Part shown: positions 1 to 64,000 of the stretch, one piece after another | How the letters are laid out: the number at the start of each line of letters is the position of its first letter | Numbering within the stretch: the first letter of the stretch is position 1 | Origin: Paenibacillus polygoni | GTDB lineage: Bacteria; Bacillota; Bacilli; Paenibacillales; Paenibacillaceae | Length of the DNA stretch: 64,000 nucleotides | NCBI RefSeq assembly: GCF_030263935.1 | Contig: NZ_CP127162.1 | Span: forward strand, 386,001-450,000 | Direction of reading: 5' to 3' | Position numbers and translations under genes: made by a program | The notes under the pieces: model-generated | What the model was told of the DNA's origin: nothing | Databases searched by the model: none | The model's input: only the letters and a program-made list of their open reading frames with translations

Positions 1-1632
1 ACGGGTAAAGTTATTGCGAAAGACATTGTAAAGACAGCGGCGAAGTTTGTACCTGAAATGAAAGCAAAAGGGGCAGATCTGATCGTGGCCCTTGCTCATA
101 CCGGTTATGATCAGAATCCGCCGGCAGATATGGCAGAGAATGCAGTTCTTCCGCTGAGTGAAGTGGATGGTATTGATGCCATTTTGTTCGGACATGCCCA
201 TAAGATTTTCCCGGGAAGTGCATTTGCAGATCAAAAGGGCGTAAATCTTGAAAAAGGGACGATTAATGGTGTTGCCGCTGTAGAACCTGGTGCTTGGGGA
301 GATAACCTTGGGGTTATTGATTTACAGCTGGAGCAGGCAAATGGAAAATGGAAAGTAGTAGATTCCAAATCCGTATCAAGCCCAATTTACGATGCAGCAA
401 ACAAAAAGGCATTTGTCGAAGCAGATAAAGAGATCGTAGCTGCTATATCGGATGAGCATAAAGCGACAGTGGATTATGTACGCGGGCCGGTAGGAACGAC
501 AACGGCGCCGATCACGAGCTATTTTGCGCTTGTTCAAGATGACCCTTCCATTCAGATTGTAACGAATGCACAGAAATGGTATATCGAAAACAAACTGAAA
601 GGCACTAAATATGAAGGTACTCCGGTTTTGTCTGCAGGTGCGCCTTTTAAAGCAGGCGGCCGTATGGGAGCAGATTACTACACCGATATTCCTACTGGAA
701 CGATTGCGATAAAGAATGTAGCCGATCTCTATGTGTACCCAAATACACTTCATGCCGTTGAAGTAAACGGAGCAGAGATTAAAGAATGGCTCGAATGGTC
801 TGCAGGACAGTTCAATCAGATTGATCCGAATAAGTCAGGGGAACAAGAGCTGGTTAATCTTGATTTTCCGACGTATAACTTCGACGTTATTGACGGCGTA
901 ACCTACGAGATTGATGTAACTCAGCCGAGTAAATATGATGCCAAAGGAAATGTAGTGAATGCTTCAGCGAGCCGCATCAAGAACCTTCAGTTTGAAGGGA
1001 AAGCAATCGACTTGCAGAAGAAATTTATCGTAGCAACAAATAACTACCGTGCCGGATCTTCCAAACTTGCGAATCCAGATGGAAAGCGAATTGTCCTTGC
1101 TGCTCCCGATGAGAGCCGCCAAGTCATCATTGATTACATTACCGAGAACAAAACGATTAATCCATCTGCCGATGGAAACTGGTCCTTCGCAGCAGTAAGC
1201 GGAAACCCGGAAGTTATTTTTAACACAGCAACAGAAGCGAAAAAATTAGTGGAATCCGATCCAGAGCTGAGTAAAGTGATGACGTATCTTGGTGAAGGAA
1301 AAGATGGATTTGGTAAATATGCATTGAATCTGGCAAGTGATAAAGCGGCTGCACCAGCACCAGAACCGAATCCAGCACCAACGCCAACGCCAACGCCGAC
1401 ACCAACACCAACACCGGAAAAACCAGCGACCCCAGTACAACCGTCTAAGCCGGAGAAGCCGTCCAAACCGGAAGCAAGCAAAGACAAAGTACATGTGGTG
1501 AAAAAAGGGGATAACCTCTACCGTATTGGCTTAAAATATGGTGTTGATTGGAAAACGATTGTAAAAGCAAACCAGATTAGCGATGTATATACACTGCAAG
1601 TAGGCCAAAAATTGATCATTCCCGCATCCTAA
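1..1632 (+). CDS. Secreted 5'-nucleotidase / cyclic-nucleotide phosphodiesterase, 3' part, with LysM tail
   Basis: The reading frame is already open at base 1, so the N-terminus (signal peptide and first metal-binding motifs) lies outside the window. What remains shows the end of a calcineurin-like metallophosphoesterase domain (ALAHTG, then the metal-binding motif GHAHKIFPG), followed by a 5'-nucleotidase C-terminal domain (substrate-loop-like FIVATNNYRAG). A Pro/Thr-rich linker (about residues 455-500) leads to a C-terminal LysM domain (HVVKKGDNLYRIGLKYG), which would hold the enzyme on peptidoglycan. The family removes phosphate from extracellular nucleotides so that nucleosides and phosphate can be taken up. 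The linker contains a short CCAACG-type tandem repeat coding for PTPT. A strong terminator follows. Confidence 0.88.
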   Translation, partial: TGKVIAKDIVKTAAKFVPEMKAKGADLIVALAHTGYDQNPPADMAENAVLPLSEVDGIDAILFGHAHKIFPGSAFADQKGVNLEKGTINGVAAVEPGAWGDNLGVIDLQLEQANGKWKVVDSKSVSSPIYDAANKKAFVEADKEIVAAISDEHKATVDYVRGPVGTTTAPITSYFALVQDDPSIQIVTNAQKWYIENKLKGTKYEGTPVLSAGAPFKAGGRMGADYYTDIPTGTIAIKNVADLYVYPNTLHAVEVNGAEIKEWLEWSAGQFNQIDPNKSGEQELVNLDFPTYNFDVIDGVTYEIDVTQPSKYDAKGNVVNASASRIKNLQFEGKAIDLQKKFIVATNNYRAGSSKLANPDGKRIVLAAPDESRQVIIDYITENKTINPSADGNWSFAAVSGNPEVIFNTATEAKKLVESDPELSKVMTYLGEGKDGFGKYALNLASDKAAAPAPEPNPAPTPTPTPTPTPTPEKPATPVQPSKPEKPSKPEASKDKVHVVKKGDNLYRIGLKYGVDWKTIVKANQISDVYTLQVGQKLIIPAS

Positions 1633-1667
1633 TGGATAACTGATTTTGATTATTGCTAGAGTTGATT

Positions 1668-1714
1668 AAAGCCTTGCCCTCTGTCCGAGTGATTCGGCGG
1701 GGCAAGGCTTTTTT
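1668..1714 (+). terminator. Intrinsic terminator after the nucleotidase
   Basis: Perfect 10-bp stem AAGCCTTGCC / GGCAAGGCTT followed by a run of T. Confidence 0.85.
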
Positions 1715-1801
1715 AGATTGGGGCGGATAACGGGGGAAGTCTAGTATTCTACACAGGTAAGAAAGATGATGAATATAAAAGTTCTAAGTTACTAAGTCGT
1801 T

Positions 1802-2887
1802 TTACGTCAGGGTCGTTACATATATGCCAAGCGGTGTACTTGCGCTGCCCGCCGTCATATATTTGAAGGAGTAGGAGCTTGCGCCTGGCGGAACAGTGAC
1901 ATCGGCAATGGGACTGGCCTGTGTGTTATTACGAAGAAGGGGTATACCGTAGGTTTTACCATCAATGAGTGCTGCCCCGGCAAATGCTCCACCGCGCGGG
2001 TTCACCCGAATACGAATTACAGCATCCTGGTTCGTCTCATTCAGAATCGGAATATTTACTTGATAGATGGCTCCGAATTGTCCCCGATTGGTCATGGATG
2101 CCGGCAGCGTGCTGCTGTCCGCAGTGAAGAGCAGGTCGGCTGGCAGTTCTCCCGTTAGCTTCGTGCCCGCACAGGTACGGTAGTTAGCGCTTTGTCCAAC
2201 ACGATATAGAGGGGTAGTTGCGTCTGTTTCAGAAAAAGTCCAGCTGCCGCGAGGGTGGGCTTGGGGGGCAGGCCGAGGTGGGATCGGAGCGGACGTAATC
2301 TCGCGAAGATCTTTATCTTCTACTTTGGAGACTACGGTTCGTATCTCGTAATTCTGTCCGCCTTTGCCGCTCGCGTGTTCTACCGTGAATTCGTAGATAA
2401 ACCCTGCAAGCACGTCATCTTCAACTATGAACTCCTCAATAAGCGCAACTCCTCTGCCAAATTTATAAGGGTCTACGGGCTTAATGCGATCGAGAGTGCC
2501 GCCTACACATGACTTCGCAAGACATTGACCGACATCAATAATCCAGTGACCTGTGGAGGGACTTAGCTTCAGATCTCTTTCGATATGACGAACCTCGATT
2601 TGCTCCTCATCCTTGTTTTCAATCGTAACGCCAATGCGTACCGGAGCACCTGTACGATTGTAGTGCCATCCAAAGATGCGGTGTTTCATTGACCGTTTGG
2701 AAGTCACCACCACATCATGCCATAGTGTCGAAAACGGCTCTGTCAAAATCTCTTGTGTCAGTGTCTCTGGGTTGTCACTAAGCATTAATCTGCGCTCGTC
2801 GCCCGCTTTGGCGGAGGCAATATCAATATTAATGTTCCCCGGTACCATCAGTGTTTCAACAGCCAAATTTTCTTGTTTGCAGCTCAT
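1802..2887 (-). CDS. Unknown protein, 361 aa
   Basis: I do not recognise this protein. The start is supported by AGGAGG six bases before the ATG. It has no signal peptide or membrane segment. Two halves are visible: an N-terminal region (about 1-200) rich in charged beta-type sequence with two cysteines close together (GQCLAKSCVGG), then a PIPPRPAP linker, then a C-terminal part (about 220-361) with Ser/Thr/Ala/Gly-rich beta-sandwich-like sequence and no clear motif. It stands alone between the nucleotidase terminator and an oppositely unlinked XRE/membrane pair. A structural, spore-associated or non-classically exported role is possible but is only a guess from composition. Confidence 0.7.
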   Translation of the reverse strand: MSCKQENLAVETLMVPGNINIDIASAKAGDERRLMLSDNPETLTQEILTEPFSTLWHDVVVTSKRSMKHRIFGWHYNRTGAPVRIGVTIENKDEEQIEVRHIERDLKLSPSTGHWIIDVGQCLAKSCVGGTLDRIKPVDPYKFGRGVALIEEFIVEDDVLAGFIYEFTVEHASGKGGQNYEIRTVVSKVEDKDLREITSAPIPPRPAPQAHPRGSWTFSETDATTPLYRVGQSANYRTCAGTKLTGELPADLLFTADSSTLPASMTNRGQFGAIYQVNIPILNETNQDAVIRIRVNPRGGAFAGAALIDGKTYGIPLLRNNTQASPIADVTVPPGASSYSFKYMTAGSASTPLGIYVTTLT

Positions 2888-3004
2888 ATTATTCCTCCTC
2901 GTTCTACTCTCATTTTTTGTGGCTCACTAATATAGGAGTTGAGGAGAGTGAAAATACAACCTGATTTTTAAAAAAAATAAAAAAAGTGAGGTCACTGACC
3001 CAAT

Positions 3005-3298
3005 TTAGTAGTTTTGCTTGTTCTTATTGATATAAACGAAAATGCTGCCAAATACACTCAATGAAACCGTGAGATATAACAATAGATCGGGTACTATTTT
3101 TGTTGGAATGACGTCAATTAAATGAAGAACAATGAGAGCGATCATACCTAAATATAAAAAATGGAACAACATACTATTTGATTTATATTGAATCTCCTTG
3201 CCTCTCTCGTCTTTTCCCTCTGCGCTTGATTGGAACCTTAATAGATACATTTGGCTAATGATGATCAAAACAACAAATAACAATTTTACCCACAACAT
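3005..3298 (-). CDS. Small membrane protein, partner of the XRE regulator
   Basis: Protein of 97 residues with an N-terminal membrane segment (LLFVVLIIISQMYLL), a charged loop (SSAEGKDERGKEIQYKS) and two further hydrophobic stretches (FLYLGMIALIVLHLI and LLLYLTVSLSVFGSIFVYI). Its ATG lies two bases after the stop of the XRE gene and is preceded by GAGGAG, so the two form one transcript. Pairs of a 70-aa XRE regulator and a three-helix membrane protein are common in Firmicutes; their function is mostly unknown. No enzyme motif is visible. Confidence 0.7.
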   Translation of the reverse strand: MLWVKLLFVVLIIISQMYLLRFQSSAEGKDERGKEIQYKSNSMLFHFLYLGMIALIVLHLIDVIPTKIVPDLLLYLTVSLSVFGSIFVYINKNKQNY

Positions 3299-3300
3299 AG

Positions 3301-3507
3301 TTATTGCTCCTCTCTATAATCAAAAACATCGGTAAGTGGTTTCTCAAGAGCATTCGCTATTTTAAAAGCAAGAATTAGAGAAGGATTGTATTTATTTTTC
3401 TCAAGAGTTGCGATCGTTTGTCTACTAACACCCACCTTCGTTGCAAGTTGTTCTTGCGTCCATCCTTTTTCCGCTCGATAGACTACTAATTTATTGTTTA
3501 ACAACAA
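3301..3507 (-). CDS. XRE-family (Cro/CI-type) transcriptional regulator
   Basis: A 68-70 residue single-domain helix-turn-helix protein: WTQEQLATKVGVSRQTIATL is the DNA-binding helix pair, and the end PLTDVFDYREE is typical of the small YozG/Cro-like group. Possible starts are GTG at 3513 or TTG at 3507 or 3504; AGAGG is spaced best for the TTG codons, so I use 3507. It is cotranscribed with the downstream membrane protein. Two near-identical AATxxTTTACATT blocks overlap its own promoter, which suggests autorepression. Confidence 0.85.
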   Translation of the reverse strand: MLLNNKLVVYRAEKGWTQEQLATKVGVSRQTIATLEKNKYNPSLILAFKIANALEKPLTDVFDYREEQ

Positions 3508-3524
3508 GACCACCTCTAGTACTC

Positions 3525-3553
3525 AATGTAAACTATTTCTTACAAAATGTAAA
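3525..3553 (-). promoter_or_regulatory. Sigma-A promoter of the XRE pair with direct repeats
   Basis: On the minus strand TTTACA (3548-3553), 17-bp spacer, TACATT (3525-3530). The motif AAATAxTTTACATT occurs twice here, once over each promoter box, and could be the XRE operator. Confidence 0.5.
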
Positions 3554-3629
3554 TTATTTCTAATTCCTTTGTTTAAGTCGAAAGACCTAGAGAAGAAAGA
3601 GCAGGAATAACTACTTTTTAAATTGGGAC

Positions 3630-3658
3630 TTGGAAGAAAAAGGCGGAGCGATTATAAT
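3630..3658 (+). promoter_or_regulatory. Sigma-A promoter of the split sigma factor pair
   Basis: TTGGAA (3630-3635), 17-bp spacer, TATAAT (3653-3658): near-consensus. Expected transcription start is about 3665. Confidence 0.7.
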
Positions 3659-3670
3659 AACATCAAATAG

Positions 3671-3684
3671 GGAACAAATGTTCC
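3671..3684 (+). promoter_or_regulatory. LexA (SOS) box-like operator
   Basis: GGAACAAATGTTCC matches the Bacillus LexA/DinR box CGAACRNRYGTTYC at all fixed positions except the first base. It lies just downstream of the predicted transcription start, where a repressor would block the promoter. Confidence 0.6.
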
Positions 3685-3712
3685 TATAATTACAAAAAAA
3701 GAGGTGTTAGTT

Positions 3713-4051
3713 ATGAGCAGTTCCGTCCACTATTATCAAAAAGAGCTCAAACGAATTGCATGGCGTCTTCAGTATCGTGTTCGTGCCGAACGCCAAAGAG
3801 AGCTTCCGCTCAAAACAGAGCTGCTGTTAATCTCGGCTTTATCTCCTGAACAAGAGATCGAATCAAAACTATTCATCGAGTATATTCTCGGACTCATTCC
3901 CTCGGATACGGGACAAAAAGTCATTCGTTTATTTTATTTGGAAGACCAAAGTGAAGCAGAGATTGCAAAAGAACTGAATATTAGTCAGCAGGCGGTGAAC
4001 AAATGGAGAAGAAAAACAATCCAGAGTCTATCGGAGAGAATGAGTTCCTGA
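3713..4051 (+). CDS. Sigma-70-like factor carrying region 4 only
   Basis: A 113-residue protein whose C-terminal half is a sigma region 4 helix-turn-helix (IRLFYLEDQSEAEIAKELNI, then SQQAVNKWRRKTIQSL). No core-binding region 2 is present. The ATG at 3713 is preceded by AGAGGTG. Its 3' end overlaps the next gene, which looks like a separate region 2. This is the arrangement of B. subtilis SigO and its co-factor RsoA, where two small proteins make one sigma factor; conjugative elements and UV-inducible bacteriocin loci use related small factors. The promoter carries a LexA-like box, so induction by DNA damage is inferred. The target promoters are unknown. Confidence 0.75.
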   Translation: MSSSVHYYQKELKRIAWRLQYRVRAERQRELPLKTELLLISALSPEQEIESKLFIEYILGLIPSDTGQKVIRLFYLEDQSEAEIAKELNISQQAVNKWRRKTIQSLSERMSS

Positions 4052-4251
4052 GACTTGTTTATGAAGTGCAGCAAGGGGATCCGGCTGCCATGGAAAAGCT
4101 GCTTGATATGTTTGAATCTGATATGCGGCTCTTAAGCAAATATATTCCCATGCCCGAAGAAGATGCTCTGCAGAGCATGAAGCTTGAATTTATCACACTG
4201 ATTAAAAACAAAGTGCTCGATCAGAAGGGGTCGTCAGATGAGGAAGAGTAG
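4003..4251 (+). CDS. RsoA-like sigma region-2 partner protein
   Basis: An 82-residue helical, acidic protein starting inside the preceding gene (49-bp overlap, different frame; AGGCGG precedes its ATG), so translation is probably coupled. The stretch NEFLRLVYEVQQGDPAAMEK and the end MKLEFITLIKNK resemble the helix-turn-helix/region-2-like domain found in RsoA and in small ORFs of Tn916-type elements. Inferred role: supply the core-RNA-polymerase-binding and -10-recognition part for the upstream region-4 protein. A hairpin terminator directly follows, so the operon has just these two genes and any effect must come from other loci. Confidence 0.65.
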   Translation: MEKKNNPESIGENEFLRLVYEVQQGDPAAMEKLLDMFESDMRLLSKYIPMPEEDALQSMKLEFITLIKNKVLDQKGSSDEEE

Positions 4252-4259
4252 AAAACGAA

Positions 4260-4301
4260 GTACCCGCTGTCTATGAAGACCGCGGGTACTGTGCTGTTTT
4301 T
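4260..4301 (+). terminator. Intrinsic terminator after the sigma pair
   Basis: 8-bp perfect stem GTACCCGC (4260-4267) / GCGGGTAC (4282-4289) followed by a T-rich tract. Confidence 0.7.
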
Positions 4302-4343
4302 ATATGAGTATGTGATGAGTAGAAAAGAGCCTATACGGTCCTC

Positions 4344-5372
4344 TTAAGAGAGATGATGCATGGACGATTCTCTTACCATTAGCCGATGGGGAATGATATG
4401 ACGTTTATTGAACAAGGACTTATCCTCATCTTGTATGGCCTGAATGAGTGCTTGTGAAGCAACATATCCTAGATGATAGATACCAATATCTACACTGCTT
4501 AGCGGCGGGCTGTACAATTCGGACAAGGGATTGTTATTAAAGCTGACAATACATAGATCAGAAGGGACCTTGAATCCAAGCTCATTCAAACCGCGAAGGA
4601 CTCCGAAGCTGACTACATCATCAATGACAACAAGCGCGGTAGGTCGTTCGGGTAAATTCATAAAGAAGGACATGGCTCGGTATCCGCTCTCCTGTAAGAA
4701 ATCATCTTCCACAATCCAATCTGCTTTCACGGCTAGTCCTGCTTCTTTCATGGCTAGATGATAGCCCTGTAATCGGTCTTTAGATACCATTAAATTTTTG
4801 GGTCCGCTCACAAAACCGATTCGTTTATGCCCGAACGAAATCAGATGACGTGTAGCATCATAGGCTGCTTGTATATTATCCGTATCAACAGATAAAAGAT
4901 CGGGAAATTGTTCTGTTCTTCCAACCAGTACAAATGGAAAATTCTCTTGATACAAAAATTCAACAACAGGGTCATTCTGCCTGGAATAGAGCAAGATTGC
5001 TCCATCTACCCGCCCGCCATATACCAGTCTTTGGACAGCTTCGACTTCTTCTTGTTCGTTCGCACCTGAACTGATGACAATATCATACCCTGATCGATTC
5101 GCCTGGGTGACAATTCCCCGAATCAGTTCCATAAAAAAGGTATTGAGGAACAGCTCTTCAGCCGGTTTGGGCAAGATCACCCCAATACTCTTGGTTGTTT
5201 TGGATACAAGACTTTTTGCCATTATATTTGGATGGTAGCCAAGTTCCTGCATAATATCGCGTACTTTACTAGCTGTTTTCTGACTGATACGAGGGTGGCC
5301 GGAAAGCACACGGGATACAGTGGAAGGAGATACACCCGCCAGTTTTGCTACGTCTTTGATTGTTACCGCCAC
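4344..5372 (-). CDS. LacI-family repressor, probable maltodextrin operon regulator
   Basis: A 342-residue LacI/GalR regulator: N-terminal helix-turn-helix IKDVAKLAGVSPSTVSRVL with hinge helix HPNIMAKSLVS, then a periplasmic-binding-like sensor domain (SIGVILPKP to the end; effector-region motif DNIQAAYDATRHLISFGHK). The start is GTG at 5372 with AAGGAG upstream. It is transcribed away from the mdx cluster, and the shared 590-bp intergenic region holds two palindromes with AAACGTTT cores, the usual LacI-family operator form. It therefore probably represses the maltodextrin genes until maltose or a maltodextrin is present (MalR/MdxR-like). CcpA-type global control is less likely because the gene sits next to its likely target. 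Confidence 0.85.
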   Translation of the reverse strand: MAVTIKDVAKLAGVSPSTVSRVLSGHPRISQKTASKVRDIMQELGYHPNIMAKSLVSKTTKSIGVILPKPAEELFLNTFFMELIRGIVTQANRSGYDIVISSGANEQEEVEAVQRLVYGGRVDGAILLYSRQNDPVVEFLYQENFPFVLVGRTEQFPDLLSVDTDNIQAAYDATRHLISFGHKRIGFVSGPKNLMVSKDRLQGYHLAMKEAGLAVKADWIVEDDFLQESGYRAMSFFMNLPERPTALVVIDDVVSFGVLRGLNELGFKVPSDLCIVSFNNNPLSELYSPPLSSVDIGIYHLGYVASQALIQAIQDEDKSLFNKRHIIPHRLMVRESSMHHLS

Positions 5373-5960
5373 TTCTTTTCACTCCTTAATGAAACCGTTT
5401 GCTTTGTATCGATATGGTAATCCATTATTTACCGGTTTGTAAATGGAGATTTTTTTAAGTTTATAACCATTGTGGCATCCTTTTAACAGAAAATGAAATT
5501 ATTTTTATATTTTTTTAGCAAGAAAACCCTTATCTTATCCCTATTTCATTGAAAAAACAGAGAAAACAAACGATAGACATTGTAAACAGAAGTAAATAAT
5601 GGATTAACTTGGTTGAATGATGGAATATGGAGGAATTTGAACTATGCAAACGTTTTAACAAAATGGTTTTGTCGGTTATGATTAATTTGATAATAAAGCG
5701 CTTACCTACCAATATTTATATGATTTTTGGATACATACGCTGATGACTTATCCGATGAAAGCAGAAATTTACGAATCAAGACAAACGTTTGCACAACGGA
5801 GGACATCTTTGATTCTTTGATTCTGATTTCTGAAAGGCAGTAAATAAACAGAGGATCTCTGCCGGATTCGGATAGGTTCAGTGAGCTTTTGTTGCTGTGT
5901 TCATACAGTGACGAAAGAAGGTGTATGCGCAGCAAAAAAAAGGGGAAGGGATGATTTCTA
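5373..5960 (+). promoter_or_regulatory. Regulatory region between the LacI regulator and the mdx operon
   Basis: 588 bp without a credible gene. It contains two LacI-type palindromes, TGCAAACGTTTTAACA (5645-5660) and ACAAACGTTTGCAC (5781-5794). A possible promoter is TTGTCG (5669-5674), 16 bp, TAATAA (5691-5696). AAAGCGCTTAC (5695-5705) resembles a degenerate catabolite-response element at the promoter. The left part holds an inverted pair around ACCGGTTTGTAAAT near the regulator start, perhaps for autorepression. Confidence 0.55.
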
Positions 5961-7265
5961 ATGAAAAAAGGGAAAAAGTTCAGTTTCATGTCACTCTCAC
6001 TTGCAATGACGGTTTTGCTTGCAGCATGCGGTAGTGGAGGCAGCGATGCTTCTAACAATACAGGAGAATCGGGAACAACCCCAGATAACGAAGCACCACC
6101 TGCTGAAGTCGAAGAACTTACACCGGAAGAAGGTGCGATGCTTACGATTTGGGACGGCGGAGATCAGAAGGGGTTTGTAGAACAGGCAGCCGCTGCTTTT
6201 GAAGAGAAGTATGGAGTCAAAGTATCTTACACAGAACTTGGTGCAGATAAAGCGATGACACAGATGGTTACGGATGGACCTGCGGGTGTTGGTGCTGACA
6301 TATTTGCTGGTGTACATGATCAGATAGGGCAAGGAGTAACCGCGGGTGTTATTATGCCGAACGACTGGTTTGAAGAAGATATCCGAGCAAGAAACAGCGA
6401 ACTCGCTGTAAATGCTTTAACTTATGAAGATATTCTATATGGATATCCGAAGTCTGTAGAGACAACGGCTGTATTTTACAATAAAGATTTGATTGATGCC
6501 GTTCCTGCTAATTGGGATGAGATTAAAGAGTTTGCAGCTACTTTTAACGATACGAAAGCCAATAAGTTCGCGATTATGTGGGATGTAGGGAACGGTTATA
6601 GTTCTTATCCTTTCTTCGGGGGATACGGTGCTTATGTCTTCGGTAATGATGGTACGGACCCAACCGATATCGGTCTGAATAGTGAACAAGGCGTAGAAGC
6701 AGCTGCTTTCCTTCAGTCACTAAAAGAGCTAATGCCGCTTAAATCTTCCGACATTAATGGAGATATTCGTAAATCCTTATTTACTTCGGGTAAACTCGCC
6801 ATGAATATCAGTGGTCCTTGGGATGTCGGTTCTCTGAAAGAAGGCGTTACGAATCTGGGTGTAGGGGTATATCCTGCTCTTCCTAATGGCGATCCTATGA
6901 AACCTTTCTCTGGTGTGAAGAGTTATTTTGTAAATGCGTATACAAAGTATCCTAATGCAGCAAAACTGTTTGCTGATTTTATTACCAATGCAGAAAACCA
7001 AATGAAGAACTTTGAAATGACAGGGGCACTTCCGTCAAATACAGAAGCAGCAGGAAGTGATGCTGTGAAAAATGACGAGATCGCTTCGGCCTTCCTTGCT
7101 CAGTTTGAAAACTCAATTCCGATGCCTTCCATTCCTGCAATGGCTCAGTTATGGTCCCCAATGGAAGCCGCACTGTCCGACTTATGGAATAACGGTAAGG
7201 ACCCTAAAGCAGTGATGGATAACGTTGTAGAACAAATGAAGAGTAACATTCAGACCGGATCTTAA
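5961..7265 (+). CDS. mdxE: Maltodextrin ABC transporter, substrate-binding lipoprotein
   Basis: A 434-residue type-1 sugar-binding protein. The N-terminus is a lipoprotein signal (basic MKKGKK, hydrophobic core, lipobox LLAAC, Cys22). A disordered acidic linker of about 35 residues is followed by the binding fold (LTIWDGGDQKGFVEQAAAAF; VETTAVFYNKDLI; GKLAMNISGPWDVG, the MalE-type signature). First gene of an operon with two permeases and an alpha-amylase, so the ligand is most likely maltodextrin. No ATPase gene is present; such systems use a shared MsmX-type ATPase encoded elsewhere. A stem-loop follows the gene and probably sets higher expression of the binding protein than of the permeases. 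Confidence 0.88.
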   Translation: MKKGKKFSFMSLSLAMTVLLAACGSGGSDASNNTGESGTTPDNEAPPAEVEELTPEEGAMLTIWDGGDQKGFVEQAAAAFEEKYGVKVSYTELGADKAMTQMVTDGPAGVGADIFAGVHDQIGQGVTAGVIMPNDWFEEDIRARNSELAVNALTYEDILYGYPKSVETTAVFYNKDLIDAVPANWDEIKEFAATFNDTKANKFAIMWDVGNGYSSYPFFGGYGAYVFGNDGTDPTDIGLNSEQGVEAAAFLQSLKELMPLKSSDINGDIRKSLFTSGKLAMNISGPWDVGSLKEGVTNLGVGVYPALPNGDPMKPFSGVKSYFVNAYTKYPNAAKLFADFITNAENQMKNFEMTGALPSNTEAAGSDAVKNDEIASAFLAQFENSIPMPSIPAMAQLWSPMEAALSDLWNNGKDPKAVMDNVVEQMKSNIQTGS

Positions 7266-7330
7266 GCAGTTACAAATTTATCGTTTTAATAAATTTTGAA
7301 ATGGATCGAAATAGCTAGCAGATAAAAAGA

Positions 7331-7366
7331 AACCACCGACGGAACTTAAAAACTCCGGAGGTGGTT
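7331..7366 (+). terminator. Stem-loop between binding protein and permease genes
   Basis: AACCACC / GGTGGTT with an inner CGGA / TCCG stem and an A-rich loop. There is no T-run, so it more likely stabilises the mdxE message or gives partial termination. Confidence 0.5.
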
Positions 7367-7404
7367 CATCACCATTTTGCGGAAGGAAAGGCTGGGAGCA
7401 TACG

Positions 7405-8772
7405 ATGAGCAAAGGACAATCCCCCACCATGATGTCAACCGGCAAACCGCAATCTGCCGGAGCAAGCCATGCCCGTAATGGGACCATACTTTCAGCATTG
7501 TTTATGGGACTTGGACAATTCTATCACCGTCAGTGGGTGAAAGGTGTCATTTTCATGCTTGCTGAGGTCATCAGTATTTATCTTATCATTGCACAGTTCG
7601 GAGCGAACCTATGGGGACTTGTAACACTGGGTGATACCCCTTCTCGAATGGAGAAGGTAGGAAGACTCTATCAGAACGTCCCTGGGGACCATTCGATTTT
7701 TATGATGATTTACGGACTTGCTGCCTTAATCTATATCGTGCTTTTCGTATTATTCTATATTGGTAACATACGGGATGCCCGGGCAGTTGGTCAGCTTCGG
7801 GATGAAGGGAAAGAAGCACCTTCTTTCCGAGATACGACAAGGCATCTCCTTGATAAAGGTTTTCCTTATCTGCTGCTTTCACTGCCAACCATTGGCGTAC
7901 TCTTTTTTACCATTCTTCCGATTATGTTCATGATTCTAATGGCCTTTACCAATTACTCTGCGCCGGATCATATTCCGCCAAAGAACCTGGTAGACTGGGT
8001 TGGATTTGAGACATTCAAGAGCCTCTTTACCCTGAAAGCCTGGAGTAAAACGTTCTATGGTGTTTTGACCTGGACGATTATATGGGCTGTCGTAGCTACA
8101 GTGACTACTTATTTTGGCGGTATACTGGTTGCACTCCTAATTCAGCAGCATGGGATTCGCTTCAAAACGATGTGGCGTACGATCTTTATTCTTCCTTATG
8201 CAATACCGCAATTTATCTCTTTACTTATTATGAAAAATATTCTCAACTCCCAGTTTGGGCCTATTAATCAGTATCTCGGTATGCTGGGGCTCGGGCAAGT
8301 TCCATGGCTTAATGATCCGTTTATGGCGAAGGTGACCGTTATTCTCGTTAACATGTGGATCGGGATTCCTGTATCTATGATTCTAGTGCTCGGGGTATTA
8401 ACGGCCATTCCAAAAGATTTATATGAAGCTGCTGAAGTAGACGGGGCTTCTGGATTCCAAAAATTCCGCAACATCACGATGCCATTCGTTCTGTTCCAGA
8501 CTGCGCCGATTCTGATTATGCAGTTTGCTGGGAACATCAATAACTTTAACGTAATCTTCCTGCTTACAGGCGGTGCACCCGCGAATGGGGATTATGCATT
8601 TGCCGGAAGTACGGACCTGCTCGTTACTTGGCTATACAAACTTACACTGGATAATCAAAGATATAACTTCGCCTCTGCGATCGGAATTCTTATTTTCTTA
8701 ATCATTGCCTCGTTCTCAATCTACAACTACCGTAGAAGCCGTTCGTTTAAAGAGGAGGATATGATTCAATGA
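7405..8772 (+). CDS. mdxF: Maltodextrin ABC transporter permease, MalF type
   Basis: A 455-residue inner-membrane permease. The N-terminal 140 residues carry extra hydrophobic segments (TILSALFMGLGQFYHRQW onward), as in Gram-positive MalF homologues; the transport core has about six more helices. The EAA loop that contacts the ATPase is clear: YEAAEVDGASGFQKFRNIT. Other MalF-like signatures are FNNFN-like INNFNVIFLLTGG and the C-terminal NYRRSRSFKEED. GGGAG lies nine bases before the ATG. The stop overlaps the next permease start by four bases, indicating coupled translation. Confidence 0.9.
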   Translation: MSKGQSPTMMSTGKPQSAGASHARNGTILSALFMGLGQFYHRQWVKGVIFMLAEVISIYLIIAQFGANLWGLVTLGDTPSRMEKVGRLYQNVPGDHSIFMMIYGLAALIYIVLFVLFYIGNIRDARAVGQLRDEGKEAPSFRDTTRHLLDKGFPYLLLSLPTIGVLFFTILPIMFMILMAFTNYSAPDHIPPKNLVDWVGFETFKSLFTLKAWSKTFYGVLTWTIIWAVVATVTTYFGGILVALLIQQHGIRFKTMWRTIFILPYAIPQFISLLIMKNILNSQFGPINQYLGMLGLGQVPWLNDPFMAKVTVILVNMWIGIPVSMILVLGVLTAIPKDLYEAAEVDGASGFQKFRNITMPFVLFQTAPILIMQFAGNINNFNVIFLLTGGAPANGDYAFAGSTDLLVTWLYKLTLDNQRYNFASAIGILIFLIIASFSIYNYRRSRSFKEEDMIQ

Positions 8773-9611
8773 AAAGAAAAAAACGGATTAAGCTTACCTT
8801 CAGTTATATTTTGCTGATACTCATCGCGATTGTATGTATTTATCCCGCTTTGTGGATTGTAATGTCTTCCTTTAAGGTAGGGGACTCGTTATATAGTGAG
8901 ACTATTATTCCTGAAAAGTTCACTATACAGCATTATATAGACCTTTTTATGCCGAAAGCTGATAAAGATATTCCCTTCCTGAAGTGGTACGGAAATACGT
9001 TGAAGATTGCAGTTACAAGCATGATACTTGGAACGATTATTCAAGTACTCACGGCATATGCCATGTCTCGTTTCCGTTTTAAGGGACGTAAGACTGCGAT
9101 GTCTGTCATTCTTATTCTAGGGATGTTCCCTGGATTTATGAGCATGATTGCCGTTTATGTTATGTTGCTGCAGATGAACCTGCTTGATTCGCCGCTCGCG
9201 CTGATTCTGGTGTACACTTCTGGTGCGGCACTCGGAATGTTCGTAGCCAAAGGATTCTTTGATACCATTCCCAGAGCGCTCGAAGAGTCGGCTTTGCTCG
9301 ACGGAGCAAGTCATATGCGAATCTTTGTAAGTATTATTTTGCCGCTCTCAAGACCCATTATCACGTATATCTCACTCATGACTTTCAGCGGTGCATGGGT
9401 GGACTTTATTTTTGCAAGGCTTATTCTTCGGTCACGCGAAAACTGGACACTTGCTGTTGGACTTTATGAACTCGTAAATAGTTACTCCAGTACGGAATTC
9501 ACTTTATTTGCTGCGGGTTCTGTTCTCGTAGCCGTACCCATCACACTTCTCTATATGTTCTTGCAGCGCTTCCTCGTTGATGGGCTGACAGCAGGCGCTA
9601 CGAAAGGGTGA
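8769..9611 (+). CDS. mdxG: Maltodextrin ABC transporter permease, MalG type
   Basis: A 280-residue permease with six predicted helices and the EAA motif ALEESALLDGASHMRIFVSI. The C-terminus (FLQRFLVDGLTAGATKG) is the classic MalG ending, which reaches into the translocation path. ATGA overlaps with the genes on both sides tie it tightly to mdxF and to the lipoprotein amylase. It partners with MdxF to form the membrane pore for maltodextrins. Confidence 0.92.
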   Translation: MKRKKRIKLTFSYILLILIAIVCIYPALWIVMSSFKVGDSLYSETIIPEKFTIQHYIDLFMPKADKDIPFLKWYGNTLKIAVTSMILGTIIQVLTAYAMSRFRFKGRKTAMSVILILGMFPGFMSMIAVYVMLLQMNLLDSPLALILVYTSGAALGMFVAKGFFDTIPRALEESALLDGASHMRIFVSIILPLSRPIITYISLMTFSGAWVDFIFARLILRSRENWTLAVGLYELVNSYSSTEFTLFAAGSVLVAVPITLLYMFLQRFLVDGLTAGATKG

Positions 9612-11287
9612 TACCTATTCTTAAGGATAAGTTCGCTTGGAAAAAATGGATGAGTGCCAGCATATTAATATGCTCTCTGTGCTTTACAGCCGCCTGCAGT
9701 GAAAAGGGCGACAATAGGGACAGCACTGATGCTCAGGAGCAGGCCGATCTACCTGCTTCTCCCGCTTCGGATTCTACAGCTGTTATCGATGAACAGCCGG
9801 GCCGGGTATATTATGAAATCTTTGTTCGATCTTTTTATGACTCAGATGGCGATGGCATTGGAGATTTGAACGGCATTACAGAGAAGCTGGATTATTTAAA
9901 TGATGGGAAACCCGGTGGCGACGATCTTGGAGTAGAGGGAATATGGCTTATGCCCATTAACCCCTCGCCAAGTTATCACGGATATGATGTCACGGACTAC
10001 TACGAGGTTAATCCTGAATATGGCACAATGGAAGATTTACAGCATCTATTAGAAGAAGCACACAAGCGCGGGATGAAAGTCATCATGGATCTGGTCGTTA
10101 ACCATACGAGCACAGAACATCCTTGGTTTGTGGAATCCGCTTCATCTTTAGACAATACACATCGTGCTTGGTATAAATGGGAAGAAGATCTGAATATAGA
10201 TCCATCTGGACTTAGTGCTGCGGGCAGCGGCCCGGCATGGCATGAGAAGAATGGAAATCATTATCTTGGAACCTTCTGGAGCGGTATGCCGGATCTGAAC
10301 TTTGATCTGGAGGCCGTTCGAGAAGAGATGAAGAAGATCGGAAAGTTTTGGCTTGAACAAGGTTTTGATGGATTCCGTCTGGATGCAGCAAAACACATCT
10401 ACGAGGATTTACAGAGTGATCGCAGTCCCGAAACGACTGCCAAAAATGTAGCATGGTGGCAGGAATTTAGAGCGGCGATGAACGAAGTGAAAGAAGATGC
10501 TTATATTGTAGGGGAAGTATGGGAGAATTCCCCGGTATCTATTGCCCCTTATTTAGAAAATGCATTTGATTCCGGTTTTAACTTTGGACTTGCCGATCAA
10601 ATTATTCGCACAGTAAGCAGTGAGCAAAACGGCGGTTTCTTGATTCAATGGAACCGCAACTATGAGCTTTTCGCCGAGAAATCACAAGGTCAATTTGTGG
10701 ATGCGATCTTCCTTGCCAACCATGATCAGAACCGTGTGATGAGTCAGCTTAGCGGGAATAAAGATCATGCACGTATGGCCGCAGCGATCTTGCTGACGCT
10801 GCCGGGTAATCCATTCATATATTACGGAGAAGAGATTGGGATGAAGGGCTCAAAACCAGATGAAGAAATTAGGGAGCCTATGCTGTGGAGTAAAAACAGC
10901 AGCGGCAGCAAGGGACAAACGACTTGGGAGCAGGCAAAACATAATCAGGATGATGATGCTGTGAATGTAGAGGCGCAGCTTACAGACCCGTCATCGCTTT
11001 TATCCTTGTACCGTAATGTAATTGAGTGGAGAACAGGAATAGCAGCATTGCGAGATGGTGCGGTAGAAGATTATTCTGTAGAGGATGATCAAGTTCTTTC
11101 TTATATAAGAGCCACGGCAAGTGAGCAAGTGCTGGTTGTTCATAATCTATCTAGTGAAGCGAAAGAAGTAAGTTTGTCTGAAAAAGAGCCTCATTTCTCT
11201 GCAATACTGCATCAGACGGATGATCAAGCTAGTCTCCAGAACGGTACAATAAGCCTTCCTCCGTATAGTACAGTTGTATTGAAGTAA
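9608..11287 (+). CDS. Lipoprotein alpha-amylase / maltodextrin-cleaving GH13 enzyme
   Basis: A 559-residue GH13 glycosidase on the outer face of the membrane: lipobox FTAAC (Cys about 29) after a hydrophobic segment, then a short acidic linker. The GH13 regions are all present: DLVVNHTS (I), GFRLDAAKH with nucleophile Asp259 (II), VGEVW with acid/base Glu303 (III), LANHDQ with Asp373 (IV). The motif DGDGIGDLNG is the metal-binding loop seen in oligo-1,6-glucosidase and alpha-amylase relatives. The GTG start overlaps mdxG by four bases. Its job is probably to trim starch fragments at the cell surface and hand them to MdxE. The exact product cannot be told from sequence alone. Confidence 0.9.
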   Translation: MIPILKDKFAWKKWMSASILICSLCFTAACSEKGDNRDSTDAQEQADLPASPASDSTAVIDEQPGRVYYEIFVRSFYDSDGDGIGDLNGITEKLDYLNDGKPGGDDLGVEGIWLMPINPSPSYHGYDVTDYYEVNPEYGTMEDLQHLLEEAHKRGMKVIMDLVVNHTSTEHPWFVESASSLDNTHRAWYKWEEDLNIDPSGLSAAGSGPAWHEKNGNHYLGTFWSGMPDLNFDLEAVREEMKKIGKFWLEQGFDGFRLDAAKHIYEDLQSDRSPETTAKNVAWWQEFRAAMNEVKEDAYIVGEVWENSPVSIAPYLENAFDSGFNFGLADQIIRTVSSEQNGGFLIQWNRNYELFAEKSQGQFVDAIFLANHDQNRVMSQLSGNKDHARMAAAILLTLPGNPFIYYGEEIGMKGSKPDEEIREPMLWSKNSSGSKGQTTWEQAKHNQDDDAVNVEAQLTDPSSLLSLYRNVIEWRTGIAALRDGAVEDYSVEDDQVLSYIRATASEQVLVVHNLSSEAKEVSLSEKEPHFSAILHQTDDQASLQNGTISLPPYSTVVLK

Positions 11288-11333
11288 GAATAAAGTAATC
11301 AGTATAAAGTAATTAGAATAGAGTAATAAGAAT

Positions 11334-11369
11334 AAAAACCTTGTCTCCCGTATGGAGGTAAGGTTTTTT
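11334..11369. terminator. Bidirectional terminator, mdx operon / Gly-rich gene
   Basis: AAAACCTT ... AAGGTTTT with inner GTCTCC / GGAGGT, T-run on the plus strand and A-run on the other side, placed between convergent genes. Confidence 0.8.
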
Positions 11370-11376
11370 GTAATGA

Positions 11377-12168
11377 TTAGAAGCACTGAATATATAAAAT
11401 TTGCCATGTAGGAAATGCTTGAATGATCGGATAGGGCTGCGTTTGCAGGAACACAGTTACCGCCGGATTAGTGAAGAGTACAACCCCTAAACGAACAGTC
11501 AGATTAAAAGGGTTAGGGCCTGTAATGATAACGGCCCAGCGATTTGTACAGAATGGGAGCGACCAAGGGAAACGTGCACTACGATAATCGGAAAGCTGAG
11601 ATTCTGATTCCGATTCGGTAAGTTCCGCCTCGTTATCTTCCTCCCTAGGTCCACCAAGACCGGGCAAAATATTCCCGAGGATATTGCCGGGATTCGAAAG
11701 GCCGCCCATTCCTGGAGCCGGACTTAAGGGACCAAAAGGCCCTCCACCTGGAAATCCGGGGAACCCACCGCCTGGTCCACCACCTGGTCCACCGCCTGGT
11801 TCACCACCTGGCCCACCGCCTGGCCCACCGCCTGGCCCGCCACCCGGTCCGCCACCAGGAAACCCGCCAGGAAAACCACCTCCGCCCGGTATCTGCCAAG
11901 GTGATCCGCCGGGTCCCGTTTGCTGACCGGATTGTGCTACAAGCGTTTGGGCCTGCGCTGGATTAGAAGTTAGCATTTGATAATGCTGTAAAGCTTGGTA
12001 TGGCGGGGAAGGCAGCGACCCGAGAAGGTTAGCAGGAACGGCCTGCGTTGCACCCGGTGTAGCCGTTAAACTCCCGATATTTATGGATCCTAATAAAGAT
12101 TGGAGCGGAGCACTTCCTCCCTGACCAGGTGTCAGTGGAGCAGGTATAGGAAAGGTGGAAAAAGACAA
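11377..12168 (-). CDS. Gly/Pro-rich repeat protein of unknown function
   Basis: No ATG is available in frame. TTG at 12168 has GGGAG nine bases upstream, so I prefer it to TTG at 12177, where the site would touch the codon. The product is about 263 residues in three parts: a Ser/Ala/Pro-rich N-terminus, a central low-complexity tract of GGGP/GGP units (about residues 95-150), and a C-terminal beta-type domain (about 195-263: WSLPFCTNRWAVII to WQILYIQCF). There is an acidic hinge of EEDNEAELTESESESQ. No signal peptide or membrane helix. The layout (low-complexity shaft plus C-terminal head) recalls spore-surface proteins, but I do not recognise the family. Confidence 0.65.
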   Translation of the reverse strand: MSFSTFPIPAPLTPGQGGSAPLQSLLGSINIGSLTATPGATQAVPANLLGSLPSPPYQALQHYQMLTSNPAQAQTLVAQSGQQTGPGGSPWQIPGGGGFPGGFPGGGPGGGPGGGPGGGPGGEPGGGPGGGPGGGFPGFPGGGPFGPLSPAPGMGGLSNPGNILGNILPGLGGPREEDNEAELTESESESQLSDYRSARFPWSLPFCTNRWAVIITGPNPFNLTVRLGVVLFTNPAVTVFLQTQPYPIIQAFPTWQILYIQCF

Positions 12169-12195
12169 AACAATCAACTCCCATTTTCGAATATT

Positions 12196-12226
12196 GGTTC
12201 ATAGCCTATGGTCATATATATGAACC
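12196..12226 (-). terminator. Hairpin between the LysR gene and the Gly-rich gene
   Basis: GGTTCATA / TATGAACC perfect 8-bp stem; no T-run, so termination is uncertain. Confidence 0.35.
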
Positions 12227-12244
12227 GCAAGTGGGATGGGTGCA

Positions 12245-13129
12245 TCAGGATGTAATGAAGTTCCAAAATGCAGAAGCAGCTGGTGATAAATCTTTTCTTC
12301 TATATAAATAGGTGCAAAGTCTAGTATCTTGTTTTTCCAAACCTGGAATCGGCATCGAGCTGATATGGACTGAGGTAAAGGAGAGCATACTCGCAGGTAA
12401 AAAGGTAAACGCATTCCCTAAAGAGACGGTCTTCAGCGCTGCTTGCGGTGTAGCCGCAGATATCCTTTTCCATAAGTGAATATTGGTTTGTTCCGTAAAT
12501 TGTTCTGTGTATTTATCAAGTAATCCTTGGCTTTCATAGTCAACGAATAAGATTTGAGAGAGATCACTGGGCTTTACAGAATCGCTCATTAACAGAGGAT
12601 GATCCTTTGCTGATACAAGCACGAGCTGATCTTGCTTCAATAATACATAATCACTCGATTCCGGTTCCTGAGAGAGGGGCTGTTTTTCGGTACGTGCAAG
12701 TAGAAAAGAATCTTCTACATTTCCTTCTCCAGACGAATCTCCAATTAAGCTGCTTCTCACTGTAATTCCTGGATACTCTGAAGCGAAACGACTCATCACC
12801 TCAGGCAAAACATTTTCAGCGGCGAGTGAATCGGTATGGATGAGAACATCTCCTTGTCCAAGCGAACTGAATTGCTGAACTGTTCGTTTAACCGTATCGG
12901 TAAGTGCAAGAATTTGTTTGGCATGAGGGAGGATCGCCTTTCCTGCCTCGGTTAACATCATTCTTCCTTGCTGAGCAATGTATATGGGGACGCCCATGTC
13001 CTTCTCTAAGCTTTTCATATGGAAAGAAACCGTTGGCTGCTTCATTTGAAGTTCTCTAGCGACATCCGTTACTTTATTGTAGCGATCAATGAGAACGAGG
13101 ATCTGAAACTTGATTACATTTATATTCAT
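12245..13129 (-). CDS. LysR-family transcriptional regulator
   Basis: A 294-residue LysR regulator. The N-terminal winged helix (VTDVARELQMKQPTVSFHMK, then SLEKDMGVPIYIAQ) is followed by a two-lobed effector domain (GDVLIHTDSLAAENVLPEVM; LGNAFTFLPASML). ATG at 13129 is preferred over ATG at 13159 because GAGGT lies eight bases before it. It is divergent from pstS across 275 bp. The sequence gives no direct clue to the effector, and a link with phosphate uptake is not established. Confidence 0.85.
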   Translation of the reverse strand: MNINVIKFQILVLIDRYNKVTDVARELQMKQPTVSFHMKSLEKDMGVPIYIAQQGRMMLTEAGKAILPHAKQILALTDTVKRTVQQFSSLGQGDVLIHTDSLAAENVLPEVMSRFASEYPGITVRSSLIGDSSGEGNVEDSFLLARTEKQPLSQEPESSDYVLLKQDQLVLVSAKDHPLLMSDSVKPSDLSQILFVDYESQGLLDKYTEQFTEQTNIHLWKRISAATPQAALKTVSLGNAFTFLPASMLSFTSVHISSMPIPGLEKQDTRLCTYLYRRKDLSPAASAFWNFITS

Positions 13130-13404
13130 GGAGTGGTACCTCACTTCTGCTTCATTCATTTTACATACACGGTAGCTAAAAGGGATAGAAAACGATGAAA
13201 GAGGAAAACCTCTGGTAAATACACGCTGTTCGATCTTTCTGATATAGATTAATTATATCAACCCATAGATAAAATATATACATATTTAATAACAAGTTTA
13301 CAAAACATAAATTTTATATTGATGCACTGGTTTTACAATAAAAACATAGTCAAACGTGGTAAACAAATAAACGCCACACACAATTTGGGGGAGGACAACC
13401 TAAC
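13130..13404. promoter_or_regulatory. AT-rich divergent intergenic region, LysR / pstS
   Basis: Contains several TTTACA/TTTAAT hexamers (for example 13297-13302 and 13332-13337) that resemble half-sites of PhoP boxes, but not at a convincing 11-bp spacing. Promoters for both genes must lie here. Confidence 0.35.
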
Positions 13405-14328
13405 ATGTTCAAGAAAGCAAAGAAATTTCCTTTACTAGTGACAACACTCGCAATGACTGTCGTACTAGCCGCTTGCGGTTCTGGCTCTGATTCGACTGGT
13501 TCTGGAAATACAGATAATACAGGAACAAAATTAAGTGGTTCGATTCTTGCTGTTGGATCTTCAGCACTTCAACCGTTGGTTGATCAAGCTGGACAAGATT
13601 TTATGGAAGTGGAAGGAAATGAAGACATTACCGTTCAAGTCCAAGGCGGCGGTAGTGGAACAGGACTTACTCAAGTTGCAGATAAACAAGCAGATATCGG
13701 TAATTCGGATGTGTTTGCAGAAGAAAAATTAGATGCAGATCAAGCGAAAACTTTGGTTGACCATCAAGTGGCTGTTGTAGGAATGTCTGCTGTAGCGAAT
13801 AAAGAGGTAGGTGTTACTGACCTGACTCAAGAACAATTGGTTGATATTTTCACTGGTAAAATCACGAACTGGAAGGAAGTTGGCGGAGCAGATCAAAAAA
13901 TCGTTATCGTTAACCGCCCAGCAAGTTCAGGAACTCGTGCTACCTTTGAAAAATATGCTCTAGGTCAAAGTGCACCTGATTTACAAGGAGCTATTCAAGA
14001 AGATTCTTCCGGTACAGTTAAGAAAATCATTACGGAAACTCCAGGGGCAATCGGATACCTTGCACTGTCCTACCTCGATGATAGTATCACGGCCATTAAA
14101 TATAACGGGATAGAAGCTACCGTAGAGAATATCGAATCTGGTACGTATCCGGTGTGGGCTTATGAACATATGTACACGAGCGGTGATCCGAATGAAGTAG
14201 TGAAGGCTTTCCTCGACTACATGTTGTCTGACGAAATTCAAGACACTTATGTTGTAGACCTTGGTTATATCCCAGTTAAAGGAATGCAAGTTGTGCGTGA
14301 CGCGGAAGGTAATATTACCGAGAAATAA
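13405..14328 (+). CDS. pstS: Phosphate ABC transporter, phosphate-binding lipoprotein
   Basis: A 307-residue PstS. Lipoprotein signal with lipobox VLAAC (Cys about 23). Phosphate-site motifs are visible: GSSALQPL near the N-terminus, GGGSGTGLTQV, and RPASSGTRATFEKY. The KITNWKEVGG stretch is also a hallmark. It captures inorganic phosphate outside the membrane and delivers it to PstC/PstA. GGGGGAGG precedes the ATG. A hairpin follows, probably keeping pstS message more abundant than pstCAB. The Pst system is normally induced by low phosphate through PhoP/PhoR; neither gene is in this window. Confidence 0.95.
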   Translation: MFKKAKKFPLLVTTLAMTVVLAACGSGSDSTGSGNTDNTGTKLSGSILAVGSSALQPLVDQAGQDFMEVEGNEDITVQVQGGGSGTGLTQVADKQADIGNSDVFAEEKLDADQAKTLVDHQVAVVGMSAVANKEVGVTDLTQEQLVDIFTGKITNWKEVGGADQKIVIVNRPASSGTRATFEKYALGQSAPDLQGAIQEDSSGTVKKIITETPGAIGYLALSYLDDSITAIKYNGIEATVENIESGTYPVWAYEHMYTSGDPNEVVKAFLDYMLSDEIQDTYVVDLGYIPVKGMQVVRDAEGNITEK

Positions 14329-14367
14329 GGTAGAGTACAATTTTTAATTAATGAGATATAGATCGAT

Positions 14368-14399
14368 AAGAGGCGGGCTGAATTATTGCTCGACCTCTT
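14368..14399 (+). terminator. Intercistronic stem-loop pstS-pstC
   Basis: AAGAGG-CGGGC pairs with GCTCG-A-CCTCTT (one bulged A), loop TGAATTATT. Followed by only short T-runs, so partial termination or message protection. Confidence 0.5.
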
Positions 14400-14461
14400 T
14401 CGTTCGGTTTTTAGATAAGATGCAGAATTATACTAAAATGATTTAAAAAGGATGGTTCTTG

Positions 14462-15382
14462 ATGAGTGTAGCGAACACGGATCATGCGCACAAACCTCGC
14501 CCGAAACGGGAAAAGCATTATTATGAAGATTGGATCGGTAAAATATATACGTCCATCTGTGTAGTCTTTCTTATTGTAGTTATTATATCGATTGTCTTTT
14601 TCGTTGCTTCTAAAGGTTTAACTACTTTTGTGAAAGACGGAGTGAGTCCACTAGAGTTCTTTACATCGGGAAATTGGAATCCGACAGGGGATGAACCTGC
14701 CTATGGCGCACTTCCGTTTATCGTAGGTTCCTTTACAGTAACGATTCTGGCTGCACTGATTGCAAGTCCTTTAGCATTATGTGCTGCTTTATTCATGACT
14801 GAGATTGTACCAGGTAAAGGAAAGCGAATCCTGCAGCCAGCGATTGAACTTTTGTCGGGTATTCCGTCGGTTGTTTATGGATTTGTTGGACTTACCGTTA
14901 TTGTCCCACTGATCCGTTCGATCTTTGGAGGTACAGGCGTCGGTATTTTAGCAGGCTGTCTTGTGTTATCCGTCATGATTCTGCCTACGATTACGAGTAT
15001 TATGGCAGATGCGATTACTTCTCTGCCTGGTGGTCTTAGAGAATCTTCCTATGCACTGGGTGCAACTCGCTGGCAGACGATAACAGGTGTAGTCATTCCT
15101 ACGGTACTGCCTGCGCTCTTAACAGGCGTTGTTCTCGGAATGGCACGTGCCTTCGGTGAAGCACTTGCTGTACAGATGGTTATTGGTAATGCACCGCATG
15201 TTCCACATTCACTTTTGGAATCTGCATCCACACTCACCAGTGTAATTACACTTAGCATGGGGAATACAGCTTCAGGTTCTGTTCATAATAATGCGCTGTG
15301 GAGTATGGCGCTTGTGCTTCTTCTTATGACCTTTATCTTTGTATTACTTGTTCGCTTGCTTGAAAGGAGAAATCGGGTATGA
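14462..15382 (+). CDS. pstC: Phosphate ABC transporter permease
   Basis: A 306-residue membrane permease with six helices; GIPSVVYGFVGL and the EAA-type loop SSYALGATRWQTITGV are PstC signatures, with the AFGEALAVQM stretch near the pore. ATG at 14462 is chosen over TTG at 14459, with AAGGATGG upstream. It overlaps pstA by four bases. It forms the translocation pore with PstA. Confidence 0.94.
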   Translation: MSVANTDHAHKPRPKREKHYYEDWIGKIYTSICVVFLIVVIISIVFFVASKGLTTFVKDGVSPLEFFTSGNWNPTGDEPAYGALPFIVGSFTVTILAALIASPLALCAALFMTEIVPGKGKRILQPAIELLSGIPSVVYGFVGLTVIVPLIRSIFGGTGVGILAGCLVLSVMILPTITSIMADAITSLPGGLRESSYALGATRWQTITGVVIPTVLPALLTGVVLGMARAFGEALAVQMVIGNAPHVPHSLLESASTLTSVITLSMGNTASGSVHNNALWSMALVLLLMTFIFVLLVRLLERRNRV

Positions 15383-16278
15383 TGAAGCCGAAAACAGTCG
15401 ATCGCATTGCTACTGGTGTTATCGTTACCTTTGCACTTGCGATTGTGGCCATCCTGGTAGGTCTTCTTGGATTTATTATTTTCCGCGGAATTGGACATAT
15501 CAGTTGGGATTTCCTAACTAGCAAACCACAAAATTTACGGGCTGGCGGCGGAATTGGACCACAGCTATTTAACTCTATATACCTTCTCATCCTTACGCTG
15601 ATCATTACGATCCCGCTTGGCTGGGGAGCCGGAATTTATATGGCTGAATATGCGAAACCAGGTAGAATTACAAACATGATTCGCTTGGTCGTTGAGGTAT
15701 TATCCTCTTTCCCGTCCATCGTAATTGGTCTTTTTGGTTTGCTTGTTCTCGTAAATACATTTGGTTTTGGATTTTCTTTGCTGTCAGGTGCACTTGCACT
15801 TGCCGTATTTAACTTGCCGCTTATGGTTCGGACAACCGAGCAAGCTTTTCGTTCGGTTCCTAAAGCACAAAAAGAGGCTGGACTTGCCCTCGGGTTATCA
15901 AAGTGGAAGATTATCACTTCCATTCTGCTTCCTGTAGCTTTACCTGCCATGATTACAGGAACGATTCTTGCAGCAGGCCGGATCTTTGGGGAAGCGGCTG
16001 CTCTAATGTTTACTGCAGGGATGAGTAGTCCGCCGCTCGACTTTACGAATTGGAATCCTTTCAGTGAGAGATCGCCGCTGAATCCGATGCGTCCTGCAGA
16101 GACACTTGCCGTACACATCTGGAAGGTAAATAGTGAGCAGCTCAAACCAGATGCTGCTGAGATCGCAGCGGGTGCTTCTGCTGTTCTCGTGATTATGGTT
16201 CTGCTATTTAACTTATTCGCTCGCTGGTTTGGGCGGTTTGTTTATCGCCGAATGACTGCTGCGAAACGCATGGACTAA
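15379..16278 (+). CDS. pstA: Phosphate ABC transporter permease
   Basis: A 299-residue permease, partner of PstC: SSFPSIVIGLFGL, EAGLALGLSKWKII (ATPase-contact loop) and GRIFGEAAALMFTAG are PstA hallmarks. Its start overlaps the pstC stop (ATGA), and pstB follows after 33 bp with its own AGGGAGG site. Confidence 0.94.
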   Translation: MMKPKTVDRIATGVIVTFALAIVAILVGLLGFIIFRGIGHISWDFLTSKPQNLRAGGGIGPQLFNSIYLLILTLIITIPLGWGAGIYMAEYAKPGRITNMIRLVVEVLSSFPSIVIGLFGLLVLVNTFGFGFSLLSGALALAVFNLPLMVRTTEQAFRSVPKAQKEAGLALGLSKWKIITSILLPVALPAMITGTILAAGRIFGEAAALMFTAGMSSPPLDFTNWNPFSERSPLNPMRPAETLAVHIWKVNSEQLKPDAAEIAAGASAVLVIMVLLFNLFARWFGRFVYRRMTAAKRMD

Positions 16279-16311
16279 TTGTTTTTTTGTATATAGGGAG
16301 GTACAGCTGTA

Positions 16312-17070
16312 ATGGCACAACAACCATTTAGTACAGAGGATCTAAGTGTTTTTTACGGGGAAAAAGAAGCGGTAAAAAAAATCAGTATGGAGTTTCCTGA
16401 GAATACGGTAACGGCACTGATTGGTCCTTCGGGATGCGGGAAATCTACCTTTCTTCGTTCATTAAATCGCATGAATGATGAGATTGCGGGTGCTAGAGTT
16501 ACAGGTCATATATGGATGAACGGACAAGATCTGAATGCACCGGGAACTGACGTAATTAAACTTCGCCAACAAATCGGAATGGTGTGGCAGAAGCCGAATC
16601 CTTTTCATAAGTCGATCTATAATAATATCGCGTTCGGACCGAAGTATCGTGGAGTGAAGAATAAGAAGCAGCTCGATGAGATTGTGGAAAAAAGTCTGCG
16701 CCGCGCAGCGCTATGGGATGAGGTAAAAGATCGGCTCAAAGATTCAGCCCTGGCACTATCTGGTGGGCAGCAGCAACGTCTATGTATTGCTCGTGCATTA
16801 TCAGTGGAGCCGCAAATTCTTCTGCTCGATGAACCTGCATCAGCACTTGATCCGGTATCGACAGGGAAGATCGAGGAACTAATCACAGAACTCAAAAAAG
16901 AGTTGCGTATTGTTATTGTGACTCATAACATGCAGCAAGCAGCACGGATTTCAGATTATACCTCGTACTTCTACATGGGGAATCTGATTGAACGTGATGT
17001 CACAGAAAAGATTTTCTCAAATCCGGCGAACCAGTCTACTCAAGAATATATTATGGGGCGTTTCGGTTAA
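16312..17070 (+). CDS. pstB: Phosphate ABC transporter ATPase
   Basis: A 252-residue ABC ATPase with Walker [10 protein letters not shown] (about residue 38), signature LSGGQQQR (about 149), Walker [10 protein letters not shown] (about 170) and the switch His in [24 protein letters not shown] and SLNRMND are typical of PstB. It powers phosphate import. It is the last gene of pstSCAB; phoU is not next to it. Confidence 0.96.
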
Positions 17071-17114
17071 AATAGATTTTAATAACAAACAATTTCAAAT
17101 GAATAGGAAGACAT

Positions 17115-17160
17115 GGCAAGGCCAAGGTTACCTGGAATAGGTGACCTTGGCCTTGTTGCC
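17115..17160. terminator. Long inverted repeat after pstB
   Basis: Perfect 12-bp arms CAAGGCCAAGGT (17117-17128) and ACCTTGGCCTTG (17144-17155). There is no long T-run, but it lies between convergent genes. Confidence 0.65.
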
Positions 17161-17192
17161 ATATCATCTATATGATCATTTTTCATTCGCGC

Positions 17193-17459
17193 TTAGTTTT
17201 TGCGAGCTCTGGCTTGTCCGCCTTTGCTTCCAATCTCTTGATAGAATTCTTTGTCATGGTTTTTGGAAGTGGCTTCTCCGCCTTTTTCACCAATCTCTTG
17301 ATAGAATTCTTTGTCGTGGTTTTTAGAAGTCGCTTCTCCGCCTTTTTCACCAATTTCTTGGTAGAACTCTTTGTCATGGTTTTTAGAAGTTGCTTCTCCA
17401 CCCATACGTCCTGCTTCTTCACGGCTCATTTTTTGGTTTTTGTTGTTTTGTGTCATCAT
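17193..17459 (-). CDS. KGG-repeat general stress protein
   Basis: An 88-residue, very hydrophilic protein made of three almost identical 20-residue units (GGEATSKNHDKEFYQEIGEK) after the lead SREEAGRMGGEATSKNH and ending GSKGGQARARK. This is the KGG/GsiB-type stress protein family, thought to act as a hydrophilin during drying or general stress. The 60-bp DNA repeats behind it are also nearly identical. AGGAGAG lies before the ATG. A candidate sigma-B promoter is upstream. Confidence 0.9.
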   Translation of the reverse strand: MMTQNNKNQKMSREEAGRMGGEATSKNHDKEFYQEIGEKGGEATSKNHDKEFYQEIGEKGGEATSKNHDKEFYQEIGSKGGQARARKN

Positions 17460-17507
17460 TAATCTCTCCTATCTGATTTGGTATTGTAGTGTGTTACATC
17501 CTATATT

Positions 17508-17531
17508 TAACCCCCTCCTCAGGATTAAAAC
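17508..17531 (-). promoter_or_regulatory. Candidate sigma-B-type promoter of the KGG gene
   Basis: On the minus strand GTTTTA (17526-17531), 12-bp spacer, GGGTTA (17508-17513), close to the GTTTAA / GGGTAT pattern. It fits the stress-protein role but is two mismatches from consensus at -10. Confidence 0.4.
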
Positions 17532-17604
17532 ATTTGAACGAAATTAGTACTCTTTCTCCATCGCTGCCTCTCCTTTCATCCTACATCATGGTATAATCTG
17601 CAGC

Positions 17605-18033
17605 AGTTTCATGCTTTTCAAGGGTTAACCTCTTCAGGTGCTTTTTTATTGGGCCTGCCATCATGAGGGTTATGCTTATGTATACAACACCTGATATAGC
17701 TATCTATTTGAATACAGCTTCGTTTTTAATCTCGGCTGTGATTTTTCTGTTTCAACCTAAACTTGTTGTGAAGAAGGCGGATTCTACCGGAAGTAGAAGT
17801 TTAACGGTACGGATGGTTGTGAATGACTGGGAAGAGGTACTGAAGTTTTGGCGTTGTTGCTGAGATGTTTTCACTTAGGCTTGTCTATTTGTCCATCTCG
17901 GTTGTGCTTATCGTTCTTTCTCTTGTGTTATGGCAGTAAGCCTGGAGTAATCGGCAACCTCATATTACGAAGAAAAAGGGAACGTAAACCATTCAAGTTG
18001 ATGCTGCATAGAGCAGGTACGCAGCGGGAATAG
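17605..18033 (+). pseudogene. Remnant of an MFS transporter
   Basis: Several frames together spell a middle piece of a major-facilitator permease: FQGLTSSGAFLLG in one frame, then after a shift GPAIMRVMLMYTTPDIAIYL, which continues NTASFLISAVIFLF in the same frame, then WEEVLKFW and more hydrophobic sequence after another shift. The pattern lQGl-GPalG-yNaaSFliSa is typical of MFS helices 4-6. No start codon with a ribosome site and no continuous frame remain, so I read it as decayed. Confidence 0.5.
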
Positions 18034-18124
18034 TAGGGGAAATAAGTAAGAATAGACGGATAATTACTTAGATGGAACCCTTCGTTTGATGGATGTTAGA
18101 GTTATTATTGACACCGCCAACTTG

Positions 18125-18152
18125 TTTCAATTAACCTGAGAATTGCTATATT
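18125..18152 (+). promoter_or_regulatory. Possible promoter of the serine dehydratase operon
   Basis: TTTCAA (18125-18130), 16-bp spacer, TATATT (18147-18152), just before the leader hairpin. Confidence 0.35.
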
Positions 18153-18178
18153 GGTAAGTGGCGAAACATTCAAACACC

Positions 18179-18220
18179 AAGGACAGAGAAGAGTGATATG
18201 ATCTTCTTCTGTCCTTTTTT
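18179..18220 (+). terminator. Leader hairpin (terminator or attenuator) before sdaAB
   Basis: AAGGACAGAGAAGA pairs with TCTTCTTCTGTCCTT (one mismatch), followed by TTTTTT. It lies between the likely promoter and the start codon, so it could attenuate the operon; it could also end the dead upstream gene. Confidence 0.6.
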
Positions 18221-18289
18221 GCGGGAGATTGCAGGTCGTTTGTTCCTATGGTCTTCACGTGTAATACATGCACCTTGGGGGAGTACAAC

Positions 18290-18967
18290 ATGAGATTTAA
18301 AGACGTTTTTTCTATTATCGGACCCGCAATGACGGGACCGTCGAGTTCCCATACCGCAGGAGCGGTTAAGCTTGGACGAATTGCTCGGCAGTGGCTTGGG
18401 GAACAACCTGCTGAAGCAAAAATGACGTTATATGGTTCTTTTGCGGATACATATCAAGGTCATGGTACCGATCTAGCTCTTCTAAGCGGTCTAATGGATA
18501 TGGCTACCGATGATCCCCGTATCCCTGATGCAGAAGAGTGGGCAGAGAAGCTTGGCATGCAGTACGAGATTGTGACAAGCGGACTTCCTGCTGCCCATCC
18601 CAATACAGTGAAATTTGAATTAAAGGTACATGATCAGATCTGTTCCATGATGGGAGCTTCGATTGGAGGCGGCAGCGTTGTCGTATCTCATCTTAATGAT
18701 TTCCGAGTACAGCTGACGGGGGATTTCCCTGCGCTGGTCCTTCGCCATCTTGATAAAGCAGGGGTCATTGCTTCTGTTACTTCCATCATCAGTGAGTCGG
18801 GAGTTAACATTGGCTTTATGCAGGTAGACCGAAAAGCACGAGAGGGCGAAGCATTAACTGCGATGGAGCTGGATACCGTTCCTTGTTCTGAGGTGCTGAC
18901 AAAACTTATTCAGCTTCCACATGTGCTGGATTGTAAAGTAATCGATTTGAAAAAGGGGCTAATATAA
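18290..18967 (+). CDS. sdaAB: L-serine dehydratase, beta subunit
   Basis: A 225-residue protein starting MRFKDVFSIIGPAMTGPSSS, the classical beta-subunit N-terminus, with an ACT domain at the C-terminus (about 150-225: ALVLRHLDKAGVIASVTSII). With the alpha subunit it forms the iron-sulfur enzyme that deaminates L-serine to pyruvate and ammonia. GGGGGAG lies seven bases before ATG 18290; an earlier ATG at 18248 lacks such a site. The alpha-subunit gene starts two bases after the stop. Confidence 0.95.
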   Translation: MRFKDVFSIIGPAMTGPSSSHTAGAVKLGRIARQWLGEQPAEAKMTLYGSFADTYQGHGTDLALLSGLMDMATDDPRIPDAEEWAEKLGMQYEIVTSGLPAAHPNTVKFELKVHDQICSMMGASIGGGSVVVSHLNDFRVQLTGDFPALVLRHLDKAGVIASVTSIISESGVNIGFMQVDRKAREGEALTAMELDTVPCSEVLTKLIQLPHVLDCKVIDLKKGLI

Positions 18968-18969
18968 GG

Positions 18970-19893
18970 ATGCGTTTTAAACATCTAAGAGAACTTCATG
19001 CCATTTGTACCGAAGAAAACAAGACACTTGGCACCTTAATGATTGAAGAACAAGTGAAGGAAACAGGCACTTCTGAGACAGAAGTAGTTCAGCAAATGGC
19101 TGATTATTACGAGATTATGAAACAAGCTGTTCATAAAGGAATGACGGAAGATACAACTTCCCGCAGCGGTCTCACTGGCGGGGATGGTCAGCGTGTTCGC
19201 GACTATTTACAAAATAACCAAAGTTGTTCGGGCGATGCTTCCGCTCTTGCCATGGCATATGCACTCGGTGTATCTGAAGTGAATGCATCCATGGGGCGAA
19301 TTGTTGCGACTCCTACAGCCGGCTCGGCTGGAATTATTCCAGGTGTGTTTCTTAGTGCACAAGAACGGTTTGGCTGGAGCGATGAACATATGGTGAATGG
19401 ACTGTTTTGTGCCGGTGCGATTGGATATGTGATTGCGAATAACTCCTTTATTTCAGGCGCAGAAGGAGGTTGCCAGGCAGAAGTGGGTTCGGCTATCGGA
19501 ATGGCAGCCGGTGCGATGGTGGAGCTGCGCGGAGGAACTCCTGAGCAGGTTGTTCATGCGGTAGGGATTGCGCTGAAGAACACACTGGGACTGATCTGTG
19601 ATCCAGTAGCAGGACTTGTTGAGATCCCTTGTATTGTTCGTAATGGCTTAGGTGCAGTAACTGCACTGGCGGCCGCAGATATGGCACTGGCAGGAGTAAG
19701 AAGTGCAATACCTTCAGATGAAGTGATCGATGTGATGCTGGAAGTGGGAAGTGCGATGCCAAGTCGTCACCGAGAAACTGCGCAAGGCGGTCTTGCTCAA
19801 ACGCCGACAGGTCGGAAGATCGCTGAAAATTTAGCTAAGCCCAAGAAAACAACACAAGACAGAGAAGTTAGCTCTAAAGAAAACAATCAATAA
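18970..19893 (+). CDS. sdaAA: L-serine dehydratase, alpha subunit
   Basis: A 307-residue catalytic subunit: SGLTGGDGQRV near residue 65, PTAGSAGIIPGV near 120, and cysteines suited to the [4Fe-4S] cluster (FCAGAIGYVIANNSFISGAE; CDPVAGLVEIPCIVRN). It is cotranscribed with sdaAB. The tail after ETAQGGLAQTPTG is a short charged extension. A strong terminator follows. Confidence 0.95.
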   Translation: MRFKHLRELHAICTEENKTLGTLMIEEQVKETGTSETEVVQQMADYYEIMKQAVHKGMTEDTTSRSGLTGGDGQRVRDYLQNNQSCSGDASALAMAYALGVSEVNASMGRIVATPTAGSAGIIPGVFLSAQERFGWSDEHMVNGLFCAGAIGYVIANNSFISGAEGGCQAEVGSAIGMAAGAMVELRGGTPEQVVHAVGIALKNTLGLICDPVAGLVEIPCIVRNGLGAVTALAAADMALAGVRSAIPSDEVIDVMLEVGSAMPSRHRETAQGGLAQTPTGRKIAENLAKPKKTTQDREVSSKENNQ

Positions 19894-19904
19894 GTTGGTT
19901 GACG

Positions 19905-19953
19905 AAAAAAAGCCGGAAAACGAAACGATGAAAGTTTCGTCTTCCGGCTTTTT
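19905..19953 (+). terminator. Terminator of sdaAB-sdaAA
   Basis: AGCCGGAAAACGAAAC / GTTTCGTCTTCCGGCT (one mismatch in 16) with A- and T-runs on both sides; it can also serve the convergent gene. Confidence 0.9.
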
Positions 19954-19989
19954 ATATAGAATTGTTTTGATTCTAACCATAAAGAAAGA

Positions 19990-21012
19990 TTATTTGTTCA
20001 TCAGTTCTCCAAGCAATTTGATCGAGTGGAGTCTCGCTTGATGATCATAGATCGGTGTAGTCATCATGAACTCGTCCGCACCCGTTTGAGCAAGGAAACG
20101 TTCAAGTTGTTCGCGAACACTGTCCTTACTGCCAATCACCGAATAGCTGAGTTGATTTTGGACGATCGCTTTCTCTTGCATGTTCCAATCGAGTTCTTTC
20201 ACCGGTGGCTGCATGAGTCCAAAGCGTCCACGGATCATATTAAGGAATTGTTTTTTATGTGAAGTGGATAAGTAATGAGCTTCTTCATCCGTATCAGCCA
20301 CAAAAGCGTTTAGAGCAACCATCGCATAAGGCTTATCCAGCACTTCAGATGGTCTAAAGCTTGACCGGTAAATATCAAGCGCAGGCAGTAAGTAATCTGG
20401 AGCGAAATGGCTCGCAAAAGAGAATGGGAGTCCTTTTCGTCCGGCAAGTTCTGCACTGAAACCGCTCGAACCAAGCAGCCAAATCGGAATATCTAAGTCT
20501 CGTCCAGGATAGGCATGCACTTGCATAGATGAGCTTGAAGTCGGATGGAAGTAATTCTGCAGTTCTTCAAGACGCTGCGGAAAATCTTGTCCGTCACTGC
20601 CAGGTCCCCGGCGCAAGGCGCGAGAAGTCAGTTGATCAGATCCAGGCGCGCGGCCAAGTCCAAGATCAATCCGTCCAGGAAATAGAGATTCGAGTGTACC
20701 GAACTGTTCGGCAATCACAAGCGGAGCATGGTTAGGAAGCATTACGCCTCCAGAGCCAACGCGAATTCGTTTGGTTCCGCCTGCGATATGACCGATGACA
20801 ACCGAAGTAGCTGAACTTGCGATCCCCGGCATGTTGTGATGCTCTGCAAGCCAGAAGCGGTTATAACCCACTTCATCAGCTAGTTTTGCAATATCCAAGG
20901 AATTTTGTAGTGCCGTCCGGATATCGGAGCCTTCTGTAACGGTGGCTAGGTCAAGGATCGAGAAGGGGATATCTTTTAACGATTTGCTTTGTGTTTGTGA
21001 TTCAGTATTCAT
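19990..21012 (-). CDS. Luciferase-like (LLM) FMN-dependent oxidoreductase
   Basis: A 340-residue single-chain member of the bacterial luciferase-like family: [15 protein letters not shown] at the N-terminus, [17 protein letters not shown] and [20 protein letters not shown] are the hallmark motifs of the YwcH/YhbW group, and [16 protein letters not shown] follows. The family uses reduced flavin and oxygen; the substrate is unknown. AGGAGGT lies seven bases before the ATG. It stands alone between two terminators. Confidence 0.9.
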
Positions 21013-21247
21013 GTGTGTACCTCCTGTACGCTAGGATTGTTTCTTCCTATATATAAGTCATTTGTGAATATGTAAATCGTAATCTGACTATTATAACATA
21101 AAATATAGATATATATATGTATGTGTGACAGTAGGCTAAAGTAGAGGGGATTTCGGTATTGGTCATTTTATGGAGGGGTATGAACGTTTTACATATCTAA
21201 TACAGTGAAATGATTATAACTGATTTAATAAAAAGGCTTTAGTAATG

Positions 21248-21296
21248 AAAAAAGTCGTCAGTTCTCTCTTGCTACAAAAGAGTTGACGACTTTTTT
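21248..21296. terminator. Bidirectional terminator before the small lipoprotein gene
   Basis: AAAAAAGTCGTCA (21248-21260) / TGACGACTTTTTT (21284-21296), perfect 13-bp arms. Confidence 0.85.
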
Positions 21297-21310
21297 GATC
21301 TATTTCTGTG

Positions 21311-21733
21311 TTATTTTGAATCAATGATTTGAATCTCTTTTGCAGTAATAGTAGGAGGCATGGTATCCAATTGTTCGTTTTCGGCTTTGAAGCGAATTCG
21401 GGAACCCACCTTTATATCTTGGATAGTAACATCCGTTTCGCTGACTTTTTCTAGCCCTAGCCAAAATAGGTCATATTTTTGAGATCTAATGATGTCTTGA
21501 GATGATTGCTCAGTTATCTTGTTTAAATTAGCCGCTATTTCAGAATTATTCAAATCTTCAGTGATTAATATTTGTTTGACAGTAGTTCTTTCATGCTTAC
21601 CTAACACTATGGCTTCCATTGTAAGAGTAGAATCGGTATGTTGCTTTACGCTATCGTTACTTATAGATTCGACATTATGACAGGAGCCAACTAATAGAAA
21701 AGATATGATTAGTACAATAAATACCAAGCGCAT
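21311..21733 (-). CDS. Small lipoprotein, DUF3221-like
   Basis: A 140-residue protein with a hydrophobic signal and lipobox LLVGSC (Cys18). The mature part is an oligonucleotide-binding-fold-like beta domain ending VKVGSRIRFKAEN / PTITAKEIQII, which resembles DUF3221 lipoproteins, where a VGDxVxVW / SxPxxxxAxxI pattern is typical. Function unknown. AAGGAGG lies seven bases before the ATG. It borders the accessory region. Confidence 0.65.
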   Translation of the reverse strand: MRLVFIVLIISFLLVGSCHNVESISNDSVKQHTDSTLTMEAIVLGKHERTTVKQILITEDLNNSEIAANLNKITEQSSQDIIRSQKYDLFWLGLEKVSETDVTIQDIKVGSRIRFKAENEQLDTMPPTITAKEIQIIDSK

Positions 21734-21958
21734 AATCTTACCTCCTTATTAATACAAGTAAAGACGATAGGCAGGTAACAGAAGTTGCGATACTTTCAAT
21801 TTCTTTTAGGTGATGTACAAAACCTATATACTTCATATCCAATTCAGAACAAAACAAAAAACTGAACGTGCGTGCTGATTTGTCATAACGAGTGGTGTCA
21901 TTATATTAGAGTCTAATTTAGACTCATGAGACCTCATTAAGCTAACGGGCAGGATAGC

Positions 21959-22095
21959 GTGGAATACCTGTTATATTTGACCAATTAAAAGTAGTCCACT
22001 TAATAACACCAGACCACTTTTATAGTATTGCAGGAGAACATGGTCTACTTGAAGAACTTTTGGATATTGCGAAAAAATTCAAGATTAACCGTAAT
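21959..22095 (+). pseudogene. C-terminal gene fragment in the cassette array
   Basis: An open stretch of about 45 codons with protein-like composition (FDQLKVVHLITPDHFYSIAG, then EHGLLEELLDIAKKFK), with an in-frame stop directly upstream and no start or ribosome site. It sits just before hairpin A like the end of a cassette gene. Family not recognised. Confidence 0.35.
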
Positions 22096-22097
22096 AG

Positions 22098-22140
22098 AGG
22101 GAGCAGTGAGCAGTTTGCCAGTTGGCAGCTGCTCCCTTTT
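22098..22140 (+). repeat. Array hairpin A, copy 1
   Basis: GGGAGCAG / CTGCTCCC stem with inner TGCCAGTTGGCA, followed by TTTTA. The same hairpin recurs at 28305 and 29328. Confidence 0.7.
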
Positions 22141-22227
22141 ATTATGCAAACCGGCAGGTTATTTTAAAATGAGAATAGAGTTTTAAAATGCTGAGCAAAA
22201 TAAACGAAAAATCCAAAGGTGATCCGT

Positions 22228-22647
22228 TTGAAAATAAAACAAAGCTTATGCATTTTAGTCTTAATCGGTATAGTGTTAGCAAACTCAACTTTAACTTCAG
22301 CATCAAATGCAGGGATTAGTGAAAGAGAAAAACAGCTCGAGGAAGCTCTATTACAACAGTTGCATTCTTCTATAGTGTCAGCACTCAAGAGTATTTACAA
22401 AACAGAATATATTATGATTGGATGCAAACAAATTTCTTCAATAAATTCACTTGTCACACTTAAAAATAAAGATAAAGAAAGCAAAAGCATAAGTGCAGAT
22501 GCAATGCACGGAGGAAAATACTTTGAACTGACCATTAGCTTATGTGATGTAGGACCAGAAGAGGACTATGTTGAACTGTACTTCAAGAATGATACTGCAG
22601 GGGCTAATTACTATCTGGTACACTATAAAATCACACCTAAAGACTGA
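22228..22647 (+). CDS. Exported DUF3888-type protein
   Basis: A protein of about 139 residues starting at TTG 22228 (AAAGGTG seven bases upstream; GTG at 22219 is too close). It has a signal peptide (KIKQSLCILVLIGIVLANST, cut near LTSAS). The mature part resembles DUF3888 secreted proteins of Bacillus (EEALLQQLHSSIVSALKSIY and a C-terminal VELYFKNDTAGANYYLVHYK). Function unknown. Its stop codon TGA is the first part of the array palindrome (TGAACTAAC), so the gene ends exactly at a cassette boundary. Confidence 0.65.
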   Translation: MKIKQSLCILVLIGIVLANSTLTSASNAGISEREKQLEEALLQQLHSSIVSALKSIYKTEYIMIGCKQISSINSLVTLKNKDKESKSISADAMHGGKYFELTISLCDVGPEEDYVELYFKNDTAGANYYLVHYKITPKD

Positions 22648-22683
22648 ACTAACTAAAGACTGAACTAACGAAAAAACGATAGT
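22646..22683 (+). repeat. Array palindrome S1 (degenerate right arm)
   Basis: GAACTAACG-AAAAAA-CGATAGT (22662-22683), preceded by an extra left half produced by a 16-bp tandem duplication of TAAAGACTGAACTAAC. Confidence 0.7.
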
Positions 22684-22745
22684 GGAGGGGCTTGAACATA
22701 GAAGTTCCTTTTTTCCATGTTAAATCTCATAAGAGGAGTGATTTC

Positions 22746-23207
22746 ATGACCAAATATACTTGTCCATGTTGTGGGTATAAAACTCTTGATGAAGAACCAC
22801 CTGGAACATATGAGACTTGCGATGTTTGTAATTGGCAAGAGGATGCTGTAATGAATGAAAACCCAGATTATTGGGGCGGTGCGAATGCAGTATGTTTGAG
22901 GCAAGCACAAAGAAACTTTATGAAATTTGCGGCTAAGGAAAAGAAATCTTTAGACAACGTAGTTCCAAGAAACGATTACGAACAAGACCCTTCATGGAAA
23001 CCAGTGTGGGAAAATGAAGTAAACCTAGATGAAGCGAAACTTGCGGAAATACAAATCGACGGTAATGTCATAGATAAAAGGTTTCAGGAGTCAATTAATA
23101 TTAATGACTTTTTAGACGCATATACTGAGTTTCTTGAAGCAAAGGGATGGGGCTTTGGTGGTGAAATTAAGCAAAGAAGTACCCAGATTGAAAAACCAAA
23201 ACGTTGA
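22746..23207 (+). CDS. CPCC-type cysteine-rich protein
   Basis: A 153-residue cytoplasmic protein. The N-terminal half is a small zinc-ribbon-like domain: YTCPCCGYKTLDEEPPGTYE then CDVCNWQEDAVMNENPDYWG, the Cys-rich CPCC family. The rest is an acidic helical tail (DFLDAYTEFLEAKGWGFGG). Proteins of this family are frequent as small orphan genes in Bacillus-group genomes. An immunity role is plausible from the neighbourhood but not shown. ATG 22746 has AAGAGGAG upstream. The palindrome S2 follows 31 bp after the stop. Confidence 0.7.
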   Translation: MTKYTCPCCGYKTLDEEPPGTYETCDVCNWQEDAVMNENPDYWGGANAVCLRQAQRNFMKFAAKEKKSLDNVVPRNDYEQDPSWKPVWENEVNLDEAKLAEIQIDGNVIDKRFQESININDFLDAYTEFLEAKGWGFGGEIKQRSTQIEKPKR

Positions 23208-23238
23208 TTTGATAAATGCAATGATAGAACGGAAGTTA

Positions 23239-23266
23239 TTCAACTAACTGTAAAACGTTAGTTGAA
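23239..23266. repeat. Array palindrome S2
   Basis: Perfect 10-bp arms TTCAACTAAC (23239-23248) and GTTAGTTGAA (23257-23266) around an 8-base A-rich loop. Confidence 0.85.
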
Positions 23267-23273
23267 CGACAAT

Positions 23274-23317
23274 AGCGGCAGACTAAGACCTCATTTATCG
23301 AGTCTTGGTCTGCCGCT
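23274..23317 (+). repeat. Array hairpin C, copy 1 (terminator-like)
   Basis: AGCGGCAGACTAAGAC / GTCTTGGTCTGCCGCT (one mismatch in 16), followed by GCTTCTTTTA; directly next to palindrome S2. Likely terminates the previous cassette. Confidence 0.75.
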
Positions 23318-23667
23318 GCTTCTTTTAATGGATCATTCTAAAATTATCATTGACCACTTGTGGTTTTAATTGATTGAAACTAAAATTGTTTTCTACCAAT
23401 TCTAAAACGCTCTATTTCAACAGCAGAGAAAAAATTATCCTCTCCATATAATATATTGCTTCCAATCTCTTATACGCTATGCATATGCAAGAGGAACTAA
23501 AAGGTATATGCAAAAACGCTACCGTGAGAATAATTATACAATGGTCATTATGGCTACGGACAAAGAAACAGATACATCAATGGCAACTGAAAAAATTATG
23601 AGAAAAATAATAATGGGGAAAGACCGAAGCTAAATAAAAGCGATTGGTAATAGGAAGGGATCATATT
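23318..23667 (+). other. Cassette leader before the Imm44-like gene
   Basis: 350 bp with no firm gene. An open stretch 23508-23633 (41 codons from an ATG, MQKRYRENNYTMVIMATDKE ...) has protein-like sequence but only a weak ribosome site; upstream codons stay open, so it is more likely the end of a lost gene. The duplicate of this stretch lies at 25010-25359. Confidence 0.35.
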
Positions 23668-24060
23668 ATGGAATTTTACTTCACTGGAGAAATTATGGAG
23701 GATGTAGAAAAGGCCTATTCTGAGATCGAGAATATTGTTTTAAAAAAATTAAATACATCACTAAACTCACAGGATTACGGTCCTGGCTTAAAAATATTGG
23801 GGATAATTTTTATGATCGCAAGTGATGAGCTTGTTGAAGAGGGTCTTTTTAATGAAAAAATAACTTACTTGAAGAAAGATAAGGACTCTGATATTCGTCT
23901 GAGAATTGATCATGCGACTTTTAGGGAAGTTGATCTTGATTCTCAAATAAGGTTACTAGTCGATAATTTGATTAGAGCTGTTAGAGAAATAAAGAAGAAA
24001 TTTAAAGAGGACTTCGATTCTGAAAGGTTAGCAAAGGATATTGATCGTTTGTTTAACTAA
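23668..24060 (+). CDS. Imm44-like immunity protein, copy 1
   Basis: A 130-residue acidic cytoplasmic protein. FYFTGEIMEDVEKAYSEIEN, a central LKILGIIFMIA core, DIRLRIDHATF, and LVDNLIRAVREIKKKF near the end match the Imm44 family of polymorphic-toxin immunity proteins as I know it. Such proteins bind and neutralise a matching toxin domain delivered by contact or secretion. No toxin gene is nearby, so this would be an orphan immunity gene protecting against toxins of relatives. ATG 23668 with AGGAAGGG upstream. Identical second copy at 25360. Confidence 0.75.
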   Translation: MEFYFTGEIMEDVEKAYSEIENIVLKKLNTSLNSQDYGPGLKILGIIFMIASDELVEEGLFNEKITYLKKDKDSDIRLRIDHATFREVDLDSQIRLLVDNLIRAVREIKKKFKEDFDSERLAKDIDRLFN

Positions 24061-24467
24061 GCTATAATTAATTATGAAATAAAGACAGGTTAAACCACGA
24101 GTGGATTTATTTTATGAATGGATTTTCTTTTATAAATTCTAAAAGCTGCTCTTTCAATCAAAATTTTCACAAATCACTGTAGTCCAACTTAGGTTTAATT
24201 AGAAAAAGTAAGCAACCGATCAACAGACCGGTTGCCTATTCCTGCACCCTAAACGGAGGGCACCGCGAATTACTTTTTCTTTAATTCCTCTCTAGTGTAG
24301 GCATCAGAAATTATCAATTTGCTTATGTGTTCACGCTAGCTTCCTAATCTTCTCTTCTTATTTGATAATTTCATTCACTATAGTTAACTTTCCGTATTAT
24401 AAATGGACTCCCAGCAGAAACTCCTGTACTATTACCTTTTGATTCTAATTGAATGAGGATGATTTTT
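24061..24467. other. Spacer inside the duplicated cassette
   Basis: 407 bp; contains hairpin B (24210-24236) but no coding sequence I can support. The duplicate lies at 25753-26159. Confidence 0.4.
24210..24236 (+). repeat. Array hairpin B, copy 1
   Basis: GCAACCG / CGGTTGC around ATCAACAGAC, preceded by AAAGTAA. Close relatives at 25902, 28228 and 29368. Confidence 0.7.
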
Positions 24468-24638
24468 TTGGCAAGTGCAGCAGTAGTTTTTGCATCAATT
24501 CTTTTACCTATTTTTCTTTATATGTCTTTTTACTTTTTGCTTGATGGGAAACAGCCACAAGCAAGAAGAATATTCATCTCCCTTAGTTTTAGTTTAACAA
24601 TATGGTCGATGGCAATAATTATGATTGCAAAAAATTAG
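24468..24638 (+). CDS. Small membrane protein of the duplicated cassette, copy 1
   Basis: A 56-residue protein with two hydrophobic helices (VVFASILLPIFLYMSFYFLL and IFISLSFSLTIWSMAIIMIA) joined by the basic loop DGKQPQARR. The TTG at 24468 has GAGG nine bases upstream; an ATG at 24453 has no ribosome site, so I use the TTG. The identical protein is encoded at 26160. Function unknown; a membrane partner of the immunity protein or a membrane-acting immunity protein is possible. A palindromic terminator (AAGGTCTATCGACCTT and T-run) follows at once. Confidence 0.6.
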   Translation: MASAAVVFASILLPIFLYMSFYFLLDGKQPQARRIFISLSFSLTIWSMAIIMIAKN

Positions 24639-24660
24639 AAGGTCTATCGACCTTCTTTTT
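24639..24660 (+). terminator. Palindromic terminator of the small membrane gene
   Basis: AAGGTC-TATC-GACCTT followed by CTTTTT. In the second copy this palindrome is the insertion site of the IS1182-type element. Confidence 0.75.
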
Positions 24661-24676
24661 ATATTAGGATCAAAGT

Positions 24677-24855
24677 TTATTTAGATATTTTTAGAGTAGT
24701 TGTGTAATTCCCCAGATGACCAAGATACTCAAAGATTGGCGTGTGACCATATTCTTTAACTACAAATACTTGTCCTGTTATAACATCCTTGTATGTATCT
24801 CTTATCTTGCACTGGCTGGCTTGGATCAAGTTCTAATATCTCATTCCTCCACTAA
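24677..24855 (-). pseudogene. Minus-strand gene remnant in the cassette, copy 1
   Basis: On the minus strand NEILELDPSQPVQDK in one frame continues after a one-base shift as IRDTYKDVITGQVFVVKEYG and then HTPIFEYLGHLGNYTTTLKI, stop at 24677. GGAGG precedes the first part. It looks like a short protein of about 55 residues broken by a frameshift. The same sequence, with the same shift, follows the insertion element at about 27936-28114. Family unknown. Confidence 0.4.
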
Positions 24856-24930
24856 AGGAAAATTCTAGTTATTAACATTAAATAAAAATGCCATTATCCC
24901 TAAAAGTAAAGGGTCTAATCCAAATATTGA

Positions 24931-24958
24931 TTGAACTAACGAAAAAACGTTAGTTGAA
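24931..24958. repeat. Array palindrome S3
   Basis: TTGAACTAACG-AAAAAA-CGTTAGTTGAA; arms match at 10 of 11 positions (G opposite G at position 3). It is the junction between the two cassette copies. Confidence 0.88.
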
Positions 24959-24965
24959 CGACAAT

Positions 24966-25009
24966 AGCGGCAGACTAAGACCTCATTTATCGAGTCTTGG
25001 TCTGCCGCT
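24966..25009 (+). repeat. Array hairpin C, copy 2
   Basis: Same sequence as 23274-23317, in cassette copy 2. Confidence 0.75.
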
Positions 25010-25359
25010 GCTTCTTTTAATGGATCATTCTAAAATTATCATTGACCACTTGTGGTTTTAATTGATTGAAACTAAAATTGTTTTCTACCAATTCTAAAAC
25101 GCTCTATTTCAACAGCAGAGAAAAAATTATCCTCTCCATATAATATATTGCTTCCAATCTCTTATACGCTATGCATATGCAAGAGGAACTAAAAGGTATA
25201 TGCAAAAACGCTACCGTGAGAATAATTATACAATGGTCATTATGGCTACGGACAAAGAAACAGATACATCAATGGCAACTGAAAAAATTATGAGAAAAAT
25301 AATAATGGGGAAAGACCGAAGCTAAATAAAAGCGATTGGTAATAGGAAGGGATCATATT

Positions 25360-25752
25360 ATGGAATTTTACTTCACTGGAGAAATTATGGAGGATGTAGA
25401 AAAGGCCTATTCTGAGATCGAGAATATTGTTTTAAAAAAATTAAATACATCACTAAACTCACAGGATTACGGTCCTGGCTTAAAAATATTGGGGATAATT
25501 TTTATGATCGCAAGTGATGAGCTTGTTGAAGAGGGTCTTTTTAATGAAAAAATAACTTACTTGAAGAAAGATAAGGACTCTGATATTCGTCTGAGAATTG
25601 ATCATGCGACTTTTAGGGAAGTTGATCTTGATTCTCAAATAAGGTTACTAGTCGATAATTTGATTAGAGCTGTTAGAGAAATAAAGAAGAAATTTAAAGA
25701 GGACTTCGATTCTGAAAGGTTAGCAAAGGATATTGATCGTTTGTTTAACTAA
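25360..25752 (+). CDS. Imm44-like immunity protein, copy 2
   Basis: The translated protein is identical to that at 23668-24060, with the same ribosome site and flanks. The duplication therefore doubles the gene dose. No difference has accumulated in this gene, so the duplication is recent or kept uniform by recombination. Confidence 0.75.
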   Translation: MEFYFTGEIMEDVEKAYSEIENIVLKKLNTSLNSQDYGPGLKILGIIFMIASDELVEEGLFNEKITYLKKDKDSDIRLRIDHATFREVDLDSQIRLLVDNLIRAVREIKKKFKEDFDSERLAKDIDRLFN

Positions 25753-25901
25753 GCTATAATTAATTATGAAATAAAGACAGGTTAAACCACGAGTGGATTT
25801 ATTTTATGAATGGATTTTCTTTTATAAATTCTAAAAGCTGCTCTTTCAATCAAAATTTTCACAAATCACTGTAGTCCAACTTAGGTTTAATTAGAAAAAG
25901 T

Positions 25902-25928
25902 AAGCAACCGATCAACAGACCGGTTGCC
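25902..25928 (+). repeat. Array hairpin B, copy 2
   Basis: Same hairpin as 24210-24236 in cassette copy 2. Confidence 0.7.
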
Positions 25929-26159
25929 TATTCCTGCACCCTAAACGGAGGGCACCGCGAATTACTTTTTCTTTAATTCCTCTCTAGTGTAGGCATCAGA
26001 AATTATCAATTTGCTTATGTGTTCACGCTAGCTTCCTAATCTTCTCTTCTTATTTGATAATTTCATTCACTATAGTTAACTTTCCGTATTATAAATGGAC
26101 TCCCAGCAGAAACTCCTGTACTATTACCTTTTGATTCTAATTGAATGAGGATGATTTTT

Positions 26160-26330
26160 TTGGCAAGTGCAGCAGTAGTTTTTGCATCAATTCTTTTACC
26201 TATTTTTCTTTATATGTCTTTTTACTTCTTGCTTGATGGGAAACAGCCACAAGCAAGAAGAATATTCATCTCCCTTAGTTTTAGTTTAACAATATGGTCG
26301 ATGGCAATAATTATGATTGCAAAAAATTAG
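26160..26330 (+). CDS. Small membrane protein of the duplicated cassette, copy 2
   Basis: Protein identical to that at 24468-24638; one silent change (TTT to TTC, base 26228). The insertion element lies in its terminator, directly after the stop codon, so the coding sequence is intact but its 3' end of transcript is now set by the element. Confidence 0.6.
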   Translation: MASAAVVFASILLPIFLYMSFYFLLDGKQPQARRIFISLSFSLTIWSMAIIMIAKN

Positions 26331-26358
26331 AAGGTCTATCGACCTTCTCAGATTGTAG

Positions 26359-26401
26359 ACAAAAGGCATTCGGAATGTATTCATTCTGAGTGCCTTTTGT
26401 C
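26359..26401. terminator. Hairpin at the left end of the IS
   Basis: GACAAAAGGCATTC / ATTCTGAGTGCCTTTTGTC stem; terminates the minus-strand transposase message. Confidence 0.7.
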
Positions 26402-26447
26402 ATTTCTACTTCTTTTCATGAATAAATCAGGTGGAAACCCGCCTGAT

Positions 26448-27806
26448 TTACGCTGGAATTGGTCTGTTCCACGACCATCTGGCGATTTTCTTCAAATTCA
26501 TGGCAGCAAACGTAAGCATCGCCTGCATGGACAATTTTTTTAGCCCTCGCAGGGTTGTCCATCGCATGCCATGCTTTTCTTTTGCATCTGCAAATACCCG
26601 TTCCACCGTTTCTTTTCGTTTTGCATAGATTTGTTTTACATGCTGGTGGTGTCTTAGATGCTCTACTTCTTCTAAGTGGTTTTGCCATACATGTCGCGTC
26701 ACTACTTTTTGGTGGTTCTTGCTCCCTGTACACATGGATAAATAATGACACGATTTACAAATTTCTTTTGGAGATTTGTATTCTCGGTACCCCTCTTTAT
26801 TGGTGGTCGAGTAAGGTAATACCACGTTAGCAGGACATAAATAGGCGTCAAAATATTCATCATACACGTAGTCATCTTTTCGAAAACCTTCTTTTTGAGA
26901 ACGCGGACGTGTATAAGGCAGCGCCGGAGTAACCCCTTGCTCCAACAAATATTTGCTAATCCAAGGTGTTTTGTAGGCAGCATCGGCTGCCACTGCTACA
27001 GGTTTCCCAATCTTTTCTTTTACCATTTCTACGAGGGGTGCAAGCAAGTGGCTGTCATGTTCATTTCCGGGAGTGACGATGTTACCGAGTACAAATCCGT
27101 TTCGGTCTACTGCTGCGTGAAACGAATAAGCAAATTGTTTGGTCCGTTCATCTTTGACATAGTAGCCGCTATCGGGATCTGTAGTGCTTTGTTTAATTTC
27201 CTTTTCTTCTTCTTTTTTAAAAGAGTCCGGAGGAAACGGCTTTTTATCATGGTCGTCCCGATCTTGGTTAATTTCCTCTTCCAGTTTGCGTTGATATGCT
27301 CTTGTTTCTTTGCGTACAACCTTCTTTTCGAATTTCCGTTTATTCGCACTCGCTTTTACGTGTGTAGAATCGATGAAAACATGCTCCGCGCTGAGTAAAT
27401 GTTTCTCAGCTGCAGTCCGCAAAATACGGTAGAAAATCTGTTCGAATAGATCTGTATCTTTAAAACGACGTTCGTAGTTCTTTCCAAAGGTAGAGAAATG
27501 CGGAACTTTATCATAAAATCCATAGCCCAGAAACCAACGATACGCCATGTTGGTTTGAACTTCTTCGATCGTTTTTCGCATGGAACGAATACCAAAGGTA
27601 TATTGAATAAGAGGTAATTTAATTAAGATGACCGGATCGATGCTAGGTCGTCCAATTTCCGAATAATGATCCTGAACCAAGTCGTAGATGAAAGAAAAGT
27701 CGATCGCCGATTCGATTTTGCGAACCAAATGATCTTCTGGAACGAGTTGATCTAGAGCAACCATTTCAAGTTGGTCACGTTGAGTGGAGGATTGTTTCGT
27801 TAGCAA
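26448..27806 (-). CDS. IS1182-family DDE transposase
   Basis: A transposase of about 452 residues, full length. N-terminal DUF772-type domain (DQLVPEDHLVRKIESAIDF; QYTFGIRSMRKTIEEVQTN), then a catalytic core with FIDSTHVKASANK (first Asp), a lysine-rich insertion, VAVAADAAYKTPW (second Asp) and the C-terminal DDE_Tnp part with KETVERVFADAKEKHGMRW (Glu). The four-Cys cluster CPANVV / CKSCHYLSMC is typical of IS1182. TTG at 27806 is preferred: GAGGTG is six bases upstream, whereas the GTG at 27815 lies within that site. No frameshift or stop is seen, so the element may be active. Confidence 0.93.
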   Translation of the reverse strand: MLTKQSSTQRDQLEMVALDQLVPEDHLVRKIESAIDFSFIYDLVQDHYSEIGRPSIDPVILIKLPLIQYTFGIRSMRKTIEEVQTNMAYRWFLGYGFYDKVPHFSTFGKNYERRFKDTDLFEQIFYRILRTAAEKHLLSAEHVFIDSTHVKASANKRKFEKKVVRKETRAYQRKLEEEINQDRDDHDKKPFPPDSFKKEEEKEIKQSTTDPDSGYYVKDERTKQFAYSFHAAVDRNGFVLGNIVTPGNEHDSHLLAPLVEMVKEKIGKPVAVAADAAYKTPWISKYLLEQGVTPALPYTRPRSQKEGFRKDDYVYDEYFDAYLCPANVVLPYSTTNKEGYREYKSPKEICKSCHYLSMCTGSKNHQKVVTRHVWQNHLEEVEHLRHHQHVKQIYAKRKETVERVFADAKEKHGMRWTTLRGLKKLSMQAMLTFAAMNLKKIARWSWNRPIPA

Positions 27807-28189
27807 GATTGTCACCTCAAATAAAATAGTTGCTTCTATTGTAAAATAAAAAAGACTGCAGGCAAACTAGTTTAAGCTAGTTTGTCTACAGTCTGAGAAG
27901 GTCTATCGACCTTCTTTTTATATTAGGATCAAAGTTTATTTAGATATTTTTAGAGTAGTTGTGTAATTCCCCAGATGACCAAGATACTCAAAGATTGGCG
28001 TGTGACCATATTCTTTAACTACAAATACTTGTCCTGTTATAACATCCTTGTATGTATCTCTTATCTTGCACTGGCTGGCTTGGATCAAGTTCTAATATCT
28101 CATTCCTCCACTAAAGGAAAATTCTAGTTATTAACATTAAATAAAAATGCCATTATCCCTAAAAGTAAAGGGTCTAATCCAAATATTGA

Positions 28190-28217
28190 TTGAACTAACG
28201 GAAAAACGATAGTTCAA
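28190..28217. repeat. Array palindrome S4
   Basis: TTGAACTAACG / CGATAGTTCAA, 10 of 11 positions paired; right boundary of cassette copy 2. Confidence 0.8.
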
Positions 28218-28227
28218 GAAGAACAAG

Positions 28228-28254
28228 TAAGCAATCGATCAACAGATTGGTTGC
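28228..28254 (+). repeat. Array hairpin B, copy 3
   Basis: AAGCAATCGATCAACAGATTGGTTGCTT, the same fold as the other B hairpins with changes on both sides of the stem that keep pairing. Followed by GTTCTTT. Confidence 0.7.
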
Positions 28255-28261
28255 TTGTTCT

Positions 28262-28298
28262 TTAAGTTATTGGGCAGGATAATGCAACGTTAGTTGAA
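28262..28298. repeat. Array palindrome S5 (right half intact)
   Basis: CGTTAGTTGAA at 28288-28298. The left half is degraded (TTAAGTTATTGGGCAGGATAA), like the degenerate copy at 21940. Confidence 0.65.
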
Positions 28299-28304
28299 CA
28301 CAGC

Positions 28305-28336
28305 AGGGAGCAGCTTGCAGTTGGCAGTTGCTCCCT
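28305..28336 (+). repeat. Array hairpin A, copy 2
   Basis: GGGAGCAGCTTGCAGTTGGC and AGTTGCTCCC; stem GGGAGCA / TGCTCCC, joined directly to half-site S5. Confidence 0.7.
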
Positions 28337-28431
28337 TAGGGTATGTGTGAACTGCTAAGGAAGGATAGTAAATTATCCTTCGAGAATATATGATGCAATG
28401 AAGTTAATAGAGATTCCCTGGAGGTAATATA

Positions 28432-29298
28432 ATGTTGAACAAAGAAACTGTAGTAAAACAACTTGAACAAGTAGGATTAGGTCAATATGGACATGCCATT
28501 GCAAACTGGGCTTTTCCTACAGCTCAACTTTTTCTTAAACCTGTATCTGACATTATGATTCCTATTGGAGGAAGCAAGGTAGGAGGTAATCCTGATCTTC
28601 CTGATGATATAGAATGGCCATTATGGAAAGATTATGATATGACTTTTATTGCTCAAATTAACTTGGCAGATTGTCCAGTAGATATTTCTCTTCCTAAAAG
28701 TGGGTTGCTGTCTTTTTTCTATGCTGTAAAAGCTATGTATGAGGACGATGACTTTTATAATGATCCTCACACATGTCGAGTAATCTACATCGATTCAGAC
28801 CGCCTCTCGAAAATTTCACGAAGAAATATTCCTAATAATTCAATTGATTCAGAAATAATGAAGCCGAACAAGATTTTATATGAAACGAGTCTATCTGTAC
28901 CAACTGCTGAGTCAGCTTATTTGAAAAGTTTGGGGTTAGACTGGAATGGTAACAGAGATGATTATGATAAGTATTGGAAATCATTTTTACCGCATTGGTC
29001 AAAGGAAGGGTACGTAAACAGACTTATGGGTCATCCTGATCAAATGCAAGGCGATATGCAAGTCGGTTGTGAAATAGCCGTTGGTCCGTACAGCTGGGAT
29101 GATCTGAATAATTCGGATATTCGTGAGAAGGTTGTTAATTCCGCATTAAAATGGCGTTTACTACTACAAATTGATTCCGAAGAAGAAAAAACCGGAATTA
29201 TGTGGGGAGATGTTGGAAGGATTTATTTTTGGGTTCATGAGGATGATCTTACTGATTCATGCTTTGAGAGAGTAGTTTGTGAAATGCAGTGTGGCTAA
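28432..29298 (+). CDS. DUF1963 (YwqG-like) protein
   Basis: A 288-residue cytoplasmic protein. GGSKVGGNPDLPDDIEWPLW and DMTFIAQINLADCP are the family signature; a C-terminal half with YFWVHEDDLTDSCFE completes the fold. DUF1963/YwqG proteins are often found beside LXG and other polymorphic toxin loci, although no biochemical role is firmly assigned. GGAGGT lies seven bases before the ATG. The stop codon TAA is the first part of palindrome S6, so again the gene ends exactly at the cassette boundary. Confidence 0.8.
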   Translation: MLNKETVVKQLEQVGLGQYGHAIANWAFPTAQLFLKPVSDIMIPIGGSKVGGNPDLPDDIEWPLWKDYDMTFIAQINLADCPVDISLPKSGLLSFFYAVKAMYEDDDFYNDPHTCRVIYIDSDRLSKISRRNIPNNSIDSEIMKPNKILYETSLSVPTAESAYLKSLGLDWNGNRDDYDKYWKSFLPHWSKEGYVNRLMGHPDQMQGDMQVGCEIAVGPYSWDDLNNSDIREKVVNSALKWRLLLQIDSEEEKTGIMWGDVGRIYFWVHEDDLTDSCFERVVCEMQCG

Positions 29299-29322
29299 AC
29301 TAACGGAAAAACGATAGCTGAA
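29296..29322. repeat. Array palindrome S6
   Basis: TAAACTAACG-GAAAAA-CGATAGCTGAA, with the DUF1963 stop codon as its first three bases; right arm partly degenerate. Confidence 0.72.
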
Positions 29323-29327
29323 TACAG

Positions 29328-29362
29328 CAGGGAGCAGCTTGCCAGTTGGCAACTGCTCCCTT
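29328..29362 (+). repeat. Array hairpin A, copy 3
   Basis: CAGGGAGCAG / CTGCTCCCTT with inner CTTGCCAGTTGGCAA, which is itself a palindrome. Confidence 0.72.
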
Positions 29363-29367
29363 CAAAG

Positions 29368-29392
29368 TAAGCAACGATCAATGAACTGGTGC
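29368..29392 (+). repeat. Array hairpin B, copy 4 (degenerate)
   Basis: AAGCAACGATCAATGAACTGG then TGCTTTTTCT; weaker pairing than the other B copies but same order of parts. Confidence 0.5.
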
Positions 29393-29754
29393 TTTTTCTC
29401 TTAGCTACTTTTGGCAGATTAATTCAACTTTTTAATCACTAAAAGCGTTATATCTAAGGGACATAGCTATTGTGTAGGAAGAACAAGCGAAAAATTAGTT
29501 TCACAAGTATTATCTGTTTTTGAGAAGAAAATACCGGGATTGGTTAAAGCTAGACAAGATAATAATTAAATCATCAATTCGTATCTTCCCTAATAAAACA
29601 GTATCTATATTGGTGTATAAAGTTGAGGGGAATTCAAACCAAATTTACAGATTCGGTTCTTATCTTAATCGGACGGAAATAGATGTGACTATCTATTAGC
29701 TCAGGGATCTTTCACTATAATAAAAGTGAATTTTGATTGGTAAGGAGGATTTGT
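29393..29754 (+). pseudogene. Gene-poor stretch with a C-terminal gene fragment
   Basis: About 360 bp before the next gene. From about 29429 to 29569 one frame is open and protein-like: FLITKSVISKGHSYCVGRTS then EKLVSQVLSVFEKKIPGLVK, ending RQDNN and a stop, with no start codon or ribosome site. It looks like the end of a lost cassette gene. A degraded spacer (TTGGCAGATTAATTCAACT, about 29410) precedes it, matching the form of S5. Confidence 0.4.
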
Positions 29755-30402
29755 ATGAAAAAGAAGATTTTATTTATTTTTAGTTTAAGTGTTGTTAGTG
29801 CTTTAACTTTAGGTGCCATTTACTCTTCAGCATTAGATCCTTTTACAAATTCAATACGAAAAGTCGAATCTCAACTTGAGTCAAACAAGCAACTACAAGA
29901 TAAAGTATTAGTTGAGATTGGAGATATCAAGGTGACAAATGTAGAGTTGGCAAATTTAAAAGCTAACAAATTAGTTGAAACAAATCCTGTAATAGATGAA
30001 TCTACACTACTTAAAGAAATTGTAGTTGATAAGTTATTCTTAGAATTAGCTGATGATGAAGGAGTTACTGCAACATATGAGGAAGGAAAAAAAGAAGCAG
30101 AAAGAATGCGTGCTCTGTTGGCAAAACAAAGTAAAGAAGTACAGGATACTCAGAAAAATTTCATAGAATTAAGAGGTCTAACAGAAGAAGAGTATTGGAC
30201 TGAATATGCTCCTTCAGAATACCAAGAACAACTAACATTACAGAACCTTGGTCAGTTGTTAATCAAACAAGGGAAAATCGGTGTTGATAAAGATAGTAAT
30301 ACTAATTTAGGACAAGATTTAATTAAATTTAAGGAGCAGCTCCTTACAGATGCATTATCTAAGGGTGATGTAAAAATTGTAGATAATAGTATCAACTTCT
30401 AA
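29755..30402 (+). CDS. Membrane-anchored SurA-N-like protein
   Basis: A 215-residue protein. N-terminal signal or anchor (KKKILFIFSLSVVSALTLGA, no lipobox Cys), then a helical region with the SurA/PrsA N-terminal chaperone pattern: VLVEIGDIKVTNVELANLKA, LLKEIVVDKLFLELADDEG, EGKKEAERMRALL and ELRGLTEEEYWTEYAPSEYQ. No parvulin isomerase domain is present, so it is either a chaperone-only form or a divergent member. AAGGAGG lies six bases before ATG 29755. Unlike the other genes here it is not known to me from immunity arrays. Confidence 0.68.
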   Translation: MKKKILFIFSLSVVSALTLGAIYSSALDPFTNSIRKVESQLESNKQLQDKVLVEIGDIKVTNVELANLKANKLVETNPVIDESTLLKEIVVDKLFLELADDEGVTATYEEGKKEAERMRALLAKQSKEVQDTQKNFIELRGLTEEEYWTEYAPSEYQEQLTLQNLGQLLIKQGKIGVDKDSNTNLGQDLIKFKEQLLTDALSKGDVKIVDNSINF

Positions 30403-30494
30403 TGTCGAAGGGCAAGAACATATATACAACAGAAGTTTCATATTCTGCCGCTTTTTTATTTATTAAAAGGTTGATGGAATCAACCTGAAGACCA

Positions 30495-30522
30495 TTGAAC
30501 TAACGAAAAAACGTTAGTTGAA
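30495..30522. repeat. Array palindrome S7, next to the recombinase
   Basis: TTGAACTAACG-AAAAAA-CGTTAGTTGAA, identical to S3 and lying 66 bp before the recombinase start codon. It is the closest counterpart of an attachment site at the recombinase end. Confidence 0.88.
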
Positions 30523-30588
30523 TCTACAGTTTATAATCCTTCTATTAGTAGCAAACTAGAATTAATCGCTCTAGTAGGAGGTTATATT

Positions 30589-31431
30589 ATGATTTTAAGT
30601 GAACTTTGGCGTCATTATGAAGCAGACAAGCGAATTCAGGGGTTTAGTCCAAATACATTGAAAGCATATGCTTTACAGCTCAGGATGTTGGTTACAGATC
30701 TTGGGGATATAGATATCTCCGAAGTAACTCTTAACCTATTGAAGGGATATCTAGCAAAGCAATCCAATCGATTAAAGCCTAGTAGTCTAGGGCACCGCAT
30801 CCGTTTTGTACGATCCTTATTCCGTTTTGCATATGAGGAAGCCTATTTACCGACAAACCCTTCATTTAAATTACGTGAGCCCAAGATGGAAAAGCGAATT
30901 CCTAAGTTTTTGATGGAGGAAGATGTAATTCATCTAAAGATTTCTTGTCAGACTCATAGAGAAAGAGCTCTACTAGAATTTCTCTACAGCACGGGTTGCC
31001 GGATTGGAGAGGTTGAGAAATTAAATACGGAGGATTTGAACTTGGAGAATTGCTCTGCCATTGTAAATGGGAAGGGTTCAAAGCAAAGAGAAGTTTACTT
31101 CACCACGGAGTGTAAAGTATGGTTGAAGAAGTATTTAGCAAGTCGAGAAGACTCCTGCAAAGCCTTGTTTGTGACGGATACCCATCCTGTTAAGCGAATG
31201 GCCATACCAACGCTAAGGTGGGTATTAAAGAGATTGGCAGATCGAGGAGCCGTGGAGGCTAATGTGTATCCCCATCGATTCCGACATACTTATGCATGCC
31301 AGCTGCTTGATAACGGGGCACCATTAGAATTTATTCAAGGTATGCTGGGTCATGAAAAATCCTCAACTACGCAAATCTATGCTCAGCTTCGTGGAGAGCG
31401 TCGGAGAGAATTGTATCGACGTTTTTTTTAG
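30589..31431 (+). CDS. Tyrosine recombinase (integrase/Xer-like) at the end of the array
   Basis: A 280-residue site-specific recombinase. The N-terminal SAM-like core-binding domain spans about 1-85 (GFSPNTLKAYALQLRMLV). The catalytic domain has the full set: Arg138 in STGCRIGEVEKL, Lys162/165 in GKGSKQREVYF, His229 and Arg232 in PHRFRHTYACQLL, His255 in MLGHEKSSTTQ, and nucleophile Tyr264 in IYAQL. GGAGG lies eight bases before the ATG. It is shorter than IntI integron integrases and I see no IntI-type insert, so it is closer to XerC/D or phage/transposon types. It is transcribed away from the array, and the nearest array palindrome lies directly upstream, the same topology as intI and attI. 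Confidence 0.92.
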   Translation: MILSELWRHYEADKRIQGFSPNTLKAYALQLRMLVTDLGDIDISEVTLNLLKGYLAKQSNRLKPSSLGHRIRFVRSLFRFAYEEAYLPTNPSFKLREPKMEKRIPKFLMEEDVIHLKISCQTHRERALLEFLYSTGCRIGEVEKLNTEDLNLENCSAIVNGKGSKQREVYFTTECKVWLKKYLASREDSCKALFVTDTHPVKRMAIPTLRWVLKRLADRGAVEANVYPHRFRHTYACQLLDNGAPLEFIQGMLGHEKSSTTQIYAQLRGERRRELYRRFF

Positions 31432-31530
31432 AAATAAAGGCAGATTATATGTAAGAGATCCAACCCGAATTATTCCACTTAGAAAAAAATAATACCAAGA
31501 TAAGACTAACCTTTGCAATGAGTCCTTATT

Positions 31531-31564
31531 AAAAAAGAAAGGACTGCTGTAAAGACAGCAGCCC
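31531..31564 (-). terminator. Terminator of bdhA
   Basis: GGACTGCTGT / ACAGCAGCCC; on the minus strand it is followed by TTTCTTTTTT. Confidence 0.8.
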
Positions 31565-31579
31565 TTAATAATACTTATA

Positions 31580-32632
31580 TTATTCCGCTTTTACGAGGAT
31601 TTTAACTTGGCTCTTTTCTTTTAGCAAACCTTCAAAACCTTCCTCAATCACATCATCAAGTTTAATGCGTTTTGTTACCAATTTGTCAGCAGGGAAGTAG
31701 CCTTTTTCCATGAGGCTGATTACCGCTGGGAATACATCACGGTATCCGATAATGCCGGAGATACTGCGTTCTTGCATGACAATTTTATTAGGCTGAATTG
31801 GTGCTTCTTTTTCAAAAATGCTGACGATCATGAGTTCTCCGCCAATTCGAACAGCTTCGAGTGCTTGTTCGAGTACAGGCGGCACACCTGTCACTTCAAA
31901 TACGACATTAGCACCGCCATCTGTTAAGCGGTGGATTTCTTCCACTACATCAGGAGTTTCTTTCGGATTAATAACTTGTGCTCCAAGTTCTATAGCTTTT
32001 GCGCTGCGCTCAGCAGAGAGTTCCACTGCATATATTTCGGACGCACCAGATGCTTTTAGCGCCTCGATTACGAGTAGTCCAATGGGACCCGCACCGAAGA
32101 CAACGGCTTTGTCGCCAACTTTCAGTTTGCTTTGACGAACTGCATAAAGGGCAACAGCAGAAGGTTCCACCAAAGCACCTTGTTCATAGGAAACGGTATC
32201 TGGAATTTTGTGAACGATATGCTCATCCGCAGCAACATATTCAGAGAAACCGCCTCCGCCGCCGGCAAGACCGAGGAAGCCCATTTTGTCACAGAGGTTG
32301 TATTTACCTTGGCGACATGCTGTACATTGACCGCAGTTGAAGATCGGTTCAACAACGACGCGGTCTCCTTTTTGCAGACGGGTTACGCCTTCTCCAACTT
32401 CAACGACTTGTCCAGAGAATTCATGACCCATGACAACAGGCGCTTGCTCTCCCGTAATCGGATGAGGTTTGTCAGCTGGAATAAAGATCGGACCCGCCGT
32501 ATATTCGTGCAAGTCGCTGCCGCAAATCCCGCACCACTCGACTTTGATTTTTACTTTCCCAGGTAGAGCTTTTGGTTCCTCGATTTGTTCCACTCGCAGA
32601 TCTTTCACACCATGCCATCTAAGCGCTTTCAC
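31580..32632 (-). CDS. bdhA: (R,R)-2,3-butanediol dehydrogenase, zinc-dependent
   Basis: A 350-residue medium-chain alcohol dehydrogenase. Catalytic zinc site: Cys and GHE in WCGICGSDLHEY and APVVMGHEFSG. Structural zinc loop NCGQCTACRQGKYNLC. NAD site VVFGAGPIGLLVIEALKASG. GPIFIPADKPHPITGEQAP and GIIGYRDVFPAVISLM are characteristic of B. subtilis BdhA. It interconverts acetoin and 2,3-butanediol, an overflow and redox-balance route. GTG start with AGGAGATG upstream. It is divergent from a LacI-type regulator and has a LacI-type operator at 32775, so control by that regulator is likely. Confidence 0.9.
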   Translation of the reverse strand: MKALRWHGVKDLRVEQIEEPKALPGKVKIKVEWCGICGSDLHEYTAGPIFIPADKPHPITGEQAPVVMGHEFSGQVVEVGEGVTRLQKGDRVVVEPIFNCGQCTACRQGKYNLCDKMGFLGLAGGGGGFSEYVAADEHIVHKIPDTVSYEQGALVEPSAVALYAVRQSKLKVGDKAVVFGAGPIGLLVIEALKASGASEIYAVELSAERSAKAIELGAQVINPKETPDVVEEIHRLTDGGANVVFEVTGVPPVLEQALEAVRIGGELMIVSIFEKEAPIQPNKIVMQERSISGIIGYRDVFPAVISLMEKGYFPADKLVTKRIKLDDVIEEGFEGLLKEKSQVKILVKAE

Positions 32633-32774
32633 AACGAATCATCTCCTAAATAGAAAAGTTAGCTTGCAAGCAAAATCCATAAAGCAGCCTGCTGTTTTTC
32701 AATTATGTTCTTCATGTATTGCTCTACTTCCAAGAAATATCGCTTTGCATGATGTCCTCAAAACAATATTTTTG

Positions 32775-32786
32775 GGAAACGTTTCC
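32775..32786. promoter_or_regulatory. LacI-type operator 1
   Basis: GGAAACGTTTCC, perfect palindrome, 143 bp upstream of bdhA. Confidence 0.65.
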
Positions 32787-32976
32787 GATTCAAATATGTC
32801 ATATAATTTATATAATGTCAATTTCAAAATCCCTTCTCGCGAGATATATAAGTTGATTCCAATCTAAAGCAAGGTAAGAAAATGGCTCTATCTCACGATG
32901 ATTGATCTGGAGGATATCTTGATAAGATAGCAGCTGTGATATAATAAAAATAGAATCCTACTTCATCTAGGAAACA

Positions 32977-32988
32977 GGAAACGATTCC
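32977..32988. promoter_or_regulatory. LacI-type operator 2
   Basis: GGAAACGATTCC, one change from operator 1; 26 bp before the LacI regulator start, suggesting autoregulation. Confidence 0.55.
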
Positions 32989-33013
32989 AGTTCAAAGAGA
33001 GGTTGCCGAGTGC

Positions 33014-34045
33014 GTGAATAATAATAAAGATCAGAAAATTACGATAGAGGATGTAGCTAAAAAAGCGGGAGTTGGAATAGCAACCGTCTCGCGGGCTATT
33101 AATAATACAAGCGGCATCAGTGCCAAGACAAAGGCGAAAGTGCTGGAAGCCATTGAAGAGCTTGGGTTCACCCCGAACACTTCGGCACAAAGTTTAAAAG
33201 TACGCCACACCCACCAGATTGCACTTGTGGTATCCGATATTCGTAATGCCATTATGCCGGAGATTGCTTGGTCTGTAGAGCAGACGGCCAAACATTATGG
33301 ATATCGTGTAGTCCAAATCAATACTTCAGGAAATGCGAGGGCGGAGCTTGAAGCAATTCACGAAGTGAAAAAACTCCATGTAGATGGAATGATCATTCTT
33401 CCGCTTGCTTACCCCAAAACGCTGGGAGATCTGATTAGTAAGTCTCCTGTACCGATATCTATTATTAATTATGGAAAAAAGCTAGGCCCTGAATATAAGG
33501 CAGATATTGTGTGTATGTCCAAGCAGGAAGGGAACCTTGTCATGGAGCATCTGCTGAAAATGGGACGGACGAGGATTGCTTATGCCGGAGCAGCCAAAGA
33601 TATGATCGAAGAGCGGTATTTTGCCTATGAGCGTGCGCTTCCGCAAGTTGATATTTCATTAACTTATTTCGGGGATGACTTTTCACTTCAGACCGGGATG
33701 GAGGCAGCTAATTATTTTTATAGCCTAAAGGAAATGCCAGATGCGGTCTATGCTTGTAACGATATGATTGCGATTGGGATGGTGAATCGTTTCAAGGAAC
33801 TAGGCGTACGTGTTCCCGAAGATGTAGCCATTGTGGGTATTGATAATAATTCGTGGACGACACTTACATCCCCTCAGATTAGTTCGGTCACGATCTTAGG
33901 CGATGAGTGTGCTCGTCTTGCTACGGAACTGCTCATTAAGCGAATTAAGGAGAATAATCAGGCTCCCTATGAGAAAGTTGAGTTTGAACCAAGACTGATC
34001 GTGAGAGAATCTAGTGTACCGATGAAAAGAACTCCATTACAGTAA
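33014..34045 (+). CDS. LacI-family regulator, probable control of bdhA
   Basis: A 343-residue regulator: IEDVAKKAGVGIATVSRAIN helix-turn-helix, hinge FTPNTSAQSLK, then the sensor domain (IALVVSDIRNAIMPEIAWSV; FDMIA-like CNDMIAIGMVNRFKELG; IVGIDNNSWTTLTSPQISSV). GTG start with AGAGAGG upstream. Two GGAAACG-ATTCC/GTTTCC palindromes lie between it and divergent bdhA. The effector is unknown. It is not CcpA: the N-terminus and sensor residues differ and it is paired with a specific target. Confidence 0.85.
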   Translation: MNNNKDQKITIEDVAKKAGVGIATVSRAINNTSGISAKTKAKVLEAIEELGFTPNTSAQSLKVRHTHQIALVVSDIRNAIMPEIAWSVEQTAKHYGYRVVQINTSGNARAELEAIHEVKKLHVDGMIILPLAYPKTLGDLISKSPVPISIINYGKKLGPEYKADIVCMSKQEGNLVMEHLLKMGRTRIAYAGAAKDMIEERYFAYERALPQVDISLTYFGDDFSLQTGMEAANYFYSLKEMPDAVYACNDMIAIGMVNRFKELGVRVPEDVAIVGIDNNSWTTLTSPQISSVTILGDECARLATELLIKRIKENNQAPYEKVEFEPRLIVRESSVPMKRTPLQ

Positions 34046-34385
34046 GAAGGCGAAGAGAATTCTCCTCGTAAGTGGGAAAAATAAAATGATAAACAGGGAA
34101 TCACGCCAATTGCGGGATTCTTTTCTTTTTATCTAAAATTTCGAATTCATATTCAGTTCATTATTTTTCGGTATGATTTAGGTTTCTCACAGTTAGAATA
34201 CATCTAGTAAAATACATAAATTTCAGCTCTCAAAGTAAACTTTAGGTTTACACGGGGGATGCTGATGAGACAGGCTTGACTTAAAAATGGGTATTATTGA
34301 TTTTCTTTGATCAATGTGATGAAACGGGTGGTTTCACCTTTAGTTGCTTCAGCTATATATGAATTATAGGGAGGACTTTTATATC
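34046..34385 (+). other. Terminator and leader region before the two-component system
   Basis: 340 bp. GAATCACGC / GCGGGATTC hairpin with TTTTCTTTTT at 34096-34131 ends the LacI gene. The rest is AT-rich; a small GAAACGGGTGGTTTC hairpin (34321-34335) lies before the response-regulator gene. Confidence 0.5.
34096..34131 (+). terminator. Terminator of the LacI regulator gene
   Basis: GAATC-ACGC / GCG-GGATTC stem, then TTTTCTTTTT. Confidence 0.7.
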
Positions 34386-35060
34386 ATGGCTAAAATTTTG
34401 GTGGTAGACGATGAAGCTCATATTCGAGAACTTATTGAATTATTTCTGAAACGGGAAGGTTTAGATGTCTACCAGGCAAAGGATGGAGAAGATGCGCTCA
34501 ACATGCTTGATTCCATGAAGCCGGATCTTGTAATTATCGATATTATGATGCCGGGTATGGACGGCTGGGAACTATGCGGTCACCTAAGGGCATGGAGCGA
34601 TATTCCGATTCTTATGCTTACGGCTAAGGGAGAAACCGAGGATAAAGTGAAAGGTTTTGAACTTGGTACAGATGATTATATGGTTAAACCTTTTGCACCC
34701 CAAGAGCTGGTCGTTAGAGTAAAGGCTCTGCTCAAAAGATACCGGGTCTCCATGGATCAAACGGTAAAAGTAGGGAGACTTACACTAGATCGTCCTTCGT
34801 TCCAGGTGATATCGGAACATTCTTCTGTGACACTGCCTCTTAAGGAATTTGAACTGCTCTATAAACTGGCCAGTTATTCAGGGATTACTTTTACGAGAGA
34901 GCAGCTCATTGAAGATATTTGGGGGCTTGATTACGAGGGAGACGAGCGAACGGTAGATGTTCACATTAAAAGACTGCGGGAGCGGTTTCCTGATCATCAG
35001 ACGGGTTTTCGGATTGTCACGATTCGGGGGCTTGGATATCGGCTCGAGGAACTTGTATGA
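34386..35060 (+). CDS. OmpR-family response regulator
   Basis: A 224-residue response regulator. Receiver domain with acidic pocket (VVDDEAHI), phospho-acceptor Asp in VIIDIMMPGMDGWEL, and the conserved Lys in DYMVKPFAPQELV. C-terminal winged helix (LKEFELLYKLASYSGITFTR; VDVHIKRLRERF). ATG 34386 follows GGGAGG; the earlier ATG at 34344 has no ribosome site. It overlaps the kinase gene by four bases. The order regulator, kinase, membrane glycosyltransferase is like B. subtilis ykoG-ykoH-ykoT, so the glycosyltransferase is the likely target. Confidence 0.92.
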   Translation: MAKILVVDDEAHIRELIELFLKREGLDVYQAKDGEDALNMLDSMKPDLVIIDIMMPGMDGWELCGHLRAWSDIPILMLTAKGETEDKVKGFELGTDDYMVKPFAPQELVVRVKALLKRYRVSMDQTVKVGRLTLDRPSFQVISEHSSVTLPLKEFELLYKLASYSGITFTREQLIEDIWGLDYEGDERTVDVHIKRLRERFPDHQTGFRIVTIRGLGYRLEELV

Positions 35061-36430
35061 TTCGCAGTTTGTATGTGCGGGTTGTGCTTACTTTTATTGC
35101 AGTCACTGTTATTAGTTTATTAATTTCATCATTCATCGCTTTTCGATGGTTTGAAAAGGATGTAAACCGCGATATGTCTGCTGAACTGATGAAAGAAGGA
35201 GCGAAAGTACAGCAGTTGTATGATGCGTGGCAGCCGGAAGACTTATCTGTATTTGTTGAGCAGACTTCAAGCCTCATACGGGAGCTCCATATTACACTGG
35301 TTGGTCCAGATGGACAAACGATAGATAGTGAAGATAAGGGACAGAATCCACCAATCAAAAAGGGGAATTATGCGGAAAAAGTGGACACGGTACTGAGCGG
35401 AGCAAATGCGATTATCCAGGAGGAGAGCCAACAAGGAGGCCCCATGCGTCCGGTTGCGATTGGTGTACCTTTACAAACGACAGATGGGGTATACGCCATG
35501 TTCTTACAGCCTAATCTAAAACCGCAGCGTGAAAATTTTAGGCGGAATAATACCATGATTAATTTGACATCTTTGCTTGTCGGCAGTTTTCTTATCTTGA
35601 TGGCTTCGCGTTTTCTCGTAAGCCCGCTGAAGAAGATGACCAGTGCTACAAGGCAAATTGCCCGCGGTGATTTCAGAATCAATCTTCGTATGAAACGCAG
35701 AGATGAGATTGGGGAGCTGGCAGAGAGCATTCAGCTTATGGCGAGTGAACTCGGTCAACTGGAACAGATGCGTAAAGATTTTGTATCAAATGTATCTCAT
35801 GAAATGCAGACACCGCTTACTTCCATTCACGGTTTCTCGCAGGCGCTCACGATTAGTGAACTTAGTGATAAAGAGCGGATTCGGTACGCAAGTATTATTG
35901 AAACGGAAAGTGAACGTTTATCCAGGCTCATTCGCAATTTGCTGAAGCTGTCATCTCTTGACTCAGACAAGCATCCTTTTCAGATCGAAGCATACAGGCT
36001 TGATCGTCAGCTGAGAGACGTCATTTTAACTTTGGAACCGATATGGACCAGCAAGTCGATCACCTTTCATCTTCATTTGCAGGAGCTCGTAATTCAGGCA
36101 GATCGAGATCAGCTCAGTCAGGTATGGACTAACCTGATTCATAATGCACTGAAGTTTTCTTCCGAAGGAGGCAGCATCGAAATTTCGATGACCCGAGAAC
36201 GAGGCTATGCGGTTGTTGCGATTAGAGATTATGGAGAAGGGATGGCTAAAGAAGATTTACAGCGGATCTTCGAGAGATTTTATAAAGCTGATGCTTCTCG
36301 TAATCGCTACGAAGGCAGCGGACTCGGATTATCGATTGCGAAGAAGATTATTGATCTTCATGAGGGCCGAATTCAGGTGGAATCCGAGCTTGGAGTTGGG
36401 ACGACTTTTAGAGTGTATCTTAGATTGTAA
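35057..36430 (+). CDS. Membrane sensor histidine kinase
   Basis: A 457-residue kinase: TM1 (LTFIAVTVISLLISSFIAF), extracellular sensor about 30-155, TM2 (LTSLLVGSFLILMASRFLV), HAMP (SPLKKMTSATRQIARGDF), phospho-acceptor His in FVSNVSHEMQTPLTSIHGF, N box IHNALKFS, G boxes DYGEGMAKEDL and GSGLGLSIAKKI. It probably senses an envelope signal and phosphorylates the response regulator encoded just upstream. The first four bases overlap that gene. Confidence 0.93.
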   Translation: MIRSLYVRVVLTFIAVTVISLLISSFIAFRWFEKDVNRDMSAELMKEGAKVQQLYDAWQPEDLSVFVEQTSSLIRELHITLVGPDGQTIDSEDKGQNPPIKKGNYAEKVDTVLSGANAIIQEESQQGGPMRPVAIGVPLQTTDGVYAMFLQPNLKPQRENFRRNNTMINLTSLLVGSFLILMASRFLVSPLKKMTSATRQIARGDFRINLRMKRRDEIGELAESIQLMASELGQLEQMRKDFVSNVSHEMQTPLTSIHGFSQALTISELSDKERIRYASIIETESERLSRLIRNLLKLSSLDSDKHPFQIEAYRLDRQLRDVILTLEPIWTSKSITFHLHLQELVIQADRDQLSQVWTNLIHNALKFSSEGGSIEISMTRERGYAVVAIRDYGEGMAKEDLQRIFERFYKADASRNRYEGSGLGLSIAKKIIDLHEGRIQVESELGVGTTFRVYLRL

Positions 36431-36544
36431 CAGGGGATTTCATATAGTGTGGATATCTTATAGGAAAGGCCTCCACCATTCATACTCAGTTCATAATGAT
36501 TCCGTATAGTGACCTATAAGAATCATAGGGGAGTGAGAGAGGTA

Positions 36545-37591
36545 ATGGAAGGGCAGGTCATGTATTCTATCGTGGTTCCCGTATATAACGAGGAAGAGAT
36601 AATCCAGGTTACGTACAGCCGGCTAACGAAGATTATGGAACAGACGGGACAACCGTATGAACTTATTTTTGTGAATGATGGCAGCACAGATCACACGATG
36701 GATATTTTGACACAGGCTGCTCTGATCGACTCCTCCGTTCGGGTTATCGAATTCTCACGTCGTTTTGGTCAGCAAATGGCACTAACAGCAGGAATGGATG
36801 CTGCAAAAGGGCAGGCAATTATTGTTATGAATGCGGACCTGAAAGATCCGCCGGAACGAATCCATGACATGATCAAACTTTGGAATCAAGGGTATGATGT
36901 CGTAAATGCTAAACGAAGAGAACGCGGGAATGATACAGGAAGGAAACGAGTGCCAGCAGCTGTGTACAACCGTATCCTGAAAGGTTTGACGAATAATAAT
37001 GTTCCTGTAGTTCCAGATGATTTCCGGCTGATTGACCGGAAGGTGAACGAAGCTCTGAAGTTGTTTCGGGCAAAGAATCGAACCCTTCGGGGGCTCGTCA
37101 GCTGGGCAGGCTTCAGACAGTTTGAGCTTGAATATGATCAAGAGGAACAGAATGCAGGGCAAACCAAGCATCCATTACGTAAAAAGATACAATTAATAGT
37201 GAAAAGTATAACCTCTTTCTCTGATAAACCTCTCAAAATGGCATCATATGCAGGGGGGTTCATCTTCTGTATGAGTTTTGTCAGCTTGCTAGTAACCCTA
37301 TGCTTACCAATGTTCACGAATATCAAGGTAGCTGGGTGGGTATGGCTCCTACTGGTCACTCTCTCGCTTAATGGGATTATGATGATGATCCTCGGAGTAA
37401 TGGGAGCGTACATGGTTAGAATTTACGATGAAGCAAGGGACAGACCTTTATATATTGTGAGGGAGAAGATAGGGTTTGATGAGCGGGGAAGGAGCCAGCC
37501 AGTAGAAGTGGATCATACTCCAAAAGTTGAAAACGATGGACTTCCTGATGCTCTTCCTTCTTTTAACGATACCTCCTCTTATCATAGATAA
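36545..37591 (+). CDS. Membrane glycosyltransferase, family 2 (YkoT/CsbB type)
   Basis: A protein of about 348 residues. GT-A domain first (YSIVVPVYNEEEIIQVTYS; FVNDGSTDHT; MNADLKDPPERI for the metal-binding DXD-like site), then two C-terminal membrane helices (GGFIFCMSFVSLLVTLCLPM and WVWLLLVTLSLNGIMMMILG). These enzymes load sugars onto undecaprenyl phosphate for modifying teichoic acid or other envelope glycans. ATG 36545 is chosen because of GGGGAG upstream; ATG 36560 is an alternative. The C-terminal tail (about 320-348) is polar and not conserved in the family. Last gene of the operon. Confidence 0.88.
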   Translation: MEGQVMYSIVVPVYNEEEIIQVTYSRLTKIMEQTGQPYELIFVNDGSTDHTMDILTQAALIDSSVRVIEFSRRFGQQMALTAGMDAAKGQAIIVMNADLKDPPERIHDMIKLWNQGYDVVNAKRRERGNDTGRKRVPAAVYNRILKGLTNNNVPVVPDDFRLIDRKVNEALKLFRAKNRTLRGLVSWAGFRQFELEYDQEEQNAGQTKHPLRKKIQLIVKSITSFSDKPLKMASYAGGFIFCMSFVSLLVTLCLPMFTNIKVAGWVWLLLVTLSLNGIMMMILGVMGAYMVRIYDEARDRPLYIVREKIGFDERGRSQPVEVDHTPKVENDGLPDALPSFNDTSSYHR

Positions 37592-37624
37592 CAGTGCCAA
37601 TCACTGTTTAAGCATATATATAGA

Positions 37625-37680
37625 AAAGACCCTCTATAAGATGATCTGTATAACAGATATCTTAAGAGGGTCTTTGTTTG
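37625..37680. terminator. Terminator after the glycosyltransferase
   Basis: AAAGACCCTCT (37625-37635) / AGAGGGTCTTT (37665-37675), with inner ATCTGTATAACAGAT hairpin; serves both convergent genes. Confidence 0.85.
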
Positions 37681-37711
37681 TATAAATCATTAAATGATGA
37701 ATTTGATCCGA

Positions 37712-40270
37712 TTAAATAAATAAATTAATGCCTGATTGATCTGCTTGACCGAGATAATATCCTACTCCGCCTATTTTCACACCATCAATGAGTTCTTCTT
37801 TCTGTATTCCCATCACATCCATAGACATCTGACAGGCCACGAGCTCAATCCCTTGTTCTTTAGCGGTTTCCATTAAATCCTCAACGGACGAGATGTTATT
37901 CTTTTTCATAACGCCGCGAATCATCTTCGATCCAGCTCCCATCATATTCATGCGGGATAAAGGAAGCTTACGACTGCCGCGCGGCATCATGAGCCCAAAC
38001 ATTTTGCCGAGAAAATCTTTTTTCACTTGCACAGATTCGGATTTACGAAGGACATTCAGTCCCCAGAAGGTGAAGAACATGGTGACTTTCTTGCCGCTTG
38101 CTGCTGCACCGTTTGCGATGATGAAGGAGGCAATGGCCTTATCTAGATCCCCGCTGAATACGACCATGGTTGTTCCTTCGGGCGTTTTAGCAACACTCGC
38201 GACGTTACTTGGTTCCGCAGATCCATTTGCTGTGTCTTTGCTGTTTATTTCTGTTTCCTTTTTCTTTAAAAGTGCTTTGATCTGCCCATCAGGTAATCGC
38301 TCCACCTGAAGCGCGTCATGGTTAGACATGCGTGCAAAGGATTTGACATCTTCGTAAAAGCCGGGATCGGTTGCCGTAATTTGTAGCACTTGTCCTGGGC
38401 TCAGACCATCCATAGCTCTTTTGGCCTCGATAAGAGGTCCGGGGCAGGATAAGCCGCAGGCATCCAGATGGAAGTCAGCAGAAATGTTATTTTCAGATAA
38501 TTGCTTTGTCCCATTTGAATGAGCTGCATCTACGGAGTTCGTCGCTGCAGGTGCAGGAGTGGATGCAGGCGTAGATGTTAATGTTGATGTTGGTGTTGAT
38601 GTAGATGAAGATGTAGCAATTTTCTTCTCCGGTTTAAATGTACTCATCTTATACGTCTTGTACCCTCCTGTCAGATTGCGAACACGATAGCCATGCTGCT
38701 GTAAAATGCGGGCAGCGGTGTATCCGCGCAGACCAACTTGGCAGTATACCCAAATTTCTTTGTCACGATCCAACTCATGCATACGTTCTCTCAGCTCATC
38801 CACCGGAATATGCAGGGAACCAGGAATATGTCCATTCTGATGCTCAATTGAAGATCTCACATCGACCAGTAAAGACTCGCTAGAATTCCTGTCACTCAGT
38901 TCTTCTGGTGTAAATACATTCATTCGTCCTGTCACTACATTCTCCGCAACATAACCCAGCATATTTACAGGGTCCTTAGCAGAGGAGAAAGGAGGAGCAT
39001 AGGCCAGATCGAGTTCGGTGAGGTCAGTAACAGTTCCGCCAAAATGGAGAACGGTCGCGATATCATCTATACGCTTGTCCACACCTATTCTTCCCACGGC
39101 CTGTGCTCCGAGAATCACACCTTGCGGATCAAACAAAAGCTTGATCGTCATTGGTGTTGCTCCAGGGTAATAAGCTGCATGTGCATTAGGATGCACATAG
39201 ACAGTGTGATAGTCGGTATCGAGCTCTTTCAGCTTCTTCTCGGTAAGTCCGGTTTGGGCACCAGTCAGTTGAAATACTTTAATAATGGATGTTCCGTGGC
39301 CGCCTTTATAAGTTGTTTTAAGTCCGGCAACTCGGTCTGCTGCAATCCGGCCTTGTTTATTGGCGGGGCCGGCAAGCGGGATGGCGGTAACTGCTCCGTC
39401 TTCATGAATCTCTACGGCATCACCGACTGCATAGATATTTGGTATGTTGGTTTCTAGTGCCGTATTGACCTGTATATGACCGCGGCTTCCAAGGGCAATG
39501 CCGCTGTCTTTCAGAAAACCGGTATCTGGTTTCACACCCACGGCGAGGATGACAAGGCCACTCGTGAGCACTCGGCCGCTGCGGAGAGTAAGGGTGACTT
39601 TGCCGTTTGTGTCTTTAAAGGACTCTACCGTGTCCTGAAATAACAACTCCACTCCCTGTTGCTCCATTTCCTGAGCCATTATATTCGACATTTCGCGGTC
39701 AAATGTACCGAGAAGTTGATCCGCTGATTGGACCATCGTTACTTCAAGTCCAGCTTCCTTAAGGTTCTCAGCCATTTCCACCCCGATATAACCTCCGCCT
39801 ACGACGACAGCTGTTTTTGTCTCAGGAGAGATCACCTGTTTTTTAATCCGATCGGTGTCTGGAATGTTCCGAACCGTATGGATTTGGGGGTGATCAATGC
39901 CTGGCAGAGCAGGGCGAATCGGTGCAGCACCTGGGGATAGGATGAGGGCATCATAACTCTCTTCATAAGTTCCTTTTTCTACACTGCGAACGGTCACTGT
40001 TTTTCTTTCGGGATGGACAGCAATTACCTCGCTCTTGGTACGAATATCAAGATTGAATCGCTGAATCATCGCTTCGGGTGTCTGCACAATAAGCTTAGAA
40101 CGATCAGTGATCGTATCTCCGATATAGTACGGTAATCCACAGTTAGCAAATGATATGTATTCATCTCGTTCAAACATGATAATATGTGCTTCTTCATCGA
40201 GCCTTCGGAGCCGTGCAGCTGCGGATGCCCCGCCTGCTACGCCTCCCACAATGATGACTTTTTTACTCAT
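37712..40270 (-). CDS. Four-domain sulfur-transfer fusion: CoA-disulfide reductase, rhodanese, TusA, DsrE-like
   Basis: An 852-residue cytoplasmic protein. Residues 1-445: FAD/NAD(P)H pyridine-nucleotide disulfide reductase of the CoADR type (VIIVGGVAGGASAAARLRRL; active Cys44 in FANCGLPYY; NAD site TAVVVGGGYIGVEMAENL). About 455-540: rhodanese with Cys510 in VYCQVGLRGYTA. About 545-585: Ser/Thr/Pro linker. About 600-665: TusA domain with Cys605 and Cys609 in CGLSCPGP. About 690-852: DsrE/F-type domain (VVFSGDLDKAIASFIIANGA; CQMSMDVMG). Each domain carries or handles persulfide sulfur, so the protein could pass sulfur along one chain. The gene follows an ArsR-type regulator with no gap (TAA-ATG). 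Confidence 0.9.
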   Translation of the reverse strand: MSKKVIIVGGVAGGASAAARLRRLDEEAHIIMFERDEYISFANCGLPYYIGDTITDRSKLIVQTPEAMIQRFNLDIRTKSEVIAVHPERKTVTVRSVEKGTYEESYDALILSPGAAPIRPALPGIDHPQIHTVRNIPDTDRIKKQVISPETKTAVVVGGGYIGVEMAENLKEAGLEVTMVQSADQLLGTFDREMSNIMAQEMEQQGVELLFQDTVESFKDTNGKVTLTLRSGRVLTSGLVILAVGVKPDTGFLKDSGIALGSRGHIQVNTALETNIPNIYAVGDAVEIHEDGAVTAIPLAGPANKQGRIAADRVAGLKTTYKGGHGTSIIKVFQLTGAQTGLTEKKLKELDTDYHTVYVHPNAHAAYYPGATPMTIKLLFDPQGVILGAQAVGRIGVDKRIDDIATVLHFGGTVTDLTELDLAYAPPFSSAKDPVNMLGYVAENVVTGRMNVFTPEELSDRNSSESLLVDVRSSIEHQNGHIPGSLHIPVDELRERMHELDRDKEIWVYCQVGLRGYTAARILQQHGYRVRNLTGGYKTYKMSTFKPEKKIATSSSTSTPTSTLTSTPASTPAPAATNSVDAAHSNGTKQLSENNISADFHLDACGLSCPGPLIEAKRAMDGLSPGQVLQITATDPGFYEDVKSFARMSNHDALQVERLPDGQIKALLKKKETEINSKDTANGSAEPSNVASVAKTPEGTTMVVFSGDLDKAIASFIIANGAAASGKKVTMFFTFWGLNVLRKSESVQVKKDFLGKMFGLMMPRGSRKLPLSRMNMMGAGSKMIRGVMKKNNISSVEDLMETAKEQGIELVACQMSMDVMGIQKEELIDGVKIGGVGYYLGQADQSGINLFI

Positions 40271-40561
40271 TTATTTGTCCTCCTGAAAAAATAATTCCAT
40301 TAACCCTTTTACGCGGGGGTCTTTTACTGTATAACGAACTTCAAGTCCATGCCGCTCCGTCTCAACGATGCCCATACTGCGTAGTTTCTGCAGATGCTGG
40401 GAGACTGTAGACTGTGGCAAACCAAGACATTCCTGCATGTAAGTCACATTACAGTGGCCTTTCGAGAGTAAACCTCTAACGATACAGAGTCTGACAGGGT
40501 GAGCGAGTGCTTTGAGACATTCGGACATCTCGTTATATTGTTTAATATCGTTATCCATCAT
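40271..40561 (-). CDS. ArsR-family regulator, cysteine-rich, probable sulfur sensor
   Basis: A 96-residue winged-helix regulator (CLGLPQSTVSQHLQKLRSMG recognition region; beta-wing ERHGLEVRYTVKD). It has four cysteines (15, 26, 37, 45) but not the CxC metal site of classic ArsR, which fits the persulfide-sensing SqrR/BigR group better than arsenic sensing. ATG 40561 with GAGGTGG six bases upstream; an earlier start at 40591 lacks one. The next gene, a persulfide-handling fusion, starts directly after its stop, so it probably regulates that operon and itself. Confidence 0.82.
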   Translation of the reverse strand: MMDNDIKQYNEMSECLKALAHPVRLCIVRGLLSKGHCNVTYMQECLGLPQSTVSQHLQKLRSMGIVETERHGLEVRYTVKDPRVKGLMELFFQEDK

Positions 40562-40585
40562 TTCATTCCACCTCAGCAATTTATG

Positions 40586-40619
40586 TATCACTATATCGCA
40601 ATATTACGTTATAATGATA
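40586..40619. promoter_or_regulatory. Possible operator of the ArsR regulator
   Basis: Inverted repeat TATCACTATA (40586-40595) / TATAATGATA (40610-40619), 9 of 10 positions matching, 25 bp before the start codon. Confidence 0.45.
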
Positions 40620-40639
40620 TTGAAGTCAAACGTTAAGCA

Positions 40640-40681
40640 AAAGAAAACCCAAGCACTCACATTTCTGCGAAGCCTGGGCTT
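40640..40681 (-). terminator. Terminator of the neopullulanase gene
   Basis: On the minus strand AAGCCCAGGC / GCTTGGGTT stem followed by TTCTTTTGC. Confidence 0.6.
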
Positions 40682-40708
40682 AGGTTTCGATCTCGCTTTG
40701 TATGTTCT

Positions 40709-42457
40709 TTATCCCTTCACTGCTTGAAGAACGGCATACCCATAGGCAGGAACCACAATGGAGAGTTCTCCATTATTCACCGGTTGTTCCATACCAGAGA
40801 AGAGGTCAATATATTTATCAGATTTAACGGATACATTAAATTGCTCCGGTTCCTCCGATTTACTCATTAGCACAAGGATATCTTCCTTATCGTTTTTCCG
40901 CTCAAAAACGATTCTCTTCCCTTGTGGTTCGGCTTCAATGAACTGAATCTCGCCTGTCCGAAGCGCAGCATGGTTGAGACGGAGATGGATTAGTTTTTGG
41001 TAGAAAGAGAATAGTTCCCGGTCTTGCTTTTTTTCGTCCCATTCCATGCATTTACGGCAGTCTGGATCAAATTCTCCGTCCATTCCGATCTCGTCTCCAT
41101 AATAAATGCACGGAGCGCCAAGATACGTAAACTGGAAGAGTGCGGCAAGTTTCATTTTGCGCTTATCTCCATTACAAAGGGTTAGTAGACGAGCGGTATC
41201 ATGACTATCCAGCAAGTTAAAGGCAACTTCAGAAGCCTGGAGCTGATATCTAGATAACTGGCGACCGATCGAGTTAGCGAACTGGTAAGCATCCATCTTG
41301 TCGATTACAAAGAAATCATTAACCGCGTTGGTGAATGGATAGTTCATGGAGGCATCAAACTGATCTCCTTGCAGCCATGGTGAAGATTCGTTCCACACTT
41401 CTCCAAGAATATAAGCTTCAGGGTTCGCTTTTTTAACCGTACTGCGGAACTCACGCCAGAACTGATGATCGACTTCATTCGCTACATCAAGACGCCAGCC
41501 GTCTGTTCCCACTTCTTTGATCCAATATTCAGCTACCTTAAGTAAATATTCCTTCACCTCTGGGTTTTCGGTGTTAAGTTTCGGCATCAGCGGTTCAAAA
41601 GAAAAAGTCTCGTAGGTAGGAATGCCGTCTTCCACATCAATCGGGAATTTACGAACATGAAACCAATCTTTATATTTGGAATTCTCACCGTTCTCTAGTA
41701 AGTCGACAAAAGGCTTGAACGTACGTCCAGAGTGATTAAATACAGCATCAAGCAATACGCGGATTCCGCGTTCGTGGCATAAGTTGACGAGCTTCTTAAG
41801 TGTATCTGCATCACCAAAGTGACGATCCACTCGCAAATAGTCTTCTGTATCATATTTATGATTAGTGGTTGCTTCAAAAACAGGGGTAAAGTAGATGGCT
41901 GTGATCCCCAGTTCAGATAAATAATCGAGATGATCAATTACGCCTTGAAGATCACCGCCAAAGAAATTATCTCGTTCCGGCTTACCGCCCCAAGGGAGGA
42001 CTCCTTCCGGGTCGTTACTTGGATCTCCGTTAGCAAAACGCTCAGGAAAGATCTGATAAAACACGGCATCTTTAACCCAAGCGGGCGGGGTGAAGACATC
42101 AACCGGATTAATATAAGGGAATTCAAACATCCGGTCTGGAGTTTCCGGTTCTTCTTCTAAAAATTCATTTTCGTCCATCCATATCGATTCATTATCACTC
42201 TCCAGATGGAAGGCATACCGTAACCGGTGATAAGGCGGTTTAACTTCGCATGTAAAATAATCAAACATAGAATCAGATGTCCATTTTCTAAGCGGAAGAT
42301 ACATTTTTGTTTTCTCCCAGTCATATTTGTCACCGGCAAGAAGCGTGATTTGGTGGACATCATCTCGTTTGGTGCGAATCCGGATATGGATCGTATCTTT
42401 GTCATATGCGTAGGCCCAGTGCTGTTTTGGGTGATGATAGATAGCTTCTAATAACAT
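40709..42457 (-). CDS. Cytoplasmic neopullulanase / cyclomaltodextrinase (GH13)
   Basis: A 582-residue enzyme without signal peptide. N-terminal CBM34 domain (about 1-125, LLEAIYHHPKQHWAYAYD start), then the GH13 barrel: DAVFNHSG (region I), GWRLDVANEVDH with nucleophile Asp324 (II), ILGEVW with acid/base Glu353 (III), LLDSHD with Asp420 (IV), and the C-terminal beta domain. VANEVDH and the CBM34 are the signature of cyclomaltodextrinase, neopullulanase and maltogenic amylase. It would cut cyclodextrins, pullulan or maltodextrins inside the cell, after import by the mdx transporter encoded 31 kb away. It stands alone. Confidence 0.92.
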   Translation of the reverse strand: MLLEAIYHHPKQHWAYAYDKDTIHIRIRTKRDDVHQITLLAGDKYDWEKTKMYLPLRKWTSDSMFDYFTCEVKPPYHRLRYAFHLESDNESIWMDENEFLEEEPETPDRMFEFPYINPVDVFTPPAWVKDAVFYQIFPERFANGDPSNDPEGVLPWGGKPERDNFFGGDLQGVIDHLDYLSELGITAIYFTPVFEATTNHKYDTEDYLRVDRHFGDADTLKKLVNLCHERGIRVLLDAVFNHSGRTFKPFVDLLENGENSKYKDWFHVRKFPIDVEDGIPTYETFSFEPLMPKLNTENPEVKEYLLKVAEYWIKEVGTDGWRLDVANEVDHQFWREFRSTVKKANPEAYILGEVWNESSPWLQGDQFDASMNYPFTNAVNDFFVIDKMDAYQFANSIGRQLSRYQLQASEVAFNLLDSHDTARLLTLCNGDKRKMKLAALFQFTYLGAPCIYYGDEIGMDGEFDPDCRKCMEWDEKKQDRELFSFYQKLIHLRLNHAALRTGEIQFIEAEPQGKRIVFERKNDKEDILVLMSKSEEPEQFNVSVKSDKYIDLFSGMEQPVNNGELSIVVPAYGYAVLQAVKG

Positions 42458-42509
42458 GAGAGAACCTCCTGAGTAGTAATGATGGTGTACTAAATTTTAT
42501 AAAGAGTAA

Positions 42510-42620
42510 ATCAATTTCATCATACCTCTAGTTACTTTCATCAGAACTATATATAGATCGAAACGGGTTCATTTGTCTATATATATATAGTTACAATTCA
42601 TCGTTGAAGAGTTATGAATC
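42510..42620 (+). repeat. MITE-like palindromic repeat, copy 1
   Basis: Begins ATCAATTTCAT and ends near GAGTTATGAAT, with ATATATAGATC ... TTTGTCTATATATA in the middle. Most divergent of three copies. Confidence 0.6.
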
Positions 42621-42686
42621 TGGGTGTAGCTGGTATCATCGGAATTTGGTTCAGAGAACATTCAATCTGTTTTATCTTTACCCACA

Positions 42687-42735
42687 TTAAAAAAGGTACA
42701 ACCTAAAGAGAGGATCATTCTCCGAGGTTGTACCT
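42687..42735 (-). terminator. Strong terminator on the ldh side
   Basis: AGGTACAACCT (42725-42735 read on the minus strand) pairs with AGGTTGTACCT, followed on the minus strand by TTTTTT. It is 310 bp beyond the ldh stop, with a MITE-like repeat in between. Confidence 0.75.
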
Positions 42736-42925
42736 GAAAGTCATCAGATAACATTGCCTTTAATTTATGTTTCTTCTACATTATGTATGAGATGTATGAG
42801 AAGATACGATTTCATAATATACCATTTTAGTTAATTTATGCAATATTGAATGAGGAGTTAAGTAAGAATGGTTGAGTTTCATCCGGCCTTCTTATTCAAT
42901 CGAAGTACCGGATGAGGAGAGCTGA

Positions 42926-43038
42926 ATCCATTTCATAACTCATTAAAAAGATAAATTTGCAACTATATATAGACAAATAGAACCATTTTGATATATATAC
43001 TCCTGATTACAGCAACGAAAGGTATTTTTGAAATTGAT
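42926..43038 (-). repeat. MITE-like palindromic repeat, copy 2 (inverted)
   Basis: On the minus strand ATCAATTTCA...ACCTTTCGTTGCTGTAATCAG... to GAGTTATGAAATGGAT; nearly the same as copy 3. It starts five bases after the ldh stop codon. Confidence 0.72.
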
Positions 43039-43042
43039 TCGG

Positions 43043-43990
43043 TTATAATAAATTTTTGATATTTGTCCGAAGGACCTGGCAGGAGTATTCGAACAGTTTC
43101 ATTTCCTCTTCTGCTAGCTGAAGCTCGATAACCTCTTCGATTCCTCTGCCTCCAATTATGGCAGGAACACCAACGCATATATCTTTTTGTCCGTACTCTC
43201 CATCTAGAATAGAAGAAACGGCGATAATCTTATGATCATCCGTCAGGATGGAACGAGTAATGAACGCTATGGCACTGCCGATACCGAACTGAGTCGATCC
43301 TTTTCGGGTGAAGATCTCCCAGCCTGCATCCCGTGTCTTGCGGGAAATATCAGCAAGATCAAGATGCTTAAATCGTTCCTTATGCTGATCAAGGATATGA
43401 AGAATAGGTTTACCGCCGATCGTCACATGAGACCAGGCTACAAATTGAGACTCTCCATGTTCTCCAAGTGCATATCCATGGACACTGCGCGGATCGATAG
43501 AGAAAATTTCCGAGAGGATGGTTTTCAGTCTTGAAGAATCAATGGAAGTACCTGTTCCAATAACTTGGCTTCTCGGTAGACCAGACAGTTTCCAGACGAG
43601 ATAAGTAATAATATCCACGGGGTTCGCAGCGACTACAAACACACCTTGAAATCCGCTTTCCATAATAGGAGCCACAATTTCTTTTGTAATCGTAACGGCT
43701 TCTTCTAATATATCTAGACGAGTCTGACCTGGTTTTGGGTTAGCCCCCGCCGTAATAATAATGACATCCATATCTTTGCAATCCGCATAGGTTCCAGCAT
43801 GTACCTTTGTCCGTTGGTAAGTAAAATCCATGCTGTGTGACAAATCAAGCGCTTGACCGAGTGCTTTTTCATAGGTTCGCCCGATCAGCATAATTTCACC
43901 CGCGATGGCTTGATTAATCATTGAGTATGCTGCACTCGAACCGACAAGACCTGCCCCAACAATCGCCACTTTTCCTGTTCTGCTTCTCAT
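43043..43990 (-). CDS. ldh: L-lactate dehydrogenase
   Basis: A 315-residue NAD-dependent LDH: nucleotide loop [43 protein letters not shown] (substrate Arg region) and catalytic His in [16 protein letters not shown]. It reduces pyruvate to L-lactate. ATG 43990 has GGGAGGG nine bases upstream; the ATG at 44020 has none. The spacing to its likely terminator has been enlarged by a MITE-like repeat. Confidence 0.92.
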
Positions 43991-44570
43991 CGCCCATTGC
44001 CCTCCCGTTATAAACCGCACATGAAGAATAGAGAAACGAAGTTTTCTCCGTTTTATTATCCTTATATTCTATGCATGCATCTATTTAACGTTACATAAGA
44101 TAACATAATTTTTGTGTATTTATCAATAATCAAACAATACCACCCATTATTTAGGAGGTAACCTCACATTCTAATGACAGGAGGGAGCTAAAGGATGGGA
44201 AGAACAGGGGAAGGTTCTGTCGAATGATAACGGAGAAAAGTCATAATTTATACCCGACAAAACTTCTTACGATACCGCATTCTTAGAAGAATTACGCCAA
44301 AGGAAATAAGATGAAAAGAACGAATTTAGAGTATAACAAGATTTATAGAGAGTCACCTGTGAGTGAAACGTCTCTATAAATGCTTGTCCATTAAATTAAG
44401 TACTCAGCTTAATGAGAATGATGTAACGAACGAATCCATTAGATAAGACTGTTGCTCGCGCAAACAACAGTTCTTAAGACGCCCTTATCCATTAGTTGAC
44501 CAACGCAGGCATGGTTCATGACGAATGTTTTTACAAACCAATTGATTGTAAAATCCGGGAGGTAATGAAT
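43991..44570. other. Non-coding region upstream of the RacA-like gene
   Basis: 580 bp between divergent genes. A perfect hairpin TTTATAGAGA (44342-44351) / TCTCTATAAA (44371-44380) and a second one ACTGTTG / CAACAGT (44447-44471), neither with a T-run. A ten-codon ORF with a good ribosome site (44194-44226) is present but too short to call. Confidence 0.45.
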
Positions 44571-45227
44571 ATGAATATGCATTTGAATGGTAACGAAACA
44601 GGAGCAACGACGGAGACTGCAAAAGAACTGGGCATTGGAGCGAGCACACTTCGTAAATATGCGGCGGCACTCGAAGAGCAAGGGTATCATTTTGAACGTG
44701 CGGCAAACAAGTCTAGATTATTTGGTAACCGTGATATTGAGCGGGTGAAAACTCTCATGACACTTCTCCGTGAGAAGAACCTGCCATTGCAAGATGCGGC
44801 TGTTATTGTCATGGAGATCGGCAGTGAAAAAGCGGCTGCTGCAAAAGAGATCGTGAACCCGGCATTGGCACACCATGCGGCTGCAACGGTTCAGACGCAT
44901 TCGTCTGTAGAGCAGAAACAAGTTCTTCAGACGGCAGAGGTGACTTCTGCCCAAATGGAACAAATGAATGTAGAATGGCAGATGCTCCAAGAGCGTATGG
45001 TGGAGCTTGAGCGAGAGCATGCAAAACTTCGTAAACAAAACGATGACCTGCAAGTGCTGGTGGAAGAACAGCAAACATGGATGCGGGAGAAACTGGAAGA
45101 GGACCGAGATCGCCAGCTGATTACGAATCTACGCAGCTATCAAGGACGGAAACAGAAGGCAAAGACCAAGGGGCATTCCCTCCGAATGTTATTTGGATTG
45201 CTTCCGAAAAGCAGGAGGGAGGCATGA
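44571..45227 (+). CDS. MerR-type DNA-binding protein with coiled coil (RacA-like)
   Basis: A 218-residue protein. N-terminal MerR helix-turn-helix (TTETAKELGIGASTLRKYAA; ANKSRLFGNRDIERVKTLM), an Ala/His/Gln-rich link, then a long coiled coil (about 110-185, MVELEREHAKLRKQNDDLQV) and a very basic tail (SYQGRKQKAKTKGHSLRMLF). This is the layout of RacA-type chromosome-anchoring proteins and of some phage/plasmid MerR proteins. ATG 44571 fits GGGAGG best (8 bases); ATG 44565 and 44577 are alternatives. It is tightly followed by a 49-codon ORF and map. Confidence 0.72.
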   Translation: MNMHLNGNETGATTETAKELGIGASTLRKYAAALEEQGYHFERAANKSRLFGNRDIERVKTLMTLLREKNLPLQDAAVIVMEIGSEKAAAAKEIVNPALAHHAAATVQTHSSVEQKQVLQTAEVTSAQMEQMNVEWQMLQERMVELEREHAKLRKQNDDLQVLVEEQQTWMREKLEEDRDRQLITNLRSYQGRKQKAKTKGHSLRMLFGLLPKSRREA

Positions 45228-45373
45228 TGATGAGAGGGGGCATGGTGAAAATGCAGATGCAGAACAAAGCATTATCTCGCACCCATCGTAAACAGTCTCT
45301 TCGCTCACTTTATCGTCAGAAAGATTCAGTCCAAATTACAGGGCCTCCGGTAACTCAGGGTTTTTATTTTTAG
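45224..45373 (+). CDS. Small basic protein between RacA-like gene and map
   Basis: A 49-residue ORF starting inside the stop region of the RacA-like gene (ATGA overlap), with GGAGGGAGG just upstream. The product is rich in Met, Gln, Arg and Lys (MVKMQMQNKALSRTHRKQSL) and has no known domain. Good ribosome site and overlap suggest it is real; it could also be chance. Confidence 0.4.
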   Translation: MMMRGGMVKMQMQNKALSRTHRKQSLRSLYRQKDSVQITGPPVTQGFYF

Positions 45374-45430
45374 ATATTTAGAGTTACAATAGAAAGGAGG
45401 ATTCGATAAAAGCGACAAGGAGAGCCACAA

Positions 45431-46177
45431 ATGATTATTCTAAAAAGTAAAGACGAGATTCAATATATGAAGAAGGCTGGCGAGATTCTTGCCGCTTGTC
45501 ATAGAGAGATTGCAGGGCTCATCCGCCCAGGCATTCAAACTCAGGAGATTGATGCTTTTGCAGAAAGCTTTATGAAAAAACATGGTGCAACACCAGAGCA
45601 AAAAGGGTATAACGGATATCCATATGCGACTTGTGCCTCGGTTAATGACGTGATCTGTCACGGTTTCCCTGGGAAATACGCGCTGAAAGACGGGGATATC
45701 GTTACCATTGATATGGTTGTTAATCTCGATGGCTGGCTTGCGGATTCCGCATGGTCTTATGCTGTAGGTAATGTATCCGAACCTGCACAGAAGCTGCTGG
45801 ATGTAACCAAAACATCCCTTTATAAAGGAATTGAAAAAGCCGTTATCGGCAACCGGATCGGGGATATCTCGAATGCGATTCAGGTATATGCGGAAGCAGA
45901 AGGATTCTCTGTAGTACGTGAATTTATTGGTCACGGAATCGGACAAGACATGCATGAAGAACCGCAAGTACCTCACTATGGTCCTGCCGGACGCGGTCCG
46001 CGTCTGAAAGAAGGCATGGTAATTACAATTGAACCGATGCTGAACATCGGAACCTATCGCAGTAAGCTAGACAGTGATGGCTGGACTGCCCGGACACAAG
46101 ATGGCGAATTGTCTGCTCAATATGAGCATACGATTGCGATTACCGCAGATGGTCCTATTATTTTGACTGAACAATAA
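45431..46177 (+). CDS. map: Methionine aminopeptidase, type I
   Basis: A 248-residue metalloprotease that removes the starter methionine from new proteins. Metal ligands and signature regions are visible: NGYPYATCASVNDVICHGFP, GDIVTIDMVVNLDGW (Asp ligand), EFIGHGIGQDMHEEPQVPHY (His), VITIEPML (Glu) and AQYEHTIAI (Glu). AAGGAG is eight bases before the ATG. Many Firmicutes have two map genes; this copy is outside the ribosomal-protein operon. Confidence 0.94.
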   Translation: MIILKSKDEIQYMKKAGEILAACHREIAGLIRPGIQTQEIDAFAESFMKKHGATPEQKGYNGYPYATCASVNDVICHGFPGKYALKDGDIVTIDMVVNLDGWLADSAWSYAVGNVSEPAQKLLDVTKTSLYKGIEKAVIGNRIGDISNAIQVYAEAEGFSVVREFIGHGIGQDMHEEPQVPHYGPAGRGPRLKEGMVITIEPMLNIGTYRSKLDSDGWTARTQDGELSAQYEHTIAITADGPIILTEQ

Positions 46178-46255
46178 ATACAAGCCGGTAAAGAGATGTG
46201 AGGAGAAGAGACGTACTTTTCCCATATACTTTAGGCAGTAAAGAGATCATAACGT

Positions 46256-46318
46256 AAGAAACAGGACTCCTTTTATCCTCCACATAAAGAGAGCCCTGTT
46301 TCTTTGTGTTTTCTTTTA
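46256..46318 (+). terminator. Terminator of map
   Basis: AAGAAACAGGACTC / GAGCCCTGTTTCTT (one mismatch in 14), followed by TGTGTTTTCTTTTA. Confidence 0.75.
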
Positions 46319-46437
46319 TTATAGGCGGCCGGATAGTTAGATTACGCACTGACAATAATAGCAACATACCCTAAGATGAAGCGGACACACTGCGAGAGGG
46401 CAGGTGTAAGTATGGTTAGAAAGGATGTCTGCACAAA

Positions 46438-46896
46438 TTGAATAGCCGTAAAAATAAACGTACATTGGGAAGTCCTCTGTTATGGGGAGCAGGAATTGTC
46501 GTTATTTTATTGATAGTACTAGCAGTAATCAGTGGAAGTGAGAAGGAAGAAGAGTCAAAGGTACTCACGGCGGTAACGAACGAAGAAGTGTCCACCTTTT
46601 TGGAGCATGGTGAGTCAGGGTTTCTATATGTGGGCCGTCCTACATGTCCATTCTGTCGTGAGTTTATGCCGGTGTTAGAGAATGCTTCACAAAGTACAGG
46701 TCAGACGGTGTATTATTACAATACAGATGAAGGCCGTGAGCAAGATGAAGAAAAATTAGGGGCATTATTAGACCAGCTTAAGATTGAATCTGTGCCTGCT
46801 CTTCTCTATATAGAGAATGGCAAAGAAGCAGACCGGTTAACGCCCGGAACAATAGATGAGGAAGCGATCGTTGCTTTTTTAAATAGCAAAAAGTAA
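46438..46896 (+). CDS. Membrane-anchored thioredoxin-like protein
   Basis: A 152-residue protein with a basic N-terminus (NSRKNKRTLGS), one membrane helix (LLWGAGIVVILLIVLAVI) and an extracytoplasmic thioredoxin fold with active site CPFC in VGRPTCPFCREFMPVLENA and cis-Pro region ESVPALLYIENG. It resembles bacteriocin-transport-accessory or PedC-type thiol proteins. TTG start with AAAGGATG upstream. It is convergent with a CcdC-like gene, sharing a terminator. Confidence 0.82.
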   Translation: MNSRKNKRTLGSPLLWGAGIVVILLIVLAVISGSEKEEESKVLTAVTNEEVSTFLEHGESGFLYVGRPTCPFCREFMPVLENASQSTGQTVYYYNTDEGREQDEEKLGALLDQLKIESVPALLYIENGKEADRLTPGTIDEEAIVAFLNSKK

Positions 46897-46947
46897 AAAG
46901 CTCTAGAAATTGAACACATCCGGTGTTCGATTCCAGAGCTTTTTTTA
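46895..46947. terminator. Bidirectional terminator between trx-like and ccdC-like genes
   Basis: AAAAGCTCT...GAACA / TGTTC...AGAGCTTTT with A- and T-runs; the first bases belong to the stop region of the thioredoxin-like gene. Confidence 0.85.
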
Positions 46948-46952
46948 TCCAC

Positions 46953-47450
46953 TTAAGAACTCATGGTAGACTCCTTGACCCCAAAAGTTTCGTTGTAATG
47001 CCGCAGCATATACAGCCGCCAGTGAAGCAGCATCCCAAAAGCCAAAACAAAAAATAAGGCTCCTGTCTGAACTACGGTTATATAATTCTGTATGAATTCA
47101 TGAAGTAGTAAGCGAACCGTAAGCAAACCGAGCAAGATGAACATAAAGCTTTTGGAGCTCGAAACATAGATCTGCCCATCTCTTTTCTCGAACTTGGTGC
47201 TTTTAATGAGCGGGTATGCAAATAAAAACCAACCAACCAAAAAAGCAACAATGGCCCATAGAAACGGGATGTGCGTTTGCGGCACGATAAACATCATAAA
47301 TCCGGTGCTCATACCAAGGGGCGGAATGATAATCTTCCGTTTGGTAATGGGTCTGTTTGCTGCTTTCATACGAATAAAAATAGCACTAAGCGCAATAAAG
47401 ATCATACCAATGGTTGCTGCAATTTGTAAAAATGAAGAGCTTATCGGCAC
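46953..47450 (-). CDS. ccdC: CcdC-like membrane protein
   Basis: A 165-residue protein with four to five membrane helices and the pattern AIFIRMKAANRPITKRKIII then PPLGMSTGFMMFIVP, as in B. subtilis CcdC (cytochrome c maturation neighbourhood). GTG 47450 with AGAGGT upstream; longer in-frame starts lack a site. The exact role of the family is not settled; here ccdA is absent but a thioredoxin-like protein is encoded next to it, so a link to extracytoplasmic thiol chemistry is possible. Confidence 0.78.
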   Translation of the reverse strand: MPISSSFLQIAATIGMIFIALSAIFIRMKAANRPITKRKIIIPPLGMSTGFMMFIVPQTHIPFLWAIVAFLVGWFLFAYPLIKSTKFEKRDGQIYVSSSKSFMFILLGLLTVRLLLHEFIQNYITVVQTGALFFVLAFGMLLHWRLYMLRHYNETFGVKESTMSS

Positions 47451-47641
47451 GTATAGGACCTCTCTTTTGCGTGAAATCAAATTTATCTTCATTATATCAT
47501 ATCTCAATGAAAACACTCTTACCTAGTTGTTTTATGATTTGGATGTGAACTAAGCTTCTTTTCATTTCTTACCACCCGAATTATACTTAGACTGTGCTTG
47601 CCAAAGCAATAATAGATAAAGATATAAAGGATGGTGAATGC

Positions 47642-48745
47642 GTGGAATCTGATATCTGGAAACCTGCCGTAATCCTTGGGATTTTGGTGCTGATTTTAAT
47701 CCTTGTTAATTATCCGTGGATTCAGTGGAGAGCAAACCCCAGTCGGACGATCGATATTGCGATTATTGATAAGTCAGTATCGGATCTGAATTATAACGAG
47801 CATAAAGGTCTAATTTGGATTTTAAACCAACAAAAGATAAAGGACCGAACTGGTCACGCTTATGTTAATGAGGAGAGTTATTACGGATTCAACCCAAGTG
47901 CTGTTAATCATATTCAGTCCCTTCCTTCTACGCTGCGAGGGAAAGATCTGATTTATGCAGCAGATACATATGGTATATACAAAAAGGAGCAACAAGCAGA
48001 TCGGTCACACAAACAAAAGTTAATCTATGGCGGAATGAAATCAGAAGATGTCCAGAAAATACAGTATGCGACAGCAACAGGGACGACTTTTGTTGGTGAA
48101 TATAATATTCTTGGTGACCCTACAGATAAGGAAGTCAGACAACAACTTGAAAATATGTTTGGTATAGAATGGACGGGTTGGAAGGGCAGATATTACAAAG
48201 AATTAGCGAATGTGTCTACACTTTTGAAACAGAAGTACACTCTCGTAGCTGGAGAAAAATGGACCTACCAGAGAGAGGGAATCATATTCATCAATGAAGA
48301 AGAGAACATGGTGGTGTTGGACAGCAGCGATTTAGAGGCTAGGTCATTTGGAGTTGAATTCTCGGAAAAAGGGTACGAATGGAGCCAGGTGAAAGGGAAA
48401 ACAAGCTATCATGGATGGTTTGATATTGTAGAACCTCGCACAAGGGCTGAGGTAATGGCAGAGTATACGATGGATCTGTCACAGTCTGGAGCAGAGAAGT
48501 TAACAGCGGCGGGGATTCCCGATCATTTTCCTTCCATTACTCGGTTTGATCATACAACACATTATACTTATTATTTTTCAGGAGATTATGCAAACCGTGT
48601 GGACACGCCCTACCCTACTCAGTATATAGGCTGGGATGCAGTCATGAAGTTTTTTATTCCAAGAACACATCAAAATGCATTCTACTGGGAAGTATACGTA
48701 CCGGTTATGAAGCAGATTTTCAGTGAGATTAAAGCATCGTCGTGA
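47642..48745 (+). CDS. Membrane-anchored protein of unknown function
   Basis: A 367-residue protein with an N-terminal membrane helix (AVILGILVLILILVNYPW) and a large extracytoplasmic part. The segment TIDIAIIDKSVSDLNYNEHK, then HKGLIWILNQQKI and ADTYGIYKKEQQ, is reminiscent of sugar-processing membrane proteins, but no known motif is certain; residues IEWTGWKGRYYKEL are also distinctive. GTG 47642 is preceded by GGTGA. Stands alone before the Rrf2 gene. Not recognised. Confidence 0.7.
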   Translation: MESDIWKPAVILGILVLILILVNYPWIQWRANPSRTIDIAIIDKSVSDLNYNEHKGLIWILNQQKIKDRTGHAYVNEESYYGFNPSAVNHIQSLPSTLRGKDLIYAADTYGIYKKEQQADRSHKQKLIYGGMKSEDVQKIQYATATGTTFVGEYNILGDPTDKEVRQQLENMFGIEWTGWKGRYYKELANVSTLLKQKYTLVAGEKWTYQREGIIFINEEENMVVLDSSDLEARSFGVEFSEKGYEWSQVKGKTSYHGWFDIVEPRTRAEVMAEYTMDLSQSGAEKLTAAGIPDHFPSITRFDHTTHYTYYFSGDYANRVDTPYPTQYIGWDAVMKFFIPRTHQNAFYWEVYVPVMKQIFSEIKASS

Positions 48746-48792
48746 GAAACAGATCATGAAAACAGGTCATTAAAATAACAAGGTGGCCTGTC

Positions 48793-48821
48793 TTGACAAA
48801 TGAAACTGTCACCATTATAGT
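48793..48821 (+). promoter_or_regulatory. Sigma-A promoter of the Rrf2 gene
   Basis: TTGACA (48793-48798), 17-bp spacer, TATAGT (48816-48821). Confidence 0.75.
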
Positions 48822-48936
48822 AACATTTTTACATGTGTTTCCAGTAGGTAGTAAATCATGGTTTGATTTTAGGGGGGTTGCGTAACATAATAGGGTAGAA
48901 ACAGATAAGCACGGTAAGATTATGGGAGGGCGGATA

Positions 48937-49377
48937 ATGAACAGTGAGTTTACCATTGCGGTGCATGGTCTGTTGTATCTGGGGGTCCGAGAAGGACGTA
49001 TTGCGAAAAGTGAAGATATTGCCGAAAGCGTGACAACTCATCCAGCGAGAGTACGGAAAGTTCTAAGTGTACTCCGTAAGCATAGATATGTGACAACCAA
49101 AGAAGGAGCCCATGGAGGATATATGCTTAGCAGCAATCCCCGTGATGTTAAGTTAGGAGATTTATACCGACTATTTGCATTCGGTTCTTTTGCACCGCAC
49201 TGGCGTTCTGGGGACGAAAGTTCGAATTGTATCGTTTCTTCGAATATCAAAGAAGTTATGGGTACGATTTATGAGGATGGAGAACGGGTAGTAGAGCGGT
49301 ATTTGGATAGTATCACCCTTGAAGAAGTACAGAAGAGGTTAATAGAAAAGGAAAAGCATCGTGCGAACCGTCTCTAA
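48937..49377 (+). CDS. Rrf2-family transcriptional regulator
   Basis: A 146-residue winged-helix regulator of the Rrf2 family (FTIAVHGLLYLGVREGRIAK; VTTHPARVRKVLSVLRKHRY; KEGAHGGYMLSSNP). It has only one cysteine in the region where IscR/NsrR have three, so it probably does not hold an iron-sulfur cluster. It resembles B. subtilis YwnA-type members. ATG 48937 with GGGAGG upstream. Its own promoter is strong and the target genes are unknown. Confidence 0.87.
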   Translation: MNSEFTIAVHGLLYLGVREGRIAKSEDIAESVTTHPARVRKVLSVLRKHRYVTTKEGAHGGYMLSSNPRDVKLGDLYRLFAFGSFAPHWRSGDESSNCIVSSNIKEVMGTIYEDGERVVERYLDSITLEEVQKRLIEKEKHRANRL

Positions 49378-49398
49378 GTAAAGGGAGACGGAACACGC

Positions 49399-49430
49399 AA
49401 AGTCTGGCTGAGAAGCCGGGCTTTTTTTAT
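49399..49430 (+). terminator. Terminator of the Rrf2 gene
   Basis: AAGTCTGGCT / AGCCGGGCTT (two GU pairs) with loop GAGA and a T-run. Confidence 0.75.
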
Positions 49431-49508
49431 TTTAATTTTCCTTTATTAGATTTTATAATACAATAATTACCATGAGATAATGGAAATGGAAGGAGCGTTG
49501 CGAGATTT

Positions 49509-51405
49509 ATGAAGGAGTATAGTCTTTTTCTACATAGGAATGGACAGTTGCTGTTTACGTTAGCCTATAGCTTAACGAGAGATTTAGATCAGGCTGGAGA
49601 GTTGCTTGCAGAAGGGGTAGCCGTTTATTGGTCTGAGCTAAAAGAAGACGAACAACAGAATGAAAGGTTATCTCTGTTACGAGAAAAAATAGAGGATCAG
49701 GATCATATTTTTGTCTCACAAATGTACGAGATTTTCTCAGCTTTGGTACATAGAAGGTTCAATATAAGAGAAATGAGAATCTAAGTAATTATGGAATAGA
49801 GCATCAAATGATCAGTGATCGGTCGCTGGCTATGGAGGAGTCCATATCTACACTGAAAAATGAACTTCGTTCCCTATTTCTATTAAGCTATTTGTTCGGC
49901 TGGGAGAAGGAGAAAATTGCGGCTCATACCGATTTAACAATACAAATCGTAGAGAAGAAACAGAATGAAGTAATTTCTATTCTAAACCGCAGTATGTCAT
50001 CTCGTTCTGGAGAGATCAGTCCTCTTTTTCTAGATCGCCACTTTGAGAAAGAACGAGCAGCAATTGCTAGTGTGGAGAGAAAGCTCATTAGAATTTCCAT
50101 TGAAAAAGGACTTTCTCCAGTTGGATTGAAGAAAGGGAATAAATGGAGGGCGAGAACAAGAAAGAAAGCTTGGTTTCTTGGCATGGCTGGAGCGATTCTA
50201 GCAGGGGTACTTCTGTTGTTGTTCCTTACAGGTTTTCCGAAGTCCGTATCACTAGATCACTCGAAGGATAAGCTTGCTCCTATTCCGGATGGTCAGGTCA
50301 CTATGATCAAAGCAGATGGAAGTTATTTTAAGAAAGCTGCAGCTCAGGAGGAAACTTTATTAAAGAGGTTAGAATCAGACTCAGAACAGCCCAAATATCT
50401 TGGGTATACAGTACGGCAGAAAGGAACCCGTCTGACGATTGATGGAATGATGACCATGGGGAGCGAAACAATCATCTGGTATTCCCTCGAAAATGAGGAG
50501 GGAGATAGAACGCCCAAAGTGATAAGCGGGACTTTGGATTCCGATTTTGGAGGCTCGGCAGGGGTCCTTCGAGATCATAGAGAACTGACGACAAAAGTAC
50601 CGTCTAAAGTCCAGGGACAGATTATTTTTGATAGATTAGACACGTTTGACTACAAACCCGAAATGAAACAGCCCCTTCCTGCTGTATTGAGATTAGACGT
50701 ATATCTAGGCTCAGAGAAGTCGGATTATACGGCTTATCAAATTGATATTCCTGGTGGAGAGGAAGATAATTTCGCCATAACCATTAAGCCAAATCAGCAA
50801 ATTGGATTCGGCGAATATAAAATTACATTAACCGAAGTGAATTATACCAAGTATGTGACCGAAGTGAAGTGGGAGTCTGATCCTGCTAATCCCAAAGATA
50901 TTGATCATTTACTAGAACCCATGCTTCTGATGAAGGTAGAAGAAGGGGATCGCCATTTTCCTTCCATAAGAACAAGTGCAGATGGAAGAACGATTTATTT
51001 TCCTACATTAGTATATGAGGGCTATGTTAACCCTACTGAGTTTCAAATAAGCGGTGCGTTAACGGCACTAGAAAATCAAGAATTCATTGTAAATACGGAT
51101 CAGGGTGAATTATTAGATGCACCTGCATCGTTTGATGGGACTTACGAGATCGAGAAAGATGTAGATAAAGGAACCATCACTTTTCATTACACGATTACTG
51201 ATCAAGAGAAATGGCTGTTCCTTGAGAATCAGTATAGAGAAGAGATGAATTAGGTAATAAACATGATGTGCTAGAGAAGAAACGGGTGCAGAATCAGTTC
51301 TCTTACACCTTAGCTGATCAAGAATATAGTCAGCCTGTGCATTTCATCGTTATGGGCTATCCAGATCAAATTGTACAGGAAGCAAAAGTGATGATTTTTG
51401 AATAA
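49509..51405 (+). pseudogene. Broken sigma-factor/membrane fusion, paralogue of the next gene
   Basis: Three reading frames in a row match the parts of the downstream 676-aa protein. 49509-49784 codes 91 residues like sigma region 2 (LLFTLAYSLTRDLDQAGELL). 49808-51253 codes region 4-like sequence (LRSLFLLSYLFGWEKEKIAA), a membrane helix (WFLGMAGAILAGVLLLLFL) and a long extracytoplasmic part. A last piece to 51405 in a third frame (FSYTLADQEYSQPVHFIVMG) ends at a stop. Two frameshifts are therefore needed to restore a protein of about 620 residues, so I read it as decaying. It could still make two separate proteins if the 49808 start (ATG, weak site) is used. Confidence 0.65.
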
Positions 51406-51435
51406 AGGGCATTCACGACAAGGAGGAATTCGATA

Positions 51436-53466
51436 TTGAGTTCATACCATTCATATCAAGATGAAGAATTAACGACAGCTGTGAATCAGGCAGATTTCGG
51501 GGCGTACGCGGAATTGGTAGATCGAAAAAAAGGAGAGTTATATCGGATTAGTTCTGCTCTTACGAGAGAACACATACGGGCAAAGCAGTTGCTCCAAGAT
51601 ACAATTGCTGCAGTCTGGTATGAATGCAGGAAAAGTAAAGATCAAGAAAAGGATATATCGCTTCTTTTCATGCAGACGCTGTTAGTACTAGACAAGAAGA
51701 GGCAAGGCAAGAGGCGGCAGAATCTGTCTTCTATAGAAGAAGTCTCAATGGAAGCAATCTCGAAGGAAACAACCTCGAAGGAAACATCGTCGGTGGAAGG
51801 AAGTTCGATGAGGGGAATTTCTATGGAACCAAGAGATACAGATGAGAGCCCAAGCGAATCTCTTCCAGTAAAACAGATGATAAGCCAGCAGTCGAAGCAA
51901 ATAGAGCAGGCGATTGATCGCATGTCAGCTTCCGTAAGGCAAGTGTTCCTGCTCACCTATCTTGCAGAGAAAGACAGCTCTGAAATTGCCTCATACACAG
52001 GGAAGACTGAAAAGCATGTGACTCGTTACTTGCAGCAAGCGATGACGATTATCGCAAAGGAAATTGGAGAAAATAGTGGAGATATGCTTTTATCTTTACT
52101 GCGGAAGCATTTTGAAGATGAGAGAGAAACAATGCGATTAAACCTAGCTGAAAAGAATTGGGATTCTGCTGTGCAGCAAGGTTTGCAGGATGCAAGGAAA
52201 GGCAAGAAGCCGCCGCGGCGTACGAGGAATATAGCAGGCTGGTCTATTAGTGGGATCATTGCAATTCTTGCCGTCACACTCCTTGTTCTCCATCCTTGGA
52301 CTCCAGAAAAAATCCATGAGGCATTGAATCGGGAAGGAACACTCGTTGTACCTGATCTGAGTTCTATGATGGAGACAGGTGAGGAGGATAATCTTATCAA
52401 GGAAAAAATAGATGACGGTGATTATGTAGAGCTGGGACAGGCGATGGAGACAGATAACGGTGTGCGTCTCATATTGGATGCAGCCATGACTTTTGGCGAA
52501 GAGAAGATATTTTGGTATACGCTTGAAAAGGGGAAGTCACAAAGTATTCCGTTTATATCAAAGGGCGAAGTTATGGATGCAAGTGAAACAGACGTAATTG
52601 GGAAAATTCAAGCAACTAACGACTTTACAAGTGAGAGCGATTCATCCTTGAAAGGGATGATGATATTAACTAAAAATGATAGATCTCTGCTGAAGTCTAC
52701 GGAAGGAGCACTATTAAAGTTCGTAATTGAAACTCAGGAGGATCAGCGTAACCGTAACTATAGTCTCTCTACGCCTTATCCTAAACTGCCGGAAGAGGAA
52801 GCAAAGCATGTGATACTGCACGATAGCTTTACTGTGGAGGGACAATCTTTTGAATTAACTGAGCTGATTATGACAACAGAGTATACTCAAGTGGGATTGA
52901 AACCAGATCCTGAGAACAGGTATAGTATCGACAGTATAGATAGCATTGTTCTAGAAATAGAGACTGACGATAACCTTCGTGGATATGGAGCTTTTGAAAT
53001 GGGATTCGATTATCTTCTTTTTCCATCCATTTATTATGAAGAATTTGATCATCTCCGGCTTAGCATGGAAGATACTTTAGCAAATGACGATCCTGTTCTA
53101 GTGGTTAATACAGACAACGGAAAGATCGTCTTATCACCTAAAGATGCAGAAGATGCTACTACCGAATTATCTATTGATCAAAGCACGATCGAAGATGGTT
53201 ATTTTACAGTCCATTTTCCGATATGGGAAGGAACTAATTATAGTATTTCGTACCGATATGAAGATGCAGCAGGTAATACCTTCTTTGTTCAGGATTATAA
53301 ATATAGTGAAAAAGGCCGGCCTGCTTCTTTAAAACTGAGTGATTTTAGCCATGTGCAGCCATTAACCTTTCATTTAGAATTTAACTCAGATACCACCATT
53401 GATAGCCAAACCGGAACCCGAATCAGTATCCCCCTCATTGATTCTTCAGTTAACACGAAGGAGTGA
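51436..53466 (+). CDS. Sigma-factor-like protein fused to a membrane helix and extracytoplasmic domain
   Basis: A 676-residue protein starting at TTG with AAGGAGG nine bases upstream. About 1-95: degenerate ECF sigma region 2. About 98-140: Ser/Glu/Lys-rich repetitive linker (EAISKETTSKETSSVEGSS). About 150-210: sigma region 4 (MSASVRQVFLLTYLAEKDSS; TGKTEKHVTRYLQQAM). About 267-287: one membrane helix (GWSISGIIAILAVTLLVL). About 290-676: extracytoplasmic beta-rich part resembling the DUF4179 region of anti-sigma-type membrane proteins. The fusion suggests a sigma factor held at the membrane and perhaps freed by proteolysis; this is inference. The next gene follows closely (DUF4188). Confidence 0.75.
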   Translation: MSSYHSYQDEELTTAVNQADFGAYAELVDRKKGELYRISSALTREHIRAKQLLQDTIAAVWYECRKSKDQEKDISLLFMQTLLVLDKKRQGKRRQNLSSIEEVSMEAISKETTSKETSSVEGSSMRGISMEPRDTDESPSESLPVKQMISQQSKQIEQAIDRMSASVRQVFLLTYLAEKDSSEIASYTGKTEKHVTRYLQQAMTIIAKEIGENSGDMLLSLLRKHFEDERETMRLNLAEKNWDSAVQQGLQDARKGKKPPRRTRNIAGWSISGIIAILAVTLLVLHPWTPEKIHEALNREGTLVVPDLSSMMETGEEDNLIKEKIDDGDYVELGQAMETDNGVRLILDAAMTFGEEKIFWYTLEKGKSQSIPFISKGEVMDASETDVIGKIQATNDFTSESDSSLKGMMILTKNDRSLLKSTEGALLKFVIETQEDQRNRNYSLSTPYPKLPEEEAKHVILHDSFTVEGQSFELTELIMTTEYTQVGLKPDPENRYSIDSIDSIVLEIETDDNLRGYGAFEMGFDYLLFPSIYYEEFDHLRLSMEDTLANDDPVLVVNTDNGKIVLSPKDAEDATTELSIDQSTIEDGYFTVHFPIWEGTNYSISYRYEDAAGNTFFVQDYKYSEKGRPASLKLSDFSHVQPLTFHLEFNSDTTIDSQTGTRISIPLIDSSVNTKE

Positions 53467-53473
53467 TTGAAAG

Positions 53474-53959
53474 ATGGCAAAAATAAATCGAGGGCGCTAC
53501 ACAGCGAAAATGGAACAAGGATATGCTGTTCTTATCATCGGCATGCGAGTGAATAAACTATGGGCGATATCGTCTTGGCTGCCTGTATTCACCGCCATGG
53601 GCCGAATGATTCGTGAGCTGTATACACATAAAGAATGGGGATTCTTATCTGCTGAATTCATGTTTACCGCGCGGGGTGTTACCGTCATCCAGTACTGGCG
53701 CTCGTTTGGCGATATGGAGCGATATGCTAGGGAAGGGAGCATTCATCTAAAAGCCTGGCGTGAATTTAACCAACTCTCCCGTAAAACCGATGCGGTAGGT
53801 GTTTACCATGAGAGTTACCTCATTGAGCCGGGACAATATGAAAATGTATACGTCAATATGCCGTCCTTTGGACTTGGAAAGGCGGGAAACTTGATTCCAG
53901 CTGACCCGCATCAAGCGGCAAGGGACCGGCTAGCGCACACCGATAAGCAAGAAGAATAG
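53474..53959 (+). CDS. DUF4188-family protein
   Basis: A 161-residue protein matching the DUF4188 pattern: RGRYTA, VLIIGMRVNKLWAISSWLPV, GVTVIQYWRSFGDMERYARE, HLKAWREFNQLSRKTDAVGV, YHESYLI. Members have a ferredoxin-like monooxygenase-type fold and no proven activity. AAGGAG overlaps the stop of the sigma fusion gene, so the two are probably cotranscribed. Confidence 0.87.
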   Translation: MAKINRGRYTAKMEQGYAVLIIGMRVNKLWAISSWLPVFTAMGRMIRELYTHKEWGFLSAEFMFTARGVTVIQYWRSFGDMERYAREGSIHLKAWREFNQLSRKTDAVGVYHESYLIEPGQYENVYVNMPSFGLGKAGNLIPADPHQAARDRLAHTDKQEE

Positions 53960-54020
53960 ATCTTTTGTTACAAAAATTAGGGAAAAGCAGCTTTTATATG
54001 GTTAATAGAACAGTAACTGA

Positions 54021-54134
54021 ATCAATTTCATAATACCTTTAGTTGCTTTAATCAGAGGGATATATAGATCAAAATGGTTGTATTTGTCTATATATAGTTT
54101 CAAATGTATCGTTTTAATGAGTTATGAAATTGAT
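54021..54134 (+). repeat. MITE-like palindromic repeat, copy 3
   Basis: 114 bp with terminal inverted repeats ATCAATTTCATAA (54021-54033) / TTATGAAATTGAT (54122-54134) and an inner TATATAGA / TCTATATA pair. Best-preserved copy; lies between the DUF4188 gene and pgl. Confidence 0.78.
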
Positions 54135-54169
54135 GTAACTAGACTAGCTATGAAAGAGGTGCGATTCAG

Positions 54170-55234
54170 ATGACGAACGAACAAGCGCAAACAGCTGAAG
54201 AAGTATTATTTTATACAGGAACGTATTCGACAGCAAAGAAACCGAGTATTTTTCTTATCGCAGCCAATAAAGCAACCGGTCAAATGCGTGTAATGAATCA
54301 GATGGACGGCATTGACCAGCCTTCTTTTGTAGCACTGCATCCAAGTGGAGAGAAACTGTATGCAGTAAGTGAAAAAGCGGAAGGGGAACTGTTTACCTAC
54401 CAAGTGGATGCTTCTACCAAGCAACTTCATCTCTTAGACCGGAAATCAACAGAAGGTGCAGACCCGTGCTATGTGTCCGTTGATGCAGCCGGTCGCTATG
54501 TCTTTGTTGCTAACTATTCGAGCGGAAGTGTTAATGTATTTAGCTTAGATGATTCAGGTCTTCCGCTAGAAATGAGTGCCAAGATTCAGCATGTAGGGGA
54601 GGGATTTCGTAAAGACCGCCAAGAGGGACCGCATGCTCACTCAATTCTGCCAAGCGCTGACGGTAACTTTGTCTATGTATGTGATCTTGGTTTAGACCAG
54701 CTCATTGTCTACCGTAACGAGGATGGCAAGCTTTCGACTCATTATGAATTAAAATTACCTGCCGGATCAGGACCTAGACATCTTGTCATTCATCCGTCTG
54801 AGAAATTCGCTTATGTTGTGAATGAGCTGAATAGTACGGTTACAGCCATGACCTATAACAAAAATCGCGGGGAATTCCAAATTACGCATCATATCCCGAC
54901 ACGTGGAGAGAACGCGCAAGATGAGAATACAGGGGCAGATATCCGAGTATCTCCTTGCGGTCGTTTCTTATATGCCTCAAATCGAGGCGATGATACGATT
55001 TCTCTTTTCCATATTAATGAGGAAACAGGGGAGCTTACAGCCATAGAACAAGTATCTACAGGAGGGAAAACCCCGCGCAATTTCAATCTCCTTGCGGGAG
55101 GGCTGCTGATTGCTGCTAATCAGGGGACGAATAACCTTGTTTCTTTCCGCATAGACCGTGATACAGGCAAGCTCTCAAAAACCGGATTTGAATTAGAACT
55201 GCAATCACCCGTATGTATTGAGCCGCTAAACTAA
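54170..55234 (+). CDS. pgl: 6-phosphogluconolactonase, beta-propeller type
   Basis: A 354-residue seven-bladed propeller of the YkgB/Pgl (lactonase) family: FYTGTYSTAKKPSIF at the start, QPSFVALHPSGEKLYAVSE, EGPHAHSILPSADGNFVYVC, LPAGSGPRHLVIHP and GGKTPRNFNLLAGG are the blade motifs. It opens 6-phosphogluconolactone in the oxidative pentose phosphate pathway. GAGGTG is nine bases before the ATG. It stands alone, with its own terminator. Confidence 0.92.
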   Translation: MTNEQAQTAEEVLFYTGTYSTAKKPSIFLIAANKATGQMRVMNQMDGIDQPSFVALHPSGEKLYAVSEKAEGELFTYQVDASTKQLHLLDRKSTEGADPCYVSVDAAGRYVFVANYSSGSVNVFSLDDSGLPLEMSAKIQHVGEGFRKDRQEGPHAHSILPSADGNFVYVCDLGLDQLIVYRNEDGKLSTHYELKLPAGSGPRHLVIHPSEKFAYVVNELNSTVTAMTYNKNRGEFQITHHIPTRGENAQDENTGADIRVSPCGRFLYASNRGDDTISLFHINEETGELTAIEQVSTGGKTPRNFNLLAGGLLIAANQGTNNLVSFRIDRDTGKLSKTGFELELQSPVCIEPLN

Positions 55235-55249
55235 AGAACATGATTACGA

Positions 55250-55290
55250 AAACATAAACTTTGCCTTTGGGTAAAGTTTATGTTTTTTTA
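55250..55290 (+). terminator. Terminator of pgl
   Basis: AAACATAAACTTT (55250-55262) / AAAGTTTATGTTT (55273-55285), then a T-run. Confidence 0.9.
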
Positions 55291-55378
55291 TGCTATTTTA
55301 CAGATTTACGAATAGGACGAACCTTCGCACGATATATTGACCAACAAGCAGGTATCCTAGCGGAGGTGTGTGTCGGCA

Positions 55379-58300
55379 ATGCCCTATATTTTAAGATATA
55401 ACGGAACTACAAATGGATCGATTACGTTTACCGGAAATACACTCGGGCTTAATAAAGTAGCCAACCAGAATAATCAGGGAACGACAGGCTCCATTGGAGC
55501 ATTTAGTACATTAAATACGACACTTCGAGCTGGAAACTTTCCCTTAGGTACGACACTGAATTATACACTGAACGGTTCGAGAGCAGTTCTTGACATTCCG
55601 AGCGGTGCATCGGTGCTGTATGCTGAATTAATCTGGTCAGGTTCCTACGATGCGGGGGGAGGGAGCGTGCTTGGTGCTGTAGGGAATCCGATCTCTTTTT
55701 CGACACCTATTGGTACAACCGCCGTATCTCCTGACCCGGCAACCGCACAAAATACCGCGCCGATCCGCAGCAACTATGTAAATTCAGCTATTGTTACTGC
55801 CTTGGTGCAGGAAGGAGGGCCAGGTACATATGCAGCAGGTACAGTACCAGCTACGGTAACAGCGTCAAATAATAATGATAATTTTGCTGGCTGGACACTG
55901 GCAGTGATCTATTCAAGCCCTTTTTTACCTTCCCGAAATATTAGTTTTTATGTAGGTGCAGAGATTGTAAATCAGGCGCTTGGAAGCACAACGACGACCA
56001 TTGGCGGATTTGCTACCCCAGTAACTGGAACGGTGAACGGCCGCCTGTTGGTCAGTGCAAGTGAAGGAGATCCGCAGCTCGTAGGAGATCAACTTAGATT
56101 TGGACCTACCATAGCTACGCTGGCTCCCATATCCGGTCCTAACAACCCGGTGGATAATTTTTTCTGCTCACAGATTAATAATGATCAAGGTTTGCTTGAT
56201 ACTAGGGGAACGTTTGGAACACTTAACAGTCCTCCGGGAGGGGCTACGATTGGGGCAAGACAAGGCTGGGATATTACAAATGTGAATGTATCTTCCTCAC
56301 TAACTAACTCACAAACGACGGCTGTGATTCAGGCTACTTCCCAAGGGGATGCTTACCTGGTGAATTCACTTGGACTACAGGTGGATGTGAATGCTCCATT
56401 TTTTGTGTTTACGAAAAGCTCAAATACCTCATCTACCCTTGTAGGAAACTCTATTCAGTACACATTAACCGTTAGCAATACGGGTACGGCTGCTGCTTCA
56501 CTCGTCTTACTTAAAGATAATTTCCCTTCGTCAGGAAGTTTTGTACCGGGTTCTCTCTTTGTGAATGGAGTAAACCAACCGGGTGCAGATCCCGTGACAG
56601 GTGTTGCTCTTGGGACAGTGAATCCAGGACAGACGCGTACAATCGTATACTCTGTTCAAATTGTGTCAAGGCCTGCTGGATCAGTACAATCGAATGTAGC
56701 TGAAATCTCCTATAACTTTCAAAGTTTACCTGGCGGTCCTATCTTCCAAGGTACCTCTCGATCCAATGGAAACATCGTATCCATCGGCAATCAGCCGCCA
56801 ACTACACAAAATTATGCCGTGGTAACCAACGGAAACACAGCTGTTTCCGGCCAAGTTACGGGCAGCGACCCTGATGGCGATCCGTTGTCGTTCACTCTCA
56901 ATTCCGTTCCTACGAGTGGAACCGACCTAGTAAATACAGATGGTACCTATACGTATACCCCGAATCCTGGGTTTGCAGGAAACGATTCATTCACGGTACT
57001 TGTAAGTGATGGATTCGGAGGGACTGCTGTATCTACGGTGGCAGTGACCGTATTAAATCAGCCGCCAATCGCAAATAACCTCGATGTGACCACAAGTAAG
57101 AATACGCCGCTGAGCGGTCAAGTAACCGCCGCCGATCCGAATGGTGATGGGTTAATTTATAGTCTGAACTCGGCTCCGGCAAACGGCACGGTTACCATAA
57201 ATCCAGACGGAACTTTTGAATATATACCGAACACAGACTATATAGGGAATGATTCCTTCACTTTCCTCGCTGCCGATCCGAATGGAGGAACAGCAATTGG
57301 GGCTGTGACGATCCACATACTCAATCGTCCGCCGATTACGCAGAATGTAAATCTGACGACACCTGCAAATGTGGCTGCGTCAGGTCAGGTTACGGCCAGT
57401 GATCCAGATGGAGATCCGCTCACCTTTACACAAAACACTTCTCCTGTGAACGGTACAACACAAGTCAATCCGGATGGAACCTTTACGTATATTCCGAATC
57501 CTAGTTTCATAGGCACCGATTCTTTTACCGTGCTTGTAACGGATATTAGCGGGGGCACAGCGGTATCTACTGTAACGATTGAGGTTGTTAATTTACCGCC
57601 TGTAACAAATAATCTTAATCTCGCAACAGGAGAGAACATCCCCGTATCAGGTCAAGTAACCGCTACCGATCCGAATAGTGACCCACTTACATTTGCTTTG
57701 ACGGGGGCTCCGGCTAGCGGAACTGCAGTCGTAAATCCGGATGGTACGTTTACGTATATACCGAATCCGGGATTCGTAGGTACCGACACATTTAATGTGG
57801 TCGTCAGTGATGGAAACGGAGGCACGGCAATCTCTGTTGTAACGATCCAGGTAACCAACCAACCACCTATTCCGCAAAATTTGACCTTAACAACTGCGGG
57901 GAATACACCGGCATCAGGTCAGGTTGTAGCAACCGACCCGAACGGCGATCCGTTAACGTACAGTTTGAATTCAGCACCGACTAACGGAACAGTAGTGATC
58001 AATCCAGATGGAACGTTTACGTATACACCGGGTGCGAATTTCTCGGGAACGGATGCTTTTACGTATCTTGTATCGGATGGGATTGGAGGCACAGCGGTAG
58101 GTAATGTGACCATTAATGTGCTGAATCAGCCGCCATCCACGAGTGATGTTTCCCTTTCGACGATCCAAAATATGATGGCTACAGGCCAGGTGATCGCCAC
58201 GGATCCCAATGGGGACCCGTTAACGTATACTTTGCAGTCTCCTCCTGTAAGCGGTACGGCAGTTGTTAATCCAGATGGAAGTTTCGACTATACACCGAAT

Positions 58301-61300
58301 ACCGGTTTTACAGGACCTGATTCTTTTACTGTACTGGTGTCTGATGGATTTGGAGGAACTGCGATTGCAACAGTGACCATTAACGTGGTTAACCAGCCTC
58401 CTATAGCACAAACACAAAATTTCTCTACGGTACAAAATACAGCCTTATCTGGACAGATTATTGCGACGGATCCCGATGGTGATGCTCTTACTTATCAGCT
58501 GTCATCTCTTCCGGTAAATGGGACGGCAGTCGTAAACCCAGACGGTACGTTTACGTATACCCCAGCTACCGGGTTTGTAGGCACCGATTCCTTTACTGTT
58601 CTTGTTAGTGATGGAAAGGGTGGAACGGCAGTGGGAACGGCTATTGTCAGAGTAGCGGATCAAGCGCCGATAGCACAGGACTTGGCTATAACGACGAACG
58701 TTAATACACCGGTAGCCGGTCAAATTCTTGCAACCGATCCGGATGGAGACCCGCTTACGTATACATTATCTGTACCACCTAGTAATGGGGTTGTTGTACT
58801 GAACTCAGATGGAACCTTTACGTATACACCAAATTTCAACTTCTTCGGAATTGATAATTTCTCTGTGTTAGTGAGTGATGGAAAAGGAGGGACAGCTACC
58901 TCTAACGTGCAAGTGGGTGTTCCGGTTGCTGCGCCTGTTACATCCGATGTAACGCTGAATACGAACACAAATATTCCGGTATCCGGCCAGGTGATAGCTA
59001 CCGATCCGCAAGGCGAGACTCTGACCTATACTGTATCAGCTGGACCTGCGAATGGCTCTGTCGCTTTGAATTCGGCGGATGGAACCTTTACGTATACCCC
59101 AAACCCGGGGTTTGCTGGCACGGACACTTTCTCTGTGCTTGTTACGAATACAAGCGGGGTTTTCGTTACTTCGGTCGTAACCATTAACGTAGATAACCAG
59201 CCTCCGGTGGTACCAGATTATTCTCTTGACACCGTACAGAATATCCCGGTTGGTGGTCAAATTATAGCTACGGACCCGGATGGAAACGTGTTAACGTACT
59301 CACTAGCTATTGCACCAACACAAGGTACAGCGTTGGTAAATCCGGATGGAACCTTTACGTATACGCCGAATCCAGGTGTCGTCGGGACGGACATTTTCTC
59401 TGTACTGGTTAGTGACGGAAGAGGAGGCACGGCAACCTCTGTAGTCACAGTTAACATTATTGATCAGCCTCCTGTAGCCGAGGATCTACTCCTTGCTACA
59501 CCGAACGGAATCAGTGTATCTGGTGCTGTTACGGCAACAGATCCGGATGGTGATCCGCTTACGTATACGCTGAATGCAGCCCCTGCTTTTGGCACAGCGG
59601 TTGTGAATCCAGACGGTACTTTTACCTATACACCGAATGCAGGCTATGTTGGAAGAGATAGTTTCACCGTGTTAGTCGATGACGGAAAAGGCGGAACCGC
59701 GATAGTAACCGTCCAGATTGATGTCACGAACAGCCCGCCCATAGCGGTAGGAACGAATGTGTCTACTACTCAAAATACACCAGTAGCTGGAGCTGTGACG
59801 GCAACCGATCCAGAGGGTGACCCGCTTACATTTAGTTTACTCACACCTCCGGCAAACGGGGTTGTCACCGTAAATCCAGATGGAACGTTCACTTATACAC
59901 CGAATGCAGGTTATGTAGGTCCAGATAGTTTCACTGTACTCATTAGTGATGGCCTAGGCGGAACAGCAATAGCGACGGCTACTGTTAATGTAACGGATCT
60001 CCCGCCGGTAACGTCCGATGTAAGTGTTTCGACGTCTATTAATTTACCGGTATCAGGGCAAGTGACAGCAACCGATCCGGAAGGTGACCTGCTTACGTTT
60101 AGTCTTTTATCACCGCCGGTAAATGGTACGGCAGCAGTGAATCCAGATGGAACCTTTACGTATACACCAAATCCAGGTTATGTAGGTCCTGATGCGTTTA
60201 CCATTCTCGTGAGTGATGGAAAAGGAGGAACGGCGGTATCAACGGTCAATGTTCAAGTGGTTAATCAGCCGCCGCTCACCCAAAATTCAACTGTATCCAC
60301 AGTGCAGCCAATACCGGTAACAGGAGCAGTTATTGCAACCGATCCCGATGGAGATCCGCTCACCTATACGGTACATTCACTACCTGCTAATGGAACACTG
60401 ATCTTGAACCCGGATGGAACGTTCACGTACACACCTGCGGGTGGGTTCTATGGCACCGACTTCTTCACTGTAACGGTCAGCGACGGAAGAGGAGGAGTTG
60501 CAGTAGCCGCAGTTACAGTAAACGTGAATGCGAGTCCTCCTGCAGTTCAAAGTCAGAACCTTGAGACCGGAGTAAATGTACCGATATCGGGTCAAATCGT
60601 TGCTGTTGATCCAAATGGGCTGCCGCTCACTTATTCTTTGCAATCTCCACCCATTAATGGAACCGTAACGGTGAACCCGGATGGTACATTCACTTACACT
60701 CCAAATCTCGGTTATGGCGGGCAGGATAGCTTCACTGTACAGAGTACTAATTCTGCAGGGGGTATAGGTATAGGTACAATAACGCTAATGGTAGTCAATC
60801 TTCCGCCGACTGCTACAGGTGCTAATGTATCGACGACTGAGAATATTGCCGTATCTGGAGCCATATCTGGAGCCGATCCCGATGGAGATCCGCTTACCTT
60901 TACGATCAATTCTCCTCCGACGAGTGGAACAGCGATCGTGAATCCAGACGGTACGTTTACGTATACACCGAATACCGGATTTGTAGGCAGTGACTCGTTC
61001 ACCATTTTAGTTAGTGATGGAAACGGAGGAACAGCGATAGCTCCGGTTACTGTTCAAGTGACGGGCCGGCCTCCGGTTACAGAGGATCAGGTGATTTCAA
61101 CAAGTCCAAATACGCCGGTTAATGGACAGATTATTGCTTCCGATCCCGATGGAGATCCGCTCATCTATCTCCTGGGTTCTTCTCCGACGAGTGGAACGAC
61201 CCAGCTGAATCCAGATGGAAGTTTTACGTATACTCCGAACGCTGGCTTTGCAGGCACGGATTCTTTTACGGTATGGGTGAGTGATGGAAAAGGAGGAACG

Positions 61301-62941
61301 GCCGTTTCCACGGTAACCATTAATATTCCTGTTCTTCCGCCAATCGTAAGTGATGTTACATTTACGACGTTTGCAGGAAATCCAATAAGTGCTGTGCTCA
61401 CGGCAGTCGACCCTGAAGGCTCGGTAGTTACCTTTACTCTGAGCATACCGCCTGAACAAGGTGTGGTTACGGTGAATCTAGATGGAAGTTTCACGTATAC
61501 ACCGGGTCCAACATTTGTAGGTACCGATCGGTTTACAGTTATTGCAGCAGATGCGAATGGTGCATCCTCCAATATCATTGTGACCATTCAGGTTGTTACC
61601 GGCACGCCGAGTGCACCAGATGTCTCACTTTCTACCCTTATCAATACTCCAGTTAACGGCGTAGTCTCAGCGAGCGCCCCAGGAGTTCTGAGCTTTACGC
61701 TCTACACGTTATTGCCGGCAAACGGCACCGTCGTTATCAACCCAGATGGTACGTTTACGTATACCCCGAATTCAGGATTTATCGGGACAGATCAGTTTAG
61801 CGTCATTGTTACCGATCTATACGGTCAAAATGCAATTTCTACCGTGACAGTAACGGTAGAAGATGATATCCCGTTTGCTAATCCGGTAAGGGTAGCTACG
61901 GTTCAAGGGCAGGCGGTGAATGGAGCTGCGATTGCGATTGATCCAAGTGGTCTTGCATTTATCTATTCTTTAGGAACTCCTCCTCAGTTCGGTACGGTAG
62001 TTGTAAATCCAGACGGTACCTTTACGTATACGCCAAATTCTGATTTTATAGGTACCGATCGTTTTACTATCATTGCAATAAACAGTGCAGGAGAATCCGT
62101 ATCGATTCCTGTTAGCGTAGAAATAAGTGCTTCCGGACCGGTAGATGGACCGATTACAACGGATATCGGCATTGGAACAGCGCAAGATCAGCCTGTATCT
62201 GGGACCATTCTTGCGAGTGACCCGGCAGGGCTACCGCTGATTTATCAGCTTGCAGGTCTTCCAAATTCAGGATCAGTAGAGCTGAATCCAGATAGAAGCT
62301 TTACGTATATTCCAAACACAGGTTTTACGGGAACGGATACGTTCAGTGTGAGGGTCAGTGACAGCCTTGGACTCAGTGCTCTGTCCATCGTTACGGTTGT
62401 TGTATATCCTTCAGGCAATCCAAACTCGGTGAATATTCAGCTTACTACGACAGTAGGAACCCCTGTAAGAGATGCGCTGCCAGCGGGTCAGGGAAGTTAT
62501 ATTTTACGGAGCGGCCCTTCACGGGGTAGAGTAGAATTACGACCAGATGGGACTTTTGTTTATACACCAGATGCTGGATTCACCGGAATTGATGAATTTA
62601 CGATACAATTCACGGATCTGGCAGGTAAGATTACTTTGTTCCTTGTTTCCGTAAAAGTGACAAAGGAAAGCAACACCTTAACCCTTCAGCTTCGTACAGA
62701 AGAAAACCGACCTCTATCAGGCAATTTAAATACGATTGGTCTCGGTCTTATTGTTACCGCACAGATCATAGATAACCCGAACAATGGAAGACTTGTACTC
62801 AATGCAAATGGAACGTATATCTATTTCCCTGATCCTGATTTTACAGGCCCAGATCAATTCACATTCATCGTAACGGATGCCCAGGAAGGTATTTATACGG
62901 TCATTGTCAATGTACTAGTCTATCCGGAAGGGGAAGAATAG
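55379..62941 (+). CDS. Giant repeat protein, 2520 aa, with 23 cadherin-like domains
   Basis: Start ATG 55379 (GGAGGTG ten bases upstream; GTG at 55370 is too close). Residues 1-335: an N-terminal beta-rich region beginning MPYILRYNGTTNGSITFTGN, with no signal peptide. About 340-455: a DUF11-type domain (SIQYTLTVSNTGTAAASLVL). From about 470 to the end: 23 tandem units of 85-90 residues, each with the pattern TDPDGDPLTYTL, NPDGTFTYTPN, GTDSFTVLVSDGKGGTAVST and an NQPP-like linker, i.e. Cadherin-like/Big_17-type domains. The last three are the most divergent. There is no LPXTG, S-layer domain or membrane helix. A surface or exosporium structural role is likely by composition. Confidence 0.85.
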   Translation: MPYILRYNGTTNGSITFTGNTLGLNKVANQNNQGTTGSIGAFSTLNTTLRAGNFPLGTTLNYTLNGSRAVLDIPSGASVLYAELIWSGSYDAGGGSVLGAVGNPISFSTPIGTTAVSPDPATAQNTAPIRSNYVNSAIVTALVQEGGPGTYAAGTVPATVTASNNNDNFAGWTLAVIYSSPFLPSRNISFYVGAEIVNQALGSTTTTIGGFATPVTGTVNGRLLVSASEGDPQLVGDQLRFGPTIATLAPISGPNNPVDNFFCSQINNDQGLLDTRGTFGTLNSPPGGATIGARQGWDITNVNVSSSLTNSQTTAVIQATSQGDAYLVNSLGLQVDVNAPFFVFTKSSNTSSTLVGNSIQYTLTVSNTGTAAASLVLLKDNFPSSGSFVPGSLFVNGVNQPGADPVTGVALGTVNPGQTRTIVYSVQIVSRPAGSVQSNVAEISYNFQSLPGGPIFQGTSRSNGNIVSIGNQPPTTQNYAVVTNGNTAVSGQVTGSDPDGDPLSFTLNSVPTSGTDLVNTDGTYTYTPNPGFAGNDSFTVLVSDGFGGTAVSTVAVTVLNQPPIANNLDVTTSKNTPLSGQVTAADPNGDGLIYSLNSAPANGTVTINPDGTFEYIPNTDYIGNDSFTFLAADPNGGTAIGAVTIHILNRPPITQNVNLTTPANVAASGQVTASDPDGDPLTFTQNTSPVNGTTQVNPDGTFTYIPNPSFIGTDSFTVLVTDISGGTAVSTVTIEVVNLPPVTNNLNLATGENIPVSGQVTATDPNSDPLTFALTGAPASGTAVVNPDGTFTYIPNPGFVGTDTFNVVVSDGNGGTAISVVTIQVTNQPPIPQNLTLTTAGNTPASGQVVATDPNGDPLTYSLNSAPTNGTVVINPDGTFTYTPGANFSGTDAFTYLVSDGIGGTAVGNVTINVLNQPPSTSDVSLSTIQNMMATGQVIATDPNGDPLTYTLQSPPVSGTAVVNPDGSFDYTPNTGFTGPDSFTVLVSDGFGGTAIATVTINVVNQPPIAQTQNFSTVQNTALSGQIIATDPDGDALTYQLSSLPVNGTAVVNPDGTFTYTPATGFVGTDSFTVLVSDGKGGTAVGTAIVRVADQAPIAQDLAITTNVNTPVAGQILATDPDGDPLTYTLSVPPSNGVVVLNSDGTFTYTPNFNFFGIDNFSVLVSDGKGGTATSNVQVGVPVAAPVTSDVTLNTNTNIPVSGQVIATDPQGETLTYTVSAGPANGSVALNSADGTFTYTPNPGFAGTDTFSVLVTNTSGVFVTSVVTINVDNQPPVVPDYSLDTVQNIPVGGQIIATDPDGNVLTYSLAIAPTQGTALVNPDGTFTYTPNPGVVGTDIFSVLVSDGRGGTATSVVTVNIIDQPPVAEDLLLATPNGISVSGAVTATDPDGDPLTYTLNAAPAFGTAVVNPDGTFTYTPNAGYVGRDSFTVLVDDGKGGTAIVTVQIDVTNSPPIAVGTNVSTTQNTPVAGAVTATDPEGDPLTFSLLTPPANGVVTVNPDGTFTYTPNAGYVGPDSFTVLISDGLGGTAIATATVNVTDLPPVTSDVSVSTSINLPVSGQVTATDPEGDLLTFSLLSPPVNGTAAVNPDGTFTYTPNPGYVGPDAFTILVSDGKGGTAVSTVNVQVVNQPPLTQNSTVSTVQPIPVTGAVIATDPDGDPLTYTVHSLPANGTLILNPDGTFTYTPAGGFYGTDFFTVTVSDGRGGVAVAAVTVNVNASPPAVQSQNLETGVNVPISGQIVAVDPNGLPLTYSLQSPPINGTVTVNPDGTFTYTPNLGYGGQDSFTVQSTNSAGGIGIGTITLMVVNLPPTATGANVSTTENIAVSGAISGADPDGDPLTFTINSPPTSGTAIVNPDGTFTYTPNTGFVGSDSFTILVSDGNGGTAIAPVTVQVTGRPPVTEDQVISTSPNTPVNGQIIASDPDGDPLIYLLGSSPTSGTTQLNPDGSFTYTPNAGFAGTDSFTVWVSDGKGGTAVSTVTINIPVLPPIVSDVTFTTFAGNPISAVLTAVDPEGSVVTFTLSIPPEQGVVTVNLDGSFTYTPGPTFVGTDRFTVIAADANGASSNIIVTIQVVTGTPSAPDVSLSTLINTPVNGVVSASAPGVLSFTLYTLLPANGTVVINPDGTFTYTPNSGFIGTDQFSVIVTDLYGQNAISTVTVTVEDDIPFANPVRVATVQGQAVNGAAIAIDPSGLAFIYSLGTPPQFGTVVVNPDGTFTYTPNSDFIGTDRFTIIAINSAGESVSIPVSVEISASGPVDGPITTDIGIGTAQDQPVSGTILASDPAGLPLIYQLAGLPNSGSVELNPDRSFTYIPNTGFTGTDTFSVRVSDSLGLSALSIVTVVVYPSGNPNSVNIQLTTTVGTPVRDALPAGQGSYILRSGPSRGRVELRPDGTFVYTPDAGFTGIDEFTIQFTDLAGKITLFLVSVKVTKESNTLTLQLRTEENRPLSGNLNTIGLGLIVTAQIIDNPNNGRLVLNANGTYIYFPDPDFTGPDQFTFIVTDAQEGIYTVIVNVLVYPEGEE

Positions 62942-62969
62942 AAGAAGATTTCATTTTAGATGTTGATAA

Positions 62970-63019
62970 AAAAGGAACCCGGAAGCCTCGATTATCGAGA
63001 CCTTCCGGGTTTCTTTTTT
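62970..63019. terminator. Terminator of the giant gene, lying inside the opposing CDS
   Basis: GAACCCGGAAG (62975-62985) / CTTCCGGGTTTC (63002-63013) followed by TTTTTT; the 3' half of this hairpin is also the last codons (GRSR) of the convergent methyltransferase gene. Confidence 0.75.
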
Positions 63020-63924
63020 GGGTTTGACTTTTTCTTTTTTATGGGATTCTTTTTAGAAGGAAGGAGGGGGACAGTTTTATGTTTTGATCTATTTTTTGAA
63101 ATCCCTTTTGTTTTCCTAGCAGGTTTCCTTGCGATTGGCACGTTTATAGACTCTGGCTTAGATGAGGAAGGGGAAGATGGTTCCACCGGAATCATCGGTT
63201 TGGCTTCCATATGAGAAGATTCGGCTTCCTGAGAGCCGAGCATGGAGAGATGCTCCGTATAGTAGACCTTTTCAATCTCACGCGCATTCTGAAAAGATAA
63301 ACGCTGCTCGCTCACATACTCCGGCTCCTCCCAACTTCTTTGTTTTAGATAGGTAAGCTCTTCGGGAGAGATCTCTTCTTTCACAACAACAAGCTGGTAC
63401 ATGATTTGGTAGGCCACATTAAGCTGGCTTTGTCTTAACAGACTGAGCTCCAGTGGATCGTACGCTTTATAGATGGGAAAATAAAAAAACTCTAGGTGCA
63501 AGAGCCGAAAATCTATTCCTATCTCCTGCTCCGCTTCGGTAAGGGACCAGGCTGTATGTTGACGAAAGAGATACTCTTCCTGGTCTACATGATAATGAGG
63601 ATCCTGCGTCCAGTAACGAGGGGAATGCTCGTTGAAAAATTGTTTAAAATGAGGGTTTGTCATGTGTGCTGTTACATGCGCATAAGGCGCTATAATGCAT
63701 ACAACCGCACCATGTTTACATACACGATATATCTCTTTAAGAACAGGCTGCAAATGATGAACATACTGCAAACTGTGGGAAGCCATGATGTAGCTGACGG
63801 AATTATCTTCGAACGGCAGTGGCTCGTTTATGTCATGGATGATATCCACTGCATCGTAAGGAAAGCGGTCAATCCCTATACATCCAGGCAATTTTTGATT
63901 GCCACAACCTAGATCCACTCTCAT
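62992..63924 (-). CDS. SAM-dependent methyltransferase with basic C-terminal tail
   Basis: A 310-residue class I methyltransferase: MRVDLGCGNQKLPGCIGIDR is the SAM-binding motif I and following acidic loop, then FEDNSVSYIMASHSLQYVHH and LKEIYRVCKHGAVVCIIAPY (post-II region). About 175-235 is an unusual helical part, and residues about 255-310 are a low-complexity tail rich in Lys, Arg, Ser and Pro (KKKKSNPKKKPGRSR), likely to bind nucleic acid or cell-wall polymer. Target unknown. The start has only a weak TAGGT site. It is convergent with the giant repeat gene. Confidence 0.8.
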   Translation of the reverse strand: MRVDLGCGNQKLPGCIGIDRFPYDAVDIIHDINEPLPFEDNSVSYIMASHSLQYVHHLQPVLKEIYRVCKHGAVVCIIAPYAHVTAHMTNPHFKQFFNEHSPRYWTQDPHYHVDQEEYLFRQHTAWSLTEAEQEIGIDFRLLHLEFFYFPIYKAYDPLELSLLRQSQLNVAYQIMYQLVVVKEEISPEELTYLKQRSWEEPEYVSEQRLSFQNAREIEKVYYTEHLSMLGSQEAESSHMEAKPMIPVEPSSPSSSKPESINVPIARKPARKTKGISKNRSKHKTVPLLPSKKNPIKKKKSNPKKKPGRSR

Positions 63925-64000
63925 AAATAAACCTACTTTCTGTAGTCCCCCTCACTGTATTCATACACTGCCTCCAAGCACTACCTCTTATAGCTGTATT

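Follow-up and report, generated by a model that had tools for sequence, protein, structure and literature searches.

Between positions 21937 and 31456 of the 64,000-nucleotide stretch of the Paenibacillus polygoni genome analysed here (hereafter the window) lies what we consider, with a probability of roughly 0.8, to be an array of gene cassettes on the chromosome whose movement relies on site-specific recombination, the likely actor being a XerA/XerD-like tyrosine recombinase. The best reading of the sequence comparisons is an integron-like but separate Bacillales cassette system, in which the recombinase would itself be a module.

All sites of the array lie on the forward strand. S2 (23239–23266), S3 (24931–24958), S4 (28190–28217) and S7 (30495–30522) matched the palindrome pattern TTGAACTAACG-N6-CGTTAGTTGAA with 0–2 mismatches (none at S3 and S7), whereas 100 dinucleotide shuffles produced no match. 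S1 (22660–22687, CTGAACTAACG/AAAAAACGATAGTGGAG) and S6 (29295–29322) were copies of repeat family D3, with 67–100% identity to its reference copy. The palindromes reported in an earlier note on this DNA, made from the sequence alone, are therefore real, albeit not a stand-alone attachment site as that note supposed: they represent one version of a site in which the following module determines the right half.

A second site class, overlooked at that time, has the left half in common with the palindromes and reads CTAACGGG/CAG... at 21937, 22142 and 28261. The site at the left edge (21937–21964, TTAAGCTAACGGG/CAGGATAGCGTGGAA), previously called a degenerate palindrome at about 21940, instead showed 0 mismatches to the B-type core CTAAMGGGCAGGWTAG; it consists of a constant chromosomal half and the start of the first module, and flank homology to a related genome (G005) stops there. 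The gene-start type (B) site at 22142–22167 (TTATGCAAACCGG/CAGGTTATTTTAA), read from sequence, had 3 mismatches to the B pattern, and that at 28261–28287 (TTTAAGTTATTGGG/CAGGATAATGCAA) forms the left breakpoint of a block in common with contig 26 of G005. Degenerate B-type sites were read by eye at approximately 28348, at 29401–29428 and at 31431–31456, the last of which closes the recombinase module and is recognisable in 48 of 64 relatives. The B-type 16-mer at 3 mismatches occurs at background level in the window's own genome (41 + 51 against 47 + 70 in controls), so genome-wide statements there are based on the palindrome. The exact palindrome was absent from viral contigs, and searches against Rfam gave no hits in four sources.

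The named cassette genes all read rightward, as had been noted. The first (22219–22647, 142 aa), formerly assigned to DUF3888, matched no Pfam family at E ≤ 0.01, while Pfam upheld the CPCC (PF14206, 22746–23207), Imm44-like (23668–24060) and DUF1963/YwqG-like (28432–29298) assignments. The DUF1963/YwqG-like gene has copies in G005 (99% and 95%) and in a second related genome, G018 (93%). The last cassette gene (29755–30402), weakly PrsA/SurA-like with an E value of 0.0079, far below the cut-off, has a 97% copy elsewhere in G018. Three further features had escaped the earlier note. Firstly, S2–S3 and S3–S4 are a single block duplicated at 99–100% identity according to repeat analysis, copy 1 (23251–24941, forward) comprising a hairpin, the Imm44-like gene and a gene for a 61-aa hydrophobic protein of no Pfam family (24453–24638), and copy 2 (24943–28200, forward) carrying a second Imm44-like open reading frame (25360–25752). 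Secondly, copy 2 is interrupted by a later insertion of an IS1182-family element on the reverse strand (~26349–27895, ends placed from repeats; leftward transposase at 26448–27815), of which the genome holds two more copies. Thirdly, hairpins stand between sites: that at 22105–22137 (forward) belongs to repeat families D14/I3 and has similar stretches at loci L002 and L003, and that at 28218–28260 (forward), read from sequence, has similar stretches (82–83%) at L002 and L094.

Comparison between genomes showed that a given cassette can sit at several loci and that a single orthologous locus can carry different cassettes. Most decisively, the window block from S1 to S3 (2,298 bp) was present at another locus in G005 at 99.8% identity, with both ends inside sites; the orthologous flanks of the two genomes are 90–94% identical. 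At the orthologous locus itself, G005 and the window have both edges in common, with homology restarting at S7, and hardly any cassette sequence. The CPCC cassette alone (S1–S2 stretch, 96%) occurs elsewhere in G018, again with both ends in sites. Blocks in common with G005 and G018 were 99.8%, 99.2% and 96% identical, the second having only its left end in a site. S1 was the left breakpoint of blocks common to both genomes, and the right breakpoints fell at S2 (G018) and S3 (G005). Between L094 and L002, a block with both junctions in sites was 99.3% identical compared to 91.4% for the recombinase region, and a cassette of ~414 bp was found in three contexts. Among non-recombinase high-scoring segment pairs (HSPs) that passed filters on length, identity and contig edge, 27/89 left ends, 39/95 right ends and 11/87 pairs of ends lay within 20 bp of sites, against a background of 8.2%, 8.2% and 0.7% (binomial P = 1.5e-9, 3e-18 and 2e-11, values that are overstated because HSPs have cassettes in common). 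HSP ends were located away from recognised sites in 77/254 cases on the left and 125/257 on the right, and for the DUF1963 gene shared with G018 and for the 29755 gene, homology ended outside recognisable sites. Cassettes whose ends fall within sites, seen across several loci and genomes, favour the separate cassette-capture system that the earlier note had proposed.

In the best 80 of 175 related recombinase loci, which served as the comparison set, the recombinase is surrounded by long arrays of one directional site, namely the common left half-site TTnAnCTAACGGG followed by a right half, nATAGTTnAA or ACGnTAGTTnAA. Orientation bias was directly visible, with 241 forward versus 1 reverse B-type cores and 181 versus 3 for A-type (reversed-pattern controls 1/1 and 1/1). 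Window palindromes have a 28-bp 11-6-11 layout, and sites at the other loci are mostly 26–27 bp long. The 28-bp palindrome was rejected as the whole site once relatives revealed the more general one, and A and B were rejected as two distinct recombination sites since the same left sequence precedes both right halves (4 pairs). A link between site orientation and replication sits uneasily with the finding that every strict site in G039, G048 and G056 is on the same strand across megabases.

A right half opens each module, be it a gene, a hairpin (60–100 bp) or the recombinase, and CTAACGGG, where breakpoints concentrate, closes it. When anchored on B-type sites, identity switched at GGGCAG in 7 right-only and 19 left-only pairs, identity at the site being forced by the exact GGCAG required; when anchored on A-type sites with a loosened pattern, 8 gene-end-only pairs diverged after CTAACGGG. 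The module after a common gene end differed in 8 pairs and was the same in 4; in 144 pairs, one hairpin or recombinase leader recurred behind different genes. Among module types, spacings of 140–2000 bp also included 97 A-to-B and 140 A-to-A cases, some of which are recombinase modules or reflect sites that the pattern did not catch. Within sites, arms covaried with z = 5.0 for A-left × A-right (n = 904, fuzzy matches) and z = 1.8 for B-left × B-right (n = 374); across the hairpin, no positive covariation was seen (A-left × B-right z = −1.5, A-right × B-left z = −2.7, n = 161; 146 of 170 A–B pairs entered the alignment). An attC-like fold-back, initially favoured from the A-hairpin-B appearance, was abandoned on the latter result and on the separability of hairpins from genes. 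RNAalifold called 0 pairs on the mixed site alignment, an uninformative outcome because hairpin classes differ.

The tyrosine recombinase (30589–31431, forward, 280 aa), recognised from profile searches, conserved residues and structure match, is complete and stands beside the array as first described, with 66 bp from the end of S7, the left edge of its module, to its ATG. Its description as terminal gives way to that of one more module within the same kind of sites: a flanking site was present upstream in 57/66, downstream in 48/64 and on both sides in 42/62 readable loci (reversed-sequence controls 11 and 12). A leader hairpin (30530–30588, forward) is predicted to pair the recombinase Shine-Dalgarno sequence, a prediction obtained for 50 of 51 leaders folded (the window and 50 from the best 80 of 175 loci). 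Residues R138, K162, H229, R232, H255 and Y264, whose catalytic roles we take from the family, were invariant among 32 sequences. The enzyme is related to XerC, XerD and XerA and is no equivalog of them, scores staying below the cut-offs (XerD 192.9/329.6, XerC 190.9/335.15, XerA 186.7/220 bits). The IntI model TIGR02249 gave 86 bits against a curated cut-off of 265 in hmmscan; in the genome search its below-cut-off match fell into two pieces, 10–181 and 241–301, leaving model positions 182–240 without a match, a pattern close to that of the Xer proteins of this genome. This gap suggests that the IntI-specific catalytic-domain insertion is absent, IntI membership being judged here by the HMM. 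The best structural matches were XerA entries 5hxy and 4a8e, with IntI4 among the close folds (Foldseek).

Arrays and recombinase do not always occur together. Relatives lacking an intact recombinase of this clade still carry strand-biased sites; among 12 such hand-picked genomes, fragments were found only in G034 and G003, the remaining recombinases being 25–34% identical. No visible tracking of site number by recombinase presence, which the earlier note had proposed to look for, was observed among 99 relatives compared by eye, and this counts against simple coupling. That note had also considered a palindrome scattered without the recombinase: sites do occur without it, but they form arrays instead of being dispersed. 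Paenibacillus sp. J45TS6 retains the identical recombinase at the corresponding locus and no array, with breakpoints outside any site, and relatives at ~50% identity in G365 and G490 had no sites above control. The persistence of arrays without an intact recombinase is compatible with the cassettes being moved by host XerC/XerD or another recombinase, the array enzyme being a passenger on the same sites; the genome indeed holds two other Xer-like proteins (29–33% identity), and the 11-6-11 layout of the window sites is that of dif, as described in an excerpt of PMC6449649. We nevertheless find this improbable, as arrays that have lost their recombinase would also be left behind as relics, and as the recombinase is bounded by these sites in most readable loci and its 51–54% identical relatives on two plasmids (Peribacillus and Sporosarcina) adjoin the same kind of site (seen without a control), as for a cognate pair.

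Less credible still is a self-mobile recombinase whose MITE-like hairpin derivatives landed between genes that stay put. Hairpin and recombinase modules do begin with the same right half-site class, and the 144 pairs with one hairpin or leader after different genes fit such an origin, but gene modules move without hairpins (the 414-bp cassette and the lone CPCC cassette), gene content is nearly all different between conserved edges at one locus, and 169 of 186 cassette open reading frames have one orientation. Plain repeats, in which modules would be swapped when repeated sites and hairpins recombine homologously, deserve equally little credence: unequal crossing-over could give the S2–S3 duplication, but breakpoints fall inside imperfect 26–28 bp sites with unrelated flanks, site orientation is strict and the junction constant, and homologous recombination normally needs longer stretches. 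A true integron overlooked by existing tools is the least plausible of all, since the resemblance of A-hairpin-B to attC (R''-L''-loop-L'-R'), the IntI4 fold and Cass2 in 2/150 cargo proteins are set against the low, Xer-like split IntI score, the lack of positive A/B arm covariation, the exchange of modules after shared gene ends (8 pairs against 4), a recombinase that is itself a module reading with the array, and an exchange point unlike that of integrons.

Returning to site-specific movement by the array's own enzyme, the architecture suggests the following scheme. Two adjacent modules would together make one near-palindromic site of 26–28 bp, both arms of which would be bound by recombinase protomers, the XerA/XerD-like enzyme being the presumed catalyst. 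Two such sites would synapse and exchange strands at a point that adjoins GGG and in this window falls within the A-rich spacer, so that modules could be excised, probably as circular intermediates, inserted or duplicated. The leader hairpin may have a regulatory role, masking the recombinase ribosome-binding site such that read-through from the array would be poorly translated, and the other hairpins may act as insulators or recombination aids.

The immunity genes emphasised in the earlier note turned out not to typify the cargo, which consists of diverse enzymes, as diverse as integron cargo. Across the best 80 of 175 loci, 186 cassette proteins fell into 166 BLASTP families, 149 of them singletons, with GNAT, NUDIX, glyoxalase and hydrolase proteins among the examples; in B-to-A units, 169 of 186 longest open reading frames (≥80 aa) were forward. 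An immunity or defence focus was discarded after PADLOC matched only 10 families, with 1–3 members each, among 150 scanned proteins (of 164 representatives, a set excluding proteins >420 aa). Cass2, the family named after integron cassettes, accounted for the aforementioned two. At module starts, TATAAT was not enriched (30/372 versus 38 in shuffles), while extended −10 (103 versus 48) and RBS-start motifs (61 versus 10) exceeded shuffles, which only suggests that cassettes may have their own promoters.

Textbooks present integrons as the means by which bacteria store and rearrange single genes, and the junction of an integron cassette is the R' box of folded attC. The present array is similar in being a one-orientation series of small single-gene cassettes with diverse cargo and a tyrosine recombinase, and in having clusters without a recombinase, like CALINs. 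It differs in that its recombinase resembles XerA/XerD, scores far below the IntI cut-off and is placed within the array and co-oriented, its junction lies next to CTAACGGG in a 26–28 bp site, and its hairpins are separate from genes. According to an excerpt of the IntegronFinder 2.0 article (PMC9024848), Bacillota integrons comprise one complete case (Limnochorda) and a few CALINs, and the phylum had thus seemed nearly devoid of them. The literature searched for such a system contained no description of one; if active, it would give these Gram-positive bacteria an integron version of their own with a large, mostly singleton cargo. The sites and recombinase would serve as markers for finding arrays, and possibly as a tool for ordered gene insertion.

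Compared to the dif/pdif modules of Acinetobacter plasmids, which in the excerpt of PMC6449649 are gene modules in different contexts between 28-bp 11-6-11 sites, with XerC/XerD sites in inverted orientation on either side, and which depend on host XerCD, nearly all sites here point one way (241 versus 1 in the best 80 of 175 loci), and the array lies on the chromosome with a recombinase of its own among its modules. Single-protein Xer systems (XerA/XerH) similarly have one recombinase on a near-palindromic site. They are known for resolving chromosome dimers at a single dif, whereas here cassette arrays are found. The present system raises the issue of whether a plain Xer-type enzyme working on duplex sites could maintain a cassette library with no need for the folded single-stranded sites that integrons require. 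Taken against IntI/attC integrons and XerCD/dif modules alike, the array is probably a third, independent cassette system with a dedicated Xer-type recombinase that is itself a module; if so, well over 100 single-gene cassette families, together with hairpins, would be traded among Paenibacillus species via one directional near-palindromic site.

Matches to the palindrome (11-bp arms around a 6-bp A-rich centre, at most three mismatches) lay in the window at 23239, 24931, 28190 and 30495, with none in 100 dinucleotide shuffles, and repeat analysis added looser copies at 22660 and 29295; the palindromic sites S1 to S4, S6 and S7 of the earlier note are real. Genes between them read rightward, and the cassette families CPCC, Imm44 (two copies) and DUF1963 named in that note were confirmed, as was its recombinase, a 280-aa tyrosine recombinase starting 66 bp past the last palindrome (S7). 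The S2-S3 block is present twice at 99–100% identity, its second copy being split by an IS1182-family element (26349–27895) inserted at a 20-bp palindrome (AGAAGGTCTATCGACCTTCT) found on both its sides. The genome has two more near-identical copies of this element, near positions 471860 and 593555.

Across the single 4.94-Mb contig of P. polygoni (window at 386001–450000), the palindrome gave 12 forward and 11 reverse matches (at most three mismatches, one site often matching both strands), and the reversed-pattern control none. They fell into three clusters, at 409–416 kb (the window), 1.017–1.021 Mb and 2.146–2.166 Mb, and the window gene was the sole copy of its recombinase clade. Thus, of the genome-wide scatter without recombinase considered in the earlier note, the scatter was not found, the sites being clustered, while absence of such a recombinase held at two of the clusters.

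A scan of genome contigs returned 175 recombinase relatives, of which the best 80 loci were used; 72 of these were titled Paenibacillus and the others ‘Bacillus’ sp., Brevibacillus and one Bacilli MAG, some genomes carrying several recombinase copies. The exact window palindrome was rare in related loci. Sites there comprised two classes according to their right half, and in the best 80 loci both were strongly oriented: the B-type core CTAAMGGGCAGGWTAG had 241 forward matches against one in reverse (at most two mismatches; 1 and 1 with the pattern reversed), and the A-type core had 181 against 3 (at most one mismatch; likewise 1 and 1 with the pattern reversed). A site lay upstream of the recombinase in 57/66 readable loci (11 in the reversed-sequence control), downstream in 48/64 (control 12) and on both sides in 42/62. 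Read at 43 loci, the recombinase flanks showed an upstream half-site followed by a leader that is conserved and, 3′ of the gene and often behind a hairpin, another half-site (CTAAAGGGCAG). On reading, the post-stop sequence of two relatives at 90% identity (L005 and L006) was unlike the usual hairpin and site, resembling the start of another coding region.

Sites were next read by the modules (gene cassette, hairpin or recombinase gene) lying between them. From a B-type start, as found at gene modules, the site 140–2000 bp on was A-type 216 times and B-type 57 times; from an A-type start with spacing below 140 bp (hairpin modules), B followed 141 times and A 24 times, longer spacings being 97 A-to-B and 140 A-to-A. 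Identity between B-site pairs alike on the right only (n = 7) began at the GGCAG anchor, and in pairs alike on the left only (n = 19) it was lost past that anchor. Among A-site pairs, eight alike in the gene end only lost identity past CTAACGGG, 144 shared only the downstream part (hairpin or recombinase leader) and four agreed on both sides. The deciding comparison came from four pairs, e.g. L009:19158 and L068:1229, in which one left sequence ending CTAACGGG (or a near variant) was followed by an A-type or a B-type right half. Because one left sequence precedes both right halves, we read the left half-site as common to all modules, with A or B set by which kind of module comes next. Separately, some gene modules of the 80 loci shared a promoter-like stretch at their start, CCAATATGTGGTAT (19 of 372 module starts versus 2 in shuffles), and the longer hairpin of the AGCGGCAGACTAAGACC...GGTCTGCCGCT class (window 23274–23317) recurred in L004, L015, L030 and L057, sitting behind different genes in other species with similar sequence past the hairpin.

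In 186 of the 214 B-to-A units the longest ORF reached 80 aa or more (169 forward, 17 reverse; median 166 aa), and these 186 proteins formed 166 BLASTP families, 149 of them singletons. Pfam, run on 150 of 164 representative proteins, recognised 128 families, including GNAT acetyltransferases (seven in the commonest), NUDIX (four), glyoxalase (four), hydrolases, APH phosphotransferases (two) and Cass2 ‘integron-associated effector binding protein’ (two). PADLOC matches among the cargo were few. The immunity-like character seen in the window is not typical of the 80 loci.

The recombinase scored 192.9 bits against XerD, 190.9 against XerC, 186.7 against XerA and 86.1 against IntI, reaching none of the respective cut-offs (329.6, 335.15, 220 and 265); the IntI match came in two pieces, with positions 182–240 missing. 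Arg138, Lys162, His229, Arg232, His255 and Tyr264, invariant in 32 homologues, form the predicted catalytic set by analogy with the known family. Nearest folds to the structure model (mean pLDDT 85.4, pTM 0.66) were archaeal XerA, then IntI4, lambda integrase and XerD, at TM-scores of 0.45–0.58 and rmsd 7–14, values reflecting uncertain domain placement. In single-sequence folds of the leader 5′ of the start codon, a predicted hairpin paired the ribosome-binding site in 50/51 cases; the aligned consensus kept five pairs, at the stem base only.

Comparison of loci pointed to exchange of modules at sites. At the orthologous locus of G005, a relative, the left flank was 92.5% identical and the match broke off within the first site, at 21957; homology restarted at S7 (93.6% over 30495–31464, 90% over 30495–32958); between these edges, the 8.5 kb of the window and 3.8 kb of G005 had only pieces below 100 bp in common, including the end of a 61-aa protein gene and hairpins. 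Window 22661–24958 reappeared in G005 contig 18 (99.8%) and 22661–23263 in contig 33 of another relative, G018 (96%), both ends lying inside sites in each case; 28262–29362, in G005 contig 26 (99.2%), ended inside a site on the left and past a shared hairpin on the right. L094:15573–17686 matched L002:45–2161 at 99.3%, with both junctions in sites and neighbouring recombinase regions at 91.4%. A gene cassette of ~ 414 bp occurred in L009, L057 and L079 (L009 and L079 come from one genome). The sequence immediately to its left differed each time, and its right neighbour was one of two different hairpins or a recombinase leader. At unequal distances beyond the left neighbour, L009 and L057 had a 938-bp stretch in common (85.5%), while nothing was shared by the 3-kb right flanks of these two at E ≤ 1e-3.

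Not all boundaries fitted this pattern. The DUF1963 gene also occurred in G018 contig 21 (93%) and G005 contig 31 (95%), and the gene at 29755 in G018 contig 59 (97%); the G018 homologies of both ended near the gene, not at a recognisable site. Among non-recombinase homologous segments of the 80 loci, L094 and the window, ends lay within 20 bp of a site more often than expected, in 27/89 (left), 39/95 (right) and 11/87 (both) cases versus a background of 8.2%, 8.2% and 0.7%; the P values are overstated, the segments being mutually dependent. The majority of ends were not within 20 bp of sites, and many segments had ends outside recognised sites. In Paenibacillus sp. J45TS6 the recombinase is identical and the chromosomal flanks are shared, with 2.5 kb of other DNA replacing the array; its breakpoints lie outside any site, which counts against a site-specific reading. 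Catalysis of cassette movement by this recombinase, with circles as the intermediate, is a prediction from sequence.

The recombinase was present in 14/99 relatives at E ≤ 1e-60, several copies being partial or with stop codons, and, with the limit at E ≤ 1e-55, in 8/398 genomes sampled from the phylum. Plasmid relatives from Peribacillus (54% identity) and Sporosarcina (51%) adjoin putative sites of the same design, the Sporosarcina recombinase being inverted relative to the sites; in the sequence read around two chromosomal relatives (G365 and G490, ~ 50%), sites were no more frequent than in the reversed control. The Sporosarcina locus (L093) was an array-like stretch of minus-strand sites with merA/merR, NUDIX and GNAT genes, the recombinase on the opposite strand. 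Strand-biased arrays without an intact recombinase, counted per strand at no more than one mismatch, occurred in G053 (46/5), G003 (27/6), G008 (23/8), G039 (0/17), G056 (0/14) and G048 (11/0), with reversed-pattern controls of 0–3 per strand. B-type sites of G039, G048 and G056 (at most one mismatch) were all on one strand, across megabases. In 12 picked genomes searched at E ≤ 1e-15, recombinase fragments were found in G034 and G003, and elsewhere only recombinases at 25–34% identity. Recombinase presence and site number, which the earlier note proposed to compare, were in no visible agreement among relatives, which counts against a simple coupling of the two.

Searches of an open-access collection, which covers neither subscription papers nor preprints, yielded no account of such arrays, so absence is not proven. 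Background came from papers on integron distribution (PMC9024848), tyrosine recombinase classes (PMC8138268) and dif modules (PMC6449649). The recombinase is a candidate for the acting enzyme; the recombinase-less arrays described here resemble the CALINs of integrons, i.e. cassette clusters without a recombinase.
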